From contig NZ_QWGG01000006.1 of NCBI RefSeq assembly GCF_003730195.1, positions 1 through 64,000 on the forward strand: 64,000 nt of DNA, written 5' to 3'. The DNA comes from Halosimplex salinum. GTDB lineage: Archaea; Halobacteriota; Halobacteria; Halobacteriales; Haloarculaceae. Every line of letters starts with the position of its first letter. The stretch's first letter is position 1. The notes beneath the pieces are model-generated. The model ran no database searches. It worked only from the letters and a program-made list of their open reading frames with translations, and had not been told where the DNA came from. The translations under genes and the position numbers were made by a program. Below, one piece after another: positions 1-64,000 of this stretch.

Positions 1-113
1 ACTGTCTCAGTAGCCGCCGCATTCAAGAAGTCGTTAACCGAAGCTACGTCTTGCAGGGCGTTGGAGCTGGTGGACACAGTTTCCAAACCCTGCGGCCTCC
101 CTTGGGAGGCTTT
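1..113. other. left-edge segment downstream of truncated helicase
   Basis: No gene can be assigned. Frame 1 of the plus strand is open from the window edge to about 144 and frame 3 to 119, but neither has a start here or a family I recognise. A hairpin GCCTCCC-TT-GGGAGGC lies at 95-110, about 10-20 nt from the point where the helicase frame stops resembling its family. This would fit the end of an inserted element, or a recombination scar, with the rest outside the window. Confidence 0.3.
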
Positions 114-2528
114 CTATGACACGCTCTCGGGGGCAAAGCGCTGAATGATCTTCTCCACGTTCGAGGTATCACTGGTGGCACTAGCAAACCGGACATCACC
201 AGAGAGCAATCCACGATTTTGGAACTGCTCAAAAGCCGCTTCCAGATACTTCACCGTGTCTGTGAACTGCGTAAACACGATCAGCTTCTCAGCCCGATCA
301 CCACGCTGAAGTATATCATGGGTGCCTACTCGGAGATTTCCAAGGAGTCCCCGGAGCTGTTCGACCTTGTCATCCATCGCGTAGTCGTCCTGAATTTCCT
401 GATGGAACGGTTCCAACGTGGCTTGGAGATCAGAGAGGAGCTGAATGTCAGTCTCAAGATCACGCTTCAAGTCGTCAAGATGGAAAGCCTCCGTTTGGTA
501 CGCCGCGTACTCTCCTTCCTCAACCATCGCGTCGATTTCCTCCAAGACGTAGTCGATCTGCTCTCCACTGTTGATGAGCTCGGATACGTCGCTCCCGACA
601 GCCACCGTTCCTTCGTCAAGGAGATTCCGGAACATCCGGTAACTCCGAAGCATCCGGTTGAGGGACGTGTAGAAGGCATGTACACTACTTTCCAACCGCT
701 TCAGAAGGTTGGACTTCATCAACCCACGAATGCTCCTTCCCATTGAGGAAAGGTTCTGATAGGGATCCTGATTCGCGTATCCCGTCTTCAGGTACTCTTC
801 TTGACCCAGGGAATACCGAGCGAACGTGAGGTCCTCTAACGTCTCCACGATCGCATCGTACAGAGAATCATTGACGCCGTCAGCTGTTGAGTATGTCTCG
901 TGCAGATTGTAATCAACCGTCTGTAGGTGCCGATCCGGGAGGTACCGACGTTCCCCACCCATCTGGAGGTACACTTGACCATCCTCATCCTCTTCACCGT
1001 ACTGGTCGATTATGTCTTGGCGAGTCCGCCGCACCATCACGTGGCTTAGAAGGTTCGAGAGGTCAGTCTCGTCGTTCTCTGCCATTTGGGTGAAGTCATA
1101 GAGGTTCGGCGGCGTAATCGGAATCTGCGTGAGGTCTTCGATGTGGAACAGCTTGATCTGATTGTACACGTCCCACGCACTCTTCGTGTACGGCGTCGCA
1201 GTCAGGAGGATCGTCTGATTGACCGTCGGCAGGAACGACTGTAGATTGTCGTACCGGTGCGTATCGTCATTCCGGAAGTGGTGGGCCTCGTCGACGAGAC
1301 ACACTGACGCGTCGTCGTGTTCTTCTAGGAGCGTTTCGTGGAAATCCTCTTTTGAGACCATCCCGAGGCTGATCACCTCCGCGTTGAAGTTGTACCGTTT
1401 GTTGACCATCCGCTCCCACATCGGCTGGAGATGCTTCGGCGAGATGATCAACATCTTCCCCTTGTTCCCGCGGAGCCGATTCCGCGCATGGAAGTGTTCG
1501 AGGAGGCCGAGGCCGACGAACGTTTTCCCCATCCCGACGACGTCGGAGACAAGCACCCCGTCGTACTTGTTGGCGATGCGAATACCTCGATTCACTGCCC
1601 ACTGCTGGAACTCATAGAGATCCTCGTACACGTCGAACGACTGGAGATAGTCCTCGGCGGTCTCCAACGTCTCCTTGTAGAGTTCGTAGAGGATCTTCGC
1701 GTACACTAGGTATGGTGCAGGGAGCCCAGTTCCAGAACTGACATTTCGGAGTGTTTCTACCGTGCCGTCTGGAAGCGATTCACCCGGAAGTGCCGGTGGT
1801 TCATCGTCCGTTGAGACGTGCCCGGGGTTGTTCGAAACCCACGAATCTTCAAACGCGTCCAGAAGATCGGCATCGAATTCGACGGCGTCGTCCCACAAGT
1901 CATCAAACCACTCCTTCAGTTGGGTGACTTTCTCGTTGTAGACCGGTGCGTTGAGTTCCGTATTGCTGTGGAGGCCGCTGAGGCTGAGGTTGGACGACCC
2001 GACGACGCCGACATCCTTGGGTGTAAAAATGTCTCCTTCGTCTTTCTCAAAGAGGTACGCCTTCGCGTGGAACCGCTCCTGAAGGTAGAGCTTCGGCTGA
2101 ATACGACCCTGTTCGAGCCAGTCAATCAGCTTCGTGAAGAACGCCTGATTCTCAGCAGTTGGGTCTTCGTAGAGCAGTTGGCTTGAGTAGTTGTTTGCAG
2201 TATCCGCTCGGATCTCAGGCCGCTCACTCCACTTGACGTTCTGTGACTGCTTGAATTTCGTGCCAGTAAGACGGAGATTCTGGTGTGCCTCGATAAGTTC
2301 GTCTAGCCCTTGCTGATCGGGATTACCCATTAGAACTTGGAGTGAGCCACCATTGTCAAGAAATTCATCAAGTTCGGGTCGGAGTCGCTTCAAGCCGCTC
2401 ATGTAGAGGTACCCGACGGCGATTCGAATTCGATCAACGCCATCTGTTTCGAGTCCTGACTTTAGGACCTCGTCGAGATGCGAATAGCGTCGGTTGTCAA
2501 TGATCCCAATATTGTTCTCTTCACTCAT
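114..2528 (-). CDS. PLD-domain SNF2-type helicase, C-terminally truncated
   Basis: An 804-aa protein. The N-terminus carries a phospholipase-D-like half-site (H154-x-K156, then GSSN at 177-180), and the centre an SNF2/DEAD-like helicase lobe with Walker A GMGKT near 331, DEAH near 412 and the TATP motif near 443. The second lobe starts (KLIVFTQFTDT, then RFAPES) but the protein ends four residues later, before motifs V and VI (normally a VLSEGxNL stretch and a QRxGRxxR box). These proteins usually run about 150-250 residues longer, so the gene is probably inactivated unless a downstream part lies outside the window. It starts 6 nt after the methyltransferase stop, so the two are co-transcribed. 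Helicase plus adenine methyltransferase recalls DISARM and related defence systems, but the other DISARM genes are absent. Confidence 0.8.
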   Translation of the reverse strand: MSEENNIGIIDNRRYSHLDEVLKSGLETDGVDRIRIAVGYLYMSGLKRLRPELDEFLDNGGSLQVLMGNPDQQGLDELIEAHQNLRLTGTKFKQSQNVKWSERPEIRADTANNYSSQLLYEDPTAENQAFFTKLIDWLEQGRIQPKLYLQERFHAKAYLFEKDEGDIFTPKDVGVVGSSNLSLSGLHSNTELNAPVYNEKVTQLKEWFDDLWDDAVEFDADLLDAFEDSWVSNNPGHVSTDDEPPALPGESLPDGTVETLRNVSSGTGLPAPYLVYAKILYELYKETLETAEDYLQSFDVYEDLYEFQQWAVNRGIRIANKYDGVLVSDVVGMGKTFVGLGLLEHFHARNRLRGNKGKMLIISPKHLQPMWERMVNKRYNFNAEVISLGMVSKEDFHETLLEEHDDASVCLVDEAHHFRNDDTHRYDNLQSFLPTVNQTILLTATPYTKSAWDVYNQIKLFHIEDLTQIPITPPNLYDFTQMAENDETDLSNLLSHVMVRRTRQDIIDQYGEEDEDGQVYLQMGGERRYLPDRHLQTVDYNLHETYSTADGVNDSLYDAIVETLEDLTFARYSLGQEEYLKTGYANQDPYQNLSSMGRSIRGLMKSNLLKRLESSVHAFYTSLNRMLRSYRMFRNLLDEGTVAVGSDVSELINSGEQIDYVLEEIDAMVEEGEYAAYQTEAFHLDDLKRDLETDIQLLSDLQATLEPFHQEIQDDYAMDDKVEQLRGLLGNLRVGTHDILQRGDRAEKLIVFTQFTDTVKYLEAAFEQFQNRGLLSGDVRFASATSDTSNVEKIIQRFAPESVS

Positions 2529-2534
2529 TGGCGG

Positions 2535-5500
2535 TCACCGTGAGTAATCGTACTGTGGATTATGCTCAGCGATGGTTTCGCAGAGTGAAGGGTTCTCGTC
2601 GGGTTGACGCATGAGACGGTCTCGAACCATCGAGATGATGGTTTTATAAAGCTGATGTTTCTGTTCCTCATCGAAATCAAGTACGTCGAAGAAGATTTGA
2701 TCCAACGTTTTCCTCTCCGTCTTCACACTATCGAGAGAAAAGTCATCTGGGTTATAAGACCCAAGTTCTTCAAAGACATTTCCAACCTCTTCATCAAGGA
2801 GTTCTTCAACCGCATCTTCAATAGCAGATTGGGTCTCATCATCCGCAAGAAGCACAGGCAGAATGAGATACTCTGGCTTGTCAAATAGAAGGGTATTGGT
2901 CCAAGATCGGCCAGTTACTTCTTCCATGAACCATCCAAATGAGGAGTTTAGATACCCTGCGAGATATCCTGGTCGGACTTCCTCAGCGCTGGGGAGGTAG
3001 TAAAACCGATTAGACACGGTAAATCGGCAGGGGTTATAGTGAAATTGAAGCTGTGCGTTGAATGTATTCGTTAGTATGATATAGGCGTCGTTGATTTTGG
3101 GTTGAGAGTACCATTCAGGAGACCGTCCACTAAGTGAACTACGGTCAGGCAGTCTGATATCGTTACTTCGACCCCAGCGTGGTTCCTCTCCGAATTCAAC
3201 GTAGTCTCCCGCATCAAACTTAGAGACTTCATTACGTGGAACATCGATGGTAATATGCACATGGTTGAGATGATTGGGTTCAATCGGACTAGTTGTAATC
3301 TCTCGATTCCGGACAAGTATTAGGTCGGGGATGTGTTCCTCGCCATCAATTTCATATCGGCACTCAAACTGGTCATGGTATGCGTCTGGGACTTCATCAA
3401 TTGGCCGCATCCAGAATTTAGGTTCAATTTGGAATTCACGTCCTGTTTCCTTGTGTTTTAATTTGAGCTTCCCCGTATCGTTTTCATATTCGCTTTTGAA
3501 AGTGGTATTTTCATCCCCGGGTCGGGGGACGAAGAAGAATTTGTTCGTCCCACTCTTGAGACCATATGTTGGCTCGGTTATATCTCCTAATACGTCGAAT
3601 TTCTCGTGATGGTCGCGCCACAATTCAAAATAGAGGGTGGGTGCATCCACGAACCGGCCCCAAGCACCGTCGCTATACGAGCCGCTTGGTATCTGTATCT
3701 CATTTCCGGAGTCAGGACTTGATGGGACTTGATTCGGGGTTAATCCAGTTGCTTCCGAAAAAACGTCATCAGAATCAGGGTCTGCATTTTGTGTCTCTCC
3801 TCCACCTAAACGCCAAAGACTGGCGTGATCAATACAAACCGTACGAACGTCGTTTTCTTCTTTGACTAAGAGTTGTTCGTCATCAAGTCGAATGGAACTC
3901 CAGGATTCGCCATCATCTGTTAGGAAGGGTAGGAAGTCGTCAGCATAGTCATATTGGTGAAATTGAGACGAAAGACGTACAAAACGGGCGTCGCCTGCAA
4001 GGATACCATCGTTTGATCGATTTGCCAACGTAATGTACGTATTCACATCAGCGTCTTCGAATGACTTCATACTCGTATTTCCAATAATATATGATAAATC
4101 AGTTAGATCAAGAAGTCCCTCATGAAGGCGTTTTCCGTAGCCAATGTCCATCCAGGAGTTCGAAGTGATGAAGGAAAGTGTACCATTCTCGCGTAGTAGA
4201 TCAATCCCTTTGAAATAAAAGTACACATAGATGTCACTTCTTTTGTAGGGTTTGATATCGAACCTCTCTTCCACATAATCAACGAGATCGCTTTTGTATT
4301 GTTTTTTTAACTTCTTGACCTCGCTACTATCCATCTCATCAAGTCGTTCCGGATGGATTCCTTGGTCAATGATGTCTTCCTGGCGGACGTATGGTGGGTT
4401 TCCAATGACTATGTCAAATCCCCCATCGACCATCACATCGGAAAAGTCGATATCCCACATGAAGAACCCTGAATTGCCGGCTTCATCGATGGCAGCACGA
4501 ACCGCCTGCAACTCTTCGATTCGTTCTTTGGTTTTCTCATCGTCTAATTTGCTACCACTAACTTCGGAAGCTTCGATACCCCCTGCCCATTCATTGAGAC
4601 TTCCTTGGGAGTGATTTGATGAAAGGTTGTCAATGAGGTCGTTAATGTGCTTCTGAAGGAGTTCTACCTGCTTTTCTTCGATTTCCTGTGTCCGGTCAGC
4701 CTCCCCTTCGAAGTGTTCGCGCTTCAGCTCTTTCAGCTCCGTGAGGAGTTCCCCAGTGTCGCCATCGAGCGTGCGTGTGAGCGTGTCTAGTGAAACGAAC
4801 TCTCCATCAAGCTTCTGAATCAGGCTGTCACCAACCTTGAGCTTGAAGGAAAAGTTCGGCAACACTGGGCGCTGGTCTGGGAGTTGCTCCTCGCCCTCAA
4901 CGAGCGAAAGCCAAAGCCGGAACTCAGCAACCCGGACTGCCCAGTCCTTGATATCGACGCCGTACAGGTTCTCGTTGATTATCTGCTCTTTGAGGTGGTA
5001 GTCCGGGGTCATACCGAGCTTCCGGTAAAGTTCGGTGACCACTTGCTTCATCCCCACCAGGAACGCACCGCTACCACAGGCAGGGTCAACGATACGCAGT
5101 TCATGGAGGATGTTCTCCAGTTGCTCTGTTTCTCCGCTATCCGCGTCCCAGTCCTGTGGCTCGCTGAAGATGAACTCTACAATCTGCCGTTTTCCTTCAG
5201 CATCGAGATCCTCAGCATGGTCGCAGAACTGTTCGTACAGTGCCATCCGGCACATCAGATCGACCTCGACACGAGGCGTGTAGAAGATACCTGCTTCACC
5301 GCGTTCCTGTTCGGCAATCAGAGACTCGTAGATCTTTCCGAGCATTGCCGGATCGACGGCGACGTCGATGTCGTAGGGGCTCTCCTCGGTGACGGTGAAG
5401 TTGTACTGTTCGAGGAACTCTTCGATCACCGACTTTAGTGCGGAGTCAGAGAGGAACGTATCGCGTTCGTCCTCCTCAGTCGGCTGGAAGAGTCCACCGT

Positions 5501-6428
5501 TCATATACGGGAGCTCAGCAATAGCCGTCTCGACTTCGGAAGGGAGGTCAGCATCGATATCTCTGCCTTCCGAGCTGTTCATACCCTCGAAGAACAGCGC
5601 CGAGAGCCACTTCTCGTGAAACACGTCCTCCTCGTCGGACTCCTCGTACTGCTGGTGGAACCATCGGACGAAGTCTTTCCGGTCACCAATCCAGCCCTTC
5701 TTCTGGAGGTAGTAGAAGAACATCAACCGGTTGAGTGTCGTGTGTGCGTACCGGTCGGCGTCCTCGATTTCCAGTCCCTTGCGGCGGAGTTCCTTGCTGA
5801 GTGTGTCGAACGAGCCTTTGTATTTCTCGTAGAAATCCTTGGTAACCGGCTTAACTCGGAAGGCCTCGTCGATGCGTTCCGCCAGCCGACCTTTGCTGGC
5901 ATCCATACTGGAAAGCGCTTTGGCGACGGTACGATGAGTCTCGCCTTCACCGAGCGTGTACCGACGCAGCACGGGACGACCAGTCGTGATGTCGTCCGTG
6001 TCTTCCTCGTAAGGAGTGACGAGGTGCCAGACGTCTTCATCCGGCGCGTGGAACACAGTCAGAAAAGAACCATCGATGGCCCAACCGCTTGTTTGATCGG
6101 ATCGAGTAAGACTCTGGATAGCGTTTCGTTCCGCCGTCCGAGTCATTTTCTCTAACTCGACGTAGATGACGCGGAAGTTTCCTGCCTCTGCAAAGAGTCG
6201 AGCATCTGTTGCCCGGGCGGAGTCTGACCAATCGTGGACTCGGAGGGGGTGCCACGTTTCATCACCAAGAGGGGAAACCGTTTCACTAAAATTGAGTACT
6301 TGGACAAATAGGTCTTGGAAAAACTGTGTAGCAGCTTCATCTTGCGAACGGTAGTCACGCTTGAAGGCATCAAGTGAAAGCTCTTCGTCCAGTCGTCGTC
6401 GAATCTCCTGTCGTTGTGCGTCAGTCAT
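2535..6428 (-). CDS. Type IIG/Eco57I-like adenine methyltransferase with N-terminal nuclease-like domain
   Basis: A 1,297-aa restriction-modification type enzyme. The SAM-binding motif DPACGSGAF is near residue 447 and the N6-adenine catalytic motif NPPY near 677, the order of gamma-class adenine methyltransferases. The first 200 residues contain YVELEK after a conserved aspartate stretch, which fits a PD-(D/E)XK nuclease core. The C-terminal 500 residues resemble the target-recognition region of PglX/Eco57I-type enzymes. Single-chain restriction enzymes have this architecture, so it may both methylate and cut. It is the third gene of a minus-strand operon (regulator, HEPN protein, this, helicase). 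The nuclease assignment is inferred from one motif and is weaker than the methyltransferase call. Confidence 0.88.
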   Translation of the reverse strand: MTDAQRQEIRRRLDEELSLDAFKRDYRSQDEAATQFFQDLFVQVLNFSETVSPLGDETWHPLRVHDWSDSARATDARLFAEAGNFRVIYVELEKMTRTAERNAIQSLTRSDQTSGWAIDGSFLTVFHAPDEDVWHLVTPYEEDTDDITTGRPVLRRYTLGEGETHRTVAKALSSMDASKGRLAERIDEAFRVKPVTKDFYEKYKGSFDTLSKELRRKGLEIEDADRYAHTTLNRLMFFYYLQKKGWIGDRKDFVRWFHQQYEESDEEDVFHEKWLSALFFEGMNSSEGRDIDADLPSEVETAIAELPYMNGGLFQPTEEDERDTFLSDSALKSVIEEFLEQYNFTVTEESPYDIDVAVDPAMLGKIYESLIAEQERGEAGIFYTPRVEVDLMCRMALYEQFCDHAEDLDAEGKRQIVEFIFSEPQDWDADSGETEQLENILHELRIVDPACGSGAFLVGMKQVVTELYRKLGMTPDYHLKEQIINENLYGVDIKDWAVRVAEFRLWLSLVEGEEQLPDQRPVLPNFSFKLKVGDSLIQKLDGEFVSLDTLTRTLDGDTGELLTELKELKREHFEGEADRTQEIEEKQVELLQKHINDLIDNLSSNHSQGSLNEWAGGIEASEVSGSKLDDEKTKERIEELQAVRAAIDEAGNSGFFMWDIDFSDVMVDGGFDIVIGNPPYVRQEDIIDQGIHPERLDEMDSSEVKKLKKQYKSDLVDYVEERFDIKPYKRSDIYVYFYFKGIDLLRENGTLSFITSNSWMDIGYGKRLHEGLLDLTDLSYIIGNTSMKSFEDADVNTYITLANRSNDGILAGDARFVRLSSQFHQYDYADDFLPFLTDDGESWSSIRLDDEQLLVKEENDVRTVCIDHASLWRLGGGETQNADPDSDDVFSEATGLTPNQVPSSPDSGNEIQIPSGSYSDGAWGRFVDAPTLYFELWRDHHEKFDVLGDITEPTYGLKSGTNKFFFVPRPGDENTTFKSEYENDTGKLKLKHKETGREFQIEPKFWMRPIDEVPDAYHDQFECRYEIDGEEHIPDLILVRNREITTSPIEPNHLNHVHITIDVPRNEVSKFDAGDYVEFGEEPRWGRSNDIRLPDRSSLSGRSPEWYSQPKINDAYIILTNTFNAQLQFHYNPCRFTVSNRFYYLPSAEEVRPGYLAGYLNSSFGWFMEEVTGRSWTNTLLFDKPEYLILPVLLADDETQSAIEDAVEELLDEEVGNVFEELGSYNPDDFSLDSVKTERKTLDQIFFDVLDFDEEQKHQLYKTIISMVRDRLMRQPDENPSLCETIAEHNPQYDYSR

Positions 6429-6534
6429 GATTTGTTGAAGGTGAGGGGGTCGTTCGGTGTGGTGGACCGAACGTGAATACCAAAGCCTGCTTCCCCATAC
6501 AACTTAAATCTCGGTATCCCTGACTGGATCTGTG

Positions 6535-7833
6535 TTATCCTCCTCTTTCTCTACTGTCGAGGATTCGTTGCAACATTTCTGCGTCTCGCTTCTTTTCTTC
6601 AATATCTTCCCCTAATAACCGAAGCTTGTGTGACAGCTCCGAACTTTGCTTGGAGGACATATCCAACCAGTCATTGATTCGTTCTGGGTCCCATTTCCGG
6701 TTGATGATCATAAAGGGAATTAGATTGTACACTACACTCCGAAGAAACTCATTGTCCCGGTGCGTAATCGTTACGCCAACTTTCTCGTGAACGAGCGAAT
6801 TCCGTTTGTCTGCAACGGTGTCGAATCTCTCCTGAAGCAATGAATCTTGCTGAGGAATGATCGTCCTCGCACGCTCGGCGACCACCTCCATCTTATCGTC
6901 TTCATTGAATTTACACAGTGTCTCTACCGTACGCCAGTAGTCTAAGAAGGCCTGCCGGGTATCTGCCTCCGTAGCACCGGACTGGAAGTTCTTGAATGCA
7001 TTAATGAGCTTTTCTTCAACCTCATTTGGATTGTTCAGTTGGGGAATCTGTTGATATCGTAGTTCCAACCGCTCCTGCCTATCCCGGTACATTTGTATGG
7101 TGTGTCTGGGAGAGATATCATCGTCAAAGAAGGCACTGTGGAAGTCGTCTCCTTCCCGAAGGATGTACACAAAGGGAAATCTCAGCTCTGACCAAGGTCG
7201 GTTCCAAACGGTCTCCTCATCAAACCTATTCGTGTAACTCCAATCGAACAAACAATAGATCAGCTGCCCCAAAATCACCCCTAAGTACCGCTCGGCAACT
7301 TCAAGAACGTGTTCCGAATCTCTTGCTTCATATTCCAACACCCAGTAGGTGTAATCGTCCGCAAAGGAATTGGGAACCTGTTCGAATTGATCGGAGAACT
7401 CTGGATTAGCGAGTGCGGGATCAGCAAACTTCTCTGTCCATTCCTGCTTAGTGATAAGTTCAAATCGGTAGTTTCCGAATCCAATCTCGTCAAATGGGAT
7501 TTGGGGCGAAAGGTTGAGAGGGACACCGAGTTGGTAATTTTTCAACGGAATACTTCTGATTCGATCTGGTAGGTGTTGAAACTCGTCGTCGAAAGCCTCA
7601 ATTGGGTCACCTCGAGATTGCGACTCATCCAACAAGCCACGGATCTGATTCTCTAATTCATCCCTTGAAACGCGCAGACCTTCGGCATCGGCCGGAAATT
7701 CGCTGGCAAAGTACTGAATGAGGTCATCCAAATGACGTTCTCTTTCGGAGCCGCGTAACGGCAAATCTTCTCTGGTTTTGCCCGAAGTAAGGTCAATAGC
7801 GTTCTCAATGTACTTCCGTTCTAAATCGGTCAT
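6535..7833 (-). CDS. HEPN-motif protein (ApeA/Apea-like)
   Basis: A 432-aa soluble protein. The N-terminal two-thirds match no family I recognise. The C-terminal part is helical and contains a segment like YWRTVETLCK followed near residues 343-348 by RNSLVH, the Rx4-6H signature of HEPN ribonucleases; this layout resembles Apea-type HEPN domains of defence loci. It lies 18 nt downstream of a small winged-helix regulator and 106 nt upstream of the restriction-methyltransferase, so it probably acts in the same module, perhaps as an abortive RNase. The catalytic role is inferred from the motif and position. Confidence 0.6.
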   Translation of the reverse strand: MTDLERKYIENAIDLTSGKTREDLPLRGSERERHLDDLIQYFASEFPADAEGLRVSRDELENQIRGLLDESQSRGDPIEAFDDEFQHLPDRIRSIPLKNYQLGVPLNLSPQIPFDEIGFGNYRFELITKQEWTEKFADPALANPEFSDQFEQVPNSFADDYTYWVLEYEARDSEHVLEVAERYLGVILGQLIYCLFDWSYTNRFDEETVWNRPWSELRFPFVYILREGDDFHSAFFDDDISPRHTIQMYRDRQERLELRYQQIPQLNNPNEVEEKLINAFKNFQSGATEADTRQAFLDYWRTVETLCKFNEDDKMEVVAERARTIIPQQDSLLQERFDTVADKRNSLVHEKVGVTITHRDNEFLRSVVYNLIPFMIINRKWDPERINDWLDMSSKQSSELSHKLRLLGEDIEEKKRDAEMLQRILDSRERGG

Positions 7834-7851
7834 TTGTTTCAGAATTGGCCA

Positions 7852-8091
7852 CTACTCATTTCCGTCAGTTTCAGCCCATAAAAGTGTGTTACCAACTTTT
7901 TTTGAGGAGACTATCCCCTTCTCTTCCATTCTCTGGAGTCGTTTGTATGCAGTATCATGGGCGCAACCGACCTGATCCGCGATCTCGCCCGTACCTGCCA
8001 TCCCATTCGCATTACTGATGGCATTAAGAAAGTCTTCTATAGAGTACTGGCCGGTATATCGACCAGTTTCTTCGTCGCGGTCGGGCATTAC
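7852..8091 (-). CDS. small winged-helix transcriptional regulator
   Basis: A 79-aa protein starting MPDRDEETG, a common beginning of small haloarchaeal regulators. Residues 20-75 fit a winged helix-turn-helix: GEIADQVGCAHDTAYKRLQ is the helix-turn-helix and GIVSSKKVGNTLLW the wing. An in-frame ATG at 8142 is rejected because it lies inside an inverted-repeat arm and upstream of the likely TATA box (8128-8133), which is placed correctly for the 8091 start. It is the first gene of the HEPN-methyltransferase-helicase operon and very likely represses it. The same spacer carries the promoter of the divergent RAMP operon. Confidence 0.72.
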   Translation of the reverse strand, partial: VMPDRDEETGRYTGQYSIEDFLNAISNANGMAGTGEIADQVGCAHDTAYKRLQRMEEKGIVSSKKVGNTLLWAETDGNE

Positions 8092-8138
8092 TTCCGTATT
8101 CTCGGCCGCTATGATTAGTCCTAACGGTATATTGGAGC

Positions 8139-8188
8139 CCATTATGAGTTCTCCGAAAGGTATTTACCAATCGGAGTCCTCATAATGG
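8139..8188. promoter_or_regulatory. inverted repeat flanking a TATA-like box in the divergent spacer
   Basis: The left arm 8139-8156 (CCATTATGAG, tt, CTCCGA) pairs with the right arm 8171-8188 (TCGGAG, tc, CTCATAATGG): 16 of 18 positions are complementary. The 14-nt spacer holds TATTTACC at 8161-8168. A dimeric repressor bound to both arms would cover the rightward core promoter and also lie just upstream of the TATA-like box (8128-8133) of the leftward regulator gene. The regulator at 7852-8091 is the obvious candidate binder. Confidence 0.6.
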
Positions 8189-8284
8189 ATGTGGAGCCCG
8201 GCCCCTCGCGGTACTATCACAGTCAGAAGTGCCTGGGTGCTGGAGACACCCGGGCTGGGTTCCCAAACGAATGTGAGCGAACCC

Positions 8285-8821
8285 ATGGAAAGATCAGAAC
8301 CTACGAATCAAGAAGCTGTCGACAACGGATTGATTGAAGACATATATCAATTGGATAGAATTTCGCTCGGGGAAGGGGCCGCGACGTGTCAATCGTGCGG
8401 CTCTTCTCTCCACGAAGGTGATGGGGTTGTTGTGTACGTGTTCCGGCCGGCGGGGTCGGTGCGGTACCAGCTCGGCCATGTTGTGTGTGGTGATGGTCGT
8501 CATACGCAGATTGAGGTGTTTACTTTAGGTGTGCGGGAGTTGCTTGTTGAGGGGCGTGTTGGGTGGTGTTCGGATGGGGCGACGCAGTCGTCGTGGCCGG
8601 TGTTGCTTGCGCCCGAAGTGGTTGGGGTGAGTACGGCGGCGACGAAGTCACTACGTCTGATTCCGGATGGTGGTAGCACGGGGTCGAACGGTGCCTCCGG
8701 TGGTAAGGAGCGGGAGTCCGCTAAGTCATCGGTGGAGGTGTCTGTTGGTGAGGCGCGTCGTCGAGCCGACGGGGCGGATGGTGACGTGGTTCGCGGGTTG
8801 TTGTGGGGTGAGCAGCGATGA
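8285..8821 (+). CDS. zinc-finger protein opening the RAMP operon
   Basis: A 178-aa protein. Residues about 38-80 hold CQSCG followed by a beta-rich segment and LGHVVCGDGRH, giving a likely Cys/His zinc site; the last 60 residues are low-complexity and polar. I recognise no enzyme motif. I chose ATG 8285; GTG 8273 and ATG 8189 are in frame, the latter directly after the inverted-repeat operator and 21-28 nt from its TATA-like box, but residues encoded by 8189-8272 look non-coding. Its stop overlaps the next start (ATGA, 8818-8821), so it is translationally coupled to the Cas7-like gene. It may be a regulator or a subunit of the complex; no function is known. Confidence 0.6.
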   Translation: MERSEPTNQEAVDNGLIEDIYQLDRISLGEGAATCQSCGSSLHEGDGVVVYVFRPAGSVRYQLGHVVCGDGRHTQIEVFTLGVRELLVEGRVGWCSDGATQSSWPVLLAPEVVGVSTAATKSLRLIPDGGSTGSNGASGGKERESAKSSVEVSVGEARRRADGADGDVVRGLLWGEQR

Positions 8822-9780
8822 CGTCGCCCCTCGTGGATTCGCATCTTGATGTCGAGTTGGATGTGCCGCGGTCGGTGGAGGAAATGTTGCTACCGGACGT
8901 GTACGTGGGGATGGAAATCGATCTGCTGTCCCCGGGTGATGGGATCGTCACGGATCGGCATCATGCGTCAGCGGATCGGTATGAGTCGGATGATCCGATG
9001 AATCAGATTGAAGGACAGATAAGCCCGTTCACCCTGTCAGGCTGGCTGCGGCACGGGTGTGAGGAAGTCGTCCAGATTGCAGGGGCAACGGCGTGCCACC
9101 CTGGTGAACCGAATGCGGACTACATGCGTGCGGAGACGTACGAGCGTGACTTGGAGTCCGGGTACCACGAGAAGGGAACCTGTCTGGATGAACACGATGA
9201 TGGGTGCGTCGTCTACGACTTGTTCGGCGGGTTCGGTAACCAGTCGGGGAAGTTGCTGCGCCGGCCAGTGACGTTCTCGCCGATCCGCAGGAACGTGGAT
9301 GTCTTGGACGGGGAGGCGGAAGCGCACTACCGGCAAATCTCGAATCAGGTTCGGTCGCGGAACGAGGAAGACGGTGGGCAGCCGCTCCGCCAGGCAGATC
9401 GTGATGTGCTCGGGAACGTCGAGGGGACGTGGAAGTTGACGCTTCGGGAGTTGAAGCCGGAGTTCGTCGGCCTGCTGTTGGAGGCCGTGTCGTTCCTGGA
9501 CGCGCATAGCGATGAGTTCGAGTTCCAGGTCGGCGGTGCACGGAATTTCGGCGCTGGGATTGCTGACGTGTGGGTGATCAATCCGTTGTACTCTGAGTCC
9601 GAGGTGCGGCGTGTGTTCAATCGGGCGCAGGCGACGACGTCGGCGATGGAGGAGAAGGATGAATTGTGGCGGTCGGAGTGCCGCCCGGAGTTCGTTAGGG
9701 CGTTGCAGGCGCGGGTTGCGCAGCGTGATGGTGATGTGCCCTTCCCTGGTGATGATGGGTCAGCGGGTGGTTCGGCATGA
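8818..9780 (+). CDS. diverged Cas7-like RAMP protein (HRAMP system)
   Basis: A 320-aa protein with four marks of Cas7-type RAMPs in order: a first strand YVGMEIDLLSPGDG (29-42); FTLSGWLRHG (71-80), equivalent to the SSLKGxxR helix of Csm3/Csc2-type Cas7; GCVVYDLFGGFG (129-140), equivalent to the C-x-LFG segment of type III Cas7 proteins; and the glycine-rich loop GGARNFGAG (239-247). C122, C130 and nearby H/D residues could bind metal. Cas7 proteins form the RNA-binding backbone of class 1 effector complexes. It overlaps both neighbours by 4 nt. The family is too diverged for subtype assignment; it fits the Cas7 homologue of the array-less haloarchaeal system described by Makarova and colleagues. 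Confidence 0.78.
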   Translation: MTSPLVDSHLDVELDVPRSVEEMLLPDVYVGMEIDLLSPGDGIVTDRHHASADRYESDDPMNQIEGQISPFTLSGWLRHGCEEVVQIAGATACHPGEPNADYMRAETYERDLESGYHEKGTCLDEHDDGCVVYDLFGGFGNQSGKLLRRPVTFSPIRRNVDVLDGEAEAHYRQISNQVRSRNEEDGGQPLRQADRDVLGNVEGTWKLTLRELKPEFVGLLLEAVSFLDAHSDEFEFQVGGARNFGAGIADVWVINPLYSESEVRRVFNRAQATTSAMEEKDELWRSECRPEFVRALQARVAQRDGDVPFPGDDGSAGGSA

Positions 9781-10112
9781 CTGGTGGGCGTGACGACCGG
9801 GATGCTGGTGATGATGATCCGGGGAATGTGGATCAGGACGGTGCGGAGCTGGACAAACTAGCCGAGCCAGCGACTGATCTGCGGACCGCTCAAGAACGGA
9901 CGGCATCGGAGGAGTCAATTGTTGCGTCTGGCGGTGTAGAGGCGGGTGCTGCGACTGACGGGTCATCAGCGACTGGTAATTCCGACAGTGATGGTCTCGA
10001 TGAGTTGATGGAGCCGTCGACGGGGCTCCGCACAGCCCGGGAACAAGAGACGGAGACATCGACTGGCGATGACGATGATGACGCTGGTCAGGTGGGTGAT
10101 CGGGATGTGTGA
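9777..10112 (+). CDS. small disordered acidic protein with a duplicated motif
   Basis: A 111-aa protein rich in D, E, G, S and T, probably unfolded. Two copies of one motif stand out: LDKLAEPATDLRTAQE (about 25-40) and LDELMEPSTGLRTARE (about 74-89), consensus LDxLxEPxTxLRTAxE. Such spaced peptide repeats in an otherwise disordered chain suggest binding sites for a partner, for instance repeated Cas7-like subunits. It overlaps the upstream gene by ATGA and the downstream one by 8 nt. No family recognised. Confidence 0.55.
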   Translation: MTGGRDDRDAGDDDPGNVDQDGAELDKLAEPATDLRTAQERTASEESIVASGGVEAGAATDGSSATGNSDSDGLDELMEPSTGLRTAREQETETSTGDDDDDAGQVGDRDV

Positions 10113-10926
10113 TGCGATCGCCGATTCGGACGTGGACGCTGACGCCGATGCCGTGGACCCGTTGGTGGCGGCGTATCGGCATGATGTGCATAAGTTGCGG
10201 GCGCGGGCGCATAGCCATGCAGTGGATTGGGTTGACGGTGTGCGGGTGAATGAGTCGGTGCCGGACGGGGCGGACGGGGATGCGGCGTTGTTGAGTCGGC
10301 CGCGCGGTGATCCGGAGCAGACGGTGGATGCGTACGCGTCGTGGCGGCGCGTGTCGCTGTTGACTGGGGAGGTCATTTCGAGTGAGTCGGGTGAATCGTT
10401 GGACGAGTTGCTCGTGGCCGATGACGCCGAGCAGTTGCACGCGACGTGGGTGTCGGCGACGCTGCCGGCGGGGTTCAATGAGTCGCCGTACTACCCGTAT
10501 ACGTCGGTGAAGTACCACACGCTCTTGGCGGCGGTGCTGCTGGATAATTACCGGAACGGCCACGAGTTCGGCGACCTATTCCTGGCAGTTGGGGCTGCGG
10601 ACACGGAGTCTGTAACACCGCATCGAACAGTACTCTCGACGGGTGGGGTATCGTTGGCTGTGACTGGGGAGCCGGGGGATCGGCCGGCAGCGCGGTTAGG
10701 TGATGTGCCGGCGCGGTCGTTCGCAGACACGTGGGCGCGGCTCCCAGTGCTCCCGTTTGACGTGGCCGGGTCACGTCGGTGGCGCGTGCTGGATTCGCAG
10801 TTGCGGCGGATCCGTTCGTGGTCGGTGGCGCTACAGTTTATCGAGGACTACGTCGCGGCGTTCGCACCGGCGCAGTGCGCTGGGCATGGTCGCCGTGGCC
10901 GTCGAGGTGGAGGTGAGGGTCGATGA
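10105..10926 (+). CDS. uncharacterised conserved protein of the RAMP operon
   Basis: A 273-aa protein starting at ATG 10105, inside the stop region of the preceding gene (ATGTGTGA). An upstream in-frame start at 10069 would lie deep in that gene and is rejected. The middle contains PYYPYTSVKYHTLLAAVLLDN (split here over residues 130-150) and a C-terminal helical stretch ending in an Arg/Gly-rich tail suited to nucleic acid contact. I see no catalytic motif. In the described haloarchaeal system the Cas5 and Cas7 homologues are accompanied by one uncharacterised conserved protein, and this gene occupies that role by position; it might stand in for a Cas8-like large subunit or a small subunit, but nothing in the sequence proves this. 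Confidence 0.6.
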   Translation: MCDAIADSDVDADADAVDPLVAAYRHDVHKLRARAHSHAVDWVDGVRVNESVPDGADGDAALLSRPRGDPEQTVDAYASWRRVSLLTGEVISSESGESLDELLVADDAEQLHATWVSATLPAGFNESPYYPYTSVKYHTLLAAVLLDNYRNGHEFGDLFLAVGAADTESVTPHRTVLSTGGVSLAVTGEPGDRPAARLGDVPARSFADTWARLPVLPFDVAGSRRWRVLDSQLRRIRSWSVALQFIEDYVAAFAPAQCAGHGRRGRRGGGEGR

Positions 10927-11855
10927 CGCGGATTCAACAGGTTCTCTTCGAGTTGGAGTCGTCGTACTCCGGCAATCCGTATTTCGTGTCGGGGAACGCG
11001 GCGTTCAACGCGGTTGCGTCGCGTGTGGATGATGCGACGCGTGGGGCGCTGCATGTGAGTCACGGCGTGTTTCTCCCGGGTGAGTACGGTGAGCACCCGG
11101 CAGGCGCGTCGCAGGATGGGTATGCGGGGAAGCTCGGGTTGTCGTTGCCGGACGTGGAGTCGTACGAGGACTTGTTCGTGTTTCGGGACGCGGCGCAGCG
11201 GTGGCTGCTGGATTCACGGCCGCGGGATGCGCATAACGTACACCCGTTGCAAACTCATGGTGTCCGTGTTGCGTTCGACGATTCGTGTTGGTTCGGGCGG
11301 CCGGCAGAGATGCGGGATCACCGCCGGTCAGTGTCGTGGTTCCTGCACTGCTACTTGCACGCCGGCCGTGACGGTGTCGTACCGGTCGCGGAGGATGTAC
11401 TGGACGGGATTCGTGTTGGTGGGGCGCGGAATTACGGGTTCGGGGAGGTGTCCGTGGTGGAGACACAACTCGTAGATCTCGATGCGTTGGATTACGCTGG
11501 GGTGCGAGGGGCTGACGAGTTGCAGTTGGAGCTTGTGACGCCGTTCGTGTTGGTGAGTGAGGCTCCGAACGCGGATTCGCAGTCGGTGCCGTGGTGGTGG
11601 GGCGTGCCGTCTGGCGGGTTGCGTCGCCGGGAGACACGCCTCGTGAGCGGTGACGAGTCGTACGCTGTGGAGACGGTTGACCACGGGCAAGTCGTCGAGT
11701 ACGTCGGGGATGACGCGGTTCGGACGGCGAAGAACGGTGTGACGCGGGTCGGAACACACTCGAAGTTCGGGTTCGGGGAGTTTCGGCTGCGCCCGAGTGG
11801 CGCGGACCGGGTGCCGGAGCGTGCGGCCGCCGCTTCGGACGGAGGTGGTGTGTGA
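10923..11855 (+). CDS. diverged Cas5-like RAMP protein with two glycine-rich loops
   Basis: A 310-aa protein. It has two RAMP-type glycine-rich loops: GGARNYGFGEVSV (166-178) and THSKFGFGEFRL near the C-terminus (about 277-290), each followed by a strand, so two ferredoxin-like folds are likely. That plan fits Cas5-group proteins (Cas5, Csm4, Cmr3) and also resembles Cas6. H107 and H112 lie in the middle, but no classical Cas6 active site is obvious. A good ribosome-binding site (GGAGGTGA) precedes ATG 10923, which overlaps the previous stop by ATGA. In class 1 complexes Cas5 caps the 5' handle of the guide RNA. If it were also the RNA-processing enzyme, the system could mature its own guides. 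Confidence 0.74.
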   Translation: MTRIQQVLFELESSYSGNPYFVSGNAAFNAVASRVDDATRGALHVSHGVFLPGEYGEHPAGASQDGYAGKLGLSLPDVESYEDLFVFRDAAQRWLLDSRPRDAHNVHPLQTHGVRVAFDDSCWFGRPAEMRDHRRSVSWFLHCYLHAGRDGVVPVAEDVLDGIRVGGARNYGFGEVSVVETQLVDLDALDYAGVRGADELQLELVTPFVLVSEAPNADSQSVPWWWGVPSGGLRRRETRLVSGDESYAVETVDHGQVVEYVGDDAVRTAKNGVTRVGTHSKFGFGEFRLRPSGADRVPERAAAASDGGGV

Positions 11856-12517
11856 TGGTGTTGGAGCAAGTGGCGTTCGACATCGAGACGACTGGGTTCG
11901 ACGCGGTCGATGTCGTGACGACGGTCGGGTTTGCGGTTCCGATGGGTGTTCGCGTGTTCCTGCAGACCGACGGGCGGGACACGCCGGGAGTTGAGTCGCG
12001 TGTTGACTCTGCGGTGTCGGAGACGCTGGTGAACGTGTCTACACACGCGTCTGAACGTGAGTTGCTGGTCGCAGTGTCTGAGTTCGTTGCGGAGCGGATC
12101 CGTGATGACATGCTGCTCGTCGCGTACAATGGAGAGAGGTGGAATGGCGGGTTCGACGTACCGTTCCTTCGAACGAGGTACGCGCAGCGTGATTTGGCGT
12201 GGCCGTTCGTGGACGTGCCGTACGCAGACGTGATGCCGCTCGTCACGGACCGGTTTAACACGACTGTTGATGGGGCCGAGCAGGGTGGGCTCGTGACGGC
12301 GTACGACGTGTTGTGCGGCGGGTCGTACGGTGATCTCGACCCGTTCGACGATAGTGCCGAGGCCGTGGCAGCGTTCGAGGACGGGCGGTTTGCGGAGCTC
12401 ATGTTGCATAACGTGGCGGATGTGCTGCGGACACGGGCGCTCGGCCGAGTTGCGGAGCGGTACTGTTCGAAATCCGAGTTCAAGGTAAAATCGCTGACGC
12501 CGACGAGGTCGATCTGA
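11855..12517 (+). CDS. DEDD-family 3'-5' exonuclease (RNase H-like fold)
   Basis: A 220-aa protein of the DnaQ/RNase_H_2-like group. Exo I is FDIETTG (D9, E11), Exo II is NGERWNGGFDVPFL (about 94-107) and Exo III is HNVADV with H185 and D189; the H-x3-D spacing is like the YxxxD class with His replacing Tyr. All four acidic residues are present, so it should be active on DNA or RNA ends. Start: ATG 11855 overlaps the Cas5-like stop (TGATG) with GGAGGTG just upstream; GTG 11852 is an alternative. Its coupling to the RAMP genes suggests that it supplies the nuclease the complex lacks. Confidence 0.75.
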   Translation: MVLEQVAFDIETTGFDAVDVVTTVGFAVPMGVRVFLQTDGRDTPGVESRVDSAVSETLVNVSTHASERELLVAVSEFVAERIRDDMLLVAYNGERWNGGFDVPFLRTRYAQRDLAWPFVDVPYADVMPLVTDRFNTTVDGAEQGGLVTAYDVLCGGSYGDLDPFDDSAEAVAAFEDGRFAELMLHNVADVLRTRALGRVAERYCSKSEFKVKSLTPTRSI

Positions 12518-12708
12518 GATGCAAGTGGACTGGGTTCCGCGTGGGGTTCGCGGCAGGTGGGTTCGTGACTGGGTGGTGCCGCCGGATTCACTGTAAGCGG
12601 TACGCGGCGGCGACGCGGGTACGACGGGCTGCGGATTGAAGCGATACTCCATGACTTCCCATTCGAGCGGTGTGAATAGCTGTAGAACCGACCACTGGAA
12701 ATCAGCGA
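12518..12708. other. 191-nt spacer between exonuclease and HNH genes
   Basis: No ORF of coding character. GGATTGAAGC at 12633-12642 is identical to the 3' end of common haloarchaeal type I-B CRISPR repeats, whose last eight bases (ATTGAAGC) form the guide-RNA 5' handle. No full repeat surrounds it. See the findings for how weak this is alone. Confidence 0.25.
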
Positions 12709-13779
12709 ATGACAGAAACAGAGTCACACGATCACGACGACGCAACGAGTATGAACGAATCGAGCGGTGAACGGACGGAGCGGTTGACGCCTGAGGAGTG
12801 CCACGAGACAGTTGACCCGGAGACACGGGAAGCGGTGCTTGACGAGTACTCCCATCGCTGCCAGGTCTGCGGGCGACGCGGACCGGAGAAAGGCGGGTTA
12901 GCGACGCTGCACGTCCACCATATCGAACGCGACCCGGACGGGATGGGTGAGCATGATATGGAGAACCTGACGTTGCTGTGTCGGTCGTGCCACAGCTGGT
13001 TCCATCAACAGAGCACGCCTGACGACGCGCCCGTCGAGATCACAGAGGAAGACCAGAGCGTGTTGCTTCCGCAGGACATCGAGATCCTACGGTTCTTAGC
13101 AGATGCGGGTCCGGCGCGAACGGGTGATATTGCGTCCGGGGTGCCGACTGACTTGACGGTGTCAGCGGTTCGTGAGCGGTTGTGGGTGCTGATGGGACTC
13201 GATAACTTGGTCGAAGCCCGCGACCGGCAGATCGTCGATAAGGACGTCGAGACCGGGGAATGGGGACTCACCGAACAGATCGAGAACTCCGCTCGCGGGC
13301 ACATCCCGGACGACCCACAACTGTTGCTCCAGCGTATGGAGGACGAGAAAGTCCGACAGGCACTCGACCGCGGGTGTGATCGCAGTGACGTCATCAACGT
13401 GTTCGATGTCTCGCGGCGGACGACGTTCAACAAGCAGAAGCGAGCCTGTGCGTACGACTTCCCGTTGGCCGCGTTCAACCGCGGGGGCCGGCCGACGACC
13501 GATAGCGAGCGGTCGGAACGCAGTCCGGGCACGACCGACACAGTAGAGGACGACGGTGATGAACAGCAGCGACTTGACGCAGTCCCCGAACAGGACACAG
13601 ACTCGTTGGGCCGAACTGAAACGTGGGATGCGACTGAGACGACTCCCGAATCGGAGCCCTCGAATGAGAGCGTAGAGGGTACTGATCAAGCGGTGAGTAA
13701 GAACGGTGCAGATGACGAGGTGCGCGTGCATCTGGAGCACGCAATTGATGCGCTACAAGAGGTAGAGCAAGGGCTGTAA
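12709..13779 (+). CDS. HNH endonuclease with C-terminal helical/DNA-binding region
   Basis: A 356-aa protein. The HNH core covers residues about 47-100: CQVC (51-54), HVHHIERDP with catalytic H70/H71, N86 and CRSCHSWFH (91-99), so a zinc-stabilised beta-beta-alpha metal nuclease. Residues 105-190 look like a winged-helix region (PARTGDIASG, then VRERLWVLMGLDNLVEARDR), and 190-260 resemble a site-specific resolvase-type helix-turn-helix (GCDRSDVINVFDVSRRT). The tail is acidic and disordered. It follows the RAMP and exonuclease genes in the same direction after 191 nt; nucleases of varied families accompany the Cas5/Cas7 pair in the described haloarchaeal system, so it is the likely DNA-cutting effector. 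It could also have its own promoter. Confidence 0.78.
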   Translation: MTETESHDHDDATSMNESSGERTERLTPEECHETVDPETREAVLDEYSHRCQVCGRRGPEKGGLATLHVHHIERDPDGMGEHDMENLTLLCRSCHSWFHQQSTPDDAPVEITEEDQSVLLPQDIEILRFLADAGPARTGDIASGVPTDLTVSAVRERLWVLMGLDNLVEARDRQIVDKDVETGEWGLTEQIENSARGHIPDDPQLLLQRMEDEKVRQALDRGCDRSDVINVFDVSRRTTFNKQKRACAYDFPLAAFNRGGRPTTDSERSERSPGTTDTVEDDGDEQQRLDAVPEQDTDSLGRTETWDATETTPESEPSNESVEGTDQAVSKNGADDEVRVHLEHAIDALQEVEQGL

Positions 13780-13821
13780 CTGAAATACGAGCTAGTCGGA
13801 GGCTCGACCGGACTGGGATGT

Positions 13822-13849
13822 ATCACCTGTTTTTATTGATACAGGTGAT
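13822..13849. promoter_or_regulatory. 9-bp-arm inverted repeat upstream of the 13924 gene
   Basis: ATCACCTGT (13822-13830) and ACAGGTGAT (13841-13849) are perfect complements separated by TTTTATTGAT. It lies 43 nt after the HNH stop and 75 nt before the next start. It may be a hairpin terminator for the HNH gene or, because the spacer is AT-rich and TATA-like, an operator bracketing a promoter, as at 8139-8188. Confidence 0.45.
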
Positions 13850-13923
13850 CTAATTACGAGCAATCAATGTGCCGGTGCTGCTTGACGGAATATATGAGAA
13901 TCACACCGGAGTGTAGACCCTAA

Positions 13924-14259
13924 ATGAGCGAAATACCGTTTCCAGAAGCGGAGAACCTCGACAAATTACCTAAAGACAAACGCGTATCCAGGATGACTGA
14001 GTTGCTCGAAGACAGTCAAGAGATAGTCGCTCTTTCCATCGGTAATACGACCGGTGAGTTACCAAAGACCGGCTCCGTTGCCCGAGGTACGTATCCTGGT
14101 GACACGGAAGCAGAAGCTCTCGGTCGAGCCTACCACATCCGTGACCAGATTCGAGAGAATGGTGGCGAGGCTGAAGTCACATACATCGAACCTGTCGCCT
14201 ACATCGATGGGACGACTTTTCATGAGGTTGAGATTGAGGTCATTGAAGGAAGTGAATAA
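13924..14259 (+). CDS. hypothetical acidic protein
   Basis: A 111-aa protein with a predicted alpha/beta layout: an N-terminal helix (RVSRMTELLED), a strand (IVALSIGN), a helix (AEALGRAYHIRDQIRENG), then strands (EAEVTYIEPVAYI, FHEVEIEVIE). No family or catalytic motif recognised. It precedes the HhH protein by 35 nt and may share its transcript. Confidence 0.55.
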   Translation: MSEIPFPEAENLDKLPKDKRVSRMTELLEDSQEIVALSIGNTTGELPKTGSVARGTYPGDTEAEALGRAYHIRDQIRENGGEAEVTYIEPVAYIDGTTFHEVEIEVIEGSE

Positions 14260-14294
14260 CTAGGTGGTGCTTGCGGGGTGACGTTGGGTTGTGA

Positions 14295-14855
14295 ATGAGA
14301 CATATTACTGTAGCGTTGGAAACGGGTGGTATGGATACGGCCGAGATCCGGGAGTGGGCGAAATCATACGACGAAAGTTACGATGAGGAACTCCACGAGA
14401 TTGAACAGACGCTCCATGAAGCGCTACAAGCACAGGAGTACATTACGCAAGGACAGCTTCGTGATGTAGTCACGTGGAAATTGGATAACCAAGCGGGGCG
14501 TCGAAGCGGGAATATTGAACGAGTGAATTTGGTTCCCGATAAGTTTGTGCGTCGGGTGAGCGAGGCTGCCTTGTTGGTTGAAGACCCAGAGATTCAACTC
14601 AAGACGTTGTCCTCGATACCTGGGATTGGGTGTGCGACAGCGACAGTCGTGCTGACGTTCTACGATCCGGAGCGGTACGCTGTGGGAGATCGGTACATGG
14701 TGGATTTGTTCTTCGGTGAAGATCGGCAGATGCGGGTGACAGATTATCCAAAGCTGCTCTCGGAGTTGCGTGACCGGAATCCAGGAGGATTCGATCTCCG
14801 AACGGTGGAGAAAGCATACTATCAGAAATATCGAGAAGAGAACGGTATCGCGTAG
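14295..14855 (+). CDS. helix-hairpin-helix (HhH-GPD-like) protein
   Basis: A 186-aa protein (174 aa if ATG 14331 is used, which may be the better start since the first 12 residues look unrelated). Residues about 100-125 read LSSIPGIGCATATVVLTFYDP, a classic HhH DNA-binding motif as found in HhH-GPD DNA glycosylases, followed by YAVGDRYMVDLFFG, where a glycosylase has its catalytic Asp region. The protein is shorter than normal glycosylases and lacks an Fe-S cluster motif. Its target and activity are unknown; a base-excision or modified-DNA role would suit a defence island. Confidence 0.55.
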   Translation: MRHITVALETGGMDTAEIREWAKSYDESYDEELHEIEQTLHEALQAQEYITQGQLRDVVTWKLDNQAGRRSGNIERVNLVPDKFVRRVSEAALLVEDPEIQLKTLSSIPGIGCATATVVLTFYDPERYAVGDRYMVDLFFGEDRQMRVTDYPKLLSELRDRNPGGFDLRTVEKAYYQKYREENGIA

Positions 14856-14903
14856 GCCAACGGTTGAGGACTGCTGGTGTACAGACTATCGCGTGATCTG
14901 TAG

Positions 14904-15767
14904 TTACTCAAGGGATGAACCTGGAGATGTTAGAGTTGCTTTGTCACGTGGTTTCGTCGCCCCTGGATCGTATCCTGCGTCTTGAAGGTTCGAAAGGACA
15001 TCGTGGATGGTGTCGAGTGTGTCGTACAGGTTTTCTGTGGTGCGGCCGCTGCTGAGGAACTCGTTGCTGTCCGTGTTCTCGACGAGGAGGTTGGCGTGGG
15101 CGACGTCGTTACGAAGGTCAGTGACTTCGTGGAGGCGGGAGTCTGCACCGCCTTTCGTAGAGAAGTCGCAGGTTTGCCAGCAGGCTTCGACGCTGGTGAC
15201 GATGGTTTCGAGCGTGGAGAATTGTGCGTAGTGGATCTCGTCTAACGCGACGTTGGCGGCTTGTGCGTCTTCGTACCGGTCTTCGATGTCGTCGAGTTCG
15301 TCTGCGGTGACGGGCGTGGTTTTCCAGTCTGGTTTCGTGTCGAGGATGAGCTCGCGGAGGTGTTCTTCGAGGTAGGTGATGCGGTCGAAGAGGTAGATGC
15401 GTACTGGGGCGGTGTTGAGATCGGCGCGGGTGAGGATGCCGGTGATGTTGTTGTGGCCGCCGAGAAAGTAGACGGGTTGCTCGATAAGTGCGGACAGGAC
15501 GTCTGTGAATGAGGAGTCGCCGCTGATCATGTAGTCGATGGTCAGCGGGGTGAGGTGGTCGTCGAGGGTGTCGCCGTCGTCGTCGGTTGTGACGTCGTCT
15601 TTGTGGATGAATCCGATTGGGCCGTCGTCAGTGTAGACGGGGGCGGCGTCGTAGCCGTTCCCGGCGAGCCACGCGGCGGCGTCGCTTGGTGGCGTGTCGT
15701 GTTCAAGATGTTCGACAGAGTGCGTGGCGAGTTCGGCCGCGGTGCAGTTGTAGAGGTCGCGGGGCAT
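14904..15767 (-). CDS. CBS-domain pair fused to a HEPN-motif domain
   Basis: A 287-aa protein. Residues 28-120 look like two CBS repeats: AAWLAGNGYDAAPVYTDDGP-IGFIHKDDV, then VLSALIEQPVYFLGGHNNITGILTRADL in two pieces. CBS pairs bind adenosyl nucleotides. Residues 125-265 are helical and contain DLRNDVAHAN with R219 and H224 in Rx4H spacing, the HEPN ribonuclease signature. The simplest reading is a nucleotide-gated RNase. ATG 15767 is preferred because the CBS fold starts soon after it; ATG 15839 is in frame upstream. It is convergent with the HhH gene and divergent from the gene at 15885, sharing an AT-rich spacer. Activity and ligand are inferred. Confidence 0.62.
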   Translation of the reverse strand: MPRDLYNCTAAELATHSVEHLEHDTPPSDAAAWLAGNGYDAAPVYTDDGPIGFIHKDDVTTDDDGDTLDDHLTPLTIDYMISGDSSFTDVLSALIEQPVYFLGGHNNITGILTRADLNTAPVRIYLFDRITYLEEHLRELILDTKPDWKTTPVTADELDDIEDRYEDAQAANVALDEIHYAQFSTLETIVTSVEACWQTCDFSTKGGADSRLHEVTDLRNDVAHANLLVENTDSNEFLSSGRTTENLYDTLDTIHDVLSNLQDAGYDPGATKPRDKATLTSPGSSLE

Positions 15768-15884
15768 ACCGGCTGGTGGGGACGCAGGGATAGTCAAAAT
15801 GAGGGAACATGCGGTGTAGTCGCGGATCGAGGCATCCATCCACCACAAAGTTAATGCCTATAGAACATATTTTTCAATTTGATT

Positions 15885-16241
15885 ATGCTCAAAGGGCATT
15901 TCAAGTCGGCGGGGGCGAGTATCGAGTACGGTGCTGCTCGCTGTCTCTTCCCCGTCGATGAGCTGGATGCGACGGTGTTCCAGTACCGAGATGCCCAAGT
16001 CGCGCTTGACGACGTCGATGGATCGAACGTCATCGTCGTCGCCCCGACGAGCCTTGCAACCAGTTACTTCCTCACCCAGCACGCGCTCACCGCAATCCGC
16101 GTCGACAGTCTCTCCACCGCAGTCCGGACACAGATCGCCGCTGCGCTCGACGCTCGCATCGACACGTTCGAGCTCATTCAAATCGGCAAGTGGAACAGTA
16201 CCAGCGCGAATCACTCGCTCGCCGAATTCACGGAAGCCTGA
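15885..16241 (+). CDS. hypothetical protein
   Basis: A 118-aa protein starting at ATG 15885. A TATA-like stretch TATAGAACATAT at 15859-15870 lies at the right distance for a leaderless transcript. The sequence suggests alternating strands and helices (SNVIVVAPTSLATSYFL, RTQIAAALDARIDTFELIQIG) with no recognisable motif. It diverges from the CBS-HEPN gene and is followed after 54 nt by another small gene in the same direction. Confidence 0.5.
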   Translation: MLKGHFKSAGASIEYGAARCLFPVDELDATVFQYRDAQVALDDVDGSNVIVVAPTSLATSYFLTQHALTAIRVDSLSTAVRTQIAAALDARIDTFELIQIGKWNSTSANHSLAEFTEA

Positions 16242-16295
16242 GCCCCAACGCTTGGACGTACGGACTCAGAAAACCCCAGCAGGACACGACTACCA

Positions 16296-16565
16296 ATGAC
16301 CGAGACACTCTCCGATGAGTACCCGGAGGCCGCCCCGTACATCCAGCAAGCCATCGATGAGCACGGTGAAGACTGGGTGCTTGAACACTACTACGAGCAA
16401 CTCTATCTGCTGGGACGGGTGATGGAGATGCCTGAAAAGGACGAGCTCCCTTTCTACGATCCGGACGAGCACGACACGATGACGGAGGAAGAACGAGTGG
16501 AGATGTACCAAGCGTGGGCTGAATACCGGGAGAATCTTCGTACCGGAACGAAACCTGACGAGTAA
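16296..16565 (+). CDS. small acidic hypothetical protein
   Basis: An 89-aa, mostly helical and very acidic protein (QQAIDEHGEDWVLEHYYEQL, then EERVEMYQAWAEYREN). No family recognised. It lies 43 nt upstream of the ADP-ribosylglycohydrolase and in the same direction, so the two are probably co-expressed. Confidence 0.5.
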   Translation: MTETLSDEYPEAAPYIQQAIDEHGEDWVLEHYYEQLYLLGRVMEMPEKDELPFYDPDEHDTMTEEERVEMYQAWAEYRENLRTGTKPDE

Positions 16566-16608
16566 CTACCTCCCTACATTTTTCTCAGCGGTAGTTCTTG
16601 AGTGACGT

Positions 16609-17517
16609 ATGGATTTGGATCGGGCGCGTGGGGTGCTACTTGGGCTAGCGTGCGGGGACGCGCTTGGCCGGCCAGTCGAGTTTGCGTCTACCTCAGCAAT
16701 CAGTGCTGAACACGGACGGCTCGACGAGATGATCGGGCACGGTACGTGGAACCAGCCCGCCGGGACGATCACCGACGACACCGAGCAAGCGCTGTGTATC
16801 GCACGAAGTCTTGTCGAACACCAAACCTTCGATCCGGCGGATGTCGCTGACCGGTTCGTTGCGTGGTACGAGAGTGGCCCCTTCGACATTGGAGGGATGA
16901 CGAGGCGGGCGCTCACCCGGCTCAAACGCGGCGACACGTGGGATGAGGCGGGCCAGCAGGTCTGGGAGCAAAGTCAGGAAGGGCAGAACGCGGGCAACGG
17001 GAGTGTGATGCGGTGTCCGCCGCTCGCCATTCCGTACGCGAGTGACTGGGATCGGCTTGTCGAGGTGAGTCGGCAGTCCTCGCAGATCACGCACGCTGAC
17101 CCGCGATGTACTGATGGCTGTGCGATTCTGAATCTCACAGTGGCTGGTCTGCTCGAAGACGTGGACACGCCGTTGCAGGACGCGCTTGAGTACGTCGGTG
17201 CGGACGCGCCTGATGAGCTCGTGATGGCACTCCGACAGCTCGCGCGTGGTGACTCACCCAGCAAGCTGGAGACGTCGGGATACGCCGTGCATTCGTTGCA
17301 GACGGCACTTCACGACGGGTTATTCGCGGACAGTGCCGAGGACGCGATTGTGACGGCGGTGAATCGTGGCGGTGATACGGATACGATTGGGGCGATTGCA
17401 GGTGCAGTCGCTGGGGCGCGGTTCGGGGCGTCACAGCTTCCGGATCGATGGCTGAGTGCTATCGACGAGACCGACGAACTCGAAACGCTGGCTGAGCGAC
17501 TCGTGGAGGTGGCGTGA
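16609..17517 (+). CDS. ADP-ribosylglycohydrolase family protein (DraG/ARH-like)
   Basis: A 302-aa protein of normal family length. Metal-site motifs are in place: GDALG (16-20), GTITDDTEQ (52-60, T55-D56-D57), NGSVMR near 128 and NRGGDTDTIGAIAGA near 252-266. These enzymes remove ADP-ribose from arginine, or hydrolyse related ADP-ribose compounds, using a two-metal centre. In a defence island it may reverse a toxin-type modification or act on a signalling molecule. Its stop overlaps the next start (TGATG), so it is coupled to the HAD-HEAT protein. Confidence 0.85.
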   Translation: MDLDRARGVLLGLACGDALGRPVEFASTSAISAEHGRLDEMIGHGTWNQPAGTITDDTEQALCIARSLVEHQTFDPADVADRFVAWYESGPFDIGGMTRRALTRLKRGDTWDEAGQQVWEQSQEGQNAGNGSVMRCPPLAIPYASDWDRLVEVSRQSSQITHADPRCTDGCAILNLTVAGLLEDVDTPLQDALEYVGADAPDELVMALRQLARGDSPSKLETSGYAVHSLQTALHDGLFADSAEDAIVTAVNRGGDTDTIGAIAGAVAGARFGASQLPDRWLSAIDETDELETLAERLVEVA

Positions 17518-19238
17518 TGTACGTGTTGGCGTTCGACCGAGACTGGACGGTGGACCTGAATCCGCATCCTCGATGGGAGGCGGTGCCGTTGGAGTGGGTG
17601 CGGTACTGGGCACACGAGGCCGGTCACGAAGTCTGGGCGATTGGGAATCAGGACCTCGTCGAGGACGCTGACATTGCGGGCACGGTAGAGTCGATTCGGC
17701 GGCGTGACGGACACGTCGATGCGCTCGGCGAACAGGACGAGTACGGGTACTACGAGTGGTGGCCTGAACGTGAAGAACGCCTCCGGATTCTCTTGGAGTT
17801 GTTCCCGAACGCCGAGGGGTACATCGCCGTTGATGATCTCGATTTGGGGCACGTTGATGGCTGGGAGCACTTCCACGCGTGGAACTTCGTCGAGTATGTC
17901 CGACAAGGCGAACTCGGTCTGTCAGCACCGCCCTCAACTGGTTTGAGTCCGGATGGCGGGTTTGAATCCGGTGACGCAGTTCGGGAGGTCCTTGCCGACG
18001 GGTACGTGTTCGAACTCACACACCGGACGGACGGTGAACAGAAGACGCATCTCGTCACGCATTTCGAACCGGATCGCCCGTCGATGACGCCGTTGAAAGG
18101 CCCGCCAGCGTTCTGGTTCGAGACTGTCGGGAACGACGAGCGGTTCTCCGTTCGGCTCCCCGAGATTGAAGCGTTGCAGCCGGTCCCGTACGACCGCCTC
18201 GCTGACCCACTCGCGGGGGCCGCGTTCGCAGCGGTGCGAAAGCAACTCGAAGAGGACCCTGCGTCGGTAGATGAGGAACTGCTCCGGACGATGCTGTCTG
18301 ATGCGGCAGCGGACGCGGCGAGCGTGGATCGCCGTAAAGCACTCCGTCTGGCGATGACTGCAGTGAAACACTGTGACGATTCTCGGGAGGTCGCTGTCGA
18401 TGCAACGTTCGACCTACTTGCTGACGAGCCGTCGGCGCTCGACCGAGCGGCGCTCCAAGCACTTCACGAAGCCGCGACGGACGACCCAACGGTGCTGAAA
18501 GATCACGTTGGTGACCTTTCGGCGTATGCGAGTCAGGACTCGATGTACCAGGCTGCTGCGACGCACTGTTTGATGGAGTTGGCGGAAGCTGACCCGACCA
18601 GAGTCCTCGACGCTGTCCCTGCCTTGGAAGCGGCGGCGACGGCAGAGACGGAGGCGACACAGAGTTACGCGGTGTACGCTCTTTCCAGTATCGCAGCCAA
18701 GTATCCTGAAGAGGTGTTCCCAGCGAGAGACGCCTTGATCGAGGCAATGCAGAATGAAGATGAGACGACGCAGACGAACGCGTTAGCGGCGCTCGGGAAG
18801 ATCGCGTCGAACTACCCGGATGCCGCAGAACCCATCGTGGACGAGCTGGTGCCGTTGTTGGACGACGACGCGAAACGCGTTCGAAACAATGCGGTCGGAT
18901 TGCTCGGTGACCTCGCGCAAGAATACCCACCGATCGTGATTGAGTATGCTGATCGGATTGCTTCGCGGTTGGATGACAACAATATTCAGGCGCGTGTGAA
19001 CGCGTCGATTGCACTCCAGCGAGCAGGTGAGGCAGATCCTGCTGCGATTCGAGCACAACAGAATCGGTTAGAGGCTGCGTTGGAGGATCCGAGTCCGGAA
19101 GTCCGGGCGAATGTGTGCTCGCTGATTGGGAATGCGAACGTTAGCGTGCCTATCGAGACGCTTGAAGAAGTGAAAGAGAACGATCTAGACGAGACAGTGC
19201 GTGACCGAGCGGCATGGGCGATCTCACGGCTAAACTAA
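17517..19238 (+). CDS. HAD-like domain fused to HEAT repeats
   Basis: A 573-aa protein. Residues 1-140 resemble a HAD phosphatase core (VLAFDRDWT, nucleophile pair D7/D9, and later YIAVDDLDLGHVDGW as the acidic loop). Residues 140-230 are of unknown fold. From about 250 to the end there are helical HEAT-like repeats (for example DALIEAMQNEDETTQTNALAAL in halves, and VRNNAVGLLGDLAQEYP). HEAT repeats usually bind proteins or nucleic acid. ATG 17517 is preferred over GTG 17514. Coupling to the ADP-ribosylglycohydrolase suggests a joint role in ADP-ribose or phosphate chemistry. I do not know a named family with this exact architecture. Confidence 0.62.
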   Translation: MYVLAFDRDWTVDLNPHPRWEAVPLEWVRYWAHEAGHEVWAIGNQDLVEDADIAGTVESIRRRDGHVDALGEQDEYGYYEWWPEREERLRILLELFPNAEGYIAVDDLDLGHVDGWEHFHAWNFVEYVRQGELGLSAPPSTGLSPDGGFESGDAVREVLADGYVFELTHRTDGEQKTHLVTHFEPDRPSMTPLKGPPAFWFETVGNDERFSVRLPEIEALQPVPYDRLADPLAGAAFAAVRKQLEEDPASVDEELLRTMLSDAAADAASVDRRKALRLAMTAVKHCDDSREVAVDATFDLLADEPSALDRAALQALHEAATDDPTVLKDHVGDLSAYASQDSMYQAAATHCLMELAEADPTRVLDAVPALEAAATAETEATQSYAVYALSSIAAKYPEEVFPARDALIEAMQNEDETTQTNALAALGKIASNYPDAAEPIVDELVPLLDDDAKRVRNNAVGLLGDLAQEYPPIVIEYADRIASRLDDNNIQARVNASIALQRAGEADPAAIRAQQNRLEAALEDPSPEVRANVCSLIGNANVSVPIETLEEVKENDLDETVRDRAAWAISRLN

Positions 19239-19366
19239 GATACATGATGATTGGGGTCAGGAGGCGTACTGGAGTTGAGTAGGGTGGCGAGGGATCACGT
19301 TTGGTCAAGGACGAGTGCCGACCGATTCGGGTAGTAATAGTCGGTTCATCAGGGCGGCTAGCGAAC

Positions 19367-19744
19367 CTACCCATACACGTCAGCATGGACGCCTCGGAGC
19401 GTCTCCATCATCTTCGGGACCTGGTCTTCACTGGCGTTGAATTCGTAGAGCGCTTCCTCGCCTTCTTTCCAGTCAATCCGCGAGGCCTCATCCTGTAGAA
19501 TTGCTTCACGCTTATCGCCAGGTAGGTCAATCAGGATTTCACCCCACTCTAGGCTCACACCCGTTTCCGAGAGGTTCACATCGAACTCCGCGTCGAACGT
19601 CTCGCCCTGAAATTCGACCGGATGCTCGATCAGCAGCCAACAAATATCTCCGAGGTGAGGGTCTGGAAGTGGCTCCGTCCCTAAGTCTGCTGCGACCTGC
19701 TCACAGAACTCATTCAGTTTACCGTCGTCAGGAACATCGGACAT
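19367..19744 (-). CDS. hypothetical protein
   Basis: A 125-aa acidic protein starting MSDVPDDGK; an in-frame start 30 nt upstream adds only non-acidic residues and is rejected. Beta-rich centre (WLLIEHPVEFQGETFDAEFDV, in two strands) and a C-terminal helix. No motif recognised. It lies convergent to the HAD-HEAT gene and downstream of the PIN nuclease on the same strand. Confidence 0.5.
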   Translation of the reverse strand: MSDVPDDGKLNEFCEQVAADLGTEPLPDPHLGDICWLLIEHPVEFQGETFDAEFDVNLSETGVSLEWGEILIDLPGDKREAILQDEASRIDWKEGEEALYEFNASEDQVPKMMETLRGVHADVYG

Positions 19745-19820
19745 GCGTCTGGCTTCTGATGGTGCTAATATCAATATACTTGCTGAACTCTACGATCCGC
19801 TGTCCGGTCGCACCTTCCCG

Positions 19821-20858
19821 TCAATAGGTTGCGTCAAGAATAGCGAGATCCCGTTCTAATTGAGGTTCGACTTTGGGGCTCCGACAGTCGATGTCGAGTT
19901 GCTCGTGTTGCCAGTGTCGACCGTCCTTCGCATTCCAAACCCCGTAGACGGTGACTTTCGGGAGCCGAATGACACCAAAGAGGATTGCAAGGTAGTACAG
20001 TAATTCAGCTGCCTGCGTCCATGTTCCCGTGGATTTCCGAGGGATGTCTATCGGGTAATCGATGTGCTGTGCTGGGACGCCAGCGTTGATGCTTCTGTCG
20101 ACGAACCCGTGATCGTTGCTGAGTAACACCGCTTGCTTTCGACTGTTCTGGTTGAATTCTTGATAGGCAGCGACGATTGCTTCGTCACCGGTGTCGCACT
20201 CTATGACATCGACGGTTCGGTTGGTTCTCAAGCGACGGTACTCGTAGAGGCCGAGGAACCCTTCCCGGTTGGATCCGGCAGGCTGGTTGTCGAGACGTGT
20301 AAACACCTCGCCGAAGGCTTCGGTCAGCTCGTGTGTATTGTACTGCTTGTAATGCCAGTCCAACTCTTCTTTGACGCCAGTTGCGAGTGCGTACCCGTTG
20401 GTTGGTCGTCGATCCCGGTCGTCCGTGGCTCCTGTTTCACTGTCGATGCCCAGAATTTCGGGGAGTCTCCAGGCTATGATGTTGGCATCTAACCCGAGTA
20501 CGACAGGGTCGTGTCCGGCTTCGAGATCGGCATAGCCGTGTCGTTGGATGAATTCGCCGACATCGTCGTGGTTGGCGAGTTGAACATGGCCGCTAGCGAC
20601 TGCTATGCGGGTGTACGTCTCAGCATCCGGCAAGTCTTCGTAGGCGGGCTGACCGTGCTTTGCAGGGATCGTTTCACGATTGTCCTGGTACGTCATCGTG
20701 CCCTGCGTGAACTGGACCGTGGCTTGTCCATCGTCCTCCAGTTCAATTCGGACGAGTTCGCCGATGTCCTCGCAGGGATGCGTGACAGGGATCGATTTGA
20801 CGTCCTGATCGTACAAGGCGTTCAGCAGGACCATCAGGCGACGACGCTCGATCTGCAT
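19821..20858 (-). CDS. PIN-domain ribonuclease paired with a CARF protein
   Basis: A 345-aa protein. Residues about 118-275 form a PIN-like nuclease: LGLDANII (D124, N126), GVKEEL (E164/E165), CDTGDEAIVAA (D225/E226) and LLSNDHGF (D249), the ordered acidic residues of VapC-type RNases. The first 110 residues are a separate beta-rich domain and the last 70 another, both unassigned. ATG 20858 overlaps the stop of the CARF gene (TAATG), with GGAGGTG 5 nt before. Close coupling to a nucleotide-sensing CARF domain suggests an RNase switched on by a cyclic oligonucleotide or related ligand. The catalytic residues are seen; the activation model is inferred. Confidence 0.72.
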   Translation of the reverse strand: MQIERRRLMVLLNALYDQDVKSIPVTHPCEDIGELVRIELEDDGQATVQFTQGTMTYQDNRETIPAKHGQPAYEDLPDAETYTRIAVASGHVQLANHDDVGEFIQRHGYADLEAGHDPVVLGLDANIIAWRLPEILGIDSETGATDDRDRRPTNGYALATGVKEELDWHYKQYNTHELTEAFGEVFTRLDNQPAGSNREGFLGLYEYRRLRTNRTVDVIECDTGDEAIVAAYQEFNQNSRKQAVLLSNDHGFVDRSINAGVPAQHIDYPIDIPRKSTGTWTQAAELLYYLAILFGVIRLPKVTVYGVWNAKDGRHWQHEQLDIDCRSPKVEPQLERDLAILDATY

Positions 20859-21328
20859 TACAGCACCTCCTTAAAGTCGATCAAGTCGGTCGCGGTTCGC
20901 GGGATTTCAACGTAGAATTGCCCGTAATATCCTCCTGCTTTCCGGTGGAAATAGAAGACGTGGTCGGCGTCAAATTTGAACCCGGCCTGGAACGCGATGG
21001 CAGACATGAATTTTCGTCCAGGAGTGACGTCGACAGCAACCGTATCGCCATTCTCCCGAGCTGTTTCGATAGTAGACCGGTAGAACTCGATGATACCACG
21101 GAAGTCTGTTTCGTGATCTAAATTGTGCACAGAGACGTCGGCGTCTCCACCGTACGCCTCTATGATGACTTCGAACCGGTCGGTGGCGTCTGAGACAGGA
21201 TTAGCAACTCCTGGATTCGAAAGCACCCATAGTTCCTCCGGGACAAATCCACGGTCGCAGGCGGCCATCAGTGGATTCAAAATTCCCGGCATGGTGGGAG
21301 TGCCATTGGTCACCCAGATACGAGCCAT
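20858..21328 (-). CDS. stand-alone CARF-domain protein
   Basis: A 156-aa Rossmann-like protein consisting of one CARF domain. The first strand and loop are RIWVTNGTPTMPG (3-15), like the N-terminal ligand loop of Csx1/Csm6/Can-type sensors, and the diagnostic motif VDVTPGRKFMSA lies at 99-110, matching the usual D-x-T-x-G-x-K-x-M pattern. CARF domains bind cyclic oligoadenylates produced by type III CRISPR Cas10. No effector domain is fused; the downstream overlapping PIN gene fills that role. No Cas10 is in the window, so the signal source is unknown. Confidence 0.75.
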   Translation of the reverse strand: MARIWVTNGTPTMPGILNPLMAACDRGFVPEELWVLSNPGVANPVSDATDRFEVIIEAYGGDADVSVHNLDHETDFRGIIEFYRSTIETARENGDTVAVDVTPGRKFMSAIAFQAGFKFDADHVFYFHRKAGGYYGQFYVEIPRTATDLIDFKEVL

Positions 21329-21424
21329 TAGTTATTGAGAGTCATTCCACTGTCAATAGTGTTCGCGTGTTCCGACGCAATACCTTCTCTCCTTGGGTGA
21401 CAGCAGTGAGCGTCGGGACCCCGG

Positions 21425-21628
21425 GTGTTGGAGAACCCGCCGGACCTCGGCGCGGCTTGGGCTTTGCTCTCCGTTGCCCTCGCCTGGATCGGGTCGCCGA
21501 ATGCGGTGGTGACGGCCGCGGAGACAGGAGCATTCGTCACGGTGCCGACGGTGGGATATCTCTACGACGTGTGGGCAGAGCGCCGCGAGCGCCGGCAAAC
21601 CTCGCGGCAACTCGGTCCGGGTCGTTGA
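21425..21628 (+). CDS. possible small membrane protein
   Basis: A 67-aa reading frame starting at GTG 21425, with a hydrophobic stretch (WALLSVALAWIG, then AETGAFVTVPTVGYLYDVWAE) and a basic tail RRERRQTSR, consistent with one or two membrane spans. It lies in an otherwise empty 300-nt spacer of higher GC than the adjacent genes and has no clear ribosome-binding site. It may be a real small protein or a chance frame. Confidence 0.35.
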   Translation: MLENPPDLGAAWALLSVALAWIGSPNAVVTAAETGAFVTVPTVGYLYDVWAERRERRQTSRQLGPGR

Positions 21629-22720
21629 TCAGGATAGGCGCTCGATTTTTTCCTTGTCAGCGTCGGTGAGTAGGTCGATATTGTGTTCATCCCCGATATC
21701 ACCGATGTTCTGCAGTAGTTCGAGCGCCATCTCCTCGTTGCCTTCTTTCAGGTGGTATTTCGCTTGCTTCCGCTGGACCTTTGCAACCCCTTTCTGGCCG
21801 TCCCGCCAAGAGAGGACGTCGAAGTAGTACTCTTTCGCCTTGTTGAGGTGTGACCACCACCGGTCGGTGTCGCCCTCTTCCTTCCGGAGTTCGCTTGCCC
21901 GGTTCCAGTAAGAATCGGCGAGATCGCGGGCAACACGTTTCTTCTCGTTTTCGTCCTCGACCAGTTCGTAAGCCGCTTCCAGTAACTCGACAGCTTCTGC
22001 AGGATCCGCATCTTTGCGTTCTTCCAGCAGATCTTCGAACCGTTCGGCGTTGTCTAGTTCTTCGCTCCGCCACACCGTTTCGCCGTCGGGGGAGATCCCG
22101 CGGTATCGTTCATCGCCATCAAGGATGTACAGGACGTGCTCGCCATCGATGTATCCGAATTCCTGTGCGGGTGCGTTGTAATCGGATTCATGCCGGGCGG
22201 CGAGCTCGCCGCGTTCCAGGTCAAAGAGATAGACTGCGCGGTCGGGGTTGTGGGTCGACGTTGACGCGTACCGGCCATCGTCTGCAATCGCGCACTCCCA
22301 GATATTGGCTTCAAACTCGTGTTCGATGATAATCTCACCGGAACCGTCGACCACGGCGAACTCTCCACCGAGCTCCTGATCGTCGGCCGGCCCGATATCG
22401 GTGACTGCGATCACACCCGTGTTTGCCACCGCGACGTTCTCCGGCCGCGTGACGGTGATCGCGTAGTGTGTCTGTCCGTCTGCATCGAGAAGGACGACAG
22501 GTGATTTATCGGTCACCGCGGATCGAGCGTATAGACACGTCCAATCACCGTTTGGCGAATGTTCCTGTTCGAAGGTGACGCGTTCCCCCTGGTAGGTGCC
22601 GTGAACGAACCCGGTTCCAGACGTATCGTCGATCACCAGGTCCGGCTGAGATTCCTGTGGAGGCTCGGCTTCTTGCCCGGAATCGCTTCCACGGTCGAAA
22701 ATCTTGTCGAGTAGTCCCAT
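21629..22720 (-). CDS. beta-propeller-like protein with C-terminal TPR-like helices
   Basis: A 363-aa soluble protein. Residues about 25-215 have repeated strand pairs typical of a WD40/PQQ-type propeller (VVLLDADGQTHYAITVTRPE and AVVDGSGEIIIEHEFEA are examples). Residues 220-360 are helical, TPR-like (AVELLEAAYELVEDENEKK; HLNKAKEYYFDVLSWRD). Such proteins are scaffolds rather than enzymes. It diverges from the nuclease at 22849, and its start MGLLDKIFDRG is preferred. No named family recognised. Confidence 0.5.
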   Translation of the reverse strand: MGLLDKIFDRGSDSGQEAEPPQESQPDLVIDDTSGTGFVHGTYQGERVTFEQEHSPNGDWTCLYARSAVTDKSPVVLLDADGQTHYAITVTRPENVAVANTGVIAVTDIGPADDQELGGEFAVVDGSGEIIIEHEFEANIWECAIADDGRYASTSTHNPDRAVYLFDLERGELAARHESDYNAPAQEFGYIDGEHVLYILDGDERYRGISPDGETVWRSEELDNAERFEDLLEERKDADPAEAVELLEAAYELVEDENEKKRVARDLADSYWNRASELRKEEGDTDRWWSHLNKAKEYYFDVLSWRDGQKGVAKVQRKQAKYHLKEGNEEMALELLQNIGDIGDEHNIDLLTDADKEKIERLS

Positions 22721-22815
22721 GGGAAATAGATCATGTGATGAGGATTAAAGATTGGTGTGCGGCGAATAGGCGGTATGTGAACATAAGTAAGCTCCAAATG
22801 AGATATGGATTTTAG

Positions 22816-22852
22816 ACATAGGTGGGTGTTAGTCTCTGACAATCACCTATGT
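22816..22852. promoter_or_regulatory. inverted repeat overlapping the 22849 start codon
   Basis: ACATAGGTG (22816-22824) and CACCTATGT (22844-22852) are perfect complements 19 nt apart; the ATG of the nuclease gene (22849-22851) lies inside the right arm. It could be an operator for a repressor, or in the RNA a stem that hides the start codon if the transcript begins upstream of 22816. Confidence 0.45.
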
Positions 22853-24012
22853 CGGAAGGTCCTATTGTCGTTGATCCCGGCCGTGAAAATCGGCAGGACA
22901 AACTGCCATATCCGATTGTACAGTACCCCGCACACTACGGTGTGTTCATCGGCTTCAAACCAGAGCCAGAGGGTTGTCTTCATTTCTGCAGCTGTGCGAA
23001 GGACGCCATCCGGAATTACATCCGGAATGAAATGGAGAATCCAGCTGTCTCTGGCCGCACACCAACGGTTGAGAACATTCTCACCCGGAAGTTCCCCGAG
23101 GACGCCCTCGACCAGGTCCAGGACGTGGGTCTCGACTCACCGGACGCTACCGTCAATGAACTCAACTTTGCCGACCAGCTCTGCCACCGCTGCAATGGTG
23201 TCGTCCCCGAATATCGGTACTGCCACGAGATGTACGGCACCGTCTTCATGCAGAAACACGGCTGGTACGTTAATCAGCAACAGTACGAATACGGTGTCTG
23301 CGGCGGGAACGACTATCTACACGACGTCCTCCCCGAAGATATCGCCGACATCGTGGACGATGGCTTCCGCGACCGGATCGAGCGATACGAACACCTCCGG
23401 GAGAAGAAATGGGAGAACGAACGGGAGATCCGAGAGGAGAAAGAACAAGCGATTGACAAAGTCCGCGATGAATTGCCTGACGATATCGACCGGGAAGAGC
23501 GGTATTGCCGGATCCGCGAAGTCCGGGAACCCTACGAAGAGATGGAACCACTCCCGCAATGCGAAACCGAGGAATTCGACGAGCTGCAGGAGCAGATCCA
23601 AGCGGAGCACAAAGAGATCATGGACACTGTCGAGAACGAGGTCCGACAGGCGTTCGGCCACTACAAGAAGGGCAACCGGTGGACCAGCGAAACCATCCTC
23701 TACCAGATCGTGGAATCAAACTATCCGGAGCACACAATCGAGCGTCACTACCGGCCGGCCTTCCTCGACGGACTTGAACTGGATATCTTCTTGGAAGAGG
23801 CCAGGGTCGGGATTGAATACCAGGGCATTCAGCACTACGAGGCCGTTGATCATTGGGGTGGCGAAGAAGGCCTCAAACAGCGGCAGGAGCGCGACCAGAA
23901 AAAGATGGAGCTGTGCAACGAGCACGATATCGAACTGGTGTGCATCCGGCACGACCAGGAACTGACGGACGCACTTATCGACCGGAAAATCGACCCGCTG
24001 ATCGAGCAGTGA
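22849..24012 (+). CDS. Vsr/PD-(D/E)XK-like endonuclease with Cys-rich N-terminal region
   Basis: A 387-aa protein. The last 90 residues read LDGLELDIFLEEARVGIEYQG in two halves and then IQHY, the D-x10-ExQ pattern of the Vsr-related nuclease fold (D313-region Asp, E/Q of IEYQ), followed by a helix with KQRQERDQKKMELC and the strand IELVCIRHDQ, as in Vsr-type enzymes. The N-terminus has clustered Cys (CLHFCSC; LCHRCN; C near CHEM), probably a zinc module. A long charged coiled coil (about 185-275) joins the two. DNA mismatch or modified-DNA cleavage is plausible. It diverges from the propeller/TPR gene. Confidence 0.6.
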   Translation: MSEGPIVVDPGRENRQDKLPYPIVQYPAHYGVFIGFKPEPEGCLHFCSCAKDAIRNYIRNEMENPAVSGRTPTVENILTRKFPEDALDQVQDVGLDSPDATVNELNFADQLCHRCNGVVPEYRYCHEMYGTVFMQKHGWYVNQQQYEYGVCGGNDYLHDVLPEDIADIVDDGFRDRIERYEHLREKKWENEREIREEKEQAIDKVRDELPDDIDREERYCRIREVREPYEEMEPLPQCETEEFDELQEQIQAEHKEIMDTVENEVRQAFGHYKKGNRWTSETILYQIVESNYPEHTIERHYRPAFLDGLELDIFLEEARVGIEYQGIQHYEAVDHWGGEEGLKQRQERDQKKMELCNEHDIELVCIRHDQELTDALIDRKIDPLIEQ

Positions 24013-24027
24013 TGGCAGCGTGTGGTG

Positions 24028-24891
24028 TCAGGCGGTGGCCGACCCTTCCGCAGAGGACCGCCGACGCCGGTACCGAAGACTACCGGCGACCGCCATCCCG
24101 AACAGGATCCCGGCGCCGTGTGCCACGATATTGGTCAACCCACCGCCGGACGTGATATCGGATGGGAGCGACGCGGCGAATCCTAAGACGCTGACCAGGA
24201 TCGCCACCACGAGCACTAGACTCAACCGGCCGTTCGCCTCACCCCAGTCGGACAGTTCAGTGGCCGATGCCACGTACTCGGTTCGTGTACCGGCAAACAT
24301 ACCGACGATGATGAGCAGACCCATTACGATGGCCACGATCCGGCCGGTCAGGACGCCGAGCCCCAGCATCATGTACCCGAAGTAGAGGCCCATCGACAGC
24401 ATGGCCACCGGTTCCTCCTGTTTCTGTGCGAACGTGTAGAGGATGGACATGAGCAGGAACCCGGCCAGCGCCCCGACAACGCCGGAGAACCCGCGATCGT
24501 TCTGGAGCTCAAGGTCTAGGATTTCGTAGAATGCGATGTAGCTGCTGGCGCTGATGATGAACGGTCCGACGGCGAAGATGATGGCCAGGCCTGTCCAGAA
24601 TCGGCGTTCCATGCCGCGGTAGATGTGGAGGATCCAGCAGGGGACCACCAGGAGCAGGTAGCCGACGGTGTTGCCTATCAGGTGGCCGTCGCCGGGGCGG
24701 TGGTCGTGGACGAGGGCGTTCGTCCAGAAGTTGTAGAGGCGTGGATTTGTGTGGTCGAGGGCCAGGGATTGCTGGAAGGAGAGGGAGGTGCCGTAGTAGA
24801 TGACTGCCAGTAAAGCGGGGATTGCCAGGAGGACGAGCGTTTTGAGGTGGCCCCTGGCGGTTATCTGCGGTGTCTTTGGCAGATTCATCAC
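24028..24891 (-). CDS. rhomboid-family intramembrane serine protease
   Basis: A 287-aa protein with six or seven membrane segments. Rhomboid landmarks are present: HLIGNTVGYLL in an early helix (conserved HxxxN), GFSGVVGAL with the catalytic serine (GxSG, near residue 135) and NIVAHGAGILFG with the catalytic histidine near 263. It cuts other membrane proteins within the bilayer. The Arg-rich cytoplasmic tail (RYRRRRSS) is positive-inside. It is convergent with the Vsr-like nuclease 16 nt away. No direct link to the defence genes is visible. Confidence 0.85.
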   Translation of the reverse strand: MMNLPKTPQITARGHLKTLVLLAIPALLAVIYYGTSLSFQQSLALDHTNPRLYNFWTNALVHDHRPGDGHLIGNTVGYLLLVVPCWILHIYRGMERRFWTGLAIIFAVGPFIISASSYIAFYEILDLELQNDRGFSGVVGALAGFLLMSILYTFAQKQEEPVAMLSMGLYFGYMMLGLGVLTGRIVAIVMGLLIIVGMFAGTRTEYVASATELSDWGEANGRLSLVLVVAILVSVLGFAASLPSDITSGGGLTNIVAHGAGILFGMAVAGSLRYRRRRSSAEGSATA

Positions 24892-25332
24892 CTATCAGTA
24901 GTACGGCTGTTCATAAGTTAGTTGCTGAGAGAATTCAGTTTTGATAGCAGATATGCTAGGTGTGTTTAGCGAGTACGAGCGAACGGGTTACTTATATAAA
25001 CGTGATTTGACACAGTTACTGTATGGCAATTAGCGGACTTGCTGAATGTGATCACGGTTTGCGACCGAGCGCTTGAGATTGGGACGCCAGACGAAGCGAA
25101 AGGAGGGTTCGAAGGGCGGAAAGACCGACACCGCAGGAAACTGGACGGCTAACACGGTCCGTTTTGAGGGTTCTGGAGTTATTTATCGTTGGGTGACTCT
25201 TGGTCTTCTCAATCGATTCGGTCGTTCGTTCGAGATCGTCAGGATTCGATGTCCGATCCGATAGCTTCGGCGGGAACGGCACTCCGACACTCGCACGAGC
25301 GTCTAAACACGGTCCTTTGGAGAGTGTCGGAC
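24892..25332. other. 441-nt spacer with an orphan strong promoter
   Basis: No convincing ORF. TATATAAA at 24993-25000 is a near-ideal TATA box, and an ATG follows at 25023 in exact leaderless geometry, but the frame closes after 17 codons (MAISGLAEC start). The rest has no start with coding character. It may produce a small RNA, a very short peptide, or be the remnant of a lost gene. Confidence 0.4.
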
Positions 25333-26025
25333 CTACTGTTTCGACGGAAGCTTTTCGGACTCGATTTTGTGGCGGGTCACTCTCTCTTTAGCCCGTTTTC
25401 GGGCAGCATCAGCATCCGCCTCCGTGAAGTGCTGGTCAAGGACAGCTTGAGGAGACCGCGCACTCCCTTCAGTCGGATCGATGCCAGCTAATTCGAGTAG
25501 CACGTACCGGAGGTAGTACTCATCGAGAGACTCCGAATCATCATAGATGGTTGCGCGAAGGCCCTCACTTCCATATGCCCCGCGGTGTTCGATAGTCCTC
25601 GTTTCATGGCGATCGATGTCGACAATTTCCCGTTCAACCAGCAGATAAGTGTGACTCATTGTATTCCACTTGCCGTGGTAGAGTTCAAGTTTGAGTCGCG
25701 TTCGCTCCTCATCATCGTAATCCAGTTTTCCAGATGTCATCAGGTTCCACGGCATGGTGTCGAGCTCGAAGTCTGTGCGAACGTCGGTGTCACTCGATGG
25801 GCTCGGACCCACGAGGGTGCAGAGTCGTTTGGACTGAGCTAGCACCTCCTGAATCTCGTCAATATGGTGGTCGACTGTTTCCTCGGGAAGCTTCAATGTC
25901 TCCGCGATCTCCTCTTTGGTGTGATACGTTTTTTGCAGAGCGAGGATCTCTGCTTGCCGCGTTGACAGCGGTGTCTCTTCTTCGAGATACGTTGCGTGGG
26001 TTCTCCAGCCAGAATGGCGTAGCAT
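25333..26025 (-). CDS. helix-turn-helix protein (sigma-70 r4/LuxR-like)
   Basis: A 230-aa protein starting MLRHSGWRTH. Residues about 18-70 are a helix-turn-helix of the LuxR/sigma-region-4 type: LSTRQAEILALQKTYHTKEEIAETL in two parts, then PEETVDHHIDEIQEVL. The remainder is alpha/beta and acidic, ending in a basic helix. Upstream, TTTATACC (about 26062-26069 on the opposite strand) is a suitable TATA box; the in-frame start at 26112 is upstream of it and rejected. Probably a transcription factor of the island. Confidence 0.58.
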   Translation of the reverse strand: MLRHSGWRTHATYLEEETPLSTRQAEILALQKTYHTKEEIAETLKLPEETVDHHIDEIQEVLAQSKRLCTLVGPSPSSDTDVRTDFELDTMPWNLMTSGKLDYDDEERTRLKLELYHGKWNTMSHTYLLVEREIVDIDRHETRTIEHRGAYGSEGLRATIYDDSESLDEYYLRYVLLELAGIDPTEGSARSPQAVLDQHFTEADADAARKRAKERVTRHKIESEKLPSKQ

Positions 26026-26295
26026 CGTTATTAGACCCACATCATGTAATGAATCATATCGGTATAAAAGGTTGGAAACTGAGGGGAAGAATCGGCCGAT
26101 TAAAGAGGGCACAGCTCTTTTACCGGGCGAATAGGATTTCTAGACATCAGCGACGTGTGTGGATTCCATAGAAATCATTGTACGATTTGTTTGGTCGACA
26201 CTCGTCTCTAGCTCGCTCCCGAGGAGAGGTGTGCGGTTGGGGGCGGGACAACTTTGCGATTTTTTAAGTGGATCAATCGCCGAACCGAGCCTGCA

Positions 26296-26547
26296 ATGGT
26301 GCCAGAAACCAACGGCGAGACCTCTGCAACGGGCGATCAGAATGCGAGGAATGAATCCCGGCGACCCACGCAGGTCCGGTATCCCGACGATATCAAGCGA
26401 TGGTTGATCGGGCTGCGACGACGGAACGACAGTAGGGTGCTCAGCACGGCCGCGCCGATGTCCTCGGAGGCCGTCCGGGAGGCAGACGAGAAGAAGACAT
26501 CGAAGATCCAACGCTCGGCAACACAGCAACTTGCCGCCCCCGAGTAG
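26296..26547 (+). CDS. hypothetical small basic protein
   Basis: An 83-aa reading frame from ATG 26296. It is polar, with YPDDIKRWLIGLRRRND as the only structured-looking segment, unusually basic for a haloarchaeon. No motif recognised. It may be spurious or a remnant; an upstream in-frame start at 26254 exists. Confidence 0.35.
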   Translation: MVPETNGETSATGDQNARNESRRPTQVRYPDDIKRWLIGLRRRNDSRVLSTAAPMSSEAVREADEKKTSKIQRSATQQLAAPE

Positions 26548-26622
26548 TGTCGTGGCCGTTGTTGAAACCTACAGTCGGTGAGGGGGAGCTACTGTACCCG
26601 TTGACAGACGAGAGAAGACTGA

Positions 26623-27054
26623 ATGATGTCGTCGTTCGGGGAAGACAATGTATTCAACAGCGTTATCCAAGGTCTGTTTGATTATCGTGCTATGGCGGAA
26701 CAACTCTCATTGAAGCAACTTTGCCAGTACACCTTCGCAACCGACGAACGACTCGCTAAAATGGAATCCGGGACAGAACTTGACGAGGAGCCAACTGCGT
26801 TTACGGCGTTCTATCATCGTGACCGCGGCGGCGTCGAAGAGGACGTTCTGGTACGGGATGTGAAGGAAATAATCGAGGAGTCGAAATGGGGTCCGCTGCT
26901 GGACAAAGGATTTGAGCGGATTGCGTACCTGCTTGAGGGGGCGAATACCATCCCGGTCGGAGAAAAAGAGAACGGCGACCTCTATGAACTTACCTACGGT
27001 AACGGCAAACCAGCAGCCGGGGATAAAGTACAGATCCAGTTGCGGCAGGAGTAG
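26623..27054 (+). CDS. hypothetical protein
   Basis: A 143-aa acidic protein with alternating helices (SVIQGLFDYRAMAEQLSLKQL) and a C-terminal beta-rich end (YELTYGNGKPAAGDKVQIQL). The residue composition is typical of a real haloarchaeal gene. No family recognised, and the neighbours give no clue. Confidence 0.5.
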   Translation: MMSSFGEDNVFNSVIQGLFDYRAMAEQLSLKQLCQYTFATDERLAKMESGTELDEEPTAFTAFYHRDRGGVEEDVLVRDVKEIIEESKWGPLLDKGFERIAYLLEGANTIPVGEKENGDLYELTYGNGKPAAGDKVQIQLRQE

Positions 27055-27119
27055 GGGAGGGGATCGGTTTAGCCCTTCGGCACCCGATAATACTGACGCG
27101 CTGAATACAAGGTACTAAC

Positions 27120-27443
27120 TTACCGAAGATTCAATATCGCTTCAGTTGCTGCAATCAGAACCTTGCGTTCCTCAGAAAGTTCAGGGTGTTCTTCCCGAAC
27201 ATCAAATTCAATGTCATTAAATTCACTCATATAACTCATTGCGACCTCGCGCTCCTGATTCTTGTTGTCATTTCGAATGTTTACCCTTACGCTGTGCCAC
27301 GGCATATCGTCAGGAAGCGGAGTCACTTCAACGTCCCACTCGTCACCGATACCGATGAGTTCCAAATTTATAGGTAATCTCGAATGGCTCCAAGTGTCGG
27401 AACTATCCTCTGACCATTCTGTGGGAGCCTCTGAATCTGACAT
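27120..27443 (-). CDS. hypothetical acidic protein
   Basis: A 107-aa protein starting MSDSEAPTE. The centre (NLELIGIGDEWDVEVTPLP; HSVRVNIRND) suggests a small beta-sandwich, and the end is a helix. No motif recognised. Convergent with the gene ending at 27054. Confidence 0.5.
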   Translation of the reverse strand: MSDSEAPTEWSEDSSDTWSHSRLPINLELIGIGDEWDVEVTPLPDDMPWHSVRVNIRNDNKNQEREVAMSYMSEFNDIEFDVREEHPELSEERKVLIAATEAILNLR

Positions 27444-27615
27444 TCTCGGCTATCAATTCAAATCAACAGATTATAAGAGTAGTCCCTGAACCCGCCATTA
27501 AACCGGATTGAAAGATTGAGTACGACGAACGACAGGTTACTGCTGGACACACACTGAATTCAGCACGACTGCTGGAACCTATCATCAACTGAGGGTCTCA
27601 ACGAGGACGGAAAGG

Positions 27616-28299
27616 TCAGAAAGTACGGCTGGAGCGCTCTTTGTCTGTGAGAGTCGGATAGAATGCGTGGAGGTCGATATCCTGGTACAGTCGTTCATCT
27701 AAGTCATCGACTACTGTGATACATCTCTCCGACATTTTTAGCAGGTCTTCCCAATCAGAGATGTATAGAATCTGCAGAGGAGAGTGGAGGAAGTCGTGGC
27801 GGTGAGACCTTACCCGCTTCACTTTATCGTGACTTAACAACCCGGTCTCATCCATCAACCGAGCCATGTCGGTGATAGAGGACCTCCGACTATTCAACCA
27901 CTGCATGATCTGTGTACCGTACGGCTCTTCACTGTCCTCGTCGAGAGCACGGTCTCGGTTCTCTTCCATCCACTCCAGAATTTGGTACCCTTCTTCCGTC
28001 TCATTTCGGAAGTGGTGGAAGCACAGAATCGGAACTCCTGCCTCGAAATAACTCACTGTCAAGCTATGTAGTTCGTACGTCTTCAACCCGACACCGCCGA
28101 AACTGAACTCCATGGGAAGATCCTCATTCTCTGCCTCTTCCCATTCCTGCTGTAATTCCTCATGCAACCGGTGAACTTCATTGTGGAACCCGTCAAGGAA
28201 TGCCAACGATAATGCATTCTTGACATCATCCGGCATATCGCTTGTATGCCAGTCACTGGACTTTCCATCCTCATCACCGACTATCTCAGAAAATTCCAT
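27616..28299 (-). CDS. hypothetical protein with a HEPN-like Rx4H motif
   Basis: A 227-aa protein starting MEFSEIVGDED; the upstream in-frame start adds nine non-acidic residues and is rejected. It is mostly helical. Near residues 170-180, RSHRHDFLHSPL contains R-x4-H, and the next segment (DLLKMSERCITVVDDL) is a long helix, the layout of HEPN RNases. This is the third protein of the island with this signature. It diverges from the archaeal ATPase. RNase activity is only a hypothesis. Confidence 0.48.
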   Translation of the reverse strand: MEFSEIVGDEDGKSSDWHTSDMPDDVKNALSLAFLDGFHNEVHRLHEELQQEWEEAENEDLPMEFSFGGVGLKTYELHSLTVSYFEAGVPILCFHHFRNETEEGYQILEWMEENRDRALDEDSEEPYGTQIMQWLNSRRSSITDMARLMDETGLLSHDKVKRVRSHRHDFLHSPLQILYISDWEDLLKMSERCITVVDDLDERLYQDIDLHAFYPTLTDKERSSRTF

Positions 28300-28406
28300 G
28301 GAAGCACAGACAGAACCGTGCCTCAAAAATCCACCTCAGCAAACTGATCCAATGTCAGTCTCCAATCCAGTGGGCATATACTATACCAGAATAGCCAATC
28401 ATCAGT

Positions 28407-28428
28407 TAGCCTATTCTGAATTAGGCTA
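28407..28428. promoter_or_regulatory. inverted repeat upstream of the ATPase gene
   Basis: TAGCCTA (28407-28413) and TAGGCTA (28422-28428) are perfect complements 8 nt apart. A related AATAGCC lies at 28389-28395. A T-rich TATA-like GTTTTATC follows at 28436-28443, about 27 nt before the ATG at 28467, so the repeat sits just upstream of the core promoter. Confidence 0.42.
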
Positions 28429-28466
28429 TTCGAGAGTTTTATCTGGTTGGGCGTCAGTCAGAGGGT

Positions 28467-29861
28467 ATGGAGCGATTCGTGGATCGGGAGGATGAGCTCA
28501 GTCGGCTTCGAGGGTGTTACGATTCTGACGACGCTGACATGGTCGTGATTTTCGGTCGTCGCCGCCTCGGGAAAACCGAACTCGTCCGAGAGTCACTGGA
28601 AGGCCGCGATGACGCCATTCTGTACCAGGCCACTGAAACAACTCGGCAGATCCAACTGGATGCGTTCGTGGACGTGGCAGCAGAGTGGTTTCCGGGGATC
28701 GATCGGATTGAGGGCGAGTGGGGGTCGTTGCTCGGCTATCTTGCTGACCAGGATGCAGTCATCGTACTGGACGAATTCCCGTATCTGATTGACGCTGATG
28801 AGAGTCTCCCGTCGGTGATTCAGCGATTGTGGGATCAGGAGTTGCGTGACACGGGTGTGACGCTCATACTCGTGGGGTCATCGATCAGTATGATGGAAGA
28901 AGCGACACTCCTCGGGAACAGTCCGCTGTATGGTCGGTTCACCGAGAAGATTGATCTGCGCCAGCTTGATTTTGCTGCTGCGCGCACGTTCTTCCCCGAG
29001 AGCTATTCCGCTGAACAACTGTTCCTCGCGTGGGGTGTGTTTGGTGGGACGCCGTACTATCTGGACGGCGTCGATCTGGACAACGATCTTGGAACAGTCA
29101 TCCAGCAGTCGCTGCTGTCACGGCAGGGGTTCCTGCATGACGAGCCGGAGTACGTGCTTCGTACTGAGCTGACCGAGCCGAACCGGTACTTTGCCATTCT
29201 GAAAGCGATTGCGGCCGGGAACACGACATCGAATGAAATCGCGCAAACGGTCGGGATCGATGGCAAGCAAATTTCGACGTACACGCAGAAACTGGAGCGG
29301 CTCCGACTGGTCGAACGAGAGGTACCGGTGACCGAGGACAAGACCAGGTCACGCCGTGGTCGGTACCGGATTCTCGATCCGTTGTTCCGGTTTTGGTTCC
29401 GGTTCGTCTATGGAAACGAAGACCGCTACGAGCGGTTAGGTGCTGACGCCTACGAGACGGTCATCGAACCGGAGCTGGCGGACTTCGTGAGTAGAGCATT
29501 CGAAACCCGCTGTCAGGATATCCTGCCTGACCTGTATCCTGAGACGATGTTCACCGACATCGGCCGCTGGTGGTACAACGAGTACGAGGTGGATGTGGTC
29601 GGGCTCGCTGCAGACGGGACGATGGTGACGGGTGAGTGTAAATTCACGTCTGCGCCTCTCGATTACAGCGCGCTCGCCTCGCTTGAAGACCATACTGATG
29701 AGATTCGGTGGTCGCCTGATGGGAGCGAAGTCGAGCACGAGTTTGCGCTGTTTGCGCGGAACGGGTTCACGCAGTCTGTTCGTGACGCGGCCGCTGATCG
29801 TGACGACCTGCAGTTGTTCGACCTCGAACAGATTGTTGACCCGGCAAATTCGACAGCGTAA
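28467..29861 (+). CDS. archaeal ATPase with C-terminal DUF234-like PD-(D/E)XK domain
   Basis: A 464-aa STAND/AAA-like ATPase. Walker A is GRRRLGKT (30-37), Walker B VIVLDEFPYL (near 98-107) and the sensor region LVGSSISMM near 135. A winged helix follows (NTTSNEIAQTVGIDGKQISTYT, about 252-273 in two parts), then the DUF234-type tail with EVDVVGLAADGTMVTGECKF near 374-394, a degenerate restriction-endonuclease fold with D and ExK. This architecture is widespread in archaea and close to mobile elements. Its exact role is unknown; a toxin or DNA-processing role has been suggested for the family. Confidence 0.82.
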   Translation: MERFVDREDELSRLRGCYDSDDADMVVIFGRRRLGKTELVRESLEGRDDAILYQATETTRQIQLDAFVDVAAEWFPGIDRIEGEWGSLLGYLADQDAVIVLDEFPYLIDADESLPSVIQRLWDQELRDTGVTLILVGSSISMMEEATLLGNSPLYGRFTEKIDLRQLDFAAARTFFPESYSAEQLFLAWGVFGGTPYYLDGVDLDNDLGTVIQQSLLSRQGFLHDEPEYVLRTELTEPNRYFAILKAIAAGNTTSNEIAQTVGIDGKQISTYTQKLERLRLVEREVPVTEDKTRSRRGRYRILDPLFRFWFRFVYGNEDRYERLGADAYETVIEPELADFVSRAFETRCQDILPDLYPETMFTDIGRWWYNEYEVDVVGLAADGTMVTGECKFTSAPLDYSALASLEDHTDEIRWSPDGSEVEHEFALFARNGFTQSVRDAAADRDDLQLFDLEQIVDPANSTA

Positions 29862-29928
29862 GTGATCGGCGACTAGCTGGTGACGATCGCTTCATTGCTA
29901 TCTGTGTGTTGTTGATCATCGATGTGCA

Positions 29929-31299
29929 TTAGAAATCATCTAGTTCTGTTTGTGTATCTATATACTGAGCTTGATCGAGGACGTTGGACATCACGTCAGG
30001 CAATTCATCCAGTGGGAGCAAGTCCTCAAAGTCGCGTGTTGCCAAGGCTCGAATCGTCTCTCGTTCCTCCTCGTCCGGTCTGTAACTGACTTCAACGTGC
30101 TTCTCGTTCTGCGTTCCGGCTTCGTCAGCAACCAGTTTCAACTGGACTTTGTTCTTCCGCAAGACCTTGTGGTATTGAGTGTGCCAGCACTGCCGGAGGT
30201 TCTGCATGGTAAGGGGACTCCCATCCTCGCATCTAACTCCTGCTTCCACACAGAGTGCCTCCAACCAGTTATTCAAGGTGTTTGCAGACCGCGATCCTGA
30301 TTCCGTGTCCGGGTTCGGGAACGGCTTCCCATTCCAGTTCTCCCGTGTCACCTCCATGTAGTCACGGAACGCTGCCAGAAACTCAGGATGTGCGAGTACC
30401 GGAACTTCTCCGGGTAGGTTCTTGCGGACCGGGAATTCGATGTATGGATCATCATCTAAGATCCAGTGCTCTCGACAGTTGGTGCGAATATATTCCCTGG
30501 ACCGAGGCCCGACCCCGACCCCAAGAGTCAGCAAGCCCATCATGAGCACTTGCCATTCTCGAAGCCCGTGGCGTGTAGCCAGATTTTCCACCGGTTCCGT
30601 AAGATTACGCCGGTCAGGAAGTTGTTTAAGAGTCTCCCATAGTGTCTGTATCTGATCGTCAGTAGGGGGATCTGGATCTGTGTCGGGTGTCGTGTCGAAG
30701 TCGTACTGTCCTTCGACTTCCACAACGGGGTTCTGATCAATCCGGGTTCGAGGTTTAGCGTACTCGTAGAAGTCCTTCAGATAGCGGGTATAATTCTCAC
30801 CAGCACCACCTGATATTTCGGCTTTCAATTTATCCAGCACAGCCTCCATTTTCACGTTCCGGTCCTGGCGCTCGGGTTCCGTATCGTACCGAGCGAAAAA
30901 CAGAAGATCATCGATTTCATGAAGATCCTGCATTGCTCGCAGAACTGTTCTCATCGCAGACTCCATCGTTGAGAGGGTATCGTCTGCATCATCATTTCTC
31001 TCCCTTCGAGAATCACGGTACCCGTTGAGAAGGTTGATCGTCTCTTCGTGCGTGCTTGGCCACTCACCGTCGCCCTGATGTCCGAAGCCCCGCTGTTGAA
31101 GGAAACGGTGAAGCGTCATTTCCGACCCAAAATGACGCTTTATCGCCTGGCTTAGGCCGCGGGTTTCGAATCCTTTGGCGTTGAGGTAATCATACGTCGG
31201 GAGATGAGTTGGATCAAGCCCGTCGGCCCGCAGGTGCTCTTGGAGTGTAACTGGAAACTGTTTCTCCAAGTATGTCTTATGGTATTTCTCTGCGGGCAT
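29929..31299 (-). CDS. tyrosine recombinase/integrase-like protein
   Basis: A 456-aa protein with an N-terminal SAM-like core-binding region and a catalytic C-terminal domain. The first catalytic Arg lies in GVGPRSREYIRTN, the HxxR-equivalent box is QNLRQCWHTQYH with Gln replacing the usual His, and the nucleophile Tyr is in KHVEVSYRPD. The overall order R...LR...H/K...Y fits site-specific recombinases used by haloarchaeal integrative elements. The His-to-Gln change is tolerated in some family members. ATG 31299 is preferred over GTG 31305. It lies beside a small 65-aa gene and 1.2 kb from a second recombinase. Confidence 0.7.
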   Translation of the reverse strand: MPAEKYHKTYLEKQFPVTLQEHLRADGLDPTHLPTYDYLNAKGFETRGLSQAIKRHFGSEMTLHRFLQQRGFGHQGDGEWPSTHEETINLLNGYRDSRRERNDDADDTLSTMESAMRTVLRAMQDLHEIDDLLFFARYDTEPERQDRNVKMEAVLDKLKAEISGGAGENYTRYLKDFYEYAKPRTRIDQNPVVEVEGQYDFDTTPDTDPDPPTDDQIQTLWETLKQLPDRRNLTEPVENLATRHGLREWQVLMMGLLTLGVGVGPRSREYIRTNCREHWILDDDPYIEFPVRKNLPGEVPVLAHPEFLAAFRDYMEVTRENWNGKPFPNPDTESGSRSANTLNNWLEALCVEAGVRCEDGSPLTMQNLRQCWHTQYHKVLRKNKVQLKLVADEAGTQNEKHVEVSYRPDEEERETIRALATRDFEDLLPLDELPDVMSNVLDQAQYIDTQTELDDF

Positions 31300-31313
31300 T
31301 CTCACTAGAACTC

Positions 31314-31511
31314 TCAGTCCTCGTCGCTTCGGTATTCACGGAGCCGCTCAAGGTCTTCAACGACGGATGCGACCGCCGGGTCGTCTCCGTACTCAACGAG
31401 AGCTGCGAGAGCGAGCGCTCGTGGAAACGTGCTGGAAGAATGTTTGATGATCCGTGAGAGCGCTTCAGCATTCTCGTTCACGTACTGCTCAGGATCCGTT
31501 GAAGTTGTCAT
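31314..31511 (-). CDS. small helical hypothetical protein
   Basis: A 65-aa acidic, all-helical protein (QYVNENAEALSRIIKHSSST; LAALVEYGDDPAVASVVEDL in parts). It is 14 nt upstream of the recombinase start on the same strand, so the two probably form one unit. No family name can be given. Confidence 0.55.
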   Translation of the reverse strand: MTTSTDPEQYVNENAEALSRIIKHSSSTFPRALALAALVEYGDDPAVASVVEDLERLREYRSDED

Positions 31512-31550
31512 ATCAGGATAATAGGGCCATAGGTGAGTGAGTCCTCTCCT

Positions 31551-31566
31551 GTGGAGCCGGCTCCAC
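31551..31566. promoter_or_regulatory. perfect 16-bp palindrome in a divergent spacer
   Basis: GTGGAGCCGGCTCCAC is fully self-complementary. It sits between the 65-aa gene/recombinase unit (start 31511) and the winged-helix gene (start 31648), and an AT-rich ATTATATA follows at 31576-31583. This is a strong candidate operator for the winged-helix protein at 31648. Confidence 0.5.
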
Positions 31567-31618
31567 CCCGAAACAATTATATACGAACTGTCGGCAGCAA
31601 CTCGCTTGCAGACAGAGG

Positions 31619-31626
31619 TTTAAAAG
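31619..31626 (+). promoter_or_regulatory. TATA-like box for the 31648 regulator
   Basis: GTTTAAAAG spans about 31618-31626 and is centred 25-26 nt before the ATG at 31648, the spacing of a leaderless haloarchaeal transcript. Confidence 0.5.
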
Positions 31627-31647
31627 CGAGTAGTAAAAAGACGGTCT

Positions 31648-31995
31648 ATGAGAAAAGAAGATATCATCGACTTACTCAAGCAGCGGCCTGGATACGAGGT
31701 CGTTTTCTTGTTACTCCAGTCGGATCAGAGGCGGAAAGAGTTAGCTGCGTACGCTGGTACGGATGGCGGAACGCTTCAAAGGTGGTTGAGTCTGGCTGAA
31801 CAAGAGGGCTTCATCGCAAAAGACACGTTTCTCAGTAACGATGAGAAACACGTAGAGTACTCTCTTGACTGTTCCATCCCATCTGAGTTGATCTCTCTCA
31901 TCGAAGAACGGGGCGGAAACGGTCCGAGGGACACTCGAACTGAGTTCGCTGATACCGCAGGTATCCATCACTGGAACAACTCAAATTCCTTCTGA
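31648..31995 (+). CDS. winged-helix transcriptional regulator
   Basis: A 115-aa protein. Residues 3-70 fit a winged helix: IIDLLKQRPGYEVVFLLLQ, RRKELAAYAGTDGGTLQRWL and the wing FIAKDTFLSNDEKHVEYSLD. The tail is polar. It is divergent from the 65-aa/recombinase unit, a usual place for an element's repressor. The palindrome at 31551-31566 is its likely site. Confidence 0.65.
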   Translation: MRKEDIIDLLKQRPGYEVVFLLLQSDQRRKELAAYAGTDGGTLQRWLSLAEQEGFIAKDTFLSNDEKHVEYSLDCSIPSELISLIEERGGNGPRDTRTEFADTAGIHHWNNSNSF

Positions 31996-32464
31996 ACACG
32001 ACCAGATCTCCTTCTATTGCGTGATCGGTCCCTCACTTCACTTGAAACAATTCTGGCAAGGATATGTGGAAAGTCTCTTTATATGAACGCCGACTGAATC
32101 TTATACACCTATTGACATTGAGACTGTACCCGTATATTCGGTCAATTGTTGAAATGCCCTAAACTCCCAAACCCTGACACGCGACGAATTATTTTCGGTG
32201 GGTATCGGATGAGCCCTCCCTATCGTCGGTTTGATGATCAACGCTTCACCGCGATCTCGACTCACGTCATAATCGATTGGAAGTCAAGATAAAACATCAA
32301 AACTGAATATGTGACAGGCCAGCCCTCTATTCTGTATCTTTTCTTTCATATAGTCTTTTATTGCTAGTTGCTACGTATATTCTGTATTCAGCCGCGGATT
32401 CGGGTTGGATCCTCTGGTTTCAGACGGGTTCGGAACCCTGTTGTATACCCGTAGCTCTCCCAAT
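31996..32464. other. 469-nt AT-rich non-coding spacer
   Basis: No ORF. The segment is clearly AT-richer than the core genome. At 32417-32426 GTTTCAGACG equals the first ten bases of common haloarchaeal CRISPR repeats, and GGGTTCGGAACCC at 32426-32438 can form a hairpin 27 nt beyond the recombinase stop, so it may simply terminate that transcript. No repeated spacers are seen. A promoter-like TTTATATGA lies near 32078. Confidence 0.4.
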
Positions 32465-33760
32465 TCACTCGGTTGCTTGAACGAAGTCTTTGGCCGTACC
32501 GATGACCTCGGCATCTCCACCGAGTGTCTCAATTAAGGGCTCCAGTTCTTCAACTGCGTCCAGCAGTTCTGGATTCTCCTTGGCGATCCGGAGCAGTTCT
32601 CGGCGTTGCTCGGACTCCTCTTTTTCGAGCTTGTCTACTGCATCGGGTTCCAGCGCCTGGTGACACCAGACACAGAATGGTTCGTCGCGCGGAGTCTGCT
32701 TGTCGCACCGAGGACACGTGAGCGGTGTCCGATCCTCCGTTTTCGCCGTCTGCACATCGAGTCCTTGGAGCTCTGCGTACTGGTTGTTCTCGTTCTCTGG
32801 ACCGAACTCCGCGATGTATCGCCGCGCGTGGTCGGAAGTCGCTGTTCTGCCCTGCCGGTCGTTGATGAACGACTCGTTCGCGCCCTGTTTGGCGAGCCAG
32901 TACGTATTCGACTTCCGGAAGTTCGTCGGTGTGACGGGTTTGTCGATGTCGGCACGACGTCCTGCGTCTTTGAACCGGCCGAGGAACGTCTGGTAGCTCG
33001 CGTTGTCGTACGCGTCGTCGAGGTTGCACCAGAGGTACGCCTCGTCGTCGTCCGGTGCGGGGTGCTCGCTGAGCCACTGTTGTAAGTAGGGCACGCTGTT
33101 GATCAGGGTAACCGAGTGTTCCCCCTGTTTCCCGTCGAGACTGATCTGAATCCCGTGGTCAGCATCGTTCACCTGTCCCATCAGGACGTCGTGGTTCTCC
33201 TCTCCTCGGGGACCGAGTTCGTGGGAGACGGCGATGAGGGCCTTGTCGCGGTGGTTGGTAGTTCCCTCGACGGCCATCTTTTTGGCTTCCTCCCAGTCCA
33301 GCATGTCCGACCGGCTAGGTGAGGGATCGTAGGAGTTGCTTGTGCCAGTGGGAACCCACGCTAACGAGTCCGGCACCTCATCATCAGCCATCTTGAGCGT
33401 CCGTTTCCCGAAGATTCGAAGCGCGACTCGGTAATCTTGGTTGGTTTCTTCGCTGAACTTTGGGACGCCGCGTTCTCGGTTGATCCACACGACGACTTCT
33501 TCAGCAGCGTCACGACTTTCGAGCGCGTCAGCGAGTCCGCCGACCTGCTCCGCCATGATGACGCAATGTCGGAGTAACTTGAGGTGCCTGTAGTCGGTAT
33601 ACTTCGAACTCAGTAGATCGAGCTGCCGACTGAATTCGAGGAGCGCCTCGGCGTCGTCCTCGGAGATCGATGGTGCGTCCTCGTCAGGTTCCTCATCGGC
33701 CATACCTGACCGTTTCTTGATGCGTTCTTGGAGGTTCTCGATTTGGTCTCTGGTTCCCAT
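32465..33760 (-). CDS. haloarchaeal tyrosine recombinase with C-terminal zinc ribbon
   Basis: A 431-aa XerC/D-like recombinase of the haloarchaeal type. The first catalytic Arg lies in ELGPRGEEN (about 180-190), the second box is TNFRKSNTYWLAKQG (near 283), and the Tyr is in DHARRYIAEFG. After the catalytic part comes a zinc ribbon, TCPRCDKQTP and FCVWCHQ (about 352-372), then a helical tail. An AT-rich TATATATTTTA precedes it at 33768-33778. It is the last island gene: core-type GC content begins right after its promoter, so it marks the right boundary of the integrated region. Confidence 0.78.
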   Translation of the reverse strand: MGTRDQIENLQERIKKRSGMADEEPDEDAPSISEDDAEALLEFSRQLDLLSSKYTDYRHLKLLRHCVIMAEQVGGLADALESRDAAEEVVVWINRERGVPKFSEETNQDYRVALRIFGKRTLKMADDEVPDSLAWVPTGTSNSYDPSPSRSDMLDWEEAKKMAVEGTTNHRDKALIAVSHELGPRGEENHDVLMGQVNDADHGIQISLDGKQGEHSVTLINSVPYLQQWLSEHPAPDDDEAYLWCNLDDAYDNASYQTFLGRFKDAGRRADIDKPVTPTNFRKSNTYWLAKQGANESFINDRQGRTATSDHARRYIAEFGPENENNQYAELQGLDVQTAKTEDRTPLTCPRCDKQTPRDEPFCVWCHQALEPDAVDKLEKEESEQRRELLRIAKENPELLDAVEELEPLIETLGGDAEVIGTAKDFVQATE

Positions 33761-33944
33761 CTCTGCTTATATATTTTATTTGCTGGGCTTTAACCCTTAG
33801 CCATAAAGCCGGCCCTTGGCTTTCTTTCCGAGCCGTTCGCGAGTAGCGGTGGTCGCGTCGATCCGAATCAGGAACGACGAGCGGTTCGGACAAGTCATCT
33901 CGCTGTCGACGCTGTACCGGCGGAACGGCGCGGGAGTGCTGGGC

Positions 33945-34706
33945 CTACATACCTCCGGACATCCAGGAGACGACGACACCGGTGCCGGGTTCGACGGCGT
34001 CGGTCGGTGTGACCTGGACGACGCGGGCCCACGTGCCGCCGGGCGGAACGTCGTAGATCTCGCCGGAACAGTAGCAAGCGACGGTGATGTCGCCGGCGTG
34101 GCCGTCGACGGGATGCCCCGAACGGGTGTACGCCGTCCAAGAGAGGTGGTCGTCGTACTGTCCGACGAGTGTTACAGCCAGTGGCTCACCGACAGGAGTC
34201 GTTCCGTAGTGGATGTCGCGCGCGTCGGTCTCCAGGGTGTCGAGGGGCTGTGGATCCGCCGGGAGTAGCGACACTTCGTTGAGGTCCTGTGTCTCGTACG
34301 TTTCGGTCGCTTGCGGTGTCGCGTCGTCGGGCGCGTGATACACCTGCGTCGTGAACGGCAACGGCCCGTCCAGTAGATGGTAGCCGATGAGCACTTCGTC
34401 TTCGGGGACGGTGACCGCGTCGGTCAGCGTCGCGTGGAGTTCCTCGTCGTCGTGGGACTCGTGCCACTTGACCGGCGAAGCGGTGTCGTCTGCCGAGCTG
34501 GTGCGCTCCACAGTAGCGTCGTCTCGCGCTCGCGGGCTTCGTGAGTCGTGGGTGTGCGCGTGCGTGCGATCGGTATCGCCTGCCGTTTCGGCTGTCGACT
34601 CACGCTCGACTGCGCTACAGCCGGCGACCCCGACCGCCAGGGCCGCACCGAGCGCGCGGAGGGCGCGTCTACGTGTGGGGCGTTCTCTTACGGAAAGAGG
34701 TTTCAC
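33945..34706 (-). CDS. Tat-exported lipoprotein of unknown function
   Basis: About 253 aa. The N-terminus has a twin-arginine signal (TRRRALRALGAALAVGVAGC) ending in a lipobox cysteine, so it is exported folded and anchored outside the cell. The mature part begins with a His/Ser/Asp-rich linker, then a beta-rich domain with YCSGEIYDVPPGG. The GTG at 34706 is taken as start; a TTG at 34718 is in frame. The next gene upstream is also a Tat protein, so the two may work together at the cell surface. Confidence 0.65.
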   Translation of the reverse strand: MKPLSVRERPTRRRALRALGAALAVGVAGCSAVERESTAETAGDTDRTHAHTHDSRSPRARDDATVERTSSADDTASPVKWHESHDDEELHATLTDAVTVPEDEVLIGYHLLDGPLPFTTQVYHAPDDATPQATETYETQDLNEVSLLPADPQPLDTLETDARDIHYGTTPVGEPLAVTLVGQYDDHLSWTAYTRSGHPVDGHAGDITVACYCSGEIYDVPPGGTWARVVQVTPTDAVEPGTGVVVSWMSGGM

Positions 34707-34764
34707 TGACCGGTCCAAAGTAGTTGTGGTGATGACATTAACGGCAGTCGAGGGGGTGGTCGGA

Positions 34765-36066
34765 TCAGTTCTCTCCGGGTCGTGGCGTCGGAAGCGAGCG
34801 GTGGCGTCGCGGCGGGACGAGGAAGTTGCCGCGGCGGCGGACGAAGATGTACTCGAGGATGCCGTTGTTGACTCGCTGGCGAACCGCGGGGGTCGCTTCC
34901 GCGATGTCCGCGCCGTTCATCGCCTCCCTGACCTCCTCGAACGCGGAGATGTGGCGCTGGAGCGACGGGAAGTGGAGGCTGGCGACGGCCTGGTCGGAGC
35001 CGATGTCGTCGGTCGACTCGAAGTGACGCCGGAGGAGTCGGACGTCGCCGCCGTCGTCGCGGTTCGCTCTGGCGGCCTTCTGCGCGTGGCCGACGCGGCC
35101 GTACTCCCTGGCGTGTGACGCGATGTCGTCGACGAACTGGTCCACGCCGCTGTCGTCGCCGAGGTTGGTCCCGACGCCGTCGACGAGGTTCTCCTCGGCG
35201 TGGCCGGGGCTGAACATCTCGGCGACCCGCTCGAACCGGTCCTGTTCGCCGTACCAGTCCTCGAGTCGCTGGCGGACGTTGGCGATCACTTTCGTCGTCC
35301 CGTCGGCGAACGGTCCCTCGTCGATCGTCACGTAGTCCTCGGTCGCCTGGTTGCCGGCGAAGCCGGCGGTGAAGCCCATGAACAGCGGCGACGCTTCCGG
35401 GACGGGCTTCGTGTCCGGGATGCCCGCGACGTCCTGGTTCTGGGCGGGGAGCCCCTCGCCGACGAATCCGGTCCGGCGGGAGTCGACGGTCGCGACGTCG
35501 GTGAGCCGGGCCTCGACCGACTCGCCGTTGGCGCTAGTTCGGTCGCCGGTCAACGCCTCGTCGGCCTCCAGCACGACGTCCGGGCGGTTGCTGGCGAGGT
35601 GGACGACCGCGTCCTGGGTGTCGAACGCCGGGGTTTCGAACCCGGAGAGGGCGCGCGGCTCCGGCAGTTCGACGCCGTTGGGGAGGTCGGCCTCGAAGCG
35701 GTCGAAGTACGAGGGGGAGTAGGCGACAGTGTGGAGCAGGCCGTCGGCGCTCCACTCGTAGGCCCGGTCGAGCGTCGAGAGGGCGGCCTCGAGCGTCGAG
35801 CGGTCGTCGGCGGTGGGTCGGCCCGACCGGTCGACGTTCACGTAGAGGAGCACCTGGTGAGACGGGAGGACGGAGTTCCCGCTGTCGTCGTGCGGGACGT
35901 GCTCGCGCCAGGCGTGCTGGCGCGGTGGTTTCGCGGCGGGGTCGCCGCTGGGGACGGATTCGTCGTCCGTTCGGTCGAGACAGGCCGACAGCGCGGCGGC
36001 GCCGCCGAGTGCGACGGCGGCCCTAAGGAACTGCCGGCGGGGGAGGTCGGACGCGGGGAGCGGCAT
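34765..36066 (-). CDS. Tat-exported DyP-peroxidase-like protein
   Basis: A 433-aa protein. LPRRQFLRAAVALGGAAALSAC (split at residues 7-28) is a twin-arginine signal with lipobox. The mature part has two halves with features of dye-decolourising-peroxidase-like haloarchaeal proteins (DAVVHLASNRPDVV; ASPLFMGFTAGFAGNQA; EYIFVRRRGNFLVPP). I do not see a confident haem-binding GxxDG box, so peroxidase activity is uncertain. ATG 36066 is chosen because the Tat signal follows directly. Confidence 0.6.
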   Translation of the reverse strand: MPLPASDLPRRQFLRAAVALGGAAALSACLDRTDDESVPSGDPAAKPPRQHAWREHVPHDDSGNSVLPSHQVLLYVNVDRSGRPTADDRSTLEAALSTLDRAYEWSADGLLHTVAYSPSYFDRFEADLPNGVELPEPRALSGFETPAFDTQDAVVHLASNRPDVVLEADEALTGDRTSANGESVEARLTDVATVDSRRTGFVGEGLPAQNQDVAGIPDTKPVPEASPLFMGFTAGFAGNQATEDYVTIDEGPFADGTTKVIANVRQRLEDWYGEQDRFERVAEMFSPGHAEENLVDGVGTNLGDDSGVDQFVDDIASHAREYGRVGHAQKAARANRDDGGDVRLLRRHFESTDDIGSDQAVASLHFPSLQRHISAFEEVREAMNGADIAEATPAVRQRVNNGILEYIFVRRRGNFLVPPRRHRSLPTPRPGEN

Positions 36067-36243
36067 GCTGTTGGATAGCGAACCGTTCGACAAGGTGGTT
36101 TTGGTCGCACCGAGTCGGGGTCTCACTCCGACCGACGCCGAACTCGTGCGGAGGGCATCGAAGCTGGATCGTGGAGTGGTCACACGGCGCCGTAGCGGCG
36201 GAATTGGTAATCATTATACGCAGGGCCGCCCGACCACCCGGGT

Positions 36244-37302
36244 ATGCAACGACGAGCCGCCGCGATATATTTCGTGTTCTTCCTCGTCATCGGGGCCGGC
36301 GCATACGGCCTCCTCCAGACGGCGGAAGAGCCGACCATCACGATGGACGGCGAGGCGTACACCGCGGGCGACACGGTGACGCTCGACGACCGCGAGTACA
36401 CCGTCGCCGAGGCCGACTCGGGGAGCGGCGAACTCGCGTGGACCAACGAATCGGCGGTCCTCTCGACGACCATCGACAACGGGAGCGAAGTGCCCGTGAC
36501 CGACGTGCGTTGGGAGGACCAGTCCGCGCGCATGGAACAGACGTTCGAAGCCGGCGCGACGGTCGAGTACAACGGGAGCGAGTACGAAGTGAGCGTCAAC
36601 GAGAGCGCGGGCGCGTTCACGCTCACGCACGCCGACGACGCGTCGGTCAACGAGAGCTACGCGGTCGGCGACACGGTCGACTACCAGGGGAACGAAGCGA
36701 CAGTGACGAGCGTCACGGGTGACGGCGCCACCATCGTCTGGGGCGGCCCGTACCAGCTCGTCGTCCAGACGGAGGCGGGGGCGAACCCGACGCAGGCGAC
36801 GTTCGTCGAACAGCGCGACATCGAGGCGATGGTCCAGGCCGACCCGGCGCTGTACGACCAGATCGTCGAACAGGACGGCGTCCGCAAGGTCACGTACCGC
36901 ACGAACGACACCAACGTCCCGGTCGAGGAGTACTTCCCGGACGTCGAGCGCCACACCATCGAGGAGGGCGAGACGCTCCGGTACCAGGGTAACGAGACGA
37001 CTATCGACGCGGTGAACAACGAGAGCGTCGAACTCACGCGCCCGGGAGAGGTGACCAACACGATCAGCTTCACCGAGGGCGGGAACTTCACCGCCGGTGA
37101 CGAGCAGTACTTCGCGCACTTCCAGGACAACTCCTCGGTCCTGCTGGAGAACACCGACGAACGCTACCACGAGTACCGCGCGGAGGAGAACCGGATCGAG
37201 TCTTACAACGAACGGATGGTCGGCCTCTGGGGCATCGCGGAACTCAGCCTCCTCGCCGCTATCCTCCTGGTCGCGACCGCGTTCCTGCCCGTCCGGGGCT
37301 GA
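36244..37302 (+). CDS. membrane-anchored protein with four beta-repeat modules
   Basis: A 352-aa protein with a membrane segment at 8-25 and another at about 328-348, the central 300 residues being extracellular. These contain related modules of the form xGxTVxYxGxExxVxxV: AGDTVTLDDREYTV, AGATVEYNGSEYEV, VGDTVDYQGNEATV and EGETLRYQGNETTI. Conserved in haloarchaea as far as I know, function unknown. It diverges from the DyP-like gene with 177 nt between. Confidence 0.62.
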   Translation: MQRRAAAIYFVFFLVIGAGAYGLLQTAEEPTITMDGEAYTAGDTVTLDDREYTVAEADSGSGELAWTNESAVLSTTIDNGSEVPVTDVRWEDQSARMEQTFEAGATVEYNGSEYEVSVNESAGAFTLTHADDASVNESYAVGDTVDYQGNEATVTSVTGDGATIVWGGPYQLVVQTEAGANPTQATFVEQRDIEAMVQADPALYDQIVEQDGVRKVTYRTNDTNVPVEEYFPDVERHTIEEGETLRYQGNETTIDAVNNESVELTRPGEVTNTISFTEGGNFTAGDEQYFAHFQDNSSVLLENTDERYHEYRAEENRIESYNERMVGLWGIAELSLLAAILLVATAFLPVRG

Positions 37303-37463
37303 GCCCCGACGCGCTGCGTTCGCCGGCGGCTTCTCTGACGCTGTAACTCGACGAGAAAGACTGCGCTCACGGCTTCGCAGGCTCGGCCTTCTCACTCAGT
37401 TCGGACCGAGCGCTGCTAGTCGGACCTCGACGTTCGGACGTATCTACGGCGAAAAGCGGTCGT

Positions 37464-37670
37464 TCAGTCGGTTCGGCTGAGCCAGACGAGGAGGGCGCCG
37501 ATCGCGGCGGTCCCGATGGCACCGACGACCTGGATGACCGACGCGAGCGCGTCGCCTTTCGTCGCCCACGGAGCGCCGGCGAGCGTGGCGATCGCGACCA
37601 GGACGAGCAGGACGCCGACGGCGACGCCGATCGGCTCCAGCCGATCCGAAAACCGGTTCGTGACGTTCAT
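37464..37670 (-). CDS. small two-span membrane protein
   Basis: A 68-aa protein starting MNVTNRFSDRLEP. Two hydrophobic segments, GVAVGVLLVLVAIATLAG and VIQVVGAIGTAAIGALLVWL, are joined by a short loop. Typical small haloarchaeal membrane protein of unknown role. Confidence 0.6.
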   Translation of the reverse strand: MNVTNRFSDRLEPIGVAVGVLLVLVAIATLAGAPWATKGDALASVIQVVGAIGTAAIGALLVWLSRTD

Positions 37671-37720
37671 ACACGACGAGTCGGGACTCACCGCCGTAAA
37701 CTTCGTGGTTCGCGTTCCGG

Positions 37721-38308
37721 TCAGCGCGAGCGGTCGTTCCCTTCGGGCGTCCAGTCCGGCGCGTCAGTCTCGGTGGCGTGTCCGCCGTTCTCGCTATCCT
37801 CACCGCGCTCGCCCGCGACGCCCTCGGCCACCAGTTTCGCCAGCGGGTCGACGGCGACCGAGAGCCGCGCCGCGACGACGACCAGCGGGCCGAGCGCGAC
37901 GAGCAGGAACGCCGCGTCGTACACCCAGCGAGCGCCGTCGACGAGCGGCGTCACGGCCGGCGCCAGGCCCGCGTGGGCGACCAGCACCGCCGCGAGGACG
38001 ACCAGCCAGTGGACGACCGACGCGACGTGTTCGACGACCCGGGCGGGCCCGTCGAGGGCCAGCCGCGTCAGCGCCGCCAGCCCCGAGGCCAGATACAGCA
38101 GGAGTCCGACGACCGCGAGCGTCGCGAGCGCGCCGACTACCGCGGCGAGGCTCACGGGCGTCCGCGGTACCAGCAGGTCCAGCCCCGGCAACAGCGACGC
38201 GAGTGTCAGGACCAGCGCGAGCGCGCCGACTCCGAGGACGATCTTGCTGACCGATTCGACCGTCTGCGGTCCGACGGCAGTTCGGAGCGTGTCTCCGTCG
38301 AGGTTCAT
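37721..38308 (-). CDS. multi-span membrane protein
   Basis: A 195-aa protein with five predicted membrane helices (for example IVLGVGALALVLTLASLLPG, AAVVGALATLAVVGLLLYLA and VLAAVLVAHAGLAPAVT) and a charged C-terminal tail. No transporter or enzyme motif is evident. Conserved hypothetical. Confidence 0.65.
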   Translation of the reverse strand: MNLDGDTLRTAVGPQTVESVSKIVLGVGALALVLTLASLLPGLDLLVPRTPVSLAAVVGALATLAVVGLLLYLASGLAALTRLALDGPARVVEHVASVVHWLVVLAAVLVAHAGLAPAVTPLVDGARWVYDAAFLLVALGPLVVVAARLSVAVDPLAKLVAEGVAGERGEDSENGGHATETDAPDWTPEGNDRSR

Positions 38309-38727
38309 GTATGCACTCGACCGCAGGAGACGGGACAGATTATAGGCACAAGTTCGTGAGCCCGGATTTCGGCGAATTAAGGCGGTTTAAGCGTTCTATC
38401 GGGGCTCTATACGACCCGTCCGCCGCAAACGACGGGCCGGGAGAGACCGAGCGAACGCGAAGCGTTCGCGAGGGTCGAGAGACGCGACGCGTCTCTCGGG
38501 AGTTGAACCACGGCCAGAGCGTGCTCCTCCCTGATTCAACTTCCCCCGGCCGGTTCGTTCACCCATTCGCGTTGCTCACGGGTTCACTGTACGGGCCGAG
38601 AGAGAGTTGAACTACGTCGAGACATTCCGGGTCGCTCCCTGCGGTCGCTTCCCGGGCTGTGACTCGCCTACTCAACTCCCTCCCGGTTGCGTTGCTGGTC
38701 GCTCACGGGTGTTCGCGACACAGCAAC
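38309..38727. repeat. spacer with partial tRNA 3'-end copies and a long inverted repeat
   Basis: There is no gene. The segment contains several copies of the T-arm/acceptor sequence of the adjacent tRNA-Lys: GGGCCGGGAGAGAC (38434-38447), GGGAGTTGAACCACGG (38498-38513) and GGGCCGAGAGAGAGTTGAAC (38593-38612) in the same orientation, and ATTCAACTTCCCCCGGCC (38534-38551) and TCAACTCCCTCCCGG (38671-38685) inverted. The last pairs with the tRNA 3' end itself, making a hairpin of about 30 bp (38671-38745). Remnants of elements that integrate at tRNA 3' ends would look like this. Confidence 0.55.
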
Positions 38728-38800
38728 GGGCCGGGAGGGAGTTGAACCCCCGACCATCTGGTTAAAAGCCAGACGCTCTGCCTAACTGAGCTACCGGCCC
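38728..38800 (-). tRNA. tRNA-Lys (UUU)
   Basis: A 73-nt cloverleaf read on the minus strand: acceptor GGGCCGG pairs with CCGGCCC, D-arm GCTCAGTTAGGCAGAGC, anticodon arm TCTGG-CTTTTAA-CCAGA with anticodon TTT, and T-arm GGGGG-TTCAACT-CCCTC-type stem. No intron and no encoded CCA. The 3' end borders the field of partial tRNA copies at 38434-38727. Confidence 0.95.
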
Positions 38801-38840
38801 TCGTTACCCTCTCCGGGAGTTCCCGATTAAGTACTTACGA

Positions 38841-39512
38841 TCAACTGTGCTCGAAGCGCCGTTCGAGCGCGGTCGCGACGATCTCGCCGGGCTCGACGTC
38901 CTCCAGCGCGGCGCGGCGACGGAGTTCCCGGTAGATCTCCGGGGGAAGTTCCATCGTCAACTCGCCGAGAGTGATGCCTTCGGCGGCGAGCGCGCGCTCG
39001 ACGGGCGTGCCGTCGTTGACGTCGCTGGCGACCGAGCGGACCTGTCGGACGGTCATGTCGTGGTCGAGGACGGCCCAGGCGAGCTGGAGGCGGGCGGCGC
39101 CGGCGACGCGGGCGATGTGCTTGGCGGCGGTGGGGGCGATCCGGCCCATCGCGACGTGTTTGCGGATCGAGCGGGGGAGGTCGTGAACGCGGGACCACTT
39201 GCGAATGAACGCGACGGTGGCGTCGCCGCCAGCGCGTTCGGCGGCGGCCTTGTAGGAGCCCTCGCCGCGGACGAGCGCGGCGCAGGCGGCCGCGCCGCGG
39301 AGCATGAAGACGGTGTCGGCCTCGCCGGCGGCGTCGCTGGCGAACTGTCGGACGGTCTGTGCGGCGGTCTCGAGGCTCTCCGAGTCGTCGGGGTCGAACT
39401 CGACGGCCTCTTCCGGTCGCTGCCCGGTGACGGTCGGGTCGCCCCGGATGACCGGCGCACCGACCGGTGACTCGCGGTCGGTCGGCGGATCGCCTGGCCC
39501 CTCGTGACTCAT
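38841..39512 (-). CDS. conserved haloarchaeal HTH protein (ParB-like helix-turn-helix)
   Basis: A 223-aa acidic protein. The central part (GSYKAAAERAGGDATVAFIRKW, then GRIAPTAAKHIARVAG) has the helix-turn-helix order of ParB/KorB-type DNA-binding domains, and the C-terminus (LPPEIYRELRRRAALEDVEPGEIV) looks like a ribbon-helix-helix or dimerisation motif. A regulator or DNA-organising role is likely. It starts just beyond tRNA-Lys on the same strand. Confidence 0.65.
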   Translation of the reverse strand: MSHEGPGDPPTDRESPVGAPVIRGDPTVTGQRPEEAVEFDPDDSESLETAAQTVRQFASDAAGEADTVFMLRGAAACAALVRGEGSYKAAAERAGGDATVAFIRKWSRVHDLPRSIRKHVAMGRIAPTAAKHIARVAGAARLQLAWAVLDHDMTVRQVRSVASDVNDGTPVERALAAEGITLGELTMELPPEIYRELRRRAALEDVEPGEIVATALERRFEHS

Positions 39513-39616
39513 TGCTCACTCATTCGGAACGGTCTGTCAAAAGGCTCTCGTCTGTTGGTACGGGAGACACACGGGCACGCGACGGAAATCGCGTCGAAAT
39601 CGAGCGATCGACGCCC

Positions 39617-39754
39617 TCAGTCGTCGGCGTCCGCGCGCTCTTCGGAGAGATGTTCCCAGACCTCGGCACAGCCACAGCCGTCTTCCACGTCGTCGAGGTG
39701 GCTGGTGTCCGGCTCGGGCGCTTCGTCGTCGTGGTGGTCGGTTGCCTGCGTCAT
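39617..39754 (-). CDS. 45-aa acidic protein with a Cys pair
   Basis: ATG at 39754, stop at 39617. The peptide starts MTQATDHHDDEAPEPD and contains DGCGCAEVWEHLSEERAD. The very acidic composition and GCGC motif match small haloarchaeal proteins that recur beside core genes. It is too short for standard gene finders. Metal binding by the Cys/His residues is possible. Confidence 0.6.
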   Translation of the reverse strand: MTQATDHHDDEAPEPDTSHLDDVEDGCGCAEVWEHLSEERADADD

Positions 39755-39950
39755 CTGTTCGACGTGTCCCCTTCTATACGCCGTTCCCCCTTAACGCCGC
39801 GCGCTCCCGTAATTCCTACCCGGGCTAGGGTGTACCGGCAAGCCCTTCACCTATCTCGGACGGCCGTCTCGGGCCGCTGGCACGTCGGATTCGCCGGCGA
39901 GTGTTGTATCGGCCGACAGGCTCTGGGGGTTCGGGCGCGAAGGCGGTGTA

Positions 39951-40289
39951 ATGACGACCGACGTTCACCAGCTCGACGACGGCGCGTGGATCAGCGTCAA
40001 CGACGAGCGCCGGATCAACGTCAGCGATCTCTGGCCGCTCGCCCGTCACGACGTCTGTTCCTGCGAGATAGCGGACTTCCTCGTCGAGGGGTTCGCCGAG
40101 GTGGGCGTCGAACACCCCGACGTCCAGGCCAGGGTCGCCGGCCGCTGTATCACCTGCGGGACCGAAGGCGTCACCGACTGGATCACCGTCGGCCGCGTCA
40201 TCGACCCCGAGACCGGCGAGTTCTCGCCCGTGGACGTCACGAGCGTCCACGTCCCGGACAAGCGACACCGCCTCGCCCACCCGGAGTAG
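39951..40289 (+). CDS. conserved hypothetical protein with Cys pairs
   Basis: A 112-aa protein. CSCEIADFLVEGFAE and CITCGTEG supply four cysteines that may bind zinc; the rest forms strands (AWISVNDERRINVSDLW; VTDWITVGRVID). It lies 90 nt upstream of nitrite reductase in the same direction, but each has its own promoter region. Confidence 0.6.
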   Translation: MTTDVHQLDDGAWISVNDERRINVSDLWPLARHDVCSCEIADFLVEGFAEVGVEHPDVQARVAGRCITCGTEGVTDWITVGRVIDPETGEFSPVDVTSVHVPDKRHRLAHPE

Positions 40290-40347
40290 GAGGCAATATT
40301 ATCCTGTTCTCGGGAGAGGTGGGGTCACTTGTCGTTATGCGCGCGCG

Positions 40348-40353
40348 TTTAAG
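40348..40353 (+). promoter_or_regulatory. TATA-like box for nitrite reductase
   Basis: TTTAAG centred 29-30 nt before the ATG at 40380 in an otherwise GC-rich stretch, the usual spacing for a near-leaderless haloarchaeal transcript. Confidence 0.5.
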
Positions 40354-40379
40354 TGCGGGGACCATGGGATGGGACAAGA

Positions 40380-42155
40380 ATGCCGACGAAAGTCGAAAAC
40401 TGGAAAGACGAGATTTACGGGAACGAGATACGCGAGCACCTGATGGAGTTCGCGGAGAAGGGCTGGGACGCCATCCCGGACGACGAGCACGACGCCTGGT
40501 TCGAGCGCTTCAAGTGGTGGGGGCTGTACCACCAGCGGAAGGGCCAGGAGTCCTACTTCATGATGCGGATCGGGACGCCCAACGGGGTCCTGAAGCCCGG
40601 CCAGCTCGAGGTCGTCGCAGAGATCGCCGACGAGTACGCGCGCGGCCCGGTCGACAACCCGGAGTTCGGCGGCGCGTACTGCGACTGGACGACCCGCCAG
40701 TCGATCCAGCTGCACTGGATCAAGCTCGAGGACATCCCGGAGATATTCGAGAAGCTCGAGGCCAACGACCTGGGGACCCAGCAGGCATGCGGTGACTCGT
40801 GGCGAAACATCGTCGGCTGTCCCGTCGCCGGCAAGGACAAGCACGAGCACATCGACGCGTGGCCGGTCGCCGAGGAGCTCCACGAGACGTTCAAGGGTAA
40901 CGACGACTACTCCAACCTCCCGCGCAAGTGGAAGGTCGCCGTCACCGGCTGTGACCAGGGCTGTGGCCAGGGCGACATCAACGACCTCGCCTACGAACCG
41001 GCCACGAAGGAAGTCGACGGCGAGGAGAAACTCGGATTCAACATCCGCGTCGGCGGGGGCCTCTCCCGCAAGGAACCGCGCTTCTCGCGGTCCATCGACG
41101 TCTGGGTGCCGCCGGAGCAGGCGGCCGACATCGGCGCCGGCATGTCCGCGCTCTTCCGCGAGTACGGCGACCGCGACGACCGCTTCAACGCGCGCATCAA
41201 GTTCCTCGTGGACGAGTGGGGAACCGAGAAGATGCGCGACGTGCTCCAGGAGGAGTTCGTCGACTTCGAACTGAAGACCGCGGGCGAGAACATGCGCGAG
41301 AGCTACACGTACAACGCCGGCGGCGAGGAACACGGCGACCACGTGGGCGTCCACGAACAGCCCGACGGCAACTACTACGTCGGCCTCGACGTTCTCGTGG
41401 GCCGGATGGGCGTCGACGACGTGTCCGAACTCGCCGAACTCGCCGACGAGTACGGCTCCGGCGAAGTTCGCCTGACCCAGCGCCAGAACGTCATCGTCAC
41501 GGACGTCGACAGCGACCGACTCGACGAGTTCCTCGACGAGCCGCTGCTGGAGACGTACTCGCCGGACCCGCACCCGTTCATGCGCGGCTCCATCGCCTGC
41601 ACCGGGACGGAGTTCTGTTCGCTCTCGATCGTCGAGACGAAGAACCGGCAGGTCCGCTACGCCCGCTGGCTCAAGGACAACGTCGAACTCCCCGAGGGCC
41701 TCACGGACTTCCACATCCACCTCTCGGGCTGTACCGCCTCCTGCGCCCAGCCGCAGATCGCCGACATCTCCCTGCGCGGCATGAAGACCCGCAAGGACGG
41801 CGAGCCGGTCGAGGCGCTCGACATCGGCCTCGGCGGCGGCCTCGGGGAGAACCCCCACTTCGCCGACTGGGTCGAGATGCGCGTCCCCGCCGACGAGGTG
41901 CCGGGCTACATCGAGAACCTGCTCGCCACCTTCGAGGACGAGCGCGAGGAGGGCCAGACCTTCCGCGAGTTCGTCGCAGCGCGTGACGAGGACACGCTGC
42001 AGGACCTCGCGGAGGCCGAGGAGACCAGCTACGAGGACCCGTACATGCACAACACGAAGATGACGTGGTACCCCTACGCCGACGAGGACGACATGGGCGA
42101 CTCGCCCGCCCCGACCGACGGCGAGGGCAACTCGCTCGCGCCCGCCGACGACTGA
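40380..42155 (+). CDS. ferredoxin-dependent nitrite/sulfite reductase
   Basis: A 591-aa sirohaem/[4Fe-4S] reductase catalysing six-electron reduction of nitrite to ammonia (or sulfite to sulfide) with ferredoxin. The cofactor cysteines are in ACTGTEFCSLSI (C-x5-C) and LSGCTASCAQPQ (C-x3-C). The duplicated ferrite-reductase-like halves are visible: VRLTQRQNVIV aligns with the earlier CDWTTRQSIQLHW. Length and the strong match to haloarchaeal assimilatory enzymes favour nitrite reductase (nasD/nirA type). ATG 40380 is preferred over GTG 40353, which lies on the TATA-like box. No nitrate reductase or transporter is adjacent. Confidence 0.88.
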   Translation: MPTKVENWKDEIYGNEIREHLMEFAEKGWDAIPDDEHDAWFERFKWWGLYHQRKGQESYFMMRIGTPNGVLKPGQLEVVAEIADEYARGPVDNPEFGGAYCDWTTRQSIQLHWIKLEDIPEIFEKLEANDLGTQQACGDSWRNIVGCPVAGKDKHEHIDAWPVAEELHETFKGNDDYSNLPRKWKVAVTGCDQGCGQGDINDLAYEPATKEVDGEEKLGFNIRVGGGLSRKEPRFSRSIDVWVPPEQAADIGAGMSALFREYGDRDDRFNARIKFLVDEWGTEKMRDVLQEEFVDFELKTAGENMRESYTYNAGGEEHGDHVGVHEQPDGNYYVGLDVLVGRMGVDDVSELAELADEYGSGEVRLTQRQNVIVTDVDSDRLDEFLDEPLLETYSPDPHPFMRGSIACTGTEFCSLSIVETKNRQVRYARWLKDNVELPEGLTDFHIHLSGCTASCAQPQIADISLRGMKTRKDGEPVEALDIGLGGGLGENPHFADWVEMRVPADEVPGYIENLLATFEDEREEGQTFREFVAARDEDTLQDLAEAEETSYEDPYMHNTKMTWYPYADEDDMGDSPAPTDGEGNSLAPADD

Positions 42156-42232
42156 CCGCGCGGCGGCCGTGCTCGACTTCGCCGGCACATTCCTGCTTTG
42201 GAGTTTTGCAGTTCGAGTGTGTAGACGAACGC

Positions 42233-42436
42233 ATGTCCGACGACCAGCACGCGCACCCGAACGAGGAGTCCCCGAACTGGGACAACCCCGACTTCTGCCC
42301 GTTCTGCGGCGCCGGACTCGTCGACGGCGGCGCCGGGTTCATGGACCACATCGACGAGGCCGACACCTGCCGCGAGCGGTTCGAGACCTGGCGCTCGAAC
42401 ATCGCGGGCGACGTGGGGGGCGAGTGGAGCGGCTGA
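42233..42436 (+). CDS. small zinc-finger protein
   Basis: A 67-aa protein starting at ATG 42233. FCPFCGAGLVDGG supplies a CPxCG knuckle, and DHIDEADTCRERFETWR adds a His and a Cys, so a single zinc site is likely. It belongs to the abundant small CPxCG-type proteins of haloarchaea. Role unknown. Confidence 0.7.
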   Translation: MSDDQHAHPNEESPNWDNPDFCPFCGAGLVDGGAGFMDHIDEADTCRERFETWRSNIAGDVGGEWSG

Positions 42437-42509
42437 CCGCGCGGACACCGTTCGCCCGGGCGGAGGCGGACTCGCCGCTCCTTAAGTAGCTGCGTCGCCG
42501 ACTCACGGT

Positions 42510-42797
42510 ATGGTCGACCGCATTCTCAAGGTCAACGCGTACACTACGTTCGACCTCCTCGACGGCGTCGTCGAGGGCCACGGCTTCGACGAGGAGGCGC
42601 TCGCCGTGTTGAACGTCACGACGGACACCCGCGACGACCCGGACCACGTCGAACTGCAGGTCGAGATGGACAACACCGACCTCGACGAGGTCAGGGCCCA
42701 CGCCGACACGGTCGAACTCTCGGCCGCGCAGGCCCGCGAACTCGCCGGCGAACTGGAGAAATACGCCGGCCGGGTGGAGGCCGCCGAGGCGGAGTGA
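42510..42797 (+). CDS. conserved haloarchaeal protein
   Basis: A 95-aa acidic protein with a beta-alpha-beta layout (ILKVNAYTTFDLLDG; ALAVLNVTTDTRD; HVELQVEMDN) and a C-terminal helix. CTTAAG at 42480-42485 is a likely TATA box, 27 nt before the ATG. I recognise it as a conserved halobacterial family without known function. Confidence 0.68.
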   Translation: MVDRILKVNAYTTFDLLDGVVEGHGFDEEALAVLNVTTDTRDDPDHVELQVEMDNTDLDEVRAHADTVELSAAQARELAGELEKYAGRVEAAEAE

Positions 42798-42809
42798 CCG
42801 GTCGACTCG

Positions 42810-43238
42810 TCAGAGCGGTGTGTACCGGTCGGTGAGGACGGCTACGGCCACGACGGCGGCCGTCAGGTGCAACAGCGCGAGGAGGGCCACGCCGGCGGTC
42901 GTCGCGCCCGGGAGCGTCGGCGCGTAGGTGAAGTCGGGAACCCACGACACGACGAGTACCACGGCGGCGACGACCACGAACGCCCGGTCGGCGTCGGCGA
43001 GCGCCCGGTCGAGGAGCGCGTACGTGATCGCCGCGCCAGCGACGCCGACTGCGGTGAAGAAGACGACCGGGCCGACCGAGAGCGGGTCGAATCCCGGTGC
43101 GACGCCTGCCAGGTCGGCCGCGAGCGTCACGCCCGCGTTCACGGCGGCGGCGACGGCGACCGCGACGAGGCCGCGCTTGCCGAGTTCGCCCGGGGTGAGG
43201 TTCTGCCGGTCCCGCTCCGTCGCACGTTCGGCGCTCAT
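42810..43238 (-). CDS. four-span membrane protein (DUF6069-like)
   Basis: A 142-aa protein with four membrane helices, including GLVAVAVAAAVNAGVTLAA, VVFFTAVGVAGAAITYALL and AGVALLALLHLTAAVVAVAV. The order and FDPLSVGPVVFFTAVGV segment are like DUF6069 proteins. Convergent with the gene ending at 42797. No known function. Confidence 0.65.
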   Translation of the reverse strand: MSAERATERDRQNLTPGELGKRGLVAVAVAAAVNAGVTLAADLAGVAPGFDPLSVGPVVFFTAVGVAGAAITYALLDRALADADRAFVVVAAVVLVVSWVPDFTYAPTLPGATTAGVALLALLHLTAAVVAVAVLTDRYTPL

Positions 43239-43338
43239 ATCGGTGGATCGGTGCCTGCGGGGCTTGAGCCCACGCCCGGCGTTCGCCGGTGTGCGGGTAC
43301 CACGAGGCTTTTCACGGCGACCGGCAAATCAGGGGGTA

Positions 43339-44145
43339 ATGGAAGCGCTCACGCTCGGTCCGGCGGGGACCTACTCGCATCGCGCGGCGAAGGCGGTCGC
43401 CGACGAGGTGGCGTTCGCGGAGTCGAAGACGGCCATCGTCGAGGCGGTCGCCAGCGGCGAGTACGACCGCGGCGTCGTCCCGGTCGAGAACAGCACCGAG
43501 GGGTCGGTCACGGAGTCCCTCGACGCGTTCGCCGACTACGAGATCGCCGTCGTCAAGGAACTCATCACGCCCATCAGGCACGCCCTGCTCGCGCAGGGGC
43601 CCGAGTTCGACACCGTCGCCAGCCACCCGCAGGCGCTCGCGCAGTGCCGGGAGTACCTCGACGAGAACTACCCGAGCGCGACCCTGGAGGCCGTGGCCTC
43701 CACCGCCCGCGGCGTCGAGCGTGCTCGCGAGGACCCGGGCGTGGCCGCCATCGGCCACCCGGAGAACGCGGGGGCGGACCTGCAGGTCCTCGCCGAGGAC
43801 ATCCAGGACCAGTCCTCGAACGCGACGCGGTTCCTCGTCATCTCGCCGGCCGGCGAGCGCACCGAAGCGGGGTCGAAGACGTCGATCATCGTCTACCCGA
43901 ACGTCGACTACCCCGGACTCCTGCTCGAACTCCTCGAACCGTTCGCCGAGCGGGACATCAACCTCACGCGCGTCGAGTCCCGCCCCAGCGGCGAACGCCT
44001 CGGCGACTACGTCTTCCACCTCGACGTGGAGGCCGGCCTCTACGAGGAGCGCACGCAGGCGGCGCTCGACGACATCGAAGCGATCGCCGACGACGGCTGG
44101 GTGCGCCGACTCGGCTCCTACGACAGCGAGACGGTCCTGTACTGA
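43339..44145 (+). CDS. pheA: prephenate dehydratase
   Basis: A 268-aa enzyme converting prephenate to phenylpyruvate in phenylalanine synthesis. The N-terminal dehydratase part starts LTLGPAGTYSHRAA and contains VVPVENSTEGSV and the catalytic-type SNATRFLVI; the C-terminal ACT domain contains SRPSGERLGDYVFHLD, where the phenylalanine-binding ESRP box gives feedback inhibition. Length is normal for a monofunctional enzyme. ATG 43339 follows GGGGG directly; upstream in-frame sequence lacks coding character. Confidence 0.93.
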   Translation: MEALTLGPAGTYSHRAAKAVADEVAFAESKTAIVEAVASGEYDRGVVPVENSTEGSVTESLDAFADYEIAVVKELITPIRHALLAQGPEFDTVASHPQALAQCREYLDENYPSATLEAVASTARGVERAREDPGVAAIGHPENAGADLQVLAEDIQDQSSNATRFLVISPAGERTEAGSKTSIIVYPNVDYPGLLLELLEPFAERDINLTRVESRPSGERLGDYVFHLDVEAGLYEERTQAALDDIEAIADDGWVRRLGSYDSETVLY

Positions 44146-44226
44146 CGGCCGCAGTCCCGGTGGGCCGGCCGCTCGGCGGAACCGGCAGGCGTCTTAAGGC
44201 GGACGGGGGCGTATAGTCGGAGTGAC

Positions 44227-44631
44227 ATGGCACGCGGAACCGATCCGTTCGGCGACATCGAGGAACTGATCGACGTGATGACCGGCGGGATGGGAGCGGG
44301 CGGTGACCTCCCGGTCGACGTGGCGGACGCCGGCGACGAGTTCGTCGTCGTTGCGGACCTGCCCGGCTACGACCGCGACGACGTCGACGTGCAACTCACC
44401 GACGCGACGACGCTCGCGCTGTCGGCGACGCGCGAGACCGAGTCGGTCGAGGAGGCCGACCGCTACGTCTCCCGGGAGCGACACAGCCAGTCCGTGAGTC
44501 GGCAGGTCGGCCTGCCCGAACCCGTCGTCGAGACCGAGGCCTCCGCCACCTACGAGAACGGCGTCCTCACCGTCACCCTCCCCAAACAGACCACGGAGTC
44601 CGACAGCGGGACCGACATCCCGGTGAACTGA
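44227..44631 (+). CDS. Hsp20/alpha-crystallin family small heat-shock protein
   Basis: A 134-aa chaperone that holds unfolded proteins. The alpha-crystallin domain covers about 28-120: EFVVVADLPGYDRDDVDVQL, RHSQSVSRQVGLP and the closing ASATYENGVLTVTLPK with the A-x-x-x-N-G-V-L-T-V signature. N- and C-terminal arms are short. CTTAAG at about 44192-44197 lies 30 nt before the ATG. Heat induction is likely from the family. Confidence 0.92.
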   Translation: MARGTDPFGDIEELIDVMTGGMGAGGDLPVDVADAGDEFVVVADLPGYDRDDVDVQLTDATTLALSATRETESVEEADRYVSRERHSQSVSRQVGLPEPVVETEASATYENGVLTVTLPKQTTESDSGTDIPVN

Positions 44632-44674
44632 CGGCGGCCGCGACGCCGCTCGCCCGCGGGGCCACGTCGACCGC

Positions 44675-44696
44675 GGCCCGGTTCTCGAACCGGGCC
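44675..44696. terminator. 10-bp-arm perfect hairpin after hsp20
   Basis: GGCCCGGTTC-TC-GAACCGGGCC is a perfect inverted repeat 44 nt after the hsp20 stop. It is flanked by direct repeats CCACGTCGACCGCGG (44662-44676) and CCACGCCGACCGCGG (44695-44709). It could act in transcription termination or RNA stability; no T-run follows. Confidence 0.4.
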
Positions 44697-44787
44697 ACGC
44701 CGACCGCGGCACCGCTCTCGTACCGGTCCGACCGACCGGGGCTGTGGAACCGCAAACGGCTTTCGCCGGCCGGCCGTTGCGGGGGGT

Positions 44788-45240
44788 ATGGTACTCGAAC
44801 CCGGCGACCCGGCGCCCGAGGTGCGCGCACCGAACCAGGACGGCGAGACGGTCGAACCCGACTGGCGGGGCGTCTCGGTGGTCTACTTCTACCCGAAAGA
44901 CGACACCCCCGGCTGTACGACCGAGGCCGAGCAGTTCCAGCTGGAACTGGAGAGCTATCGCGACGCGGGCGTGACCGTCTACGGCGTCTCCGTCGACGAC
45001 GTGGACTCCCACGCCGACTTCGCCGAGGAGTACGACATCGAGTTCGACCTGCTGGCCGACCCGGAGGGCGACCTCGTCGACGCGTTCGACGTGGAGCGGT
45101 CCCGGGGCGTCGCGAGTCGGACGACGTTCGTCGTCGTCGGCGGATCGATCCAGGCGGTGTACACGGGCGTCGACCCGGACGGGCACGCCCGGAACGTGCT
45201 GGCGGACCTGATCGAGACCGGCATCGTCTCGCTCGACTGA
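44788..45240 (+). CDS. bcp: peroxiredoxin, thioredoxin-dependent (Bcp/PrxQ type)
   Basis: A 150-aa thiol peroxidase. YFYPKDDTPGCTTEAEQF carries the peroxidatic cysteine (C47 region) in the PxxxTxxC-like TPGCT context; no second nearby Cys is conserved, so resolution may need another thiol. Fold order matches PrxQ (APEVRAPNQDGE at the start; VSVDDVDSHADFAEEY; ASRTTFVVVGG). It reduces H2O2 and organic peroxides in the cytosol. Confidence 0.9.
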   Translation: MVLEPGDPAPEVRAPNQDGETVEPDWRGVSVVYFYPKDDTPGCTTEAEQFQLELESYRDAGVTVYGVSVDDVDSHADFAEEYDIEFDLLADPEGDLVDAFDVERSRGVASRTTFVVVGGSIQAVYTGVDPDGHARNVLADLIETGIVSLD

Positions 45241-45286
45241 ACGACGGAGCGCTCGCGGCCGGAACCGTCGGGCTCGGCGGCCCGAC

Positions 45287-45970
45287 GTGTGGCGCTTCAG
45301 AAGACTTATCATCGAAACGACGCCCGATCTGATCGTGAGAATCGCACGCGGGAGCCTCCGGTACGCGCTCCTCGCGGTGGTCGTCGCCGCGGTCGTCTTC
45401 CCGTTCTCGCGAGTCGCGAGCGGGGCCTGCGTGGTCGCGGGCGTCGGCGTCGTCTACTTCCACCGCGACCCCGCGCGCGTCGTGCCGCCGCAGGGAGTCG
45501 TCTCGCCCGCGGACGGCAAAGTGACCGTGATCCGCGAGGAGGAGGACGGACTCCGCCTGGGCATCTACATGAGCGGGTGGGACGTCCACGTCAACCGGGC
45601 GCCGATGGACGGTGTCGTCGAGTCGGTCGAACACGTTCCCGGGTCGAACACGCTCGCGTTCACGAAGGAGTCCGAGCACAACGAGCGCCTCCGCTTCTCG
45701 TTCGAGGACTACACCGCCGAACAGATCGCCGGCGCGTTCGCCCGCCGGACCTACTCGTACGTCGAACCCGGCGACGAGGTGGCCCGCGGCCAGCGCATCG
45801 GCCACATCTCCTTCGGCAGTCGCTTCGACCTCGTCTTCCCGCCCGAGTACGGCCCCGACGACCTCACGGTCGACGTGGGTCACCGCCTCTTCGCCGGCGA
45901 GACGGTCGTCGCGCCCCGGCGCTCGGCCGTCGCCGGGGACACCGACCGCCCGGCAACGGCCTCGACCTGA
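45287..45970 (+). CDS. archaetidylserine decarboxylase (PssD/Asd-like)
   Basis: A 227-aa membrane-associated pyruvoyl enzyme. One or two N-terminal membrane segments (ALLAVVVAAVVFPFSRVASG; VVAGVGVVYF) precede the decarboxylase core: GVVSPADGKV, MSGWDVHVNRAPMDG and HISFGSRFDLVFP, where the G-S bond in FGS is self-cleaved to make the pyruvoyl group. It converts archaetidylserine to archaetidylethanolamine, needed for lipid synthesis and for archaeosortase-dependent protein anchoring in haloarchaea. The start is GTG 45287; no better start is available before the core. Confidence 0.86.
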   Translation: MWRFRRLIIETTPDLIVRIARGSLRYALLAVVVAAVVFPFSRVASGACVVAGVGVVYFHRDPARVVPPQGVVSPADGKVTVIREEEDGLRLGIYMSGWDVHVNRAPMDGVVESVEHVPGSNTLAFTKESEHNERLRFSFEDYTAEQIAGAFARRTYSYVEPGDEVARGQRIGHISFGSRFDLVFPPEYGPDDLTVDVGHRLFAGETVVAPRRSAVAGDTDRPATAST

Positions 45971-45998
45971 TCGGTCGGTTCGGGCCGCGCGCTCCGTT

Positions 45999-46015
45999 CA
46001 CGTACCAGGTACGTG
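45999..46015. promoter_or_regulatory. 8-bp-arm palindrome upstream of the Bat-like gene
   Basis: CACGTACC-A-GGTACGTG is a perfect inverted repeat 75 nt before the regulator's ATG. Downstream CATATTTA (46053-46060) is the TATA box, 27-30 nt before the near-leaderless start, and is itself flanked by AGCCT (46046-46050) and AGGCT (46060-46064). Likely operator, possibly autoregulatory. Confidence 0.4.
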
Positions 46016-46089
46016 CGGGGAAACTTCTTTCACACAGGAATTACTAGCCTGACATATTTAGGCTCGGGGCGACCAGTTGGGGGCGAGCG

Positions 46090-48144
46090 ATGACAAGCAA
46101 GGGGGACGAGCGGGGGCGGTCCGGGATGGAGTCCGCCCACGATCCGTCGGTGGTCGTGCACGAGGAGTCGTTCTTCCGGACGCTCGTCGAGAGCACGCCG
46201 CACGCGGTCGTAACGTTCGACGAAACTGGGGGGATCGTGTTCGCGAACCCGGCGGTGACGGAGACGCTGGGCTACGAGCCACAGACGCTGGTCGGTCGAT
46301 CGGTGACGACGTTCGTGCCGCCGGACCAGCGGACCGGGTTCCGGCAGGCGTTCGAGGCGATACGGGCTGACCCGTCGGTGGCGACCGAGTGGGACGGCGT
46401 CGAGACGGTCGCTCGCCATCGAGACGGGCGGCTGGTCCCGGTCGAACTCTCGCTGCACGCACACGAACAGCGGGACGAGTGGCTGCTGACGACGATCGTC
46501 AGGGACGTCTCTGACCGTCACGCCGAGCGCATCGAACGCCGTCGCGAGCGGGACCTGACCGAACAGCTCCTGCGGACGGTCCCGACGGGGCTGGTCGTGC
46601 TGTCGACCGAGGGCGTCATCGACCGGATGAACGACCGAGCCGGGGAGATCCTGGGGGTCGACCCGGCAACGGTCGTCGGCGAGTCCCGGGACATCGAGGC
46701 GTGGCGACTCCTCGACGCCGACGGCGAGCCGGTGCCGCCCGACGAACGGGTGTTCCAGATCGCCCGCGACACCGGCCGCCCGGTGACCGAGGTCGAACAG
46801 CAGGTCGAACGGGCCGACGGCGAGCGCGCCTGGGTGCAGGTCAGCGCCACGCCGCTGGCGGGTGGCGACACCGGGGACCGGGTCGTCGTCGCCATCGAGG
46901 ACATCACGCCCCAGAAGGAGCGCGAGCGCCGGCTGCGCGAACAGAACGAACAGCTCGAACGGCTGGACCGTATCAACGCCGTCATCCGGGAGATCGACCA
47001 GGCGCTGGTGCGGGCGACGACCCGCGGGGAGATCGAGGCCGCCGTCTGTGACGCGCTCGCCGCGGCCGACCCGTACCAGTTCGCCTGGATCGGCGAGGTG
47101 ACCGCGAGCAGCGACGAGGTGACGCCGCGTGCGACCGCCGGCGGCGTCGGCGAGTACCTCGACGCCGTCACGGTCACGCGGTCGTCCGACCCGACGGGTC
47201 CGGCGGGGCGCGCCATCCGCTCGCGGTCGGTACAGGTCACCCACGACGTGGAGACCGACCCCGCCTTCGAGGGGGTTCGCGAGACGGCCACCGACCACGG
47301 CATCCGCTCGGCCGCGAGCGTCCCGCTCGTGTACGACGAGACGATATACGGCGTTTTGACCGTCTACGCGGGCGAGACGGGCGTCTTCGACGGGACGGAA
47401 CAGGACGTGCTCGCCGAACTCGGGGCGACGATCGGACACGCCATCAACGCGGTGACGACCCGTCAGGCGCTGGTCGCCGAGCGCGTGACCGAACTCTCGC
47501 TCACGGTCTCGGACGACGAGGAGTTCTTCGCGGCGCTGTCGGCCACCCTCGACTGTCGGGTCGCCTTCGAGGGGGCGACCGTCCAGTCGGACGAGGCGTT
47601 TCGCTACTACCTCACCGTCGACGACGCGGACCCGGACGACATCCTCGCCTTTACCGACGACTTCGACGGCGTCACGTCCTCGCGCGTCGTCAGCGTCGGG
47701 CCCGAAGGCGGGTGTCTCCTCGAAGTGACGCTGGGCGACACGAGCGCGTTCGGCGTCGTCGCGACACACGGCGGGGCGGTCCACTCGGCCCACGCCGCCG
47801 ACGGCGAGTGCGAACTCGTGGTGGAGATACCGGTCTCGGCGGACGTCAGAATGCTCGTCGACGCGCTCCGTGGGTCGTTCGACGGCGTCGAACTGCGGGC
47901 CCAGCACGACCGCCCCCGGTCGGAGTCGTCGACGCTGGAATCGCGCGCCCCGCTGCAAGCGGACCTGACGGAGCGACAGCGGACGGCGCTGGAGACGGCC
48001 TACTACGCGGGCTTCTTCGAGTGGCCCCGCGAGTCGACCGGCGAGGAGATCGCCGAGTCGCTGGGCGTCTCGGCCCCAACCTTCCACAAGCACCTCCGGG
48101 TCGCGGAGCGGAAGATCATGGCCGCTCGCCTCGGAGACGAGTGA
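46090..48144 (+). CDS. PAS-PAS-GAF-HTH regulator (bacterio-opsin activator family)
   Basis: A 684-aa sensor-regulator. Two PAS domains: residues about 25-150 (FFRTLVESTPHAVVTFD; NPAVTETLGYEP) and about 155-280 (LLRTVPTGLVVLSTEGVIDR; RMNDRAGEILGVD). A GAF domain follows at about 300-450 (VTHDVETDPAFEGVRETA; GIRSAASVPLVYDETIYGVL). A Bat-type module and the HTH_10 domain end the protein (LTERQRTALETAYYAGFF, SLGVSAPTFHKHLRVAE). It probably senses redox, oxygen or light and binds DNA directly. Target genes cannot be told from the window. Confidence 0.9.
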   Translation: MTSKGDERGRSGMESAHDPSVVVHEESFFRTLVESTPHAVVTFDETGGIVFANPAVTETLGYEPQTLVGRSVTTFVPPDQRTGFRQAFEAIRADPSVATEWDGVETVARHRDGRLVPVELSLHAHEQRDEWLLTTIVRDVSDRHAERIERRRERDLTEQLLRTVPTGLVVLSTEGVIDRMNDRAGEILGVDPATVVGESRDIEAWRLLDADGEPVPPDERVFQIARDTGRPVTEVEQQVERADGERAWVQVSATPLAGGDTGDRVVVAIEDITPQKERERRLREQNEQLERLDRINAVIREIDQALVRATTRGEIEAAVCDALAAADPYQFAWIGEVTASSDEVTPRATAGGVGEYLDAVTVTRSSDPTGPAGRAIRSRSVQVTHDVETDPAFEGVRETATDHGIRSAASVPLVYDETIYGVLTVYAGETGVFDGTEQDVLAELGATIGHAINAVTTRQALVAERVTELSLTVSDDEEFFAALSATLDCRVAFEGATVQSDEAFRYYLTVDDADPDDILAFTDDFDGVTSSRVVSVGPEGGCLLEVTLGDTSAFGVVATHGGAVHSAHAADGECELVVEIPVSADVRMLVDALRGSFDGVELRAQHDRPRSESSTLESRAPLQADLTERQRTALETAYYAGFFEWPRESTGEEIAESLGVSAPTFHKHLRVAERKIMAARLGDE

Positions 48145-48212
48145 CACTCCAGCGGACACTAACCGTTTAGCCACCGAACTGATTACCGTCCGAAGGTATA
48201 GCACAGACAGAC

Positions 48213-48539
48213 ATGGGACGCAACTACACCGATGTTCTAGAACCGGGGACAGACGGGCGATCGACGGAGACGACCGACGATCTTTTCTCCGTCCTCTCGG
48301 ACGCGAATCGCCGGTTCGTGCTCGCCCACCTCTCTCAGCGCGACACGCCGCCCGCGCTCGACCCGCTCGCGGGCGCGCTCTGCGAATGGGACGACGATCT
48401 CTCTCACGAGGACGCCCGGATCGCGCTCCACCACGTCCACCTGCCGAAACTCGAGGACGCCGACCTCGTCGAGTACGGCGAGCAGATCGAACTGACCGAC
48501 AGGGCGCCCGAGTCGCTCGCGCTCCTCGACCGCCTGTAG
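48213..48539 (+). CDS. winged-helix regulator (DUF7344-like)
   Basis: A 108-aa protein. LFSVLSDANRRFVLAHLSQ is the first helix pair of a haloarchaeal winged-helix domain, followed by IALHHVHLPKLEDADLVEY and the wing EQIELTDRA. Such domains are common transcription factors of unknown target. It is 68 nt after the Bat-like gene and in the same direction, so a shared control unit is possible. Confidence 0.7.
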   Translation: MGRNYTDVLEPGTDGRSTETTDDLFSVLSDANRRFVLAHLSQRDTPPALDPLAGALCEWDDDLSHEDARIALHHVHLPKLEDADLVEYGEQIELTDRAPESLALLDRL

Positions 48540-48613
48540 GGGTCGAGGGTCCGGGGTCGTCCGGCAGGGGGCCACAGAACAGTTCTCTTCTTTCGGGGGA
48601 CAACCGACGAACA

Positions 48614-48693
48614 GCGGACGCCAGTGGTCGGCCGACCTACCCATTAGCAGACGCCAGTGGTCGGCCGACCCGCCCGATCAGCGGACGCGGCCG
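48614..48693. repeat. 33-nt tandem direct repeat beside leuS
   Basis: The core unit ACGCCAGTGGTCGGCCGACC occurs at 48618-48637 and 48651-48670, each after GCGG or GCAG, and a third truncated copy begins at 48681 (GCGGACGCGG). The period is 33-34 nt. It lies downstream of the leuS stop (48698) on the minus strand. No function recognised. Confidence 0.55.
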
Positions 48694-48697
48694 CCGC

Positions 48698-51400
48698 TCA
48701 CTCGATCCGGATCGCCGGCCGACCGGGCTGTGCGTTGCCGGCGAGGTCGTCGTCGGCGTCCGCGGCCGAGTGGACGACCACGTCCGCCTCGAACTCCTCG
48801 GCGATCAGCCACGCGGCACGCTCCAGCGCGGCCCGCTCCTCGTCGGGGGCGAGCACCTCGCCGAGCGCCTCGCGCTCGGCCTGCAGGTCCTTCGCGAAGT
48901 CGGCGGCGTCGCTGCCGTGGCGCTGGATCTCGTCGCGGCCCATCAGCGCGCCGACGAGGTTGTCGGCGTCGGAGTCGCGGGCGAACTCGTGGGCCCGGTG
49001 CTTCCACTCGGGCGCGACGGCGAGCGTGATCGTCTCCGGGTCTTCTATTCCGACCGTCTCGACGATGTCGCGCACGTCCTCGCGGGTGTTCTCGACGAGG
49101 CGGCTGGCCACGTCGTAGTCCGCGGGCAGGTCCGCCTCGGGCCACTCGGCCTCGGCGAGCAGGCCCTCGCCGTCCAGCAGCGCCCAGACCTCCTCGCCGA
49201 CGTGGGGCGCGACCGGACCGAGGAGTTTCGCGACCGTGCGGACGCCCCGTTCGACCGTGTCGGCGTCGGCGCCGTCACGCTCGTGGTAGCGCCGCAGCAG
49301 GGAGACGAGGTCGCGGACCGCCTGCAGGGCGTGGTTGAACCGGAACGCCTCGAACTCCTCGGTCGCTCGCGCGGTGGTCGCCGCGATCTCGCGGTCGACG
49401 TAGCCCGCGACGGGGTCCTCGCCGTCGGCGTCGCCGGTCTCGCTCTCGCCCTCGGCGACCTCCTCGGCCAGTCCGTGGACGCTCTGGAGGAACTGGTAGG
49501 CCGAGCGCACGCCCTCGGGGCTCCAGGCGAACTCCTTCTCGGGCTGGGCGGCCTCCATGATGAACAGGCGCGCGGTGTCGGCGCCGTACTCGTCGACGAT
49601 GCGCTGGGGCGAGACGCCGTTGCCCTTCGACTTGGACATCTTGTTGCCGTCCGCGCCGAGCACCATCCCCTGGTTGGTCAGGTTCGTGAACGGCTCCCGG
49701 ATCCCGTCGACGAGGTCGATGTCGTCGAGGACTTTCGTGAAGAAGCGGGCGTACAGCAGGTGCATGACGGCGTGCTCGATGCCGCCGACGTACTGGTCGA
49801 CGGGCATCCAGTCGCCCGCGCGCTCGCTGTCGAACGGCGCCGAGTCGAGGTCCGGCGAGAGGAAGCGCAGGAAGTACCACGAGGAGTCGACGAACGTGTC
49901 CATCGTGTCCGTCTCGCGCTCGGCCGGGCCGCCGCAGTCGGGACACTCCACCGACTTCCACTCCTCGGCGGCGTCCAGCGGGTTGCCGGTGGTGTGGACG
50001 AACTCCGGCAGCTCCACGGGGAGGTCCTCGTCGGGCACCTCGACGTGGCCACACTCCTCGCAGTGGATCATCGGGATCGGGGTGCCCCAGTAGCGCTGGC
50101 GGGAGATCCCCCAGTCCCGGAGGTTGTATTCTGTCCTGTGCTCGCCGTCGAACTCCTCGACGAATTTCTCGCGGGCCTCCTCGCTGGTCAGGCCGTCGAA
50201 CTCGCCGCTGTCGACGAGCACGCCGTCTTCGGGGTACGCCGCTTCCTGCACGTCGACGTCCTCTGGGTCCACGTCGGCGTCCTCGGCCGGTTCCACGACC
50301 TGCACGATGTCGATGTCGTGGGCCTCGGCGAACTCGTGGTCGCGCTCGTCGTGGGCCGGCACGGCGTACAGCGCCCCCGTCCCCACGTCGGTCAGCACGT
50401 AGTCGGCCACGTACACCGGGATCTCCTCGCCGGTGGCGGGGTTGACGGCGTACTCGCCGGTGAACACGCCGGAGGTCACGTCGAGTTCGTCCTCGTCGGC
50501 GTGCTCGGCCTCCTGGATGTACTCGGCGACCTCGTCGTTCTCCTCGGCGATCGCCTGTGCGACCGGGTGGCCGGGGGCCAGCGAGAAGTAGGTCGCCCCG
50601 TAGATGGTGTCGAGTCGCGTCGTGAAGATGTCCACGTCGCCGTGGCCGGGGATCTCGAAGGCGACGCTCGCGCCCTCCTGGCGGCCGATCCAGTTGCGCT
50701 GCATCTCGCGGACGTTGTTCGGCCACCCCTCCAGGTCGTCGAGACAGTCCAGCAGTTCCTCGGCGTAGTCGGTGATCGTGAAGAACCACTGGTCCATCTC
50801 GCGGTGGTCGATGGGGGTGTCACAGCGCCAGCAGATCTCGGCGCCGCCGGGCCCCTCTTCGACCTGCTCGTCCGCGAGGACGGTCTCGCAGGAGGGACAC
50901 CAGTTGAGTTCGGCGCCCTGCCGTTCGACGAGGTCCTCGTCGCGGAACCGTTTGAACAGCCACTGGTTCCACCGGTAGTAGTCGGGGTCGCAGGTGGTGA
51001 CCTCGCGCTCCCAGTCGTAGCCGAAACCCATCGACTTGAACTGCTCGGTCATCGAGTCGATGCACTTCATCGTCCAGTCGCGCGGGTTGGTGTCGCGGTC
51101 CTCGGCGGCGTTCTCGGCGGGGAGGCCGAACGAATCCCACCCCATCGGATGGAGGACGCTCTCGCCGCGCAGTCGCTCGAAGCGGGCGTAGGCGTCCGTG
51201 ATCGTGTAGTTGCGGACGTGGCCCATGTGGAGTTCCCCCGACGTGTAGGGGAACATCGCGAGGACGTACTCGGGGTCCTCGGCGTCGTCCGGAATGCGGA
51301 ACACGTCTTCCTCGTCCCACGTGCGCTGCCACTTGGGTTCGACCTCGGTGTGGTCGAACCCCCGGTCTCGCTCGCGTTGCTCTCCAGTCCCGGCGGTCAT
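48698..51400 (-). CDS. leuS: leucyl-tRNA synthetase
   Basis: A 900-aa class I synthetase charging tRNA-Leu. HMGH (the HIGH motif, near residue 58) and NKMSKSKGNGVSP (near 585) form the ATP site; an editing domain with DTFVDSSWYFLRF is between; NWCPSCETVLADEQ and CWRCDTP near 170-195, plus CEECGH and CPDCGG near 430-490, are zinc knuckles. Length and domain order fit the bacterial/haloarchaeal form. The very long open frame on the opposite strand is a GC-rich shadow. The start MTAGTGEQRERD is compatible with a TATA-like stretch beyond 51420. Confidence 0.96.
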   Translation of the reverse strand: MTAGTGEQRERDRGFDHTEVEPKWQRTWDEEDVFRIPDDAEDPEYVLAMFPYTSGELHMGHVRNYTITDAYARFERLRGESVLHPMGWDSFGLPAENAAEDRDTNPRDWTMKCIDSMTEQFKSMGFGYDWEREVTTCDPDYYRWNQWLFKRFRDEDLVERQGAELNWCPSCETVLADEQVEEGPGGAEICWRCDTPIDHREMDQWFFTITDYAEELLDCLDDLEGWPNNVREMQRNWIGRQEGASVAFEIPGHGDVDIFTTRLDTIYGATYFSLAPGHPVAQAIAEENDEVAEYIQEAEHADEDELDVTSGVFTGEYAVNPATGEEIPVYVADYVLTDVGTGALYAVPAHDERDHEFAEAHDIDIVQVVEPAEDADVDPEDVDVQEAAYPEDGVLVDSGEFDGLTSEEAREKFVEEFDGEHRTEYNLRDWGISRQRYWGTPIPMIHCEECGHVEVPDEDLPVELPEFVHTTGNPLDAAEEWKSVECPDCGGPAERETDTMDTFVDSSWYFLRFLSPDLDSAPFDSERAGDWMPVDQYVGGIEHAVMHLLYARFFTKVLDDIDLVDGIREPFTNLTNQGMVLGADGNKMSKSKGNGVSPQRIVDEYGADTARLFIMEAAQPEKEFAWSPEGVRSAYQFLQSVHGLAEEVAEGESETGDADGEDPVAGYVDREIAATTARATEEFEAFRFNHALQAVRDLVSLLRRYHERDGADADTVERGVRTVAKLLGPVAPHVGEEVWALLDGEGLLAEAEWPEADLPADYDVASRLVENTREDVRDIVETVGIEDPETITLAVAPEWKHRAHEFARDSDADNLVGALMGRDEIQRHGSDAADFAKDLQAEREALGEVLAPDEERAALERAAWLIAEEFEADVVVHSAADADDDLAGNAQPGRPAIRIE

Positions 51401-51536
51401 GGTCTCACGTCGGACAGCGACGTTGCTATACCTTTCCCTTCTCTGGGAGGGATGGACACGGTCGAGCCGTGGGAAATCGTAGCACCCGTCCCCCGCGCCA
51501 CCGTGGATTTACGTCCGCCCGTTCCCTGGTCCGGGT

Positions 51537-52472
51537 ATGCGCGTCGTCTCCCTGCTCCCGTCGGCCACCGAGATCTGTTACGCCCTCGGGGTCGAACCCG
51601 TCGGCGTCTCCCACGAGTGCGATTGGCCGCCAGAGGCCGCGGCCCTGCCGACGATGAACCGCTCGCGGATCGACCCCGACCAGGACAGCGCCGACATCAA
51701 CGAACAGGTCGCACGGGCCGAGCAGGACCACGGCGGCGTCTACGAGATCAGACTGGACGCACTCGAAGAAGCGGATCCCGACGTGATCGTGACACAGGGC
51801 GTCTGTGACGTGTGCGCCGTCGACACGCTCCTCGTCGAGGAGGCCATCGCACGGACGGACGTGGACGCCGAGGTCGTCACGAGCGACATCCACAGCCTCG
51901 ACGACCTCTTCGCGGACATCGAGCGCCTCGGAGCGATACTCGACCGCGAGGAGCGGGCCACGGAAGTCGTGGCGGACCTCAGGGAGCGCGTCGGGGCCGT
52001 CCGCGACCAGACCGAGTCCGTCGAGGAGCGACCGAGCGTCGCAGTCCTGGACTGGCTGGACCCGGTGATGGTCGCCGGCCACTGGATGCCCGAAGTCGTC
52101 GAAGCGGCGGGCGGGACCTATCCCCTTGCGGACACCGGCGACCGCTCGACGCCGCGCGAGTGGTCGGAGATTCGAAGCACGGACCCCGAGGTCCTCGTCG
52201 CCGCGCCCTGCGGGTTCGAACTCGACCAGACGCTCGACACGCGGTGGGACCTCACCGAGCGGCCGGGGTTCGACGAGCTCTCGGCCGTCGAATCCGGCCG
52301 CGTCTACGCGATGGACGGCCACAACTACGTCAATCGGCCGGGGCCGCGCCTCGTCGACACGCTGGAGCATCTCGCCGGCCTGCTCCACCCCGACCTGTTC
52401 GACGCGCCGCCCGAAGCCGTCGCGTGCGGGCTGGTCGCGGACGGAGCGACGAGAGAAGAGCCACGACCCTGA
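51537..52472 (+). CDS. cobalamin-binding BtuF-like substrate-binding protein
   Basis: A 311-aa periplasmic-binding-type protein for corrinoids or related metal chelates (PF01497-like). VVSLLPSATEICYALG and VGVSHECDWPP match the family start, and VLDWLDPVMVAGHWMPEVV is the central segment. No signal peptide is present, as in other haloarchaeal homologues that act in the cytoplasm; its ligand is uncertain. No transporter genes are next to it. Confidence 0.75.
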   Translation: MRVVSLLPSATEICYALGVEPVGVSHECDWPPEAAALPTMNRSRIDPDQDSADINEQVARAEQDHGGVYEIRLDALEEADPDVIVTQGVCDVCAVDTLLVEEAIARTDVDAEVVTSDIHSLDDLFADIERLGAILDREERATEVVADLRERVGAVRDQTESVEERPSVAVLDWLDPVMVAGHWMPEVVEAAGGTYPLADTGDRSTPREWSEIRSTDPEVLVAAPCGFELDQTLDTRWDLTERPGFDELSAVESGRVYAMDGHNYVNRPGPRLVDTLEHLAGLLHPDLFDAPPEAVACGLVADGATREEPRP

Positions 52473-52821
52473 TCGTCCGTCTCTCCTCTGTCTCTCCTCC
52501 GTCTCGCCCGTCTCTCCTCTGTCTCTCCTCCGTCTCGCCCGTCTCTCCTTCGTCGTCACTCGCGGGACGCACCTGTCGGACGAGAGGCGGGCGCCGCGTC
52601 TGGCGGGCACGGTTCGTCGACCGGCCGTTCGTGACTTCGGGCAGGAATTCGTGGAGGGGTGCGGGGCGAAACCCCGGAGCGAAGCGAACGGCTTCGCCGG
52701 CCCGTGTCAGCGGGCATGTTCCCGATTACTCGCGATCGGTATAGACGTTGACCCAACTTACTTAGGTAGTGCCGGCGCTCCAGTCGGCGGTTTCGCCGAT
52801 AGGTGGGGGGAGTCGGACCGG
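52473..52821. other. 349-nt spacer with a 31-nt tandem repeat
   Basis: Two copies of a 31-nt pyrimidine-rich unit (CGTCTCTCCTCTGTCTCTCC, then TCCGTCTCGCC) lie at 52478-52508 and 52509-52539, and a 10-nt start of a third at 52540. The rest is GC-rich with GAGCGAAGCGAACGGCTTCG-type inverted stretches at about 52678-52697. TTACTTAGGTAG at 52759-52770 is the only AT-rich island. No gene seen. Confidence 0.5.
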
Positions 52822-53205
52822 TCAGACGGTCGAGACGGCGACCAGTCCGACGTAGACGTTCCCGAGAACGACGACGGCGCCGAGGCCGATCACGCCCAGA
52901 AACCACGCGCGCCAGCACGGCACGCGTTCGATGACGGACCGGCACTCCAGCAACACGACGCCGGCGTACAGCACGACCGCGGCCTTCAGCAGGACCATCA
53001 ACATCGGGTCGTGGACCAGCAGCAGTCGGATCCACGGGTTGGCCTCCAGCGAGGGGCCGGCGAACGTCGTCGCCACCAGCGTCGACACCGCGTCGCCGAA
53101 GCCCCAGACTAGCACCAGCGACAACACTAACTCGACGTAGCCCGGCGTCTCCAGCCGGATCTCCGACAGGTCCAGCGCGTCCGCGATCGTCTCTGTCTCT
53201 GACAT
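52822..53205 (-). CDS. membrane protein (DUF5658-like)
   Basis: A 127-aa protein starting MSETETIADALD; an in-frame ATG at 53229 adds eight residues. Three membrane segments: LVLSLVLVWGFGDAVSTLVA, LMVLLKAAVVLYAGVVLLE and WFLGVIGLGAVVVLGNVYVG. The DxxST and PxLExNP placement (GDAVST, GPSLEANPW) fits small DUF5658-type membrane proteins. Function unknown. Confidence 0.65.
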   Translation of the reverse strand: MSETETIADALDLSEIRLETPGYVELVLSLVLVWGFGDAVSTLVATTFAGPSLEANPWIRLLLVHDPMLMVLLKAAVVLYAGVVLLECRSVIERVPCWRAWFLGVIGLGAVVVLGNVYVGLVAVSTV

Positions 53206-53408
53206 CCGAATCTGGAGTGTGTGTGCCACTCCAGATGCCTCTCTCGACTGCCACTAAATAAATCCACGCGACCCAGTATCACCGGTGATATTCCGATCGA
53301 GTGACGTGACGAGGCGGCAGAACTGTCCCCGCGCGGTCGGGCGGTCGTGGTCGGGTAGTCGGCTCGGGAGGTCGTGGTCGCTCGGTCGGCCCGGATGGCT
53401 GTGGTCGC

Positions 53409-54224
53409 TCAGTCGGCCCGGACGGCGCAGCTCTCCGAATACTCCACGTCGGCGACGGAGTCGATGGGGTCGTCGCCACAGATCCGGCAGTCGGGGTTCG
53501 GGCGGACGGTCACCTCCTCGAAGCTCATCTCGGCGGCGTCGTAGACGACCATCCGGCCGTCCAGCGACTCGCCCACGTCGACGAAGTACTTCACCGTCTC
53601 CGTGGCCTGGATGGTGCCGATAGTGCCGGGCAGCACGCCCAGCACGCCCGTCGTGGCGCAGTCGGGGACGGCGCCCTCGGGCGGCGCCTCGGGGAAGAGA
53701 CAGCGGTAGCACGGTCCCTCGCCGGTGAACGTCGTCACCTGTCCCTCGAAGCGGTAGATGGCGCCGTGGGAGAAGGGGACGCCGGCGAGCGTGCAGTAGT
53801 CGTTGAGGAGGAAGCGCGTCGGGAAGTTGTCGGAGGCGTCGACGACGAAGTCGTAGCCGTCCACGAGGTCGGCCACCGTCTCGGGCGAGACGGCGGTCTC
53901 GTGGACCTCGACCGTCGCGTCGGGGTTCAGCTCGCGGACGAACTCGGCGGCGCTCTCGACTTTCGGGCGGCCCACGTCGGAGTCGCCGTGGACCACCTGT
54001 CGCTGGAGGTTCGAGCGCTCGACGACGTCGTGGTCGGCGACGCCGATGGTCCCGACGCCCGCGGCGGCGAGATACTGGAGGACGGGCGAGCCGAGGCCGC
54101 CCGCGCCGACGACGAGGACGCTCGCGTCGAGGAGCGCCGCCTGCCCCTCGGGGCCCACGTCGTCCATGATGATGTGCCGGGAGTAGCGGTCGAGTTGCTC
54201 GGGGTCCAGATCCGGCCCTGCCAT
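53409..54224 (-). CDS. ubaA: SAMP-activating enzyme E1
   Basis: A 271-aa E1-like adenylyltransferase (MoeB/ThiF family). VLVVGAGGLGSPVLQYLAA (36-54) is the ATP loop, DNFPTRFLLNDYC contains the conserved substrate residues, CYRC and CRIC each give a zinc-binding CxxC, and PDCATTGVLGVLPG carries the catalytic cysteine. In haloarchaea one E1 activates the ubiquitin-like SAMPs for protein conjugation and for sulfur transfer to tRNA and molybdopterin. Start MAGPDLDPEQLDRYSRH fits the family. Confidence 0.88.
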   Translation of the reverse strand: MAGPDLDPEQLDRYSRHIIMDDVGPEGQAALLDASVLVVGAGGLGSPVLQYLAAAGVGTIGVADHDVVERSNLQRQVVHGDSDVGRPKVESAAEFVRELNPDATVEVHETAVSPETVADLVDGYDFVVDASDNFPTRFLLNDYCTLAGVPFSHGAIYRFEGQVTTFTGEGPCYRCLFPEAPPEGAVPDCATTGVLGVLPGTIGTIQATETVKYFVDVGESLDGRMVVYDAAEMSFEEVTVRPNPDCRICGDDPIDSVADVEYSESCAVRAD

Positions 54225-54294
54225 ACCCCCGAGTACCGGGTCGAACGAAATAAGCGCCCGGATACGGCCGGGAGCACGGCTCCGGGGCGAGGAG

Positions 54295-55272
54295 TCACTC
54301 CCCGACGAGGCGGTCCATCTCGCGGTTGATGTCCGTCACCTGGTCGGTCTGGTCGTCGGCCTCCTCGGCGATCTCGGCGGTCGACCCTGCGATCTCCTCG
54401 GCGGCGCCGGTCGCCTGGTCGACCATCGCCGCGACCTCCTCGGTCGAGGCGGCCTGCTCGTCGGTGGCGGCGGCGATCTCCTTGATGCCGTCGTTGACCT
54501 CCTCGACGGACTCGTGGATGTCTTCGAGCACGCCGATGGCCTCCTCGACCATCTCGATCCCGCGTTCGATCTGCTCGCCGGACTCCTCGATGGTCTCGAC
54601 GGCGTTCTGCGTGTCTTCCTGGATTCCCTCGACCATCTCCTCGATGGTGCCGGCCTGCGACTGGGACTCCTCGGCGAGGCTCTTGACCTCGTCGGCGACG
54701 ACGGCGAACCCCTCACCGGCTTCGCCGGCGCGGGCCGCCTCGATGGAGGCGTTGAGCGCCAGCATGTTCGTCTGGTCGGCGATGTCGTTGATCACGTCGA
54801 CGATCCCGTCGATCTCCTCGACGCTCCCCTGGATCGTGCGCACGTCGCCGGCGACGCTCCCCGAGGCCTCCTGGATGTTCTCCATCGCCGTCGAGATGTC
54901 CGCCGCCGACTCCTGGCCGGTCTCGGCGAGTTCGCGGGCGGTGGTGCTGGCCGCCGACACCTCCTCCGAGGAGGAGGCGATCTCCTCGACCGCGGCGCTG
55001 AGGTTCGACACCTCGTCGGCCACCTGACTCATCCCCTCGTGCTGTTCGGCGGCGTGCTCGCGGATCTCGCCTATCTCACGGGCGATCTCCACCGAGGACC
55101 CCTGTAACTCCGCCAGCGACGTCTGGATCTCGCTGGCCGCCTCCGAGTCGTACCCCTGATTCCGGTCGATTCCCTCCGCGATGTCGTCCTGGATGTCCTT
55201 GTCGATGTCCTCGTCGATACTCCCGGCCGCCTCTAGCTCTCCGTCTGTGTTCGGACTACCCATATCTGCCAT
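54295..55272 (-). CDS. soluble methyl-accepting chemotaxis transducer
   Basis: A 325-aa almost entirely coiled-coil protein without membrane segments. The signalling hairpin tip is DIADQTNMLALNASIEAA (near residue 165-185), then GFAVVADEVKSLAEES, the universal MCP core that binds CheA/CheW. Flanking Gln/Glu-rich helices hold the methylation sites. The absent sensor domain suggests it responds through a partner or an intracellular cue. ATG 55272 is used; 55263 is possible. Confidence 0.88.
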   Translation of the reverse strand: MADMGSPNTDGELEAAGSIDEDIDKDIQDDIAEGIDRNQGYDSEAASEIQTSLAELQGSSVEIAREIGEIREHAAEQHEGMSQVADEVSNLSAAVEEIASSSEEVSAASTTARELAETGQESAADISTAMENIQEASGSVAGDVRTIQGSVEEIDGIVDVINDIADQTNMLALNASIEAARAGEAGEGFAVVADEVKSLAEESQSQAGTIEEMVEGIQEDTQNAVETIEESGEQIERGIEMVEEAIGVLEDIHESVEEVNDGIKEIAAATDEQAASTEEVAAMVDQATGAAEEIAGSTAEIAEEADDQTDQVTDINREMDRLVGE

Positions 55273-55387
55273 TCTATCCGAGCACGAGGGGTATCCCGAG
55301 TAAAAACTTCCCACCCGATTATTGTGTCTGAGAACCGCCTGTCGGGTCTCGGCCGGTCGCGGGAGCGGTCGAAGCGCCCGCTCCCCC

Positions 55388-56920
55388 TCAGAGGTCGTAC
55401 AGATCGCCGAACTTCGACTGTGCGTAGTCGAGGAAGTAGTCGGCCGTGAACGACTCGCCGGTCGCCTCGCGGACGAGGTCGTCGGTCTCGTAGCGACAGC
55501 CGTGCCGGTGGACGTGCTCGGTCAGCCAGTCGTGGAGCGGGCCGAACTCGCCGGCCCGGATCTTCTCGTCCAGATCGTCGATATCGTCCTCTGCGTGGGC
55601 GTACAGCTGCGCGGCCATCACGCTCCCCAGCGAGTACGTCGGGAAGTAGCCGAGCGAGCCGTGCGTCCAGTGGATGTCCTGCAGACAGCCCTCGCTGTCG
55701 GTCTCCGGGCGCACGCCGAGGTACTCCTCCATCTTGTCGTTCCACACCTGCGGAACCTCCTCGACGTCCAGATCCCCGGCGATCAGGTCGCGTTCGATCT
55801 CGAACCGGAGGATGATGTGCATGTGGTAGGTGAGTTCGTCGGCCTCCACTCGAATGAGGTTGTCCGGGTAGATCTGGTTGGCTGCCTCGTAGAACTCGCG
55901 GGGCGCGGCGTCGACGCCCAGGTGCTCGTTCACGGTGTCGGCGAAGCGGTCCCAGAAGGGCCGCGAGCGGCCGACGTGGTTCTCCCAGAGGCGCGACTGG
56001 GACTCGTGGACCGACAGGTCGCGCGACTGGCCCAGCGGCGTCCCGTAGTGCTCGTCGGGGAGGCCCAGCGTGTAGGTGGCGTGACCGAACTCGTGGATCG
56101 TCGAGCCGATGGCGCCCATCGGGTCCTCGGGGTCGAACCGCGTCGTGATGCGCGCGTCGAACTGCGTCCCCGTCGAGAAGGGGTGAGCAGCGGTGTCGAG
56201 GCGCCCGCGGTCCCAGTCGTAGCCCAGGTCGTCCAGCGCGGCCCGGACCGTCTCCTCCTGGGCGTCGGGGCTGTACTCCCCCTCGGCGAAGGGGTCGGCC
56301 AGGCTCACGTCGCTGTCCTCGATCTCGTCGATGAGCGGGACGAGTTCGTCGCGCAGGCGTTCGAGGATCCGCTCGGCGGTGTCGAGGCCGAGGTACGGTT
56401 CGTAGTCCTCGAAGAGGACGGCGTAGGGGTCCCGATCGGGGTCGATCGCCTCGGCGTAGTCGCGCTTGAGGTCGATCATCCTCTCCAGCGTCGGCGCGAA
56501 GGCGTCGAAGTCGTCCTCGGCCTTGGCCTCTTCCCACACCGGGAGCGCGTTCGAGGCGGTCTCGGATATCTCCGAGACCAGGTCCTCGGGGACCTCGACG
56601 GCGCGCTCGTGCTCGCGGCGGATCTCACGGGTGACGGCCCGCTGGCCCCCGTCGAGGTCGGTGTCGTCGAGTTCGTCGAGCCACTCGCCGACGCGGTCGT
56701 CGGTCAGCCGTTCGTGCGTGACGGCGGAGAGGGCCGCGGACTGCTTCGAGCGGGCGGGCGTCCCGCCCTCGGGCATCGTCACCTGCTGGTCCCACCCCAG
56801 CACCGAGCCGACGTTGTTGAGATAGGTCAGCTGCTTCACGTGGTCCTCGAACTCGGGATAGGGAGCGGGTGCGGACTCGGCGTCGGAGTCGCCGTCCGAC
56901 TCGGGGGTATCGGTTGCCAT
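55388..56920 (-). CDS. carboxypeptidase M32 (Taq family)
   Basis: A 510-aa zinc metallopeptidase removing C-terminal residues from peptides. The metal site is IHEFGHATY (HEXXH, near residue 270), with the second Glu in the following helix (DLSVHESQSRLWEN has the HES-Q signature of M32). The start YLNNVGSVLGWDQQVTMPEGG (in two parts) and the end YFLDYAQSKFGDL are typical. Cytosolic, full length. The N-terminal 25 residues are an acidic haloarchaeal extension. Confidence 0.93.
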   Translation of the reverse strand: MATDTPESDGDSDAESAPAPYPEFEDHVKQLTYLNNVGSVLGWDQQVTMPEGGTPARSKQSAALSAVTHERLTDDRVGEWLDELDDTDLDGGQRAVTREIRREHERAVEVPEDLVSEISETASNALPVWEEAKAEDDFDAFAPTLERMIDLKRDYAEAIDPDRDPYAVLFEDYEPYLGLDTAERILERLRDELVPLIDEIEDSDVSLADPFAEGEYSPDAQEETVRAALDDLGYDWDRGRLDTAAHPFSTGTQFDARITTRFDPEDPMGAIGSTIHEFGHATYTLGLPDEHYGTPLGQSRDLSVHESQSRLWENHVGRSRPFWDRFADTVNEHLGVDAAPREFYEAANQIYPDNLIRVEADELTYHMHIILRFEIERDLIAGDLDVEEVPQVWNDKMEEYLGVRPETDSEGCLQDIHWTHGSLGYFPTYSLGSVMAAQLYAHAEDDIDDLDEKIRAGEFGPLHDWLTEHVHRHGCRYETDDLVREATGESFTADYFLDYAQSKFGDLYDL

Positions 56921-57078
56921 CGTCACCCGTTAGCGGGCGATGCTGTATCAAACCCCTCTTTTTCGCGGGTGGGCTCGGACGACCGATTCTCGGTCCCGAG
57001 TCGATACGGCGGACACGTTCAGTCCTGCCGACACATGATTCTTCACGCTTCGGTACGTGGGTCCGCTGCGACCAGTCA

Positions 57079-57528
57079 ATGGGTACCAGCCGAGTCGCGG
57101 GCCACGTGGAGCGAGTTCGAGGGTCGCTCCGAGTAGCCTTCTCCGAAGACCACCCGCCGCGACTCGTCGCCGTCTGTTTCGCGGTCGGGATATTCCTCAC
57201 GGCCCTCCCCAACCTCGGTGCCGTCGTCCCCGTCTTCACGTGGGTCGGGTATCGGTTCCAGTGGGCCAGCAGACTCGCGTTACTCGCCGCAGTCGTCCTC
57301 CTGAACCCGCTGACGAAGGGCGGCGTGTACGTCGCGAGTTTCTTCGTCGGCGTGCGAGTACTCGGCCCGATTCCGGGCGTCACCCGCGCCGACGTCGGGC
57401 TACACGCCGGGGTCGACGTGCTCGCTCGGTTGCTCCTCGGGAACGTCATCCTCGCGAGCGGGTTCGCGGTCGTCAGCTACGTCGTCGCGTACCGGACTGC
57501 CCGGAGGGTCCGCCAGCGCCGGCACTGA
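57079..57528 (+). CDS. DUF2062-like membrane protein
   Basis: A 149-aa protein from ATG 57079. PPRLVAVCFAVGIFLTALPN and FQWASRLALLAAVVLLNPLT plus VLARLLLGNVILASGFAVVS give three or four membrane spans, with the PxxLAxGFAxGxF-like start of DUF2062 proteins. The reading frame extends upstream to 56869 but without acidic composition. Function unknown. Confidence 0.65.
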   Translation: MGTSRVAGHVERVRGSLRVAFSEDHPPRLVAVCFAVGIFLTALPNLGAVVPVFTWVGYRFQWASRLALLAAVVLLNPLTKGGVYVASFFVGVRVLGPIPGVTRADVGLHAGVDVLARLLLGNVILASGFAVVSYVVAYRTARRVRQRRH

Positions 57529-57538
57529 CAGCCTTTCC

Positions 57539-58198
57539 TCACAGGTCGAACTGGAGTACGTCCCCCTCTTCGACGTCGCGCTCGGTCGTCCACCCCTCGT
57601 TCACTTCCAGCACGTACTGGCCGCGGCCGGGGTAGGTCTGGTCCTCGCCGTCCTCGTCGGGACCGGGCGCGGGCGCGTGGTGGATGCGCGTGATCTCCCC
57701 CTCGTCGTCGGCGTAGACGATGTCGAGCCCGAAATCCATGTCGCGCATGACGTAGGTGTGGTCGCCGACCTCGTCGTAGACGAACAGCATCCCGCGATCC
57801 TCGGGGAGGGACTCGGTCTCGCTCAGGCCGGTGTATCGCAGGTCGCCGGTGTCGGCGATGGCAGCGGTCACCGACCCGAGCACCTCGCCGTCGGGCGTCG
57901 TGACCTCCACCTCCGTCGTCTCGTACGCCGCGTGTATCGGCGTCCCGGTCGGCGTCGTCGGTGTCGGCTCGGGCGTGGCCGTCGGCGACGGCGTCTCCGT
58001 CGGAGCGGGTGACTGCGTCGGGGTTCCGGTCGGCGACCGCGTCGGCGTGGCCGTGCCGGTCGCCGGATCGGGCGTCGCCGTCGGGTCGCCCGTGGTCGCG
58101 GCCCCCGGGCCGGCGTCACCGTCTGACTCGGTGTCGTCCCCCAGACAGCCGCTCGCCCCGGTCGCGGCACAGATCGCCAGAAACGCTCGACGTCGCAT
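57539..58198 (-). CDS. DUF192 lipoprotein with Tat-like signal
   Basis: A 219-aa exported protein. The start MRRRAFLAICAATGASGC is a Tat-type signal ending in a lipobox. A Thr/Pro-rich linker (about 25-80) spans the surface, and the rest is a DUF192 domain: TGLSETESLPEDRGMLFVY, VMRDMDFGLDIVYAD and the closing YVLEVNEGW. The domain is a small beta-fold of unknown activity. ATG 58198 is preferred over far-upstream in-frame starts because the signal begins there. Confidence 0.85.
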   Translation of the reverse strand: MRRRAFLAICAATGASGCLGDDTESDGDAGPGAATTGDPTATPDPATGTATPTRSPTGTPTQSPAPTETPSPTATPEPTPTTPTGTPIHAAYETTEVEVTTPDGEVLGSVTAAIADTGDLRYTGLSETESLPEDRGMLFVYDEVGDHTYVMRDMDFGLDIVYADDEGEITRIHHAPAPGPDEDGEDQTYPGRGQYVLEVNEGWTTERDVEEGDVLQFDL

Positions 58199-58295
58199 AC
58201 CAACCGATAGGAGCTGTCGACTGATAAGAACGACGGGCGGCCCTGGTCCGTCGCCCTCCCGTTCGGTCGTCACGGCGGGCCCGCGCCGCCGCCAC

Positions 58296-59423
58296 TCACC
58301 CGCTCCAGGACTCGGCGACGCCCCGGTAGATCTCGTAACACCGGTCCAGCACGTCGAGCGAGACGCTCTCGGTCGCGGTGTGGGCCTCGCCGGGTTCGGA
58401 GGGGCCACAGACGACGCAGGCCGTCCCCGCCTCGGCGAGCCACCCGGCGTCGGTCGCGTGGGGCTTGACGACGTGTTCGGGCCGTCCGTCGCCCCCTGTG
58501 TCCGCGTCTCGGTCGTGGGCCGCGTTCGCGGCCGCCAGCACCGCGTCGGCGAAGGCGGGGTCCTCGCACGCCATCGGCGGGAGGTCCTGGTCGACGGTCC
58601 ACGTGACCCCCTCGACTGCCTCGGCGCGTTCGAGCGGCGCGCGCTCGCCCGGAACCGTCCGCTCGTCGACGGTCACCGCACAGCGCTCGGGGATCACGTT
58701 CCACGCCGAGCCGCCGTCGATCTCCGTGACCGCGACGCTCCCGGACACCTCGTGGTCCATTACCTCGGTCACCGGAAAGTCCAGCCCGCGCACGACGTCG
58801 ACGGCGTCGGTCGCGCGATAGATGGCGTTGGCGCCCGCCTCGGGTTCGCTCGCGTGGGCGGCGCTCCCCTCGGCGACGAGCGTCGACCCGCGTCGGCCCT
58901 TGTGTGCGACAGCGACGTCGGTGACGCCCGGTGCGGAGTAGCCCGTCGAGCCCTCGCCGACGACGGCGTAGTCGGGCGCGAATCCGCGGTCGACGGCCGC
59001 CTGCGCGCCGACGCCGCCCATCTCCTCGCCGACGAACGAAGCGAAGACGAGTTCCACGCCCTCCGGTGGCGTCGCGTCCCGGAACGCACACAGCGCGGCC
59101 GCGACGGCGCCCTTCATGTCGGCGCTGCCTCGACCGTAGAGGCGACCGTCGCGTTCGTCGACGACGTAGGCGCCGTCGTCGGTCGTCTGTGACCCGTCCG
59201 GCGGCACGACGTCGTGGTGGCCGACGAGCGCGAGCGTGGTGTCGCCCGCCCCCTTCCGCGCGATCACGTTCCCGCCGCGGCCCTCGTCGGTCCCGGCACC
59301 GTCACGGGTCAGGTCGGCGTCCGTGTGGTCGCGAAGCCACGTCTCGATGCGGTCGCCCGCCGCCGCCTCGCTCCCGTGGCTCGGGACCGAGACGAGAGTG
59401 CGAGCGAGGTCGCACACGTCCAT
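58296..59423 (-). CDS. M20-family peptidase (ArgE/DapE/ACY1-like)
   Basis: A 375-aa co-catalytic zinc amidohydrolase. VGHHDVVPPDG has the metal His and Asp, GRGSADMKGAVAA the bridging Asp, and VGEEMGGVGAQ the catalytic Glu pair. The C-terminal HATDAGWLAEAG carries another metal His. The family removes acyl groups or cuts small peptides; substrate (acetylornithine, succinyl-diaminopimelate or other) is not clear. The start MDVCDLARTLVSVPS fits. Confidence 0.85.
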   Translation of the reverse strand: MDVCDLARTLVSVPSHGSEAAAGDRIETWLRDHTDADLTRDGAGTDEGRGGNVIARKGAGDTTLALVGHHDVVPPDGSQTTDDGAYVVDERDGRLYGRGSADMKGAVAAALCAFRDATPPEGVELVFASFVGEEMGGVGAQAAVDRGFAPDYAVVGEGSTGYSAPGVTDVAVAHKGRRGSTLVAEGSAAHASEPEAGANAIYRATDAVDVVRGLDFPVTEVMDHEVSGSVAVTEIDGGSAWNVIPERCAVTVDERTVPGERAPLERAEAVEGVTWTVDQDLPPMACEDPAFADAVLAAANAAHDRDADTGGDGRPEHVVKPHATDAGWLAEAGTACVVCGPSEPGEAHTATESVSLDVLDRCYEIYRGVAESWSG

Positions 59424-60022
59424 GGCGAGAGGATGGAACGGCGGCGCCTTGAACCTCCCCGTCACGGACCTGCCGACAGGCACTCCGCTCGTGCCGGCGC
59501 CGAAACAGCCATTCGAAAATATAGTCTAGACAACTATTCTCGCCACAGGGCTCGGACGCCGACGAGAAGGCCGGAGAGCGACTCTCGCAGTGGAACGGTC
59601 CGATCGGTTTCGGTCGACTCGTCCGTTCGGTCGGCCCCGCCCCGGTACGATCAGATCGTAGTCCAGAAAGATTTACATTACTGCGAGGTAACGTTACGAA
59701 CGGGATGGTGTCTCGAGCGGACGAGGCGTCCCGTGCGGTCGGACGGCGAGCGGCAACCGCTGAACTGTCCGGTTCGCGAGCCAGCGCCGGCGACCGCGCG
59801 GAGCGCCGTGATCCCCGCCCCCTCGACAGGGACGGGTGACACCCGCTTCGGAGACAGCTATTCCACCAATCCGAACCCACACCCACCCCGAACCCACGCC
59901 ACCCCGGACGTTCCGTCCGGGGCCTACCACGCCTGGCGACCGCGCCCGACTGTGTTCGGTCGCGGTCGCACTTCGACGTACTCCACAAGAGACTTGCCGC
60001 CCATACTGCAAGGTGTATCCGA
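59424..60022. other. 599-nt spacer with several palindromes
   Basis: No convincing gene. AAAATATAG near 59516-59524 may be the M20 promoter. TACGAT-CAG-ATCGTA lies at 59646-59660, GTAACGTTAC at 59688-59697, and the hairpin CCCCGGACG-TTC-CGTCCGGGG at 59902-59922. A 44-codon frame (ATG 59705) follows the second palindrome; it is basic and Arg-rich, so probably not a protein. The region may hold complex control of the DUF368 gene or a small RNA. Confidence 0.45.
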
Positions 60023-61036
60023 ATGACCACAGCCCCGGATAGGGCGCGTGAGGACGTACGACTCCGCGAGTCGGTCCCGCCGCTGCGTGCGTGGGCGAAG
60101 ACGTTCGTCGTCGGCCTGTTCATGGGTACCGCCGACGGCGTGCCCGGCGTCTCCGGGGGCACTATCGCGCTCATCGCCGGCGTGTACGAGCGGCTCGTCG
60201 CCGCGATCACCGCGGTCACGCCCCGTCGCTTCTTCGACGGCGTCCTCGCGCTCACGCCGCTCGACGGCGGCGTCTCGCTCGACCGCGCCGCCGCCGTCCT
60301 CGAGGAGGTCGACGGCTGGTTCCTGATCGCGCTGTTGGCGGGCATCGCGACCGCGATAGTGACGGTGACCGGCATCGTCGACTGGGCCAGCGGGGCGTAT
60401 CCGATCCTGCTGTTCGGCGTCTTCTTCGGACTCATCGGCGCCTCGGCGGTCATCCTTCTCCGCGCGATATCGATCCGGGAAGTCGACGAGATAACCGCCG
60501 CGGTCGTGGGGTTCGTGCTCGCGTTCGCAGTGTCGGGACAGGCCGCCGTTCTGGAGGGGGGCGGCCTCCCGCTGATATTCGTTGCCGGCGCGGTCGCGAT
60601 CAGCGCGATGATCCTGCCGGGCATCTCGGGCGCGCTCTTCCTCGTCATCCTCGGCCAGTACGACTACATGTCCGAGCAACTCCACGCGTTTCTCGACGCG
60701 CTCGTCGCGCTCGCCCGGGGCGACGCGGTCGGTCCCGTCGTCGACCACGGCACCGTCGTCGTCACGTTCGTCCTCGGTGGGCTCGTGGGGCTGTTCACGG
60801 TCGCTCGCGCCGTCAGACGGGCGCTCGAGTACAACCGCAGCGCGACGCTGGCCTTTCTCGTCGCGCTCGTCGTCGGTGCGCTCCGGGCGCCGGTCGTCAC
60901 GCTGAACGGCGAGGAGTACGCCGTCGTCTGGAACGCCGCGACGATCCAGGCGTTCGCCGGCGCCGCCCTCGTGGGCGCGGCAGTCGTGTTCGCCCTCGAG
61001 TGGTACGCCGTCGACATCGACCTCGACAGCGTCTAA
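60023..61036 (+). CDS. DUF368 membrane protein (polyprenyl-phosphate carrier transporter family)
   Basis: A 337-aa protein with eight or more membrane helices. FMGTADGVPGVSGGTIALIAGVYE (across 34-57) and LPGISGALFLVILGQYD (about 194-210) are the paired GxxPGxSG motifs that define DUF368. Members (PopT-like) return undecaprenyl-phosphate to the inner leaflet in bacteria; an archaeal member would by analogy recycle dolichyl phosphate for glycan assembly. Start MTTAPDRARED is natural. Confidence 0.85.
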   Translation: MTTAPDRAREDVRLRESVPPLRAWAKTFVVGLFMGTADGVPGVSGGTIALIAGVYERLVAAITAVTPRRFFDGVLALTPLDGGVSLDRAAAVLEEVDGWFLIALLAGIATAIVTVTGIVDWASGAYPILLFGVFFGLIGASAVILLRAISIREVDEITAAVVGFVLAFAVSGQAAVLEGGGLPLIFVAGAVAISAMILPGISGALFLVILGQYDYMSEQLHAFLDALVALARGDAVGPVVDHGTVVVTFVLGGLVGLFTVARAVRRALEYNRSATLAFLVALVVGALRAPVVTLNGEEYAVVWNAATIQAFAGAALVGAAVVFALEWYAVDIDLDSV

Positions 61037-61081
61037 ACGCCCTTCGCCGCCACTTCTCGTTCGAAAATACGACCCGGCCGC

Positions 61082-61771
61082 TCAACTGAGGAACAGCCGC
61101 CGGTCGGCCCGCTCGTGCTCGGCCGAACACACGTCGACCAGCGGCGCGAACGGCGTCATGTCGTCGAGCGCCCGGTCGGCACTCTCCTCGACGGCGTCGA
61201 CCATCGCCGGCCGGAGGTCGTCGAGCACGCGCTGGACGTCGGTGTGGCCGAGTCGCAGGAGGCGCTGGGCCGCGCCGAGCTGGGCCGTCGCGAACTCGTG
61301 GCAGGCCAGCAGACACGCCTCGCGGACGGGAACCTCCGCCAGCGCGGTGACGACGCCGAGCGCGACGGCGTAGTTCCCGGGCGCGTCGCCCGCGTCGACG
61401 GTCGAACCGTACGCCTCCAGCAGGTCGTCGTCGCGAAGGTCGCGCTGGAGGGTCAGCAGCCGCTCGCCCGTCCGCTCGGCGCTCTCGCGGAACTCCGCCG
61501 GGAGCGTCACCGCGGTCAGCCGACGGTCGGCGACCTCGACGGCGTCCAGATCCCCGTCGGCCGCCGCGACGTGGGCCGCACGGAGCGCCACGAGGTCGGC
61601 CCGGCCGTGCTGGCGCCGGAGGACCGTCTCGACGAGTGCCCGCAGGTCCTCGGCGTCCGCCACGCGGTCGGTCGCGACGAACTGCTCCAGCGCGTAGGAG
61701 ACGCTGTCCGTCCCGACCGGGAGGGCGGAGTCGGCGAGTCGGAGCGATTCCAGCGTCGCCTCGTCGCTCAC
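61082..61771 (-). CDS. ureF: urease accessory protein UreF
   Basis: A 229-aa all-helical urease chaperone; it works with UreD and UreG to load nickel into urease. RLADSALPVGTDSVSYALEQ is the family start, YAVALGVVTALAEVPVREA the central helix and QRLLRLGHTDVQRVL the late helix. ATG overlaps the UreE stop (ATGA, 61768-61771). Last gene of the ureG-D-E-F run read from the right. Confidence 0.92.
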   Translation of the reverse strand: MSDEATLESLRLADSALPVGTDSVSYALEQFVATDRVADAEDLRALVETVLRRQHGRADLVALRAAHVAAADGDLDAVEVADRRLTAVTLPAEFRESAERTGERLLTLQRDLRDDDLLEAYGSTVDAGDAPGNYAVALGVVTALAEVPVREACLLACHEFATAQLGAAQRLLRLGHTDVQRVLDDLRPAMVDAVEESADRALDDMTPFAPLVDVCSAEHERADRRLFLS

Positions 61772-62415
61772 GGGTCCGTCCCTCCGTCGGTATCGCCCCC
61801 CGGCTTCGGGTCGAGCGGCCGAACCGCGTGAGCGTGGCTGTGAGAGTGGTCCCCCTCGCCGCTGTGGCTGTGGGAGTGCCCCTCACCGCTGTGGCTGTGG
61901 GAGTGGGCCACTCCGCCGCTCCCGTGCGAGTGCTCCGCTCCGCTCTCGTCGAACAGCGTCGGCGGCACGTCCTCGTAGCCGACCGTGGCGCGCTCGGGGA
62001 GGTGGGGTTCGACGGTCGACTCCATCCGTTCGCGCGTGTCTGCGAGCGGAAGGTAGGCTCGCTCGCCGTCGACGGCAAGGTCCCAGTGGCGGTTCCCGAC
62101 GGCGTGGCCGAGTTCGAGTGCCGTCGTCACCGCCGCCCGGTCGGGATCCGCGACCTCGCCGAAATCGATCGCCATCGCCTCGACGGATTCGAGGGAGACG
62201 ACGACCAGCCGGTCCCCGGTACTGAGGACGTCGCCGTCTCGCAACTCGCGGGTGACGACGACGCCGAGGTCCGTTCCGTCGTCGGTGGTCGTACGGAAGC
62301 GCGAGCGGCGCCGCTCGGTCCCGTCGACGGCGACCCGGAGCGGGTCGCCCGATTCGACGCGCTCGGCCACCGCCTCGTCGTCGAGCGTCCCGACGAACGC
62401 CTCGGCGACGAGCAT
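61768..62415 (-). CDS. ureE: urease accessory protein UreE with His-rich tail
   Basis: A 215-aa nickel metallochaperone. The core contains VVVTRELRDGDVLSTGDRL and AVTTALELGHAVGNRHWDLA, where the conserved nickel-binding His (GHAVGNRHW) sits. The C-terminus has repeated HSHSHSGEG units (about 168-195), a nickel store found in some UreE proteins. Start ATG 62415 overlaps the UreD stop by ATGA; upstream in-frame starts are inside ureD and rejected. Confidence 0.92.
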   Translation of the reverse strand: MLVAEAFVGTLDDEAVAERVESGDPLRVAVDGTERRRSRFRTTTDDGTDLGVVVTRELRDGDVLSTGDRLVVVSLESVEAMAIDFGEVADPDRAAVTTALELGHAVGNRHWDLAVDGERAYLPLADTRERMESTVEPHLPERATVGYEDVPPTLFDESGAEHSHGSGGVAHSHSHSGEGHSHSHSGEGDHSHSHAHAVRPLDPKPGGDTDGGTDP

Positions 62416-63440
62416 CAGGGCCTCCTGGAGTCGGGGGCACCGACGCCGAGCAGTTCGGTCCGCGCCTCGTCCCACGCCGCGCGGAGCGGCGCGGTCACCG
62501 TCTCCGCGCGGTGGCCCAGTGCGCGCACGACGCACCCCGCGTCGTTCGGGAGGCGAGTCGCACCGGCGCGGACCGCGTCGTCGCCATCGTCGCCGTCGCC
62601 GTGCTCCGCCGAGTCGCCGGCCGCGGTTGCGACCGCGTGCAGTCGGTCGCTCAGGTCCGCGGTGTCGGGGGCGTCGTCATCGGACGGGACAAGCACGTAC
62701 AGCGTCCCGAGCACGGCGAACTCGCCCATCACCCCCGCAGCCGACGGGTCCGCGTCGGCGGGCCGGAGGTGCGTCGCGTCGTCGACCAGTAGTTCGCCGT
62801 CGCGGCGGACGCGCAGGCGCGAGAGGTACCGCTCGAACGCGAAGCGCTCGCCGCGGGCCAGTCGACCGGGGACGACCACGTCGCCGACGACGGCGCTCGC
62901 CTCGGGAGACAGGTCGAGGTCGGTCCTCTGCACGAACCGGGAGTCGGCGTGGAGGATGGTCGGTTCGGGGACGTAGTCGAGGTGGCCGCCAGAACCCACC
63001 GACAGCGACACGTCGGCGGCGGCGTAGTTGTGCTCCATCGAGAGCACCTTCTGGGAGCTCTGGGTGGAGACGTGGGCGACGGCGTCGGCGCCGACCCGCA
63101 CGTCGATGTCGTGGCGGTCGCCCTGCGCCACGCCGCCCGTCGGCGACTGGACGTACACCGTCTCGGCTTCCGGGAGCGGGTCGTGACCGAGCGTCCCGCT
63201 GACGTGGAACGGCGCCCGCGCGAGGTCCCGGACGAGGTTCGTCTCGCCGGCCCCGTCGACCGCGAAGGACAGTTCGAGTCGGCCGTCCTTGCCGGGCGAG
63301 CCCACCGCCGCGGCGGGGACTGACTCGGCGGCGTAGTCGGCGAACGACGGATGCGGTGGCTCCGGGGCTGGTTCCGGGTCCGGTTCTCCGGCTGGTTGTC
63401 CGGCCCCATCTCCGGCGCTCTCGGGTGTGTCGGCCGCCAT
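62415..63440 (-). CDS. ureD: urease accessory protein UreD/UreH
   Basis: A 341-aa accessory protein that binds urease and receives UreF and UreG for nickel delivery. VQSPTGGVAQGDRHDIDV is the diagnostic segment, then VSTQSSQKVLSMEHNYA and LDYVPEPTILHADSRF. The N-terminal 30 residues and a Gly/Asp-rich loop (near 275) are haloarchaeal additions. One nucleotide separates it from the ureG stop. Confidence 0.92.
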   Translation of the reverse strand: MAADTPESAGDGAGQPAGEPDPEPAPEPPHPSFADYAAESVPAAAVGSPGKDGRLELSFAVDGAGETNLVRDLARAPFHVSGTLGHDPLPEAETVYVQSPTGGVAQGDRHDIDVRVGADAVAHVSTQSSQKVLSMEHNYAAADVSLSVGSGGHLDYVPEPTILHADSRFVQRTDLDLSPEASAVVGDVVVPGRLARGERFAFERYLSRLRVRRDGELLVDDATHLRPADADPSAAGVMGEFAVLGTLYVLVPSDDDAPDTADLSDRLHAVATAAGDSAEHGDGDDGDDAVRAGATRLPNDAGCVVRALGHRAETVTAPLRAAWDEARTELLGVGAPDSRRP

Positions 63441-63441
63441 C

Positions 63442-64000
63442 TCAGGCGAACAGCACTCCGTCGCTGACGTGCTTCTGTACCTGTTCGACGCCCTCGCCGG
63501 CCTTGCAGTTCGTGAAGACGAACGGGCCGTCGCGCACCGCGTCGGCGTCGGCCTCCAGCACGCCCAGATCCACGTCGACGTGTGGGGCCAGATCCGTCTT
63601 GTTGATCACGAGCAGGTCGCACTCGACGACGCCGGGACCGCGCTTGCGCGGGATGTCCTCGCCCTCGGCCACGCTGATGACGTACAGCGAGTAGTCGGCG
63701 AGTTCGGGGTTGAACGTCGCGGCGAGGTTGTCGCCGCCGCTCTCGACGATCACCAGGTCGAGATCCGGGTGGTCGGCGAGGAAGTCGTCGATCTGCGCGA
63801 GGTTCATCGACGGATCCTCGCGGATGCCGGTGTGGGGGCAGGCACCCGTCTCGACGCCGGCCACGAGGTCCTCGGGGACGACGCCGGCGAAGCGCTCGCG
63901 CAGGGCGTCGGCGTCCTCCTGCGTGAGCACGTCGTTGGCGATGACGCCCACGTTCAGGCCGGCGTCCCGGAGTCGGGGGACGAGTTCGGAGACGAGCGCG
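63442..64000 (-). CDS. ureG: urease accessory GTPase UreG (5' end outside window)
   Basis: The C-terminal 185 residues are visible. GTPase motifs downstream of the P-loop are present: [17 protein letters not shown] (metal-binding CPH region), [15 protein letters not shown] and the guanine motif [10 protein letters not shown]. The frame stays open to 64000, so the P-loop and start lie outside; ATG/GTG at 63951 is not the true start because coding sequence ([14 protein letters not shown]) continues upstream. UreG hydrolyses GTP to drive nickel insertion. Confidence 0.93.

Follow-up and report, generated by a model that had tools for sequence, protein, structure and literature searches.

A haloarchaeal CBS-HEPN protein remotely related to DS-11 and its divergently transcribed 118-residue partner

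In the complete near-family copies sampled among haloarchaea, a gene encoding a CBS-HEPN protein was always found together with a divergent gene for a protein of 118 residues. This setting is what is new here. The two genes probably form an antiviral module of the abortive-infection type, in which the activity of a CBS-HEPN ribonuclease would be set by an adenine nucleotide and the 118-residue product would act as its dedicated control protein. The pair was analysed in a stretch of 64,000 nucleotides (the window) from a haloarchaeon whose genome comprises 28 contigs and 5.07 Mb, and was compared across 293 haloarchaeal genomes of one order in which the genes of relatives were called by a simple composition rule. 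Feature coordinates are collected in Table 1.

Table 1. Features of the module and its neighbourhood in the window.
Feature	Position	Strand	Basis
CBS-HEPN protein, 287 aa	14904..15767	-	ORF, Pfam, conservation, dN/dS
CBS pair, residues 1-118	15414..15767	-	CBS1: Pfam; CBS2: model and conserved GILTRADLN
Codon of Tyr39, the aligned counterpart of Tyr157 in DS-11 and a proposed contact to adenine	15651..15653	-	alignments
T113-R-A-D116, T/S-x-x-D nucleotide-binding motif of CBS2	15420..15431	-	conservation
HEPN domain, residues 119-266	14970..15413	-	model, Pfam, PADLOC, hhalign of the HEPN part
R219-N-D-V-A-H224, predicted catalytic R-x4-H motif	15096..15113	-	sequence, conservation
Divergent intergenic region, 117 nt, with conserved CCACCACAA element and, ahead of the start of the partner, a TATA-like CATATATTT block	15768..15884	.	
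Partner gene (118 aa, MLKGHFKSAG...), outside known families and folds	15885..16241	+	neighbourhood, profiles, model
89-aa acidic protein, frequent partner neighbour, dispensable to the module	16296..16565	+	
ADP-ribosylglycohydrolase, often adjoining, not required by the module	16609..17517	+	
PIN-domain protein paired with CARF, same island	19821..20858	-	
CARF protein (CARF_m1), same island	20858..21328	-	

Domain architecture of the CBS-HEPN protein

The reading frame was found where a first-pass annotation had placed it. Its ATG at 15767 occupies a position common to most homologues, and a 314-residue version with a TTG start was rejected because the homologues begin at that ATG. Relative to the window copy dN/dS was approximately 0.13-0.28, with a tendency towards lower values in the HEPN half, and the CBS-HEPN gene is therefore a real gene under purifying selection. 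The annotation had also described CBS repeats preceding a helical domain with R219-x4-H224, an order that was recovered with the residue numbering intact.

CBS1 (residues 11-59) matched Pfam PF00571 at E 1.3e-6. CBS2 fell under the Pfam cut-off and was recognized in the AlphaFold model as strands 99-104 and 107-113 followed by helix 114-118, a block with pLDDT of roughly 83-90. Using Foldseek, the model of the window protein was matched to many CBS-pair structures over about 120 residues. The T/S-x-x-D motif is the nucleotide-binding motif of CBS domains, and adenine nucleotides are common ligands of CBS pairs. Both repeats are present and the motif is retained in CBS2 within a nearly invariant GILTRADLN, T113 and D116 each being found in 34 of 35 homologues; in the same alignment the canonical motif of CBS1 is degenerate, with H55 instead, which counts against the module. 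Residue 39 is aromatic in every homologue (Tyr in 31, Phe in 4).

The helical domain carries R219 and H224 with a polar residue, N220, directly after the arginine, the arrangement of RNase-active HEPN domains (R-x4-6-H). By our own estimate about 0.4 R-x4-H motifs are expected by chance in 287 residues. As one such motif easily arises by chance, the evidence lies in its conservation across the 35 homologues (R219 35/35, H224 34/35, N220 32/35), the sole exception at H224 being a truncated gene; a chance motif is ruled out on this ground. E134 and W148 (35/35 each) and R138 (34/35) are conserved as well. A database relative from Halobellus rufus (L091 7983-8804) encodes an H224Y variant beside an intact partner, possibly a natural catalytic mutant.

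Pfam matches among 18 family members were all weak, and nearly all fell in one superfamily: HEPN_RiboL-PSP in 14 members, HEPN_Swt1 in 7 and Abi_2 in 6. The best of the HEPN_RiboL-PSP matches reached E 5.9e-4, and the member shown falls under Pfam's own cut-off. PADLOC models of the Csx1/Csm6 HEPN domain also matched family members, and PADLOC PDC-M34B gave a weak match to the HEPN region in 11 of the 18 (best E 3.6e-6); PDC-M34B differs in that no CBS match was reported for it. In the AlphaFold model the domain consists of helices 120-144, 155-170, 180-191, 208-223 and 244-263, mostly at pLDDT below 70, which likewise counts against the module. The Foldseek search with the full model was uninformative on the HEPN part because CBS structures filled the result list. 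When PDB sequences were searched, a HEPN-only profile found no HEPN chain, and the CBS-HEPN protein as a single query returned noise only.

Relation to DS-11 and other ligand-gated ribonucleases

Fusions of CBS and HEPN domains were predicted in 2013 to be ligand-controlled switches of RNA stability (Anantharaman et al., PMC3710099). The architecture is the same as that of the window protein, as is the proposed logic by which nucleotide sensing controls RNA cleavage; the examples are bacterial, some with an HD domain, and the passage on them includes neither a haloarchaeal family nor a partner gene. DS-11 is a one-protein CBS-HEPN system that protects E. coli from phage, and defence was lost both in Y157A, a mutant of the CBS adenine contact, and in HEPN catalytic mutants (DefensePredictor, PMC13092281). 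The idea of a ligand-gated CBS-HEPN ribonuclease thus goes back to the 2013 prediction, with a test following in 2026; it is not new, and it is well supported.

The NCBIfam model NF053863 (DS11_antiphage, CBS domain-containing anti-phage protein; source PMC13092281) has a curated cut-off of 260 bits. The window protein scored 18.1 bits, far under that cut-off, and this match is not evidence by itself because ordinary CBS pairs across the phylum score up to 56 bits. An E. coli member found via a plasmid collection (L139 2093-3187) scored 404.9 bits, and 127 of 5426 E. coli genomes carry it at ≥99% identity. Comparing the DS-11 family to the window family, hhalign gave a probability of 97.3% (E 2e-11) with residues 16-226 aligned collinearly across the CBS pair and the HEPN domain, and the HEPN part alone gave 85% (E 5.8e-6). 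Judged from these profiles, the window family and DS-11 are remotely related and collinear.

Tyr39 is paired with residue 157 of the E. coli protein, a tyrosine, by MAFFT and hhalign alike. This match to the essential adenine contact assumes that the numbering of PMC13092281 is that of the 365-residue E. coli protein, an assumption supported by the tyrosine sitting exactly at 157. The two families further share domain order, an R-N-D-V-x-H motif and an E-x-H-[LI]-R helix that precedes the HEPN core. They differ in that DS-11 is only ~21% identical to the window protein and bears an N-terminal extension of ~110 residues that the window protein lacks; the window family, unlike DS-11, is archaeal and has a second gene as pair. 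Both the score of 18 against 260 bits and the missing extension are counted against the module.

The first-pass annotation had proposed a ligand-gated RNase resembling Csm6/Csx1 with CBS as sensor. A gated ribonuclease of this kind is still the best reading of the sequence and gains backing from the collinear remote homology to DS-11; that CBS-HEPN fusions had already been described, and that a divergent partner gene is present, had been missed. Csm6/Csx1 likewise join a ligand sensor to an R-x4-6-H HEPN domain, which makes them an analogy for how the protein may work. Their sensor is however a Rossmann-like CARF domain for cyclic oligoadenylates and they are bound to type III CRISPR. Membership in that group was rejected, as the sensor of the window protein is CBS by both Pfam and fold and no CARF domain is present.

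Pairing with the divergent 118-residue gene

The partner gene was found on the same contig in all 28 complete near-family CBS-HEPN copies among the 293 genomes, so that no effector occurred without it, as the generic criterion for toxin-antitoxin pairs demands. In 25 of these the two genes are adjacent and divergent, usually with ~80-130 nt between the starts, and three pairs are split by insertions; in Natronomonas gomsonensis the partner lies ~12.6 kb from the CBS-HEPN gene. Over 25 loci the protein distances of the two families were correlated at r = 0.95, a value that was reached in none of 2000 permutations, and within the near subset at r = 0.85.

An alternative explanation is that CBS-HEPN acts alone as a DS-11-like effector and that the 118-residue gene, independent of it, belongs to the conserved flanks of a hot spot for integration, which would be bounded on one side by the RAMP/HNH cassette and on the other by the 118-aa, 89-aa and ADP-ribosylglycohydrolase genes. 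DS-11 of E. coli is itself a one-protein system (PMC13092281), and most of the DS-11-like haloarchaeal proteins, which are present in 19 of the 293 genomes, have no partner. The partner was moreover found without a complete CBS-HEPN gene at roughly 20 loci. Six of them retain CBS-HEPN remnants and about 14 show no trace of the window CBS-HEPN family and adjoin other cargo, from which it follows that the partner either has associations beyond CBS-HEPN or flanks a hot spot. In genome G276 the same slot holds a DS-11-like CBS-HEPN gene. Against these observations stand the pairing and the distance correlation given above, and at least ten adjacent pairs that lack every other island neighbour gene and therefore show the pairing to be more than shared synteny. 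The pairing also persists down to ~35% partner identity. We regard a lone effector beside an unrelated flank as rather unlikely. The module nevertheless has counted against it the ~14 partner loci free of CBS-HEPN and the distant CBS-HEPN clades (L067, L068, L083-L085 and the methyltransferase fusions), beside which no linked partner was found. These two are also the main arguments for the partner being partly a hot-spot gene.

A DS-11-like CBS-HEPN gene (L106 8261-9028, reverse strand; NF053863 E 2.4e-32) was seen to adjoin a 118-aa partner of the same family in the same island slot. The co-occurrence of a DS-11-like protein and the partner in G276 is not taken as a functional link because it concerns one locus only.

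No credible match to the partner protein was found in Pfam or PADLOC. Its AlphaFold model is a mixed alpha/beta structure with pLDDT 80 for which a PDB fold search returned no match, making the protein a candidate for a new fold. A HEPN-MNT toxin-antitoxin pair, in which a HEPN effector is likewise always adjoined by a small gene, was ruled out: the window partner has no match to a nucleotidyltransferase family, nor a credible one to any Pfam, PADLOC or PDB fold entry, and is divergently transcribed. Antitoxin genes are not usually oriented divergently, and this is counted against the module. The pairing, the co-inheritance and the survival of the partner after effector loss fit the role of an inhibitor or regulator.

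Distribution across haloarchaea

The CBS-HEPN family is distributed patchily over many haloarchaeal families, on chromosomes as well as large replicons, and copies 92-93% identical are found across family borders. This combination suggests horizontal transfer. Broken copies were found at L066, L078, L111, L112, L120, L121 and L123. A profile scan started from one diverse alignment recovered only 11 haloarchaeal loci, its patterns lying in weakly conserved stretches. Three scans of viral contigs found no relative of CBS-HEPN or of the partner, which is counted against the module.

This distribution bears on the alternative that the protein is a stress-response or growth-control ribonuclease serving housekeeping energy sensing, for example of the AMP/ATP ratio, with the partner as a transcription regulator and no antiviral role. 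Sensing of adenine nucleotides is common in CBS pairs, and the promoter region shared by the two genes holds a conserved element. In the part of PMC3710099 that deals with them, CBS-HEPN proteins were first proposed as general stimulus-controlled switches of RNA stability. Patchy occurrence, horizontal spread, decayed copies and defence-island neighbours are nonetheless untypical of housekeeping genes, and a housekeeping role is considered improbable.

A related clade of ~480-500 residues (L069, L070, L071, L072, L073 and L075) combines an N-terminal methyltransferase-like domain with a CBS pair and an R-x4-H HEPN domain. One member scores just above the Pfam cut-off for Eco57I, and at four of the six loci (L069-L071 and L073) a gene of ~1085-1146 aa adjoins. 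The methyltransferase-CBS-HEPN combination looks like an undescribed architecture.

Island neighbours

The slot occupied by the CBS-HEPN gene is flanked on one side by an HNH gene and a RAMP-like/DnaQ-like cassette and on the other by the block of 118-aa, 89-aa and ADP-ribosylglycohydrolase genes. In the window the cassette (8189-12517, forward strand) is a conserved haloarchaeal one, encoding a DnaQ-like exonuclease and RAMP-like proteins that match Cmr3 weakly, and the HNH protein follows at 12709-13779. DNA-glycosylase-like proteins of the helix-hairpin-helix type, identified only by inspection and a weak match to HHH, adjoin several CBS-HEPN variants (window 14295-14855, forward strand; L069 7928-8572; L073 9441-10085). 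In L104 (5722-10752) and L105 (8901-13931) the place of CBS-HEPN directly upstream of the partner is taken by a protein of 1676 aa that bears a sacsin-like ATPase domain. At L061 (9555-11053) CARF and PIN genes directly follow the CBS-HEPN gene on the same strand in an operon-like arrangement.

In the window a CARF-PIN pair lies 4 kb away. Of 37 CARF-PIN loci, 7 (G000, G003, G215, G287, G273, G292 and G088) have CBS-HEPN or the partner within 25 kb, where uniform placement would by our own estimate give about 0.1; defence genes generally cluster. The suggestion in the first-pass annotation that several nucleotide-sensing effectors share one island accordingly stands as co-location, and a shared pathway was left unsupported.

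The RAMP cassette was present at 11 of the 41 CBS-HEPN loci examined and in 83 of the 293 genomes, and a CARF-PIN pair lies directly downstream of CBS-HEPN in G003, six further genomes having one close to the module. CBS-HEPN might on these grounds be an ancillary effector of either cassette, activated by a signal resembling cyclic oligoadenylate. Most CBS-HEPN loci however lack both cassettes and most RAMP cassettes lack CBS-HEPN, the sensor is CBS and not CARF, and a search with TIGR02577, which covers Cas10 of the Cmr2 type, found none in the genome. Dependence on either cassette is thus very improbable.

Proposed mechanism and significance

The module is envisaged to work as follows. The effector is predicted to be a homodimeric HEPN ribonuclease. 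Its activity would be governed by a nucleotide containing adenine, which the CBS pair would bind via Tyr39 and the T-x-x-D of CBS2. A change in this ligand during infection would switch the enzyme on, and the active enzyme would cut host and/or viral RNA such that growth and the spread of virus are stopped. The 118-residue protein would be a dedicated control protein, most likely an antitoxin-like inhibitor and otherwise a sensor or regulator. An antiviral role in archaea is suggested by the defence-island setting, and the occupation of the same slot elsewhere by defence-type cargo, a sacsin-like ATPase gene, is counted in its favour.

It was only with DS-11, in 2026, that CBS domains came to be counted among immune sensors. 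Tentatively, and with slightly less than even confidence, we propose that the haloarchaeal pair is an archaeal antiviral system of two genes. Its CBS-HEPN ribonuclease, gated by an adenine nucleotide, would be either held back or set off by a small protein whose fold has no match in the PDB, a layer of control missing from bacterial DS-11. With a partner of its own, a divergent archaeal branch would add a second system, independent of the first, for identifying the CBS-HEPN signal. It would also mean that the principle crosses the divide between bacteria and archaea, with Haloferax volcanii as a tractable test bed.
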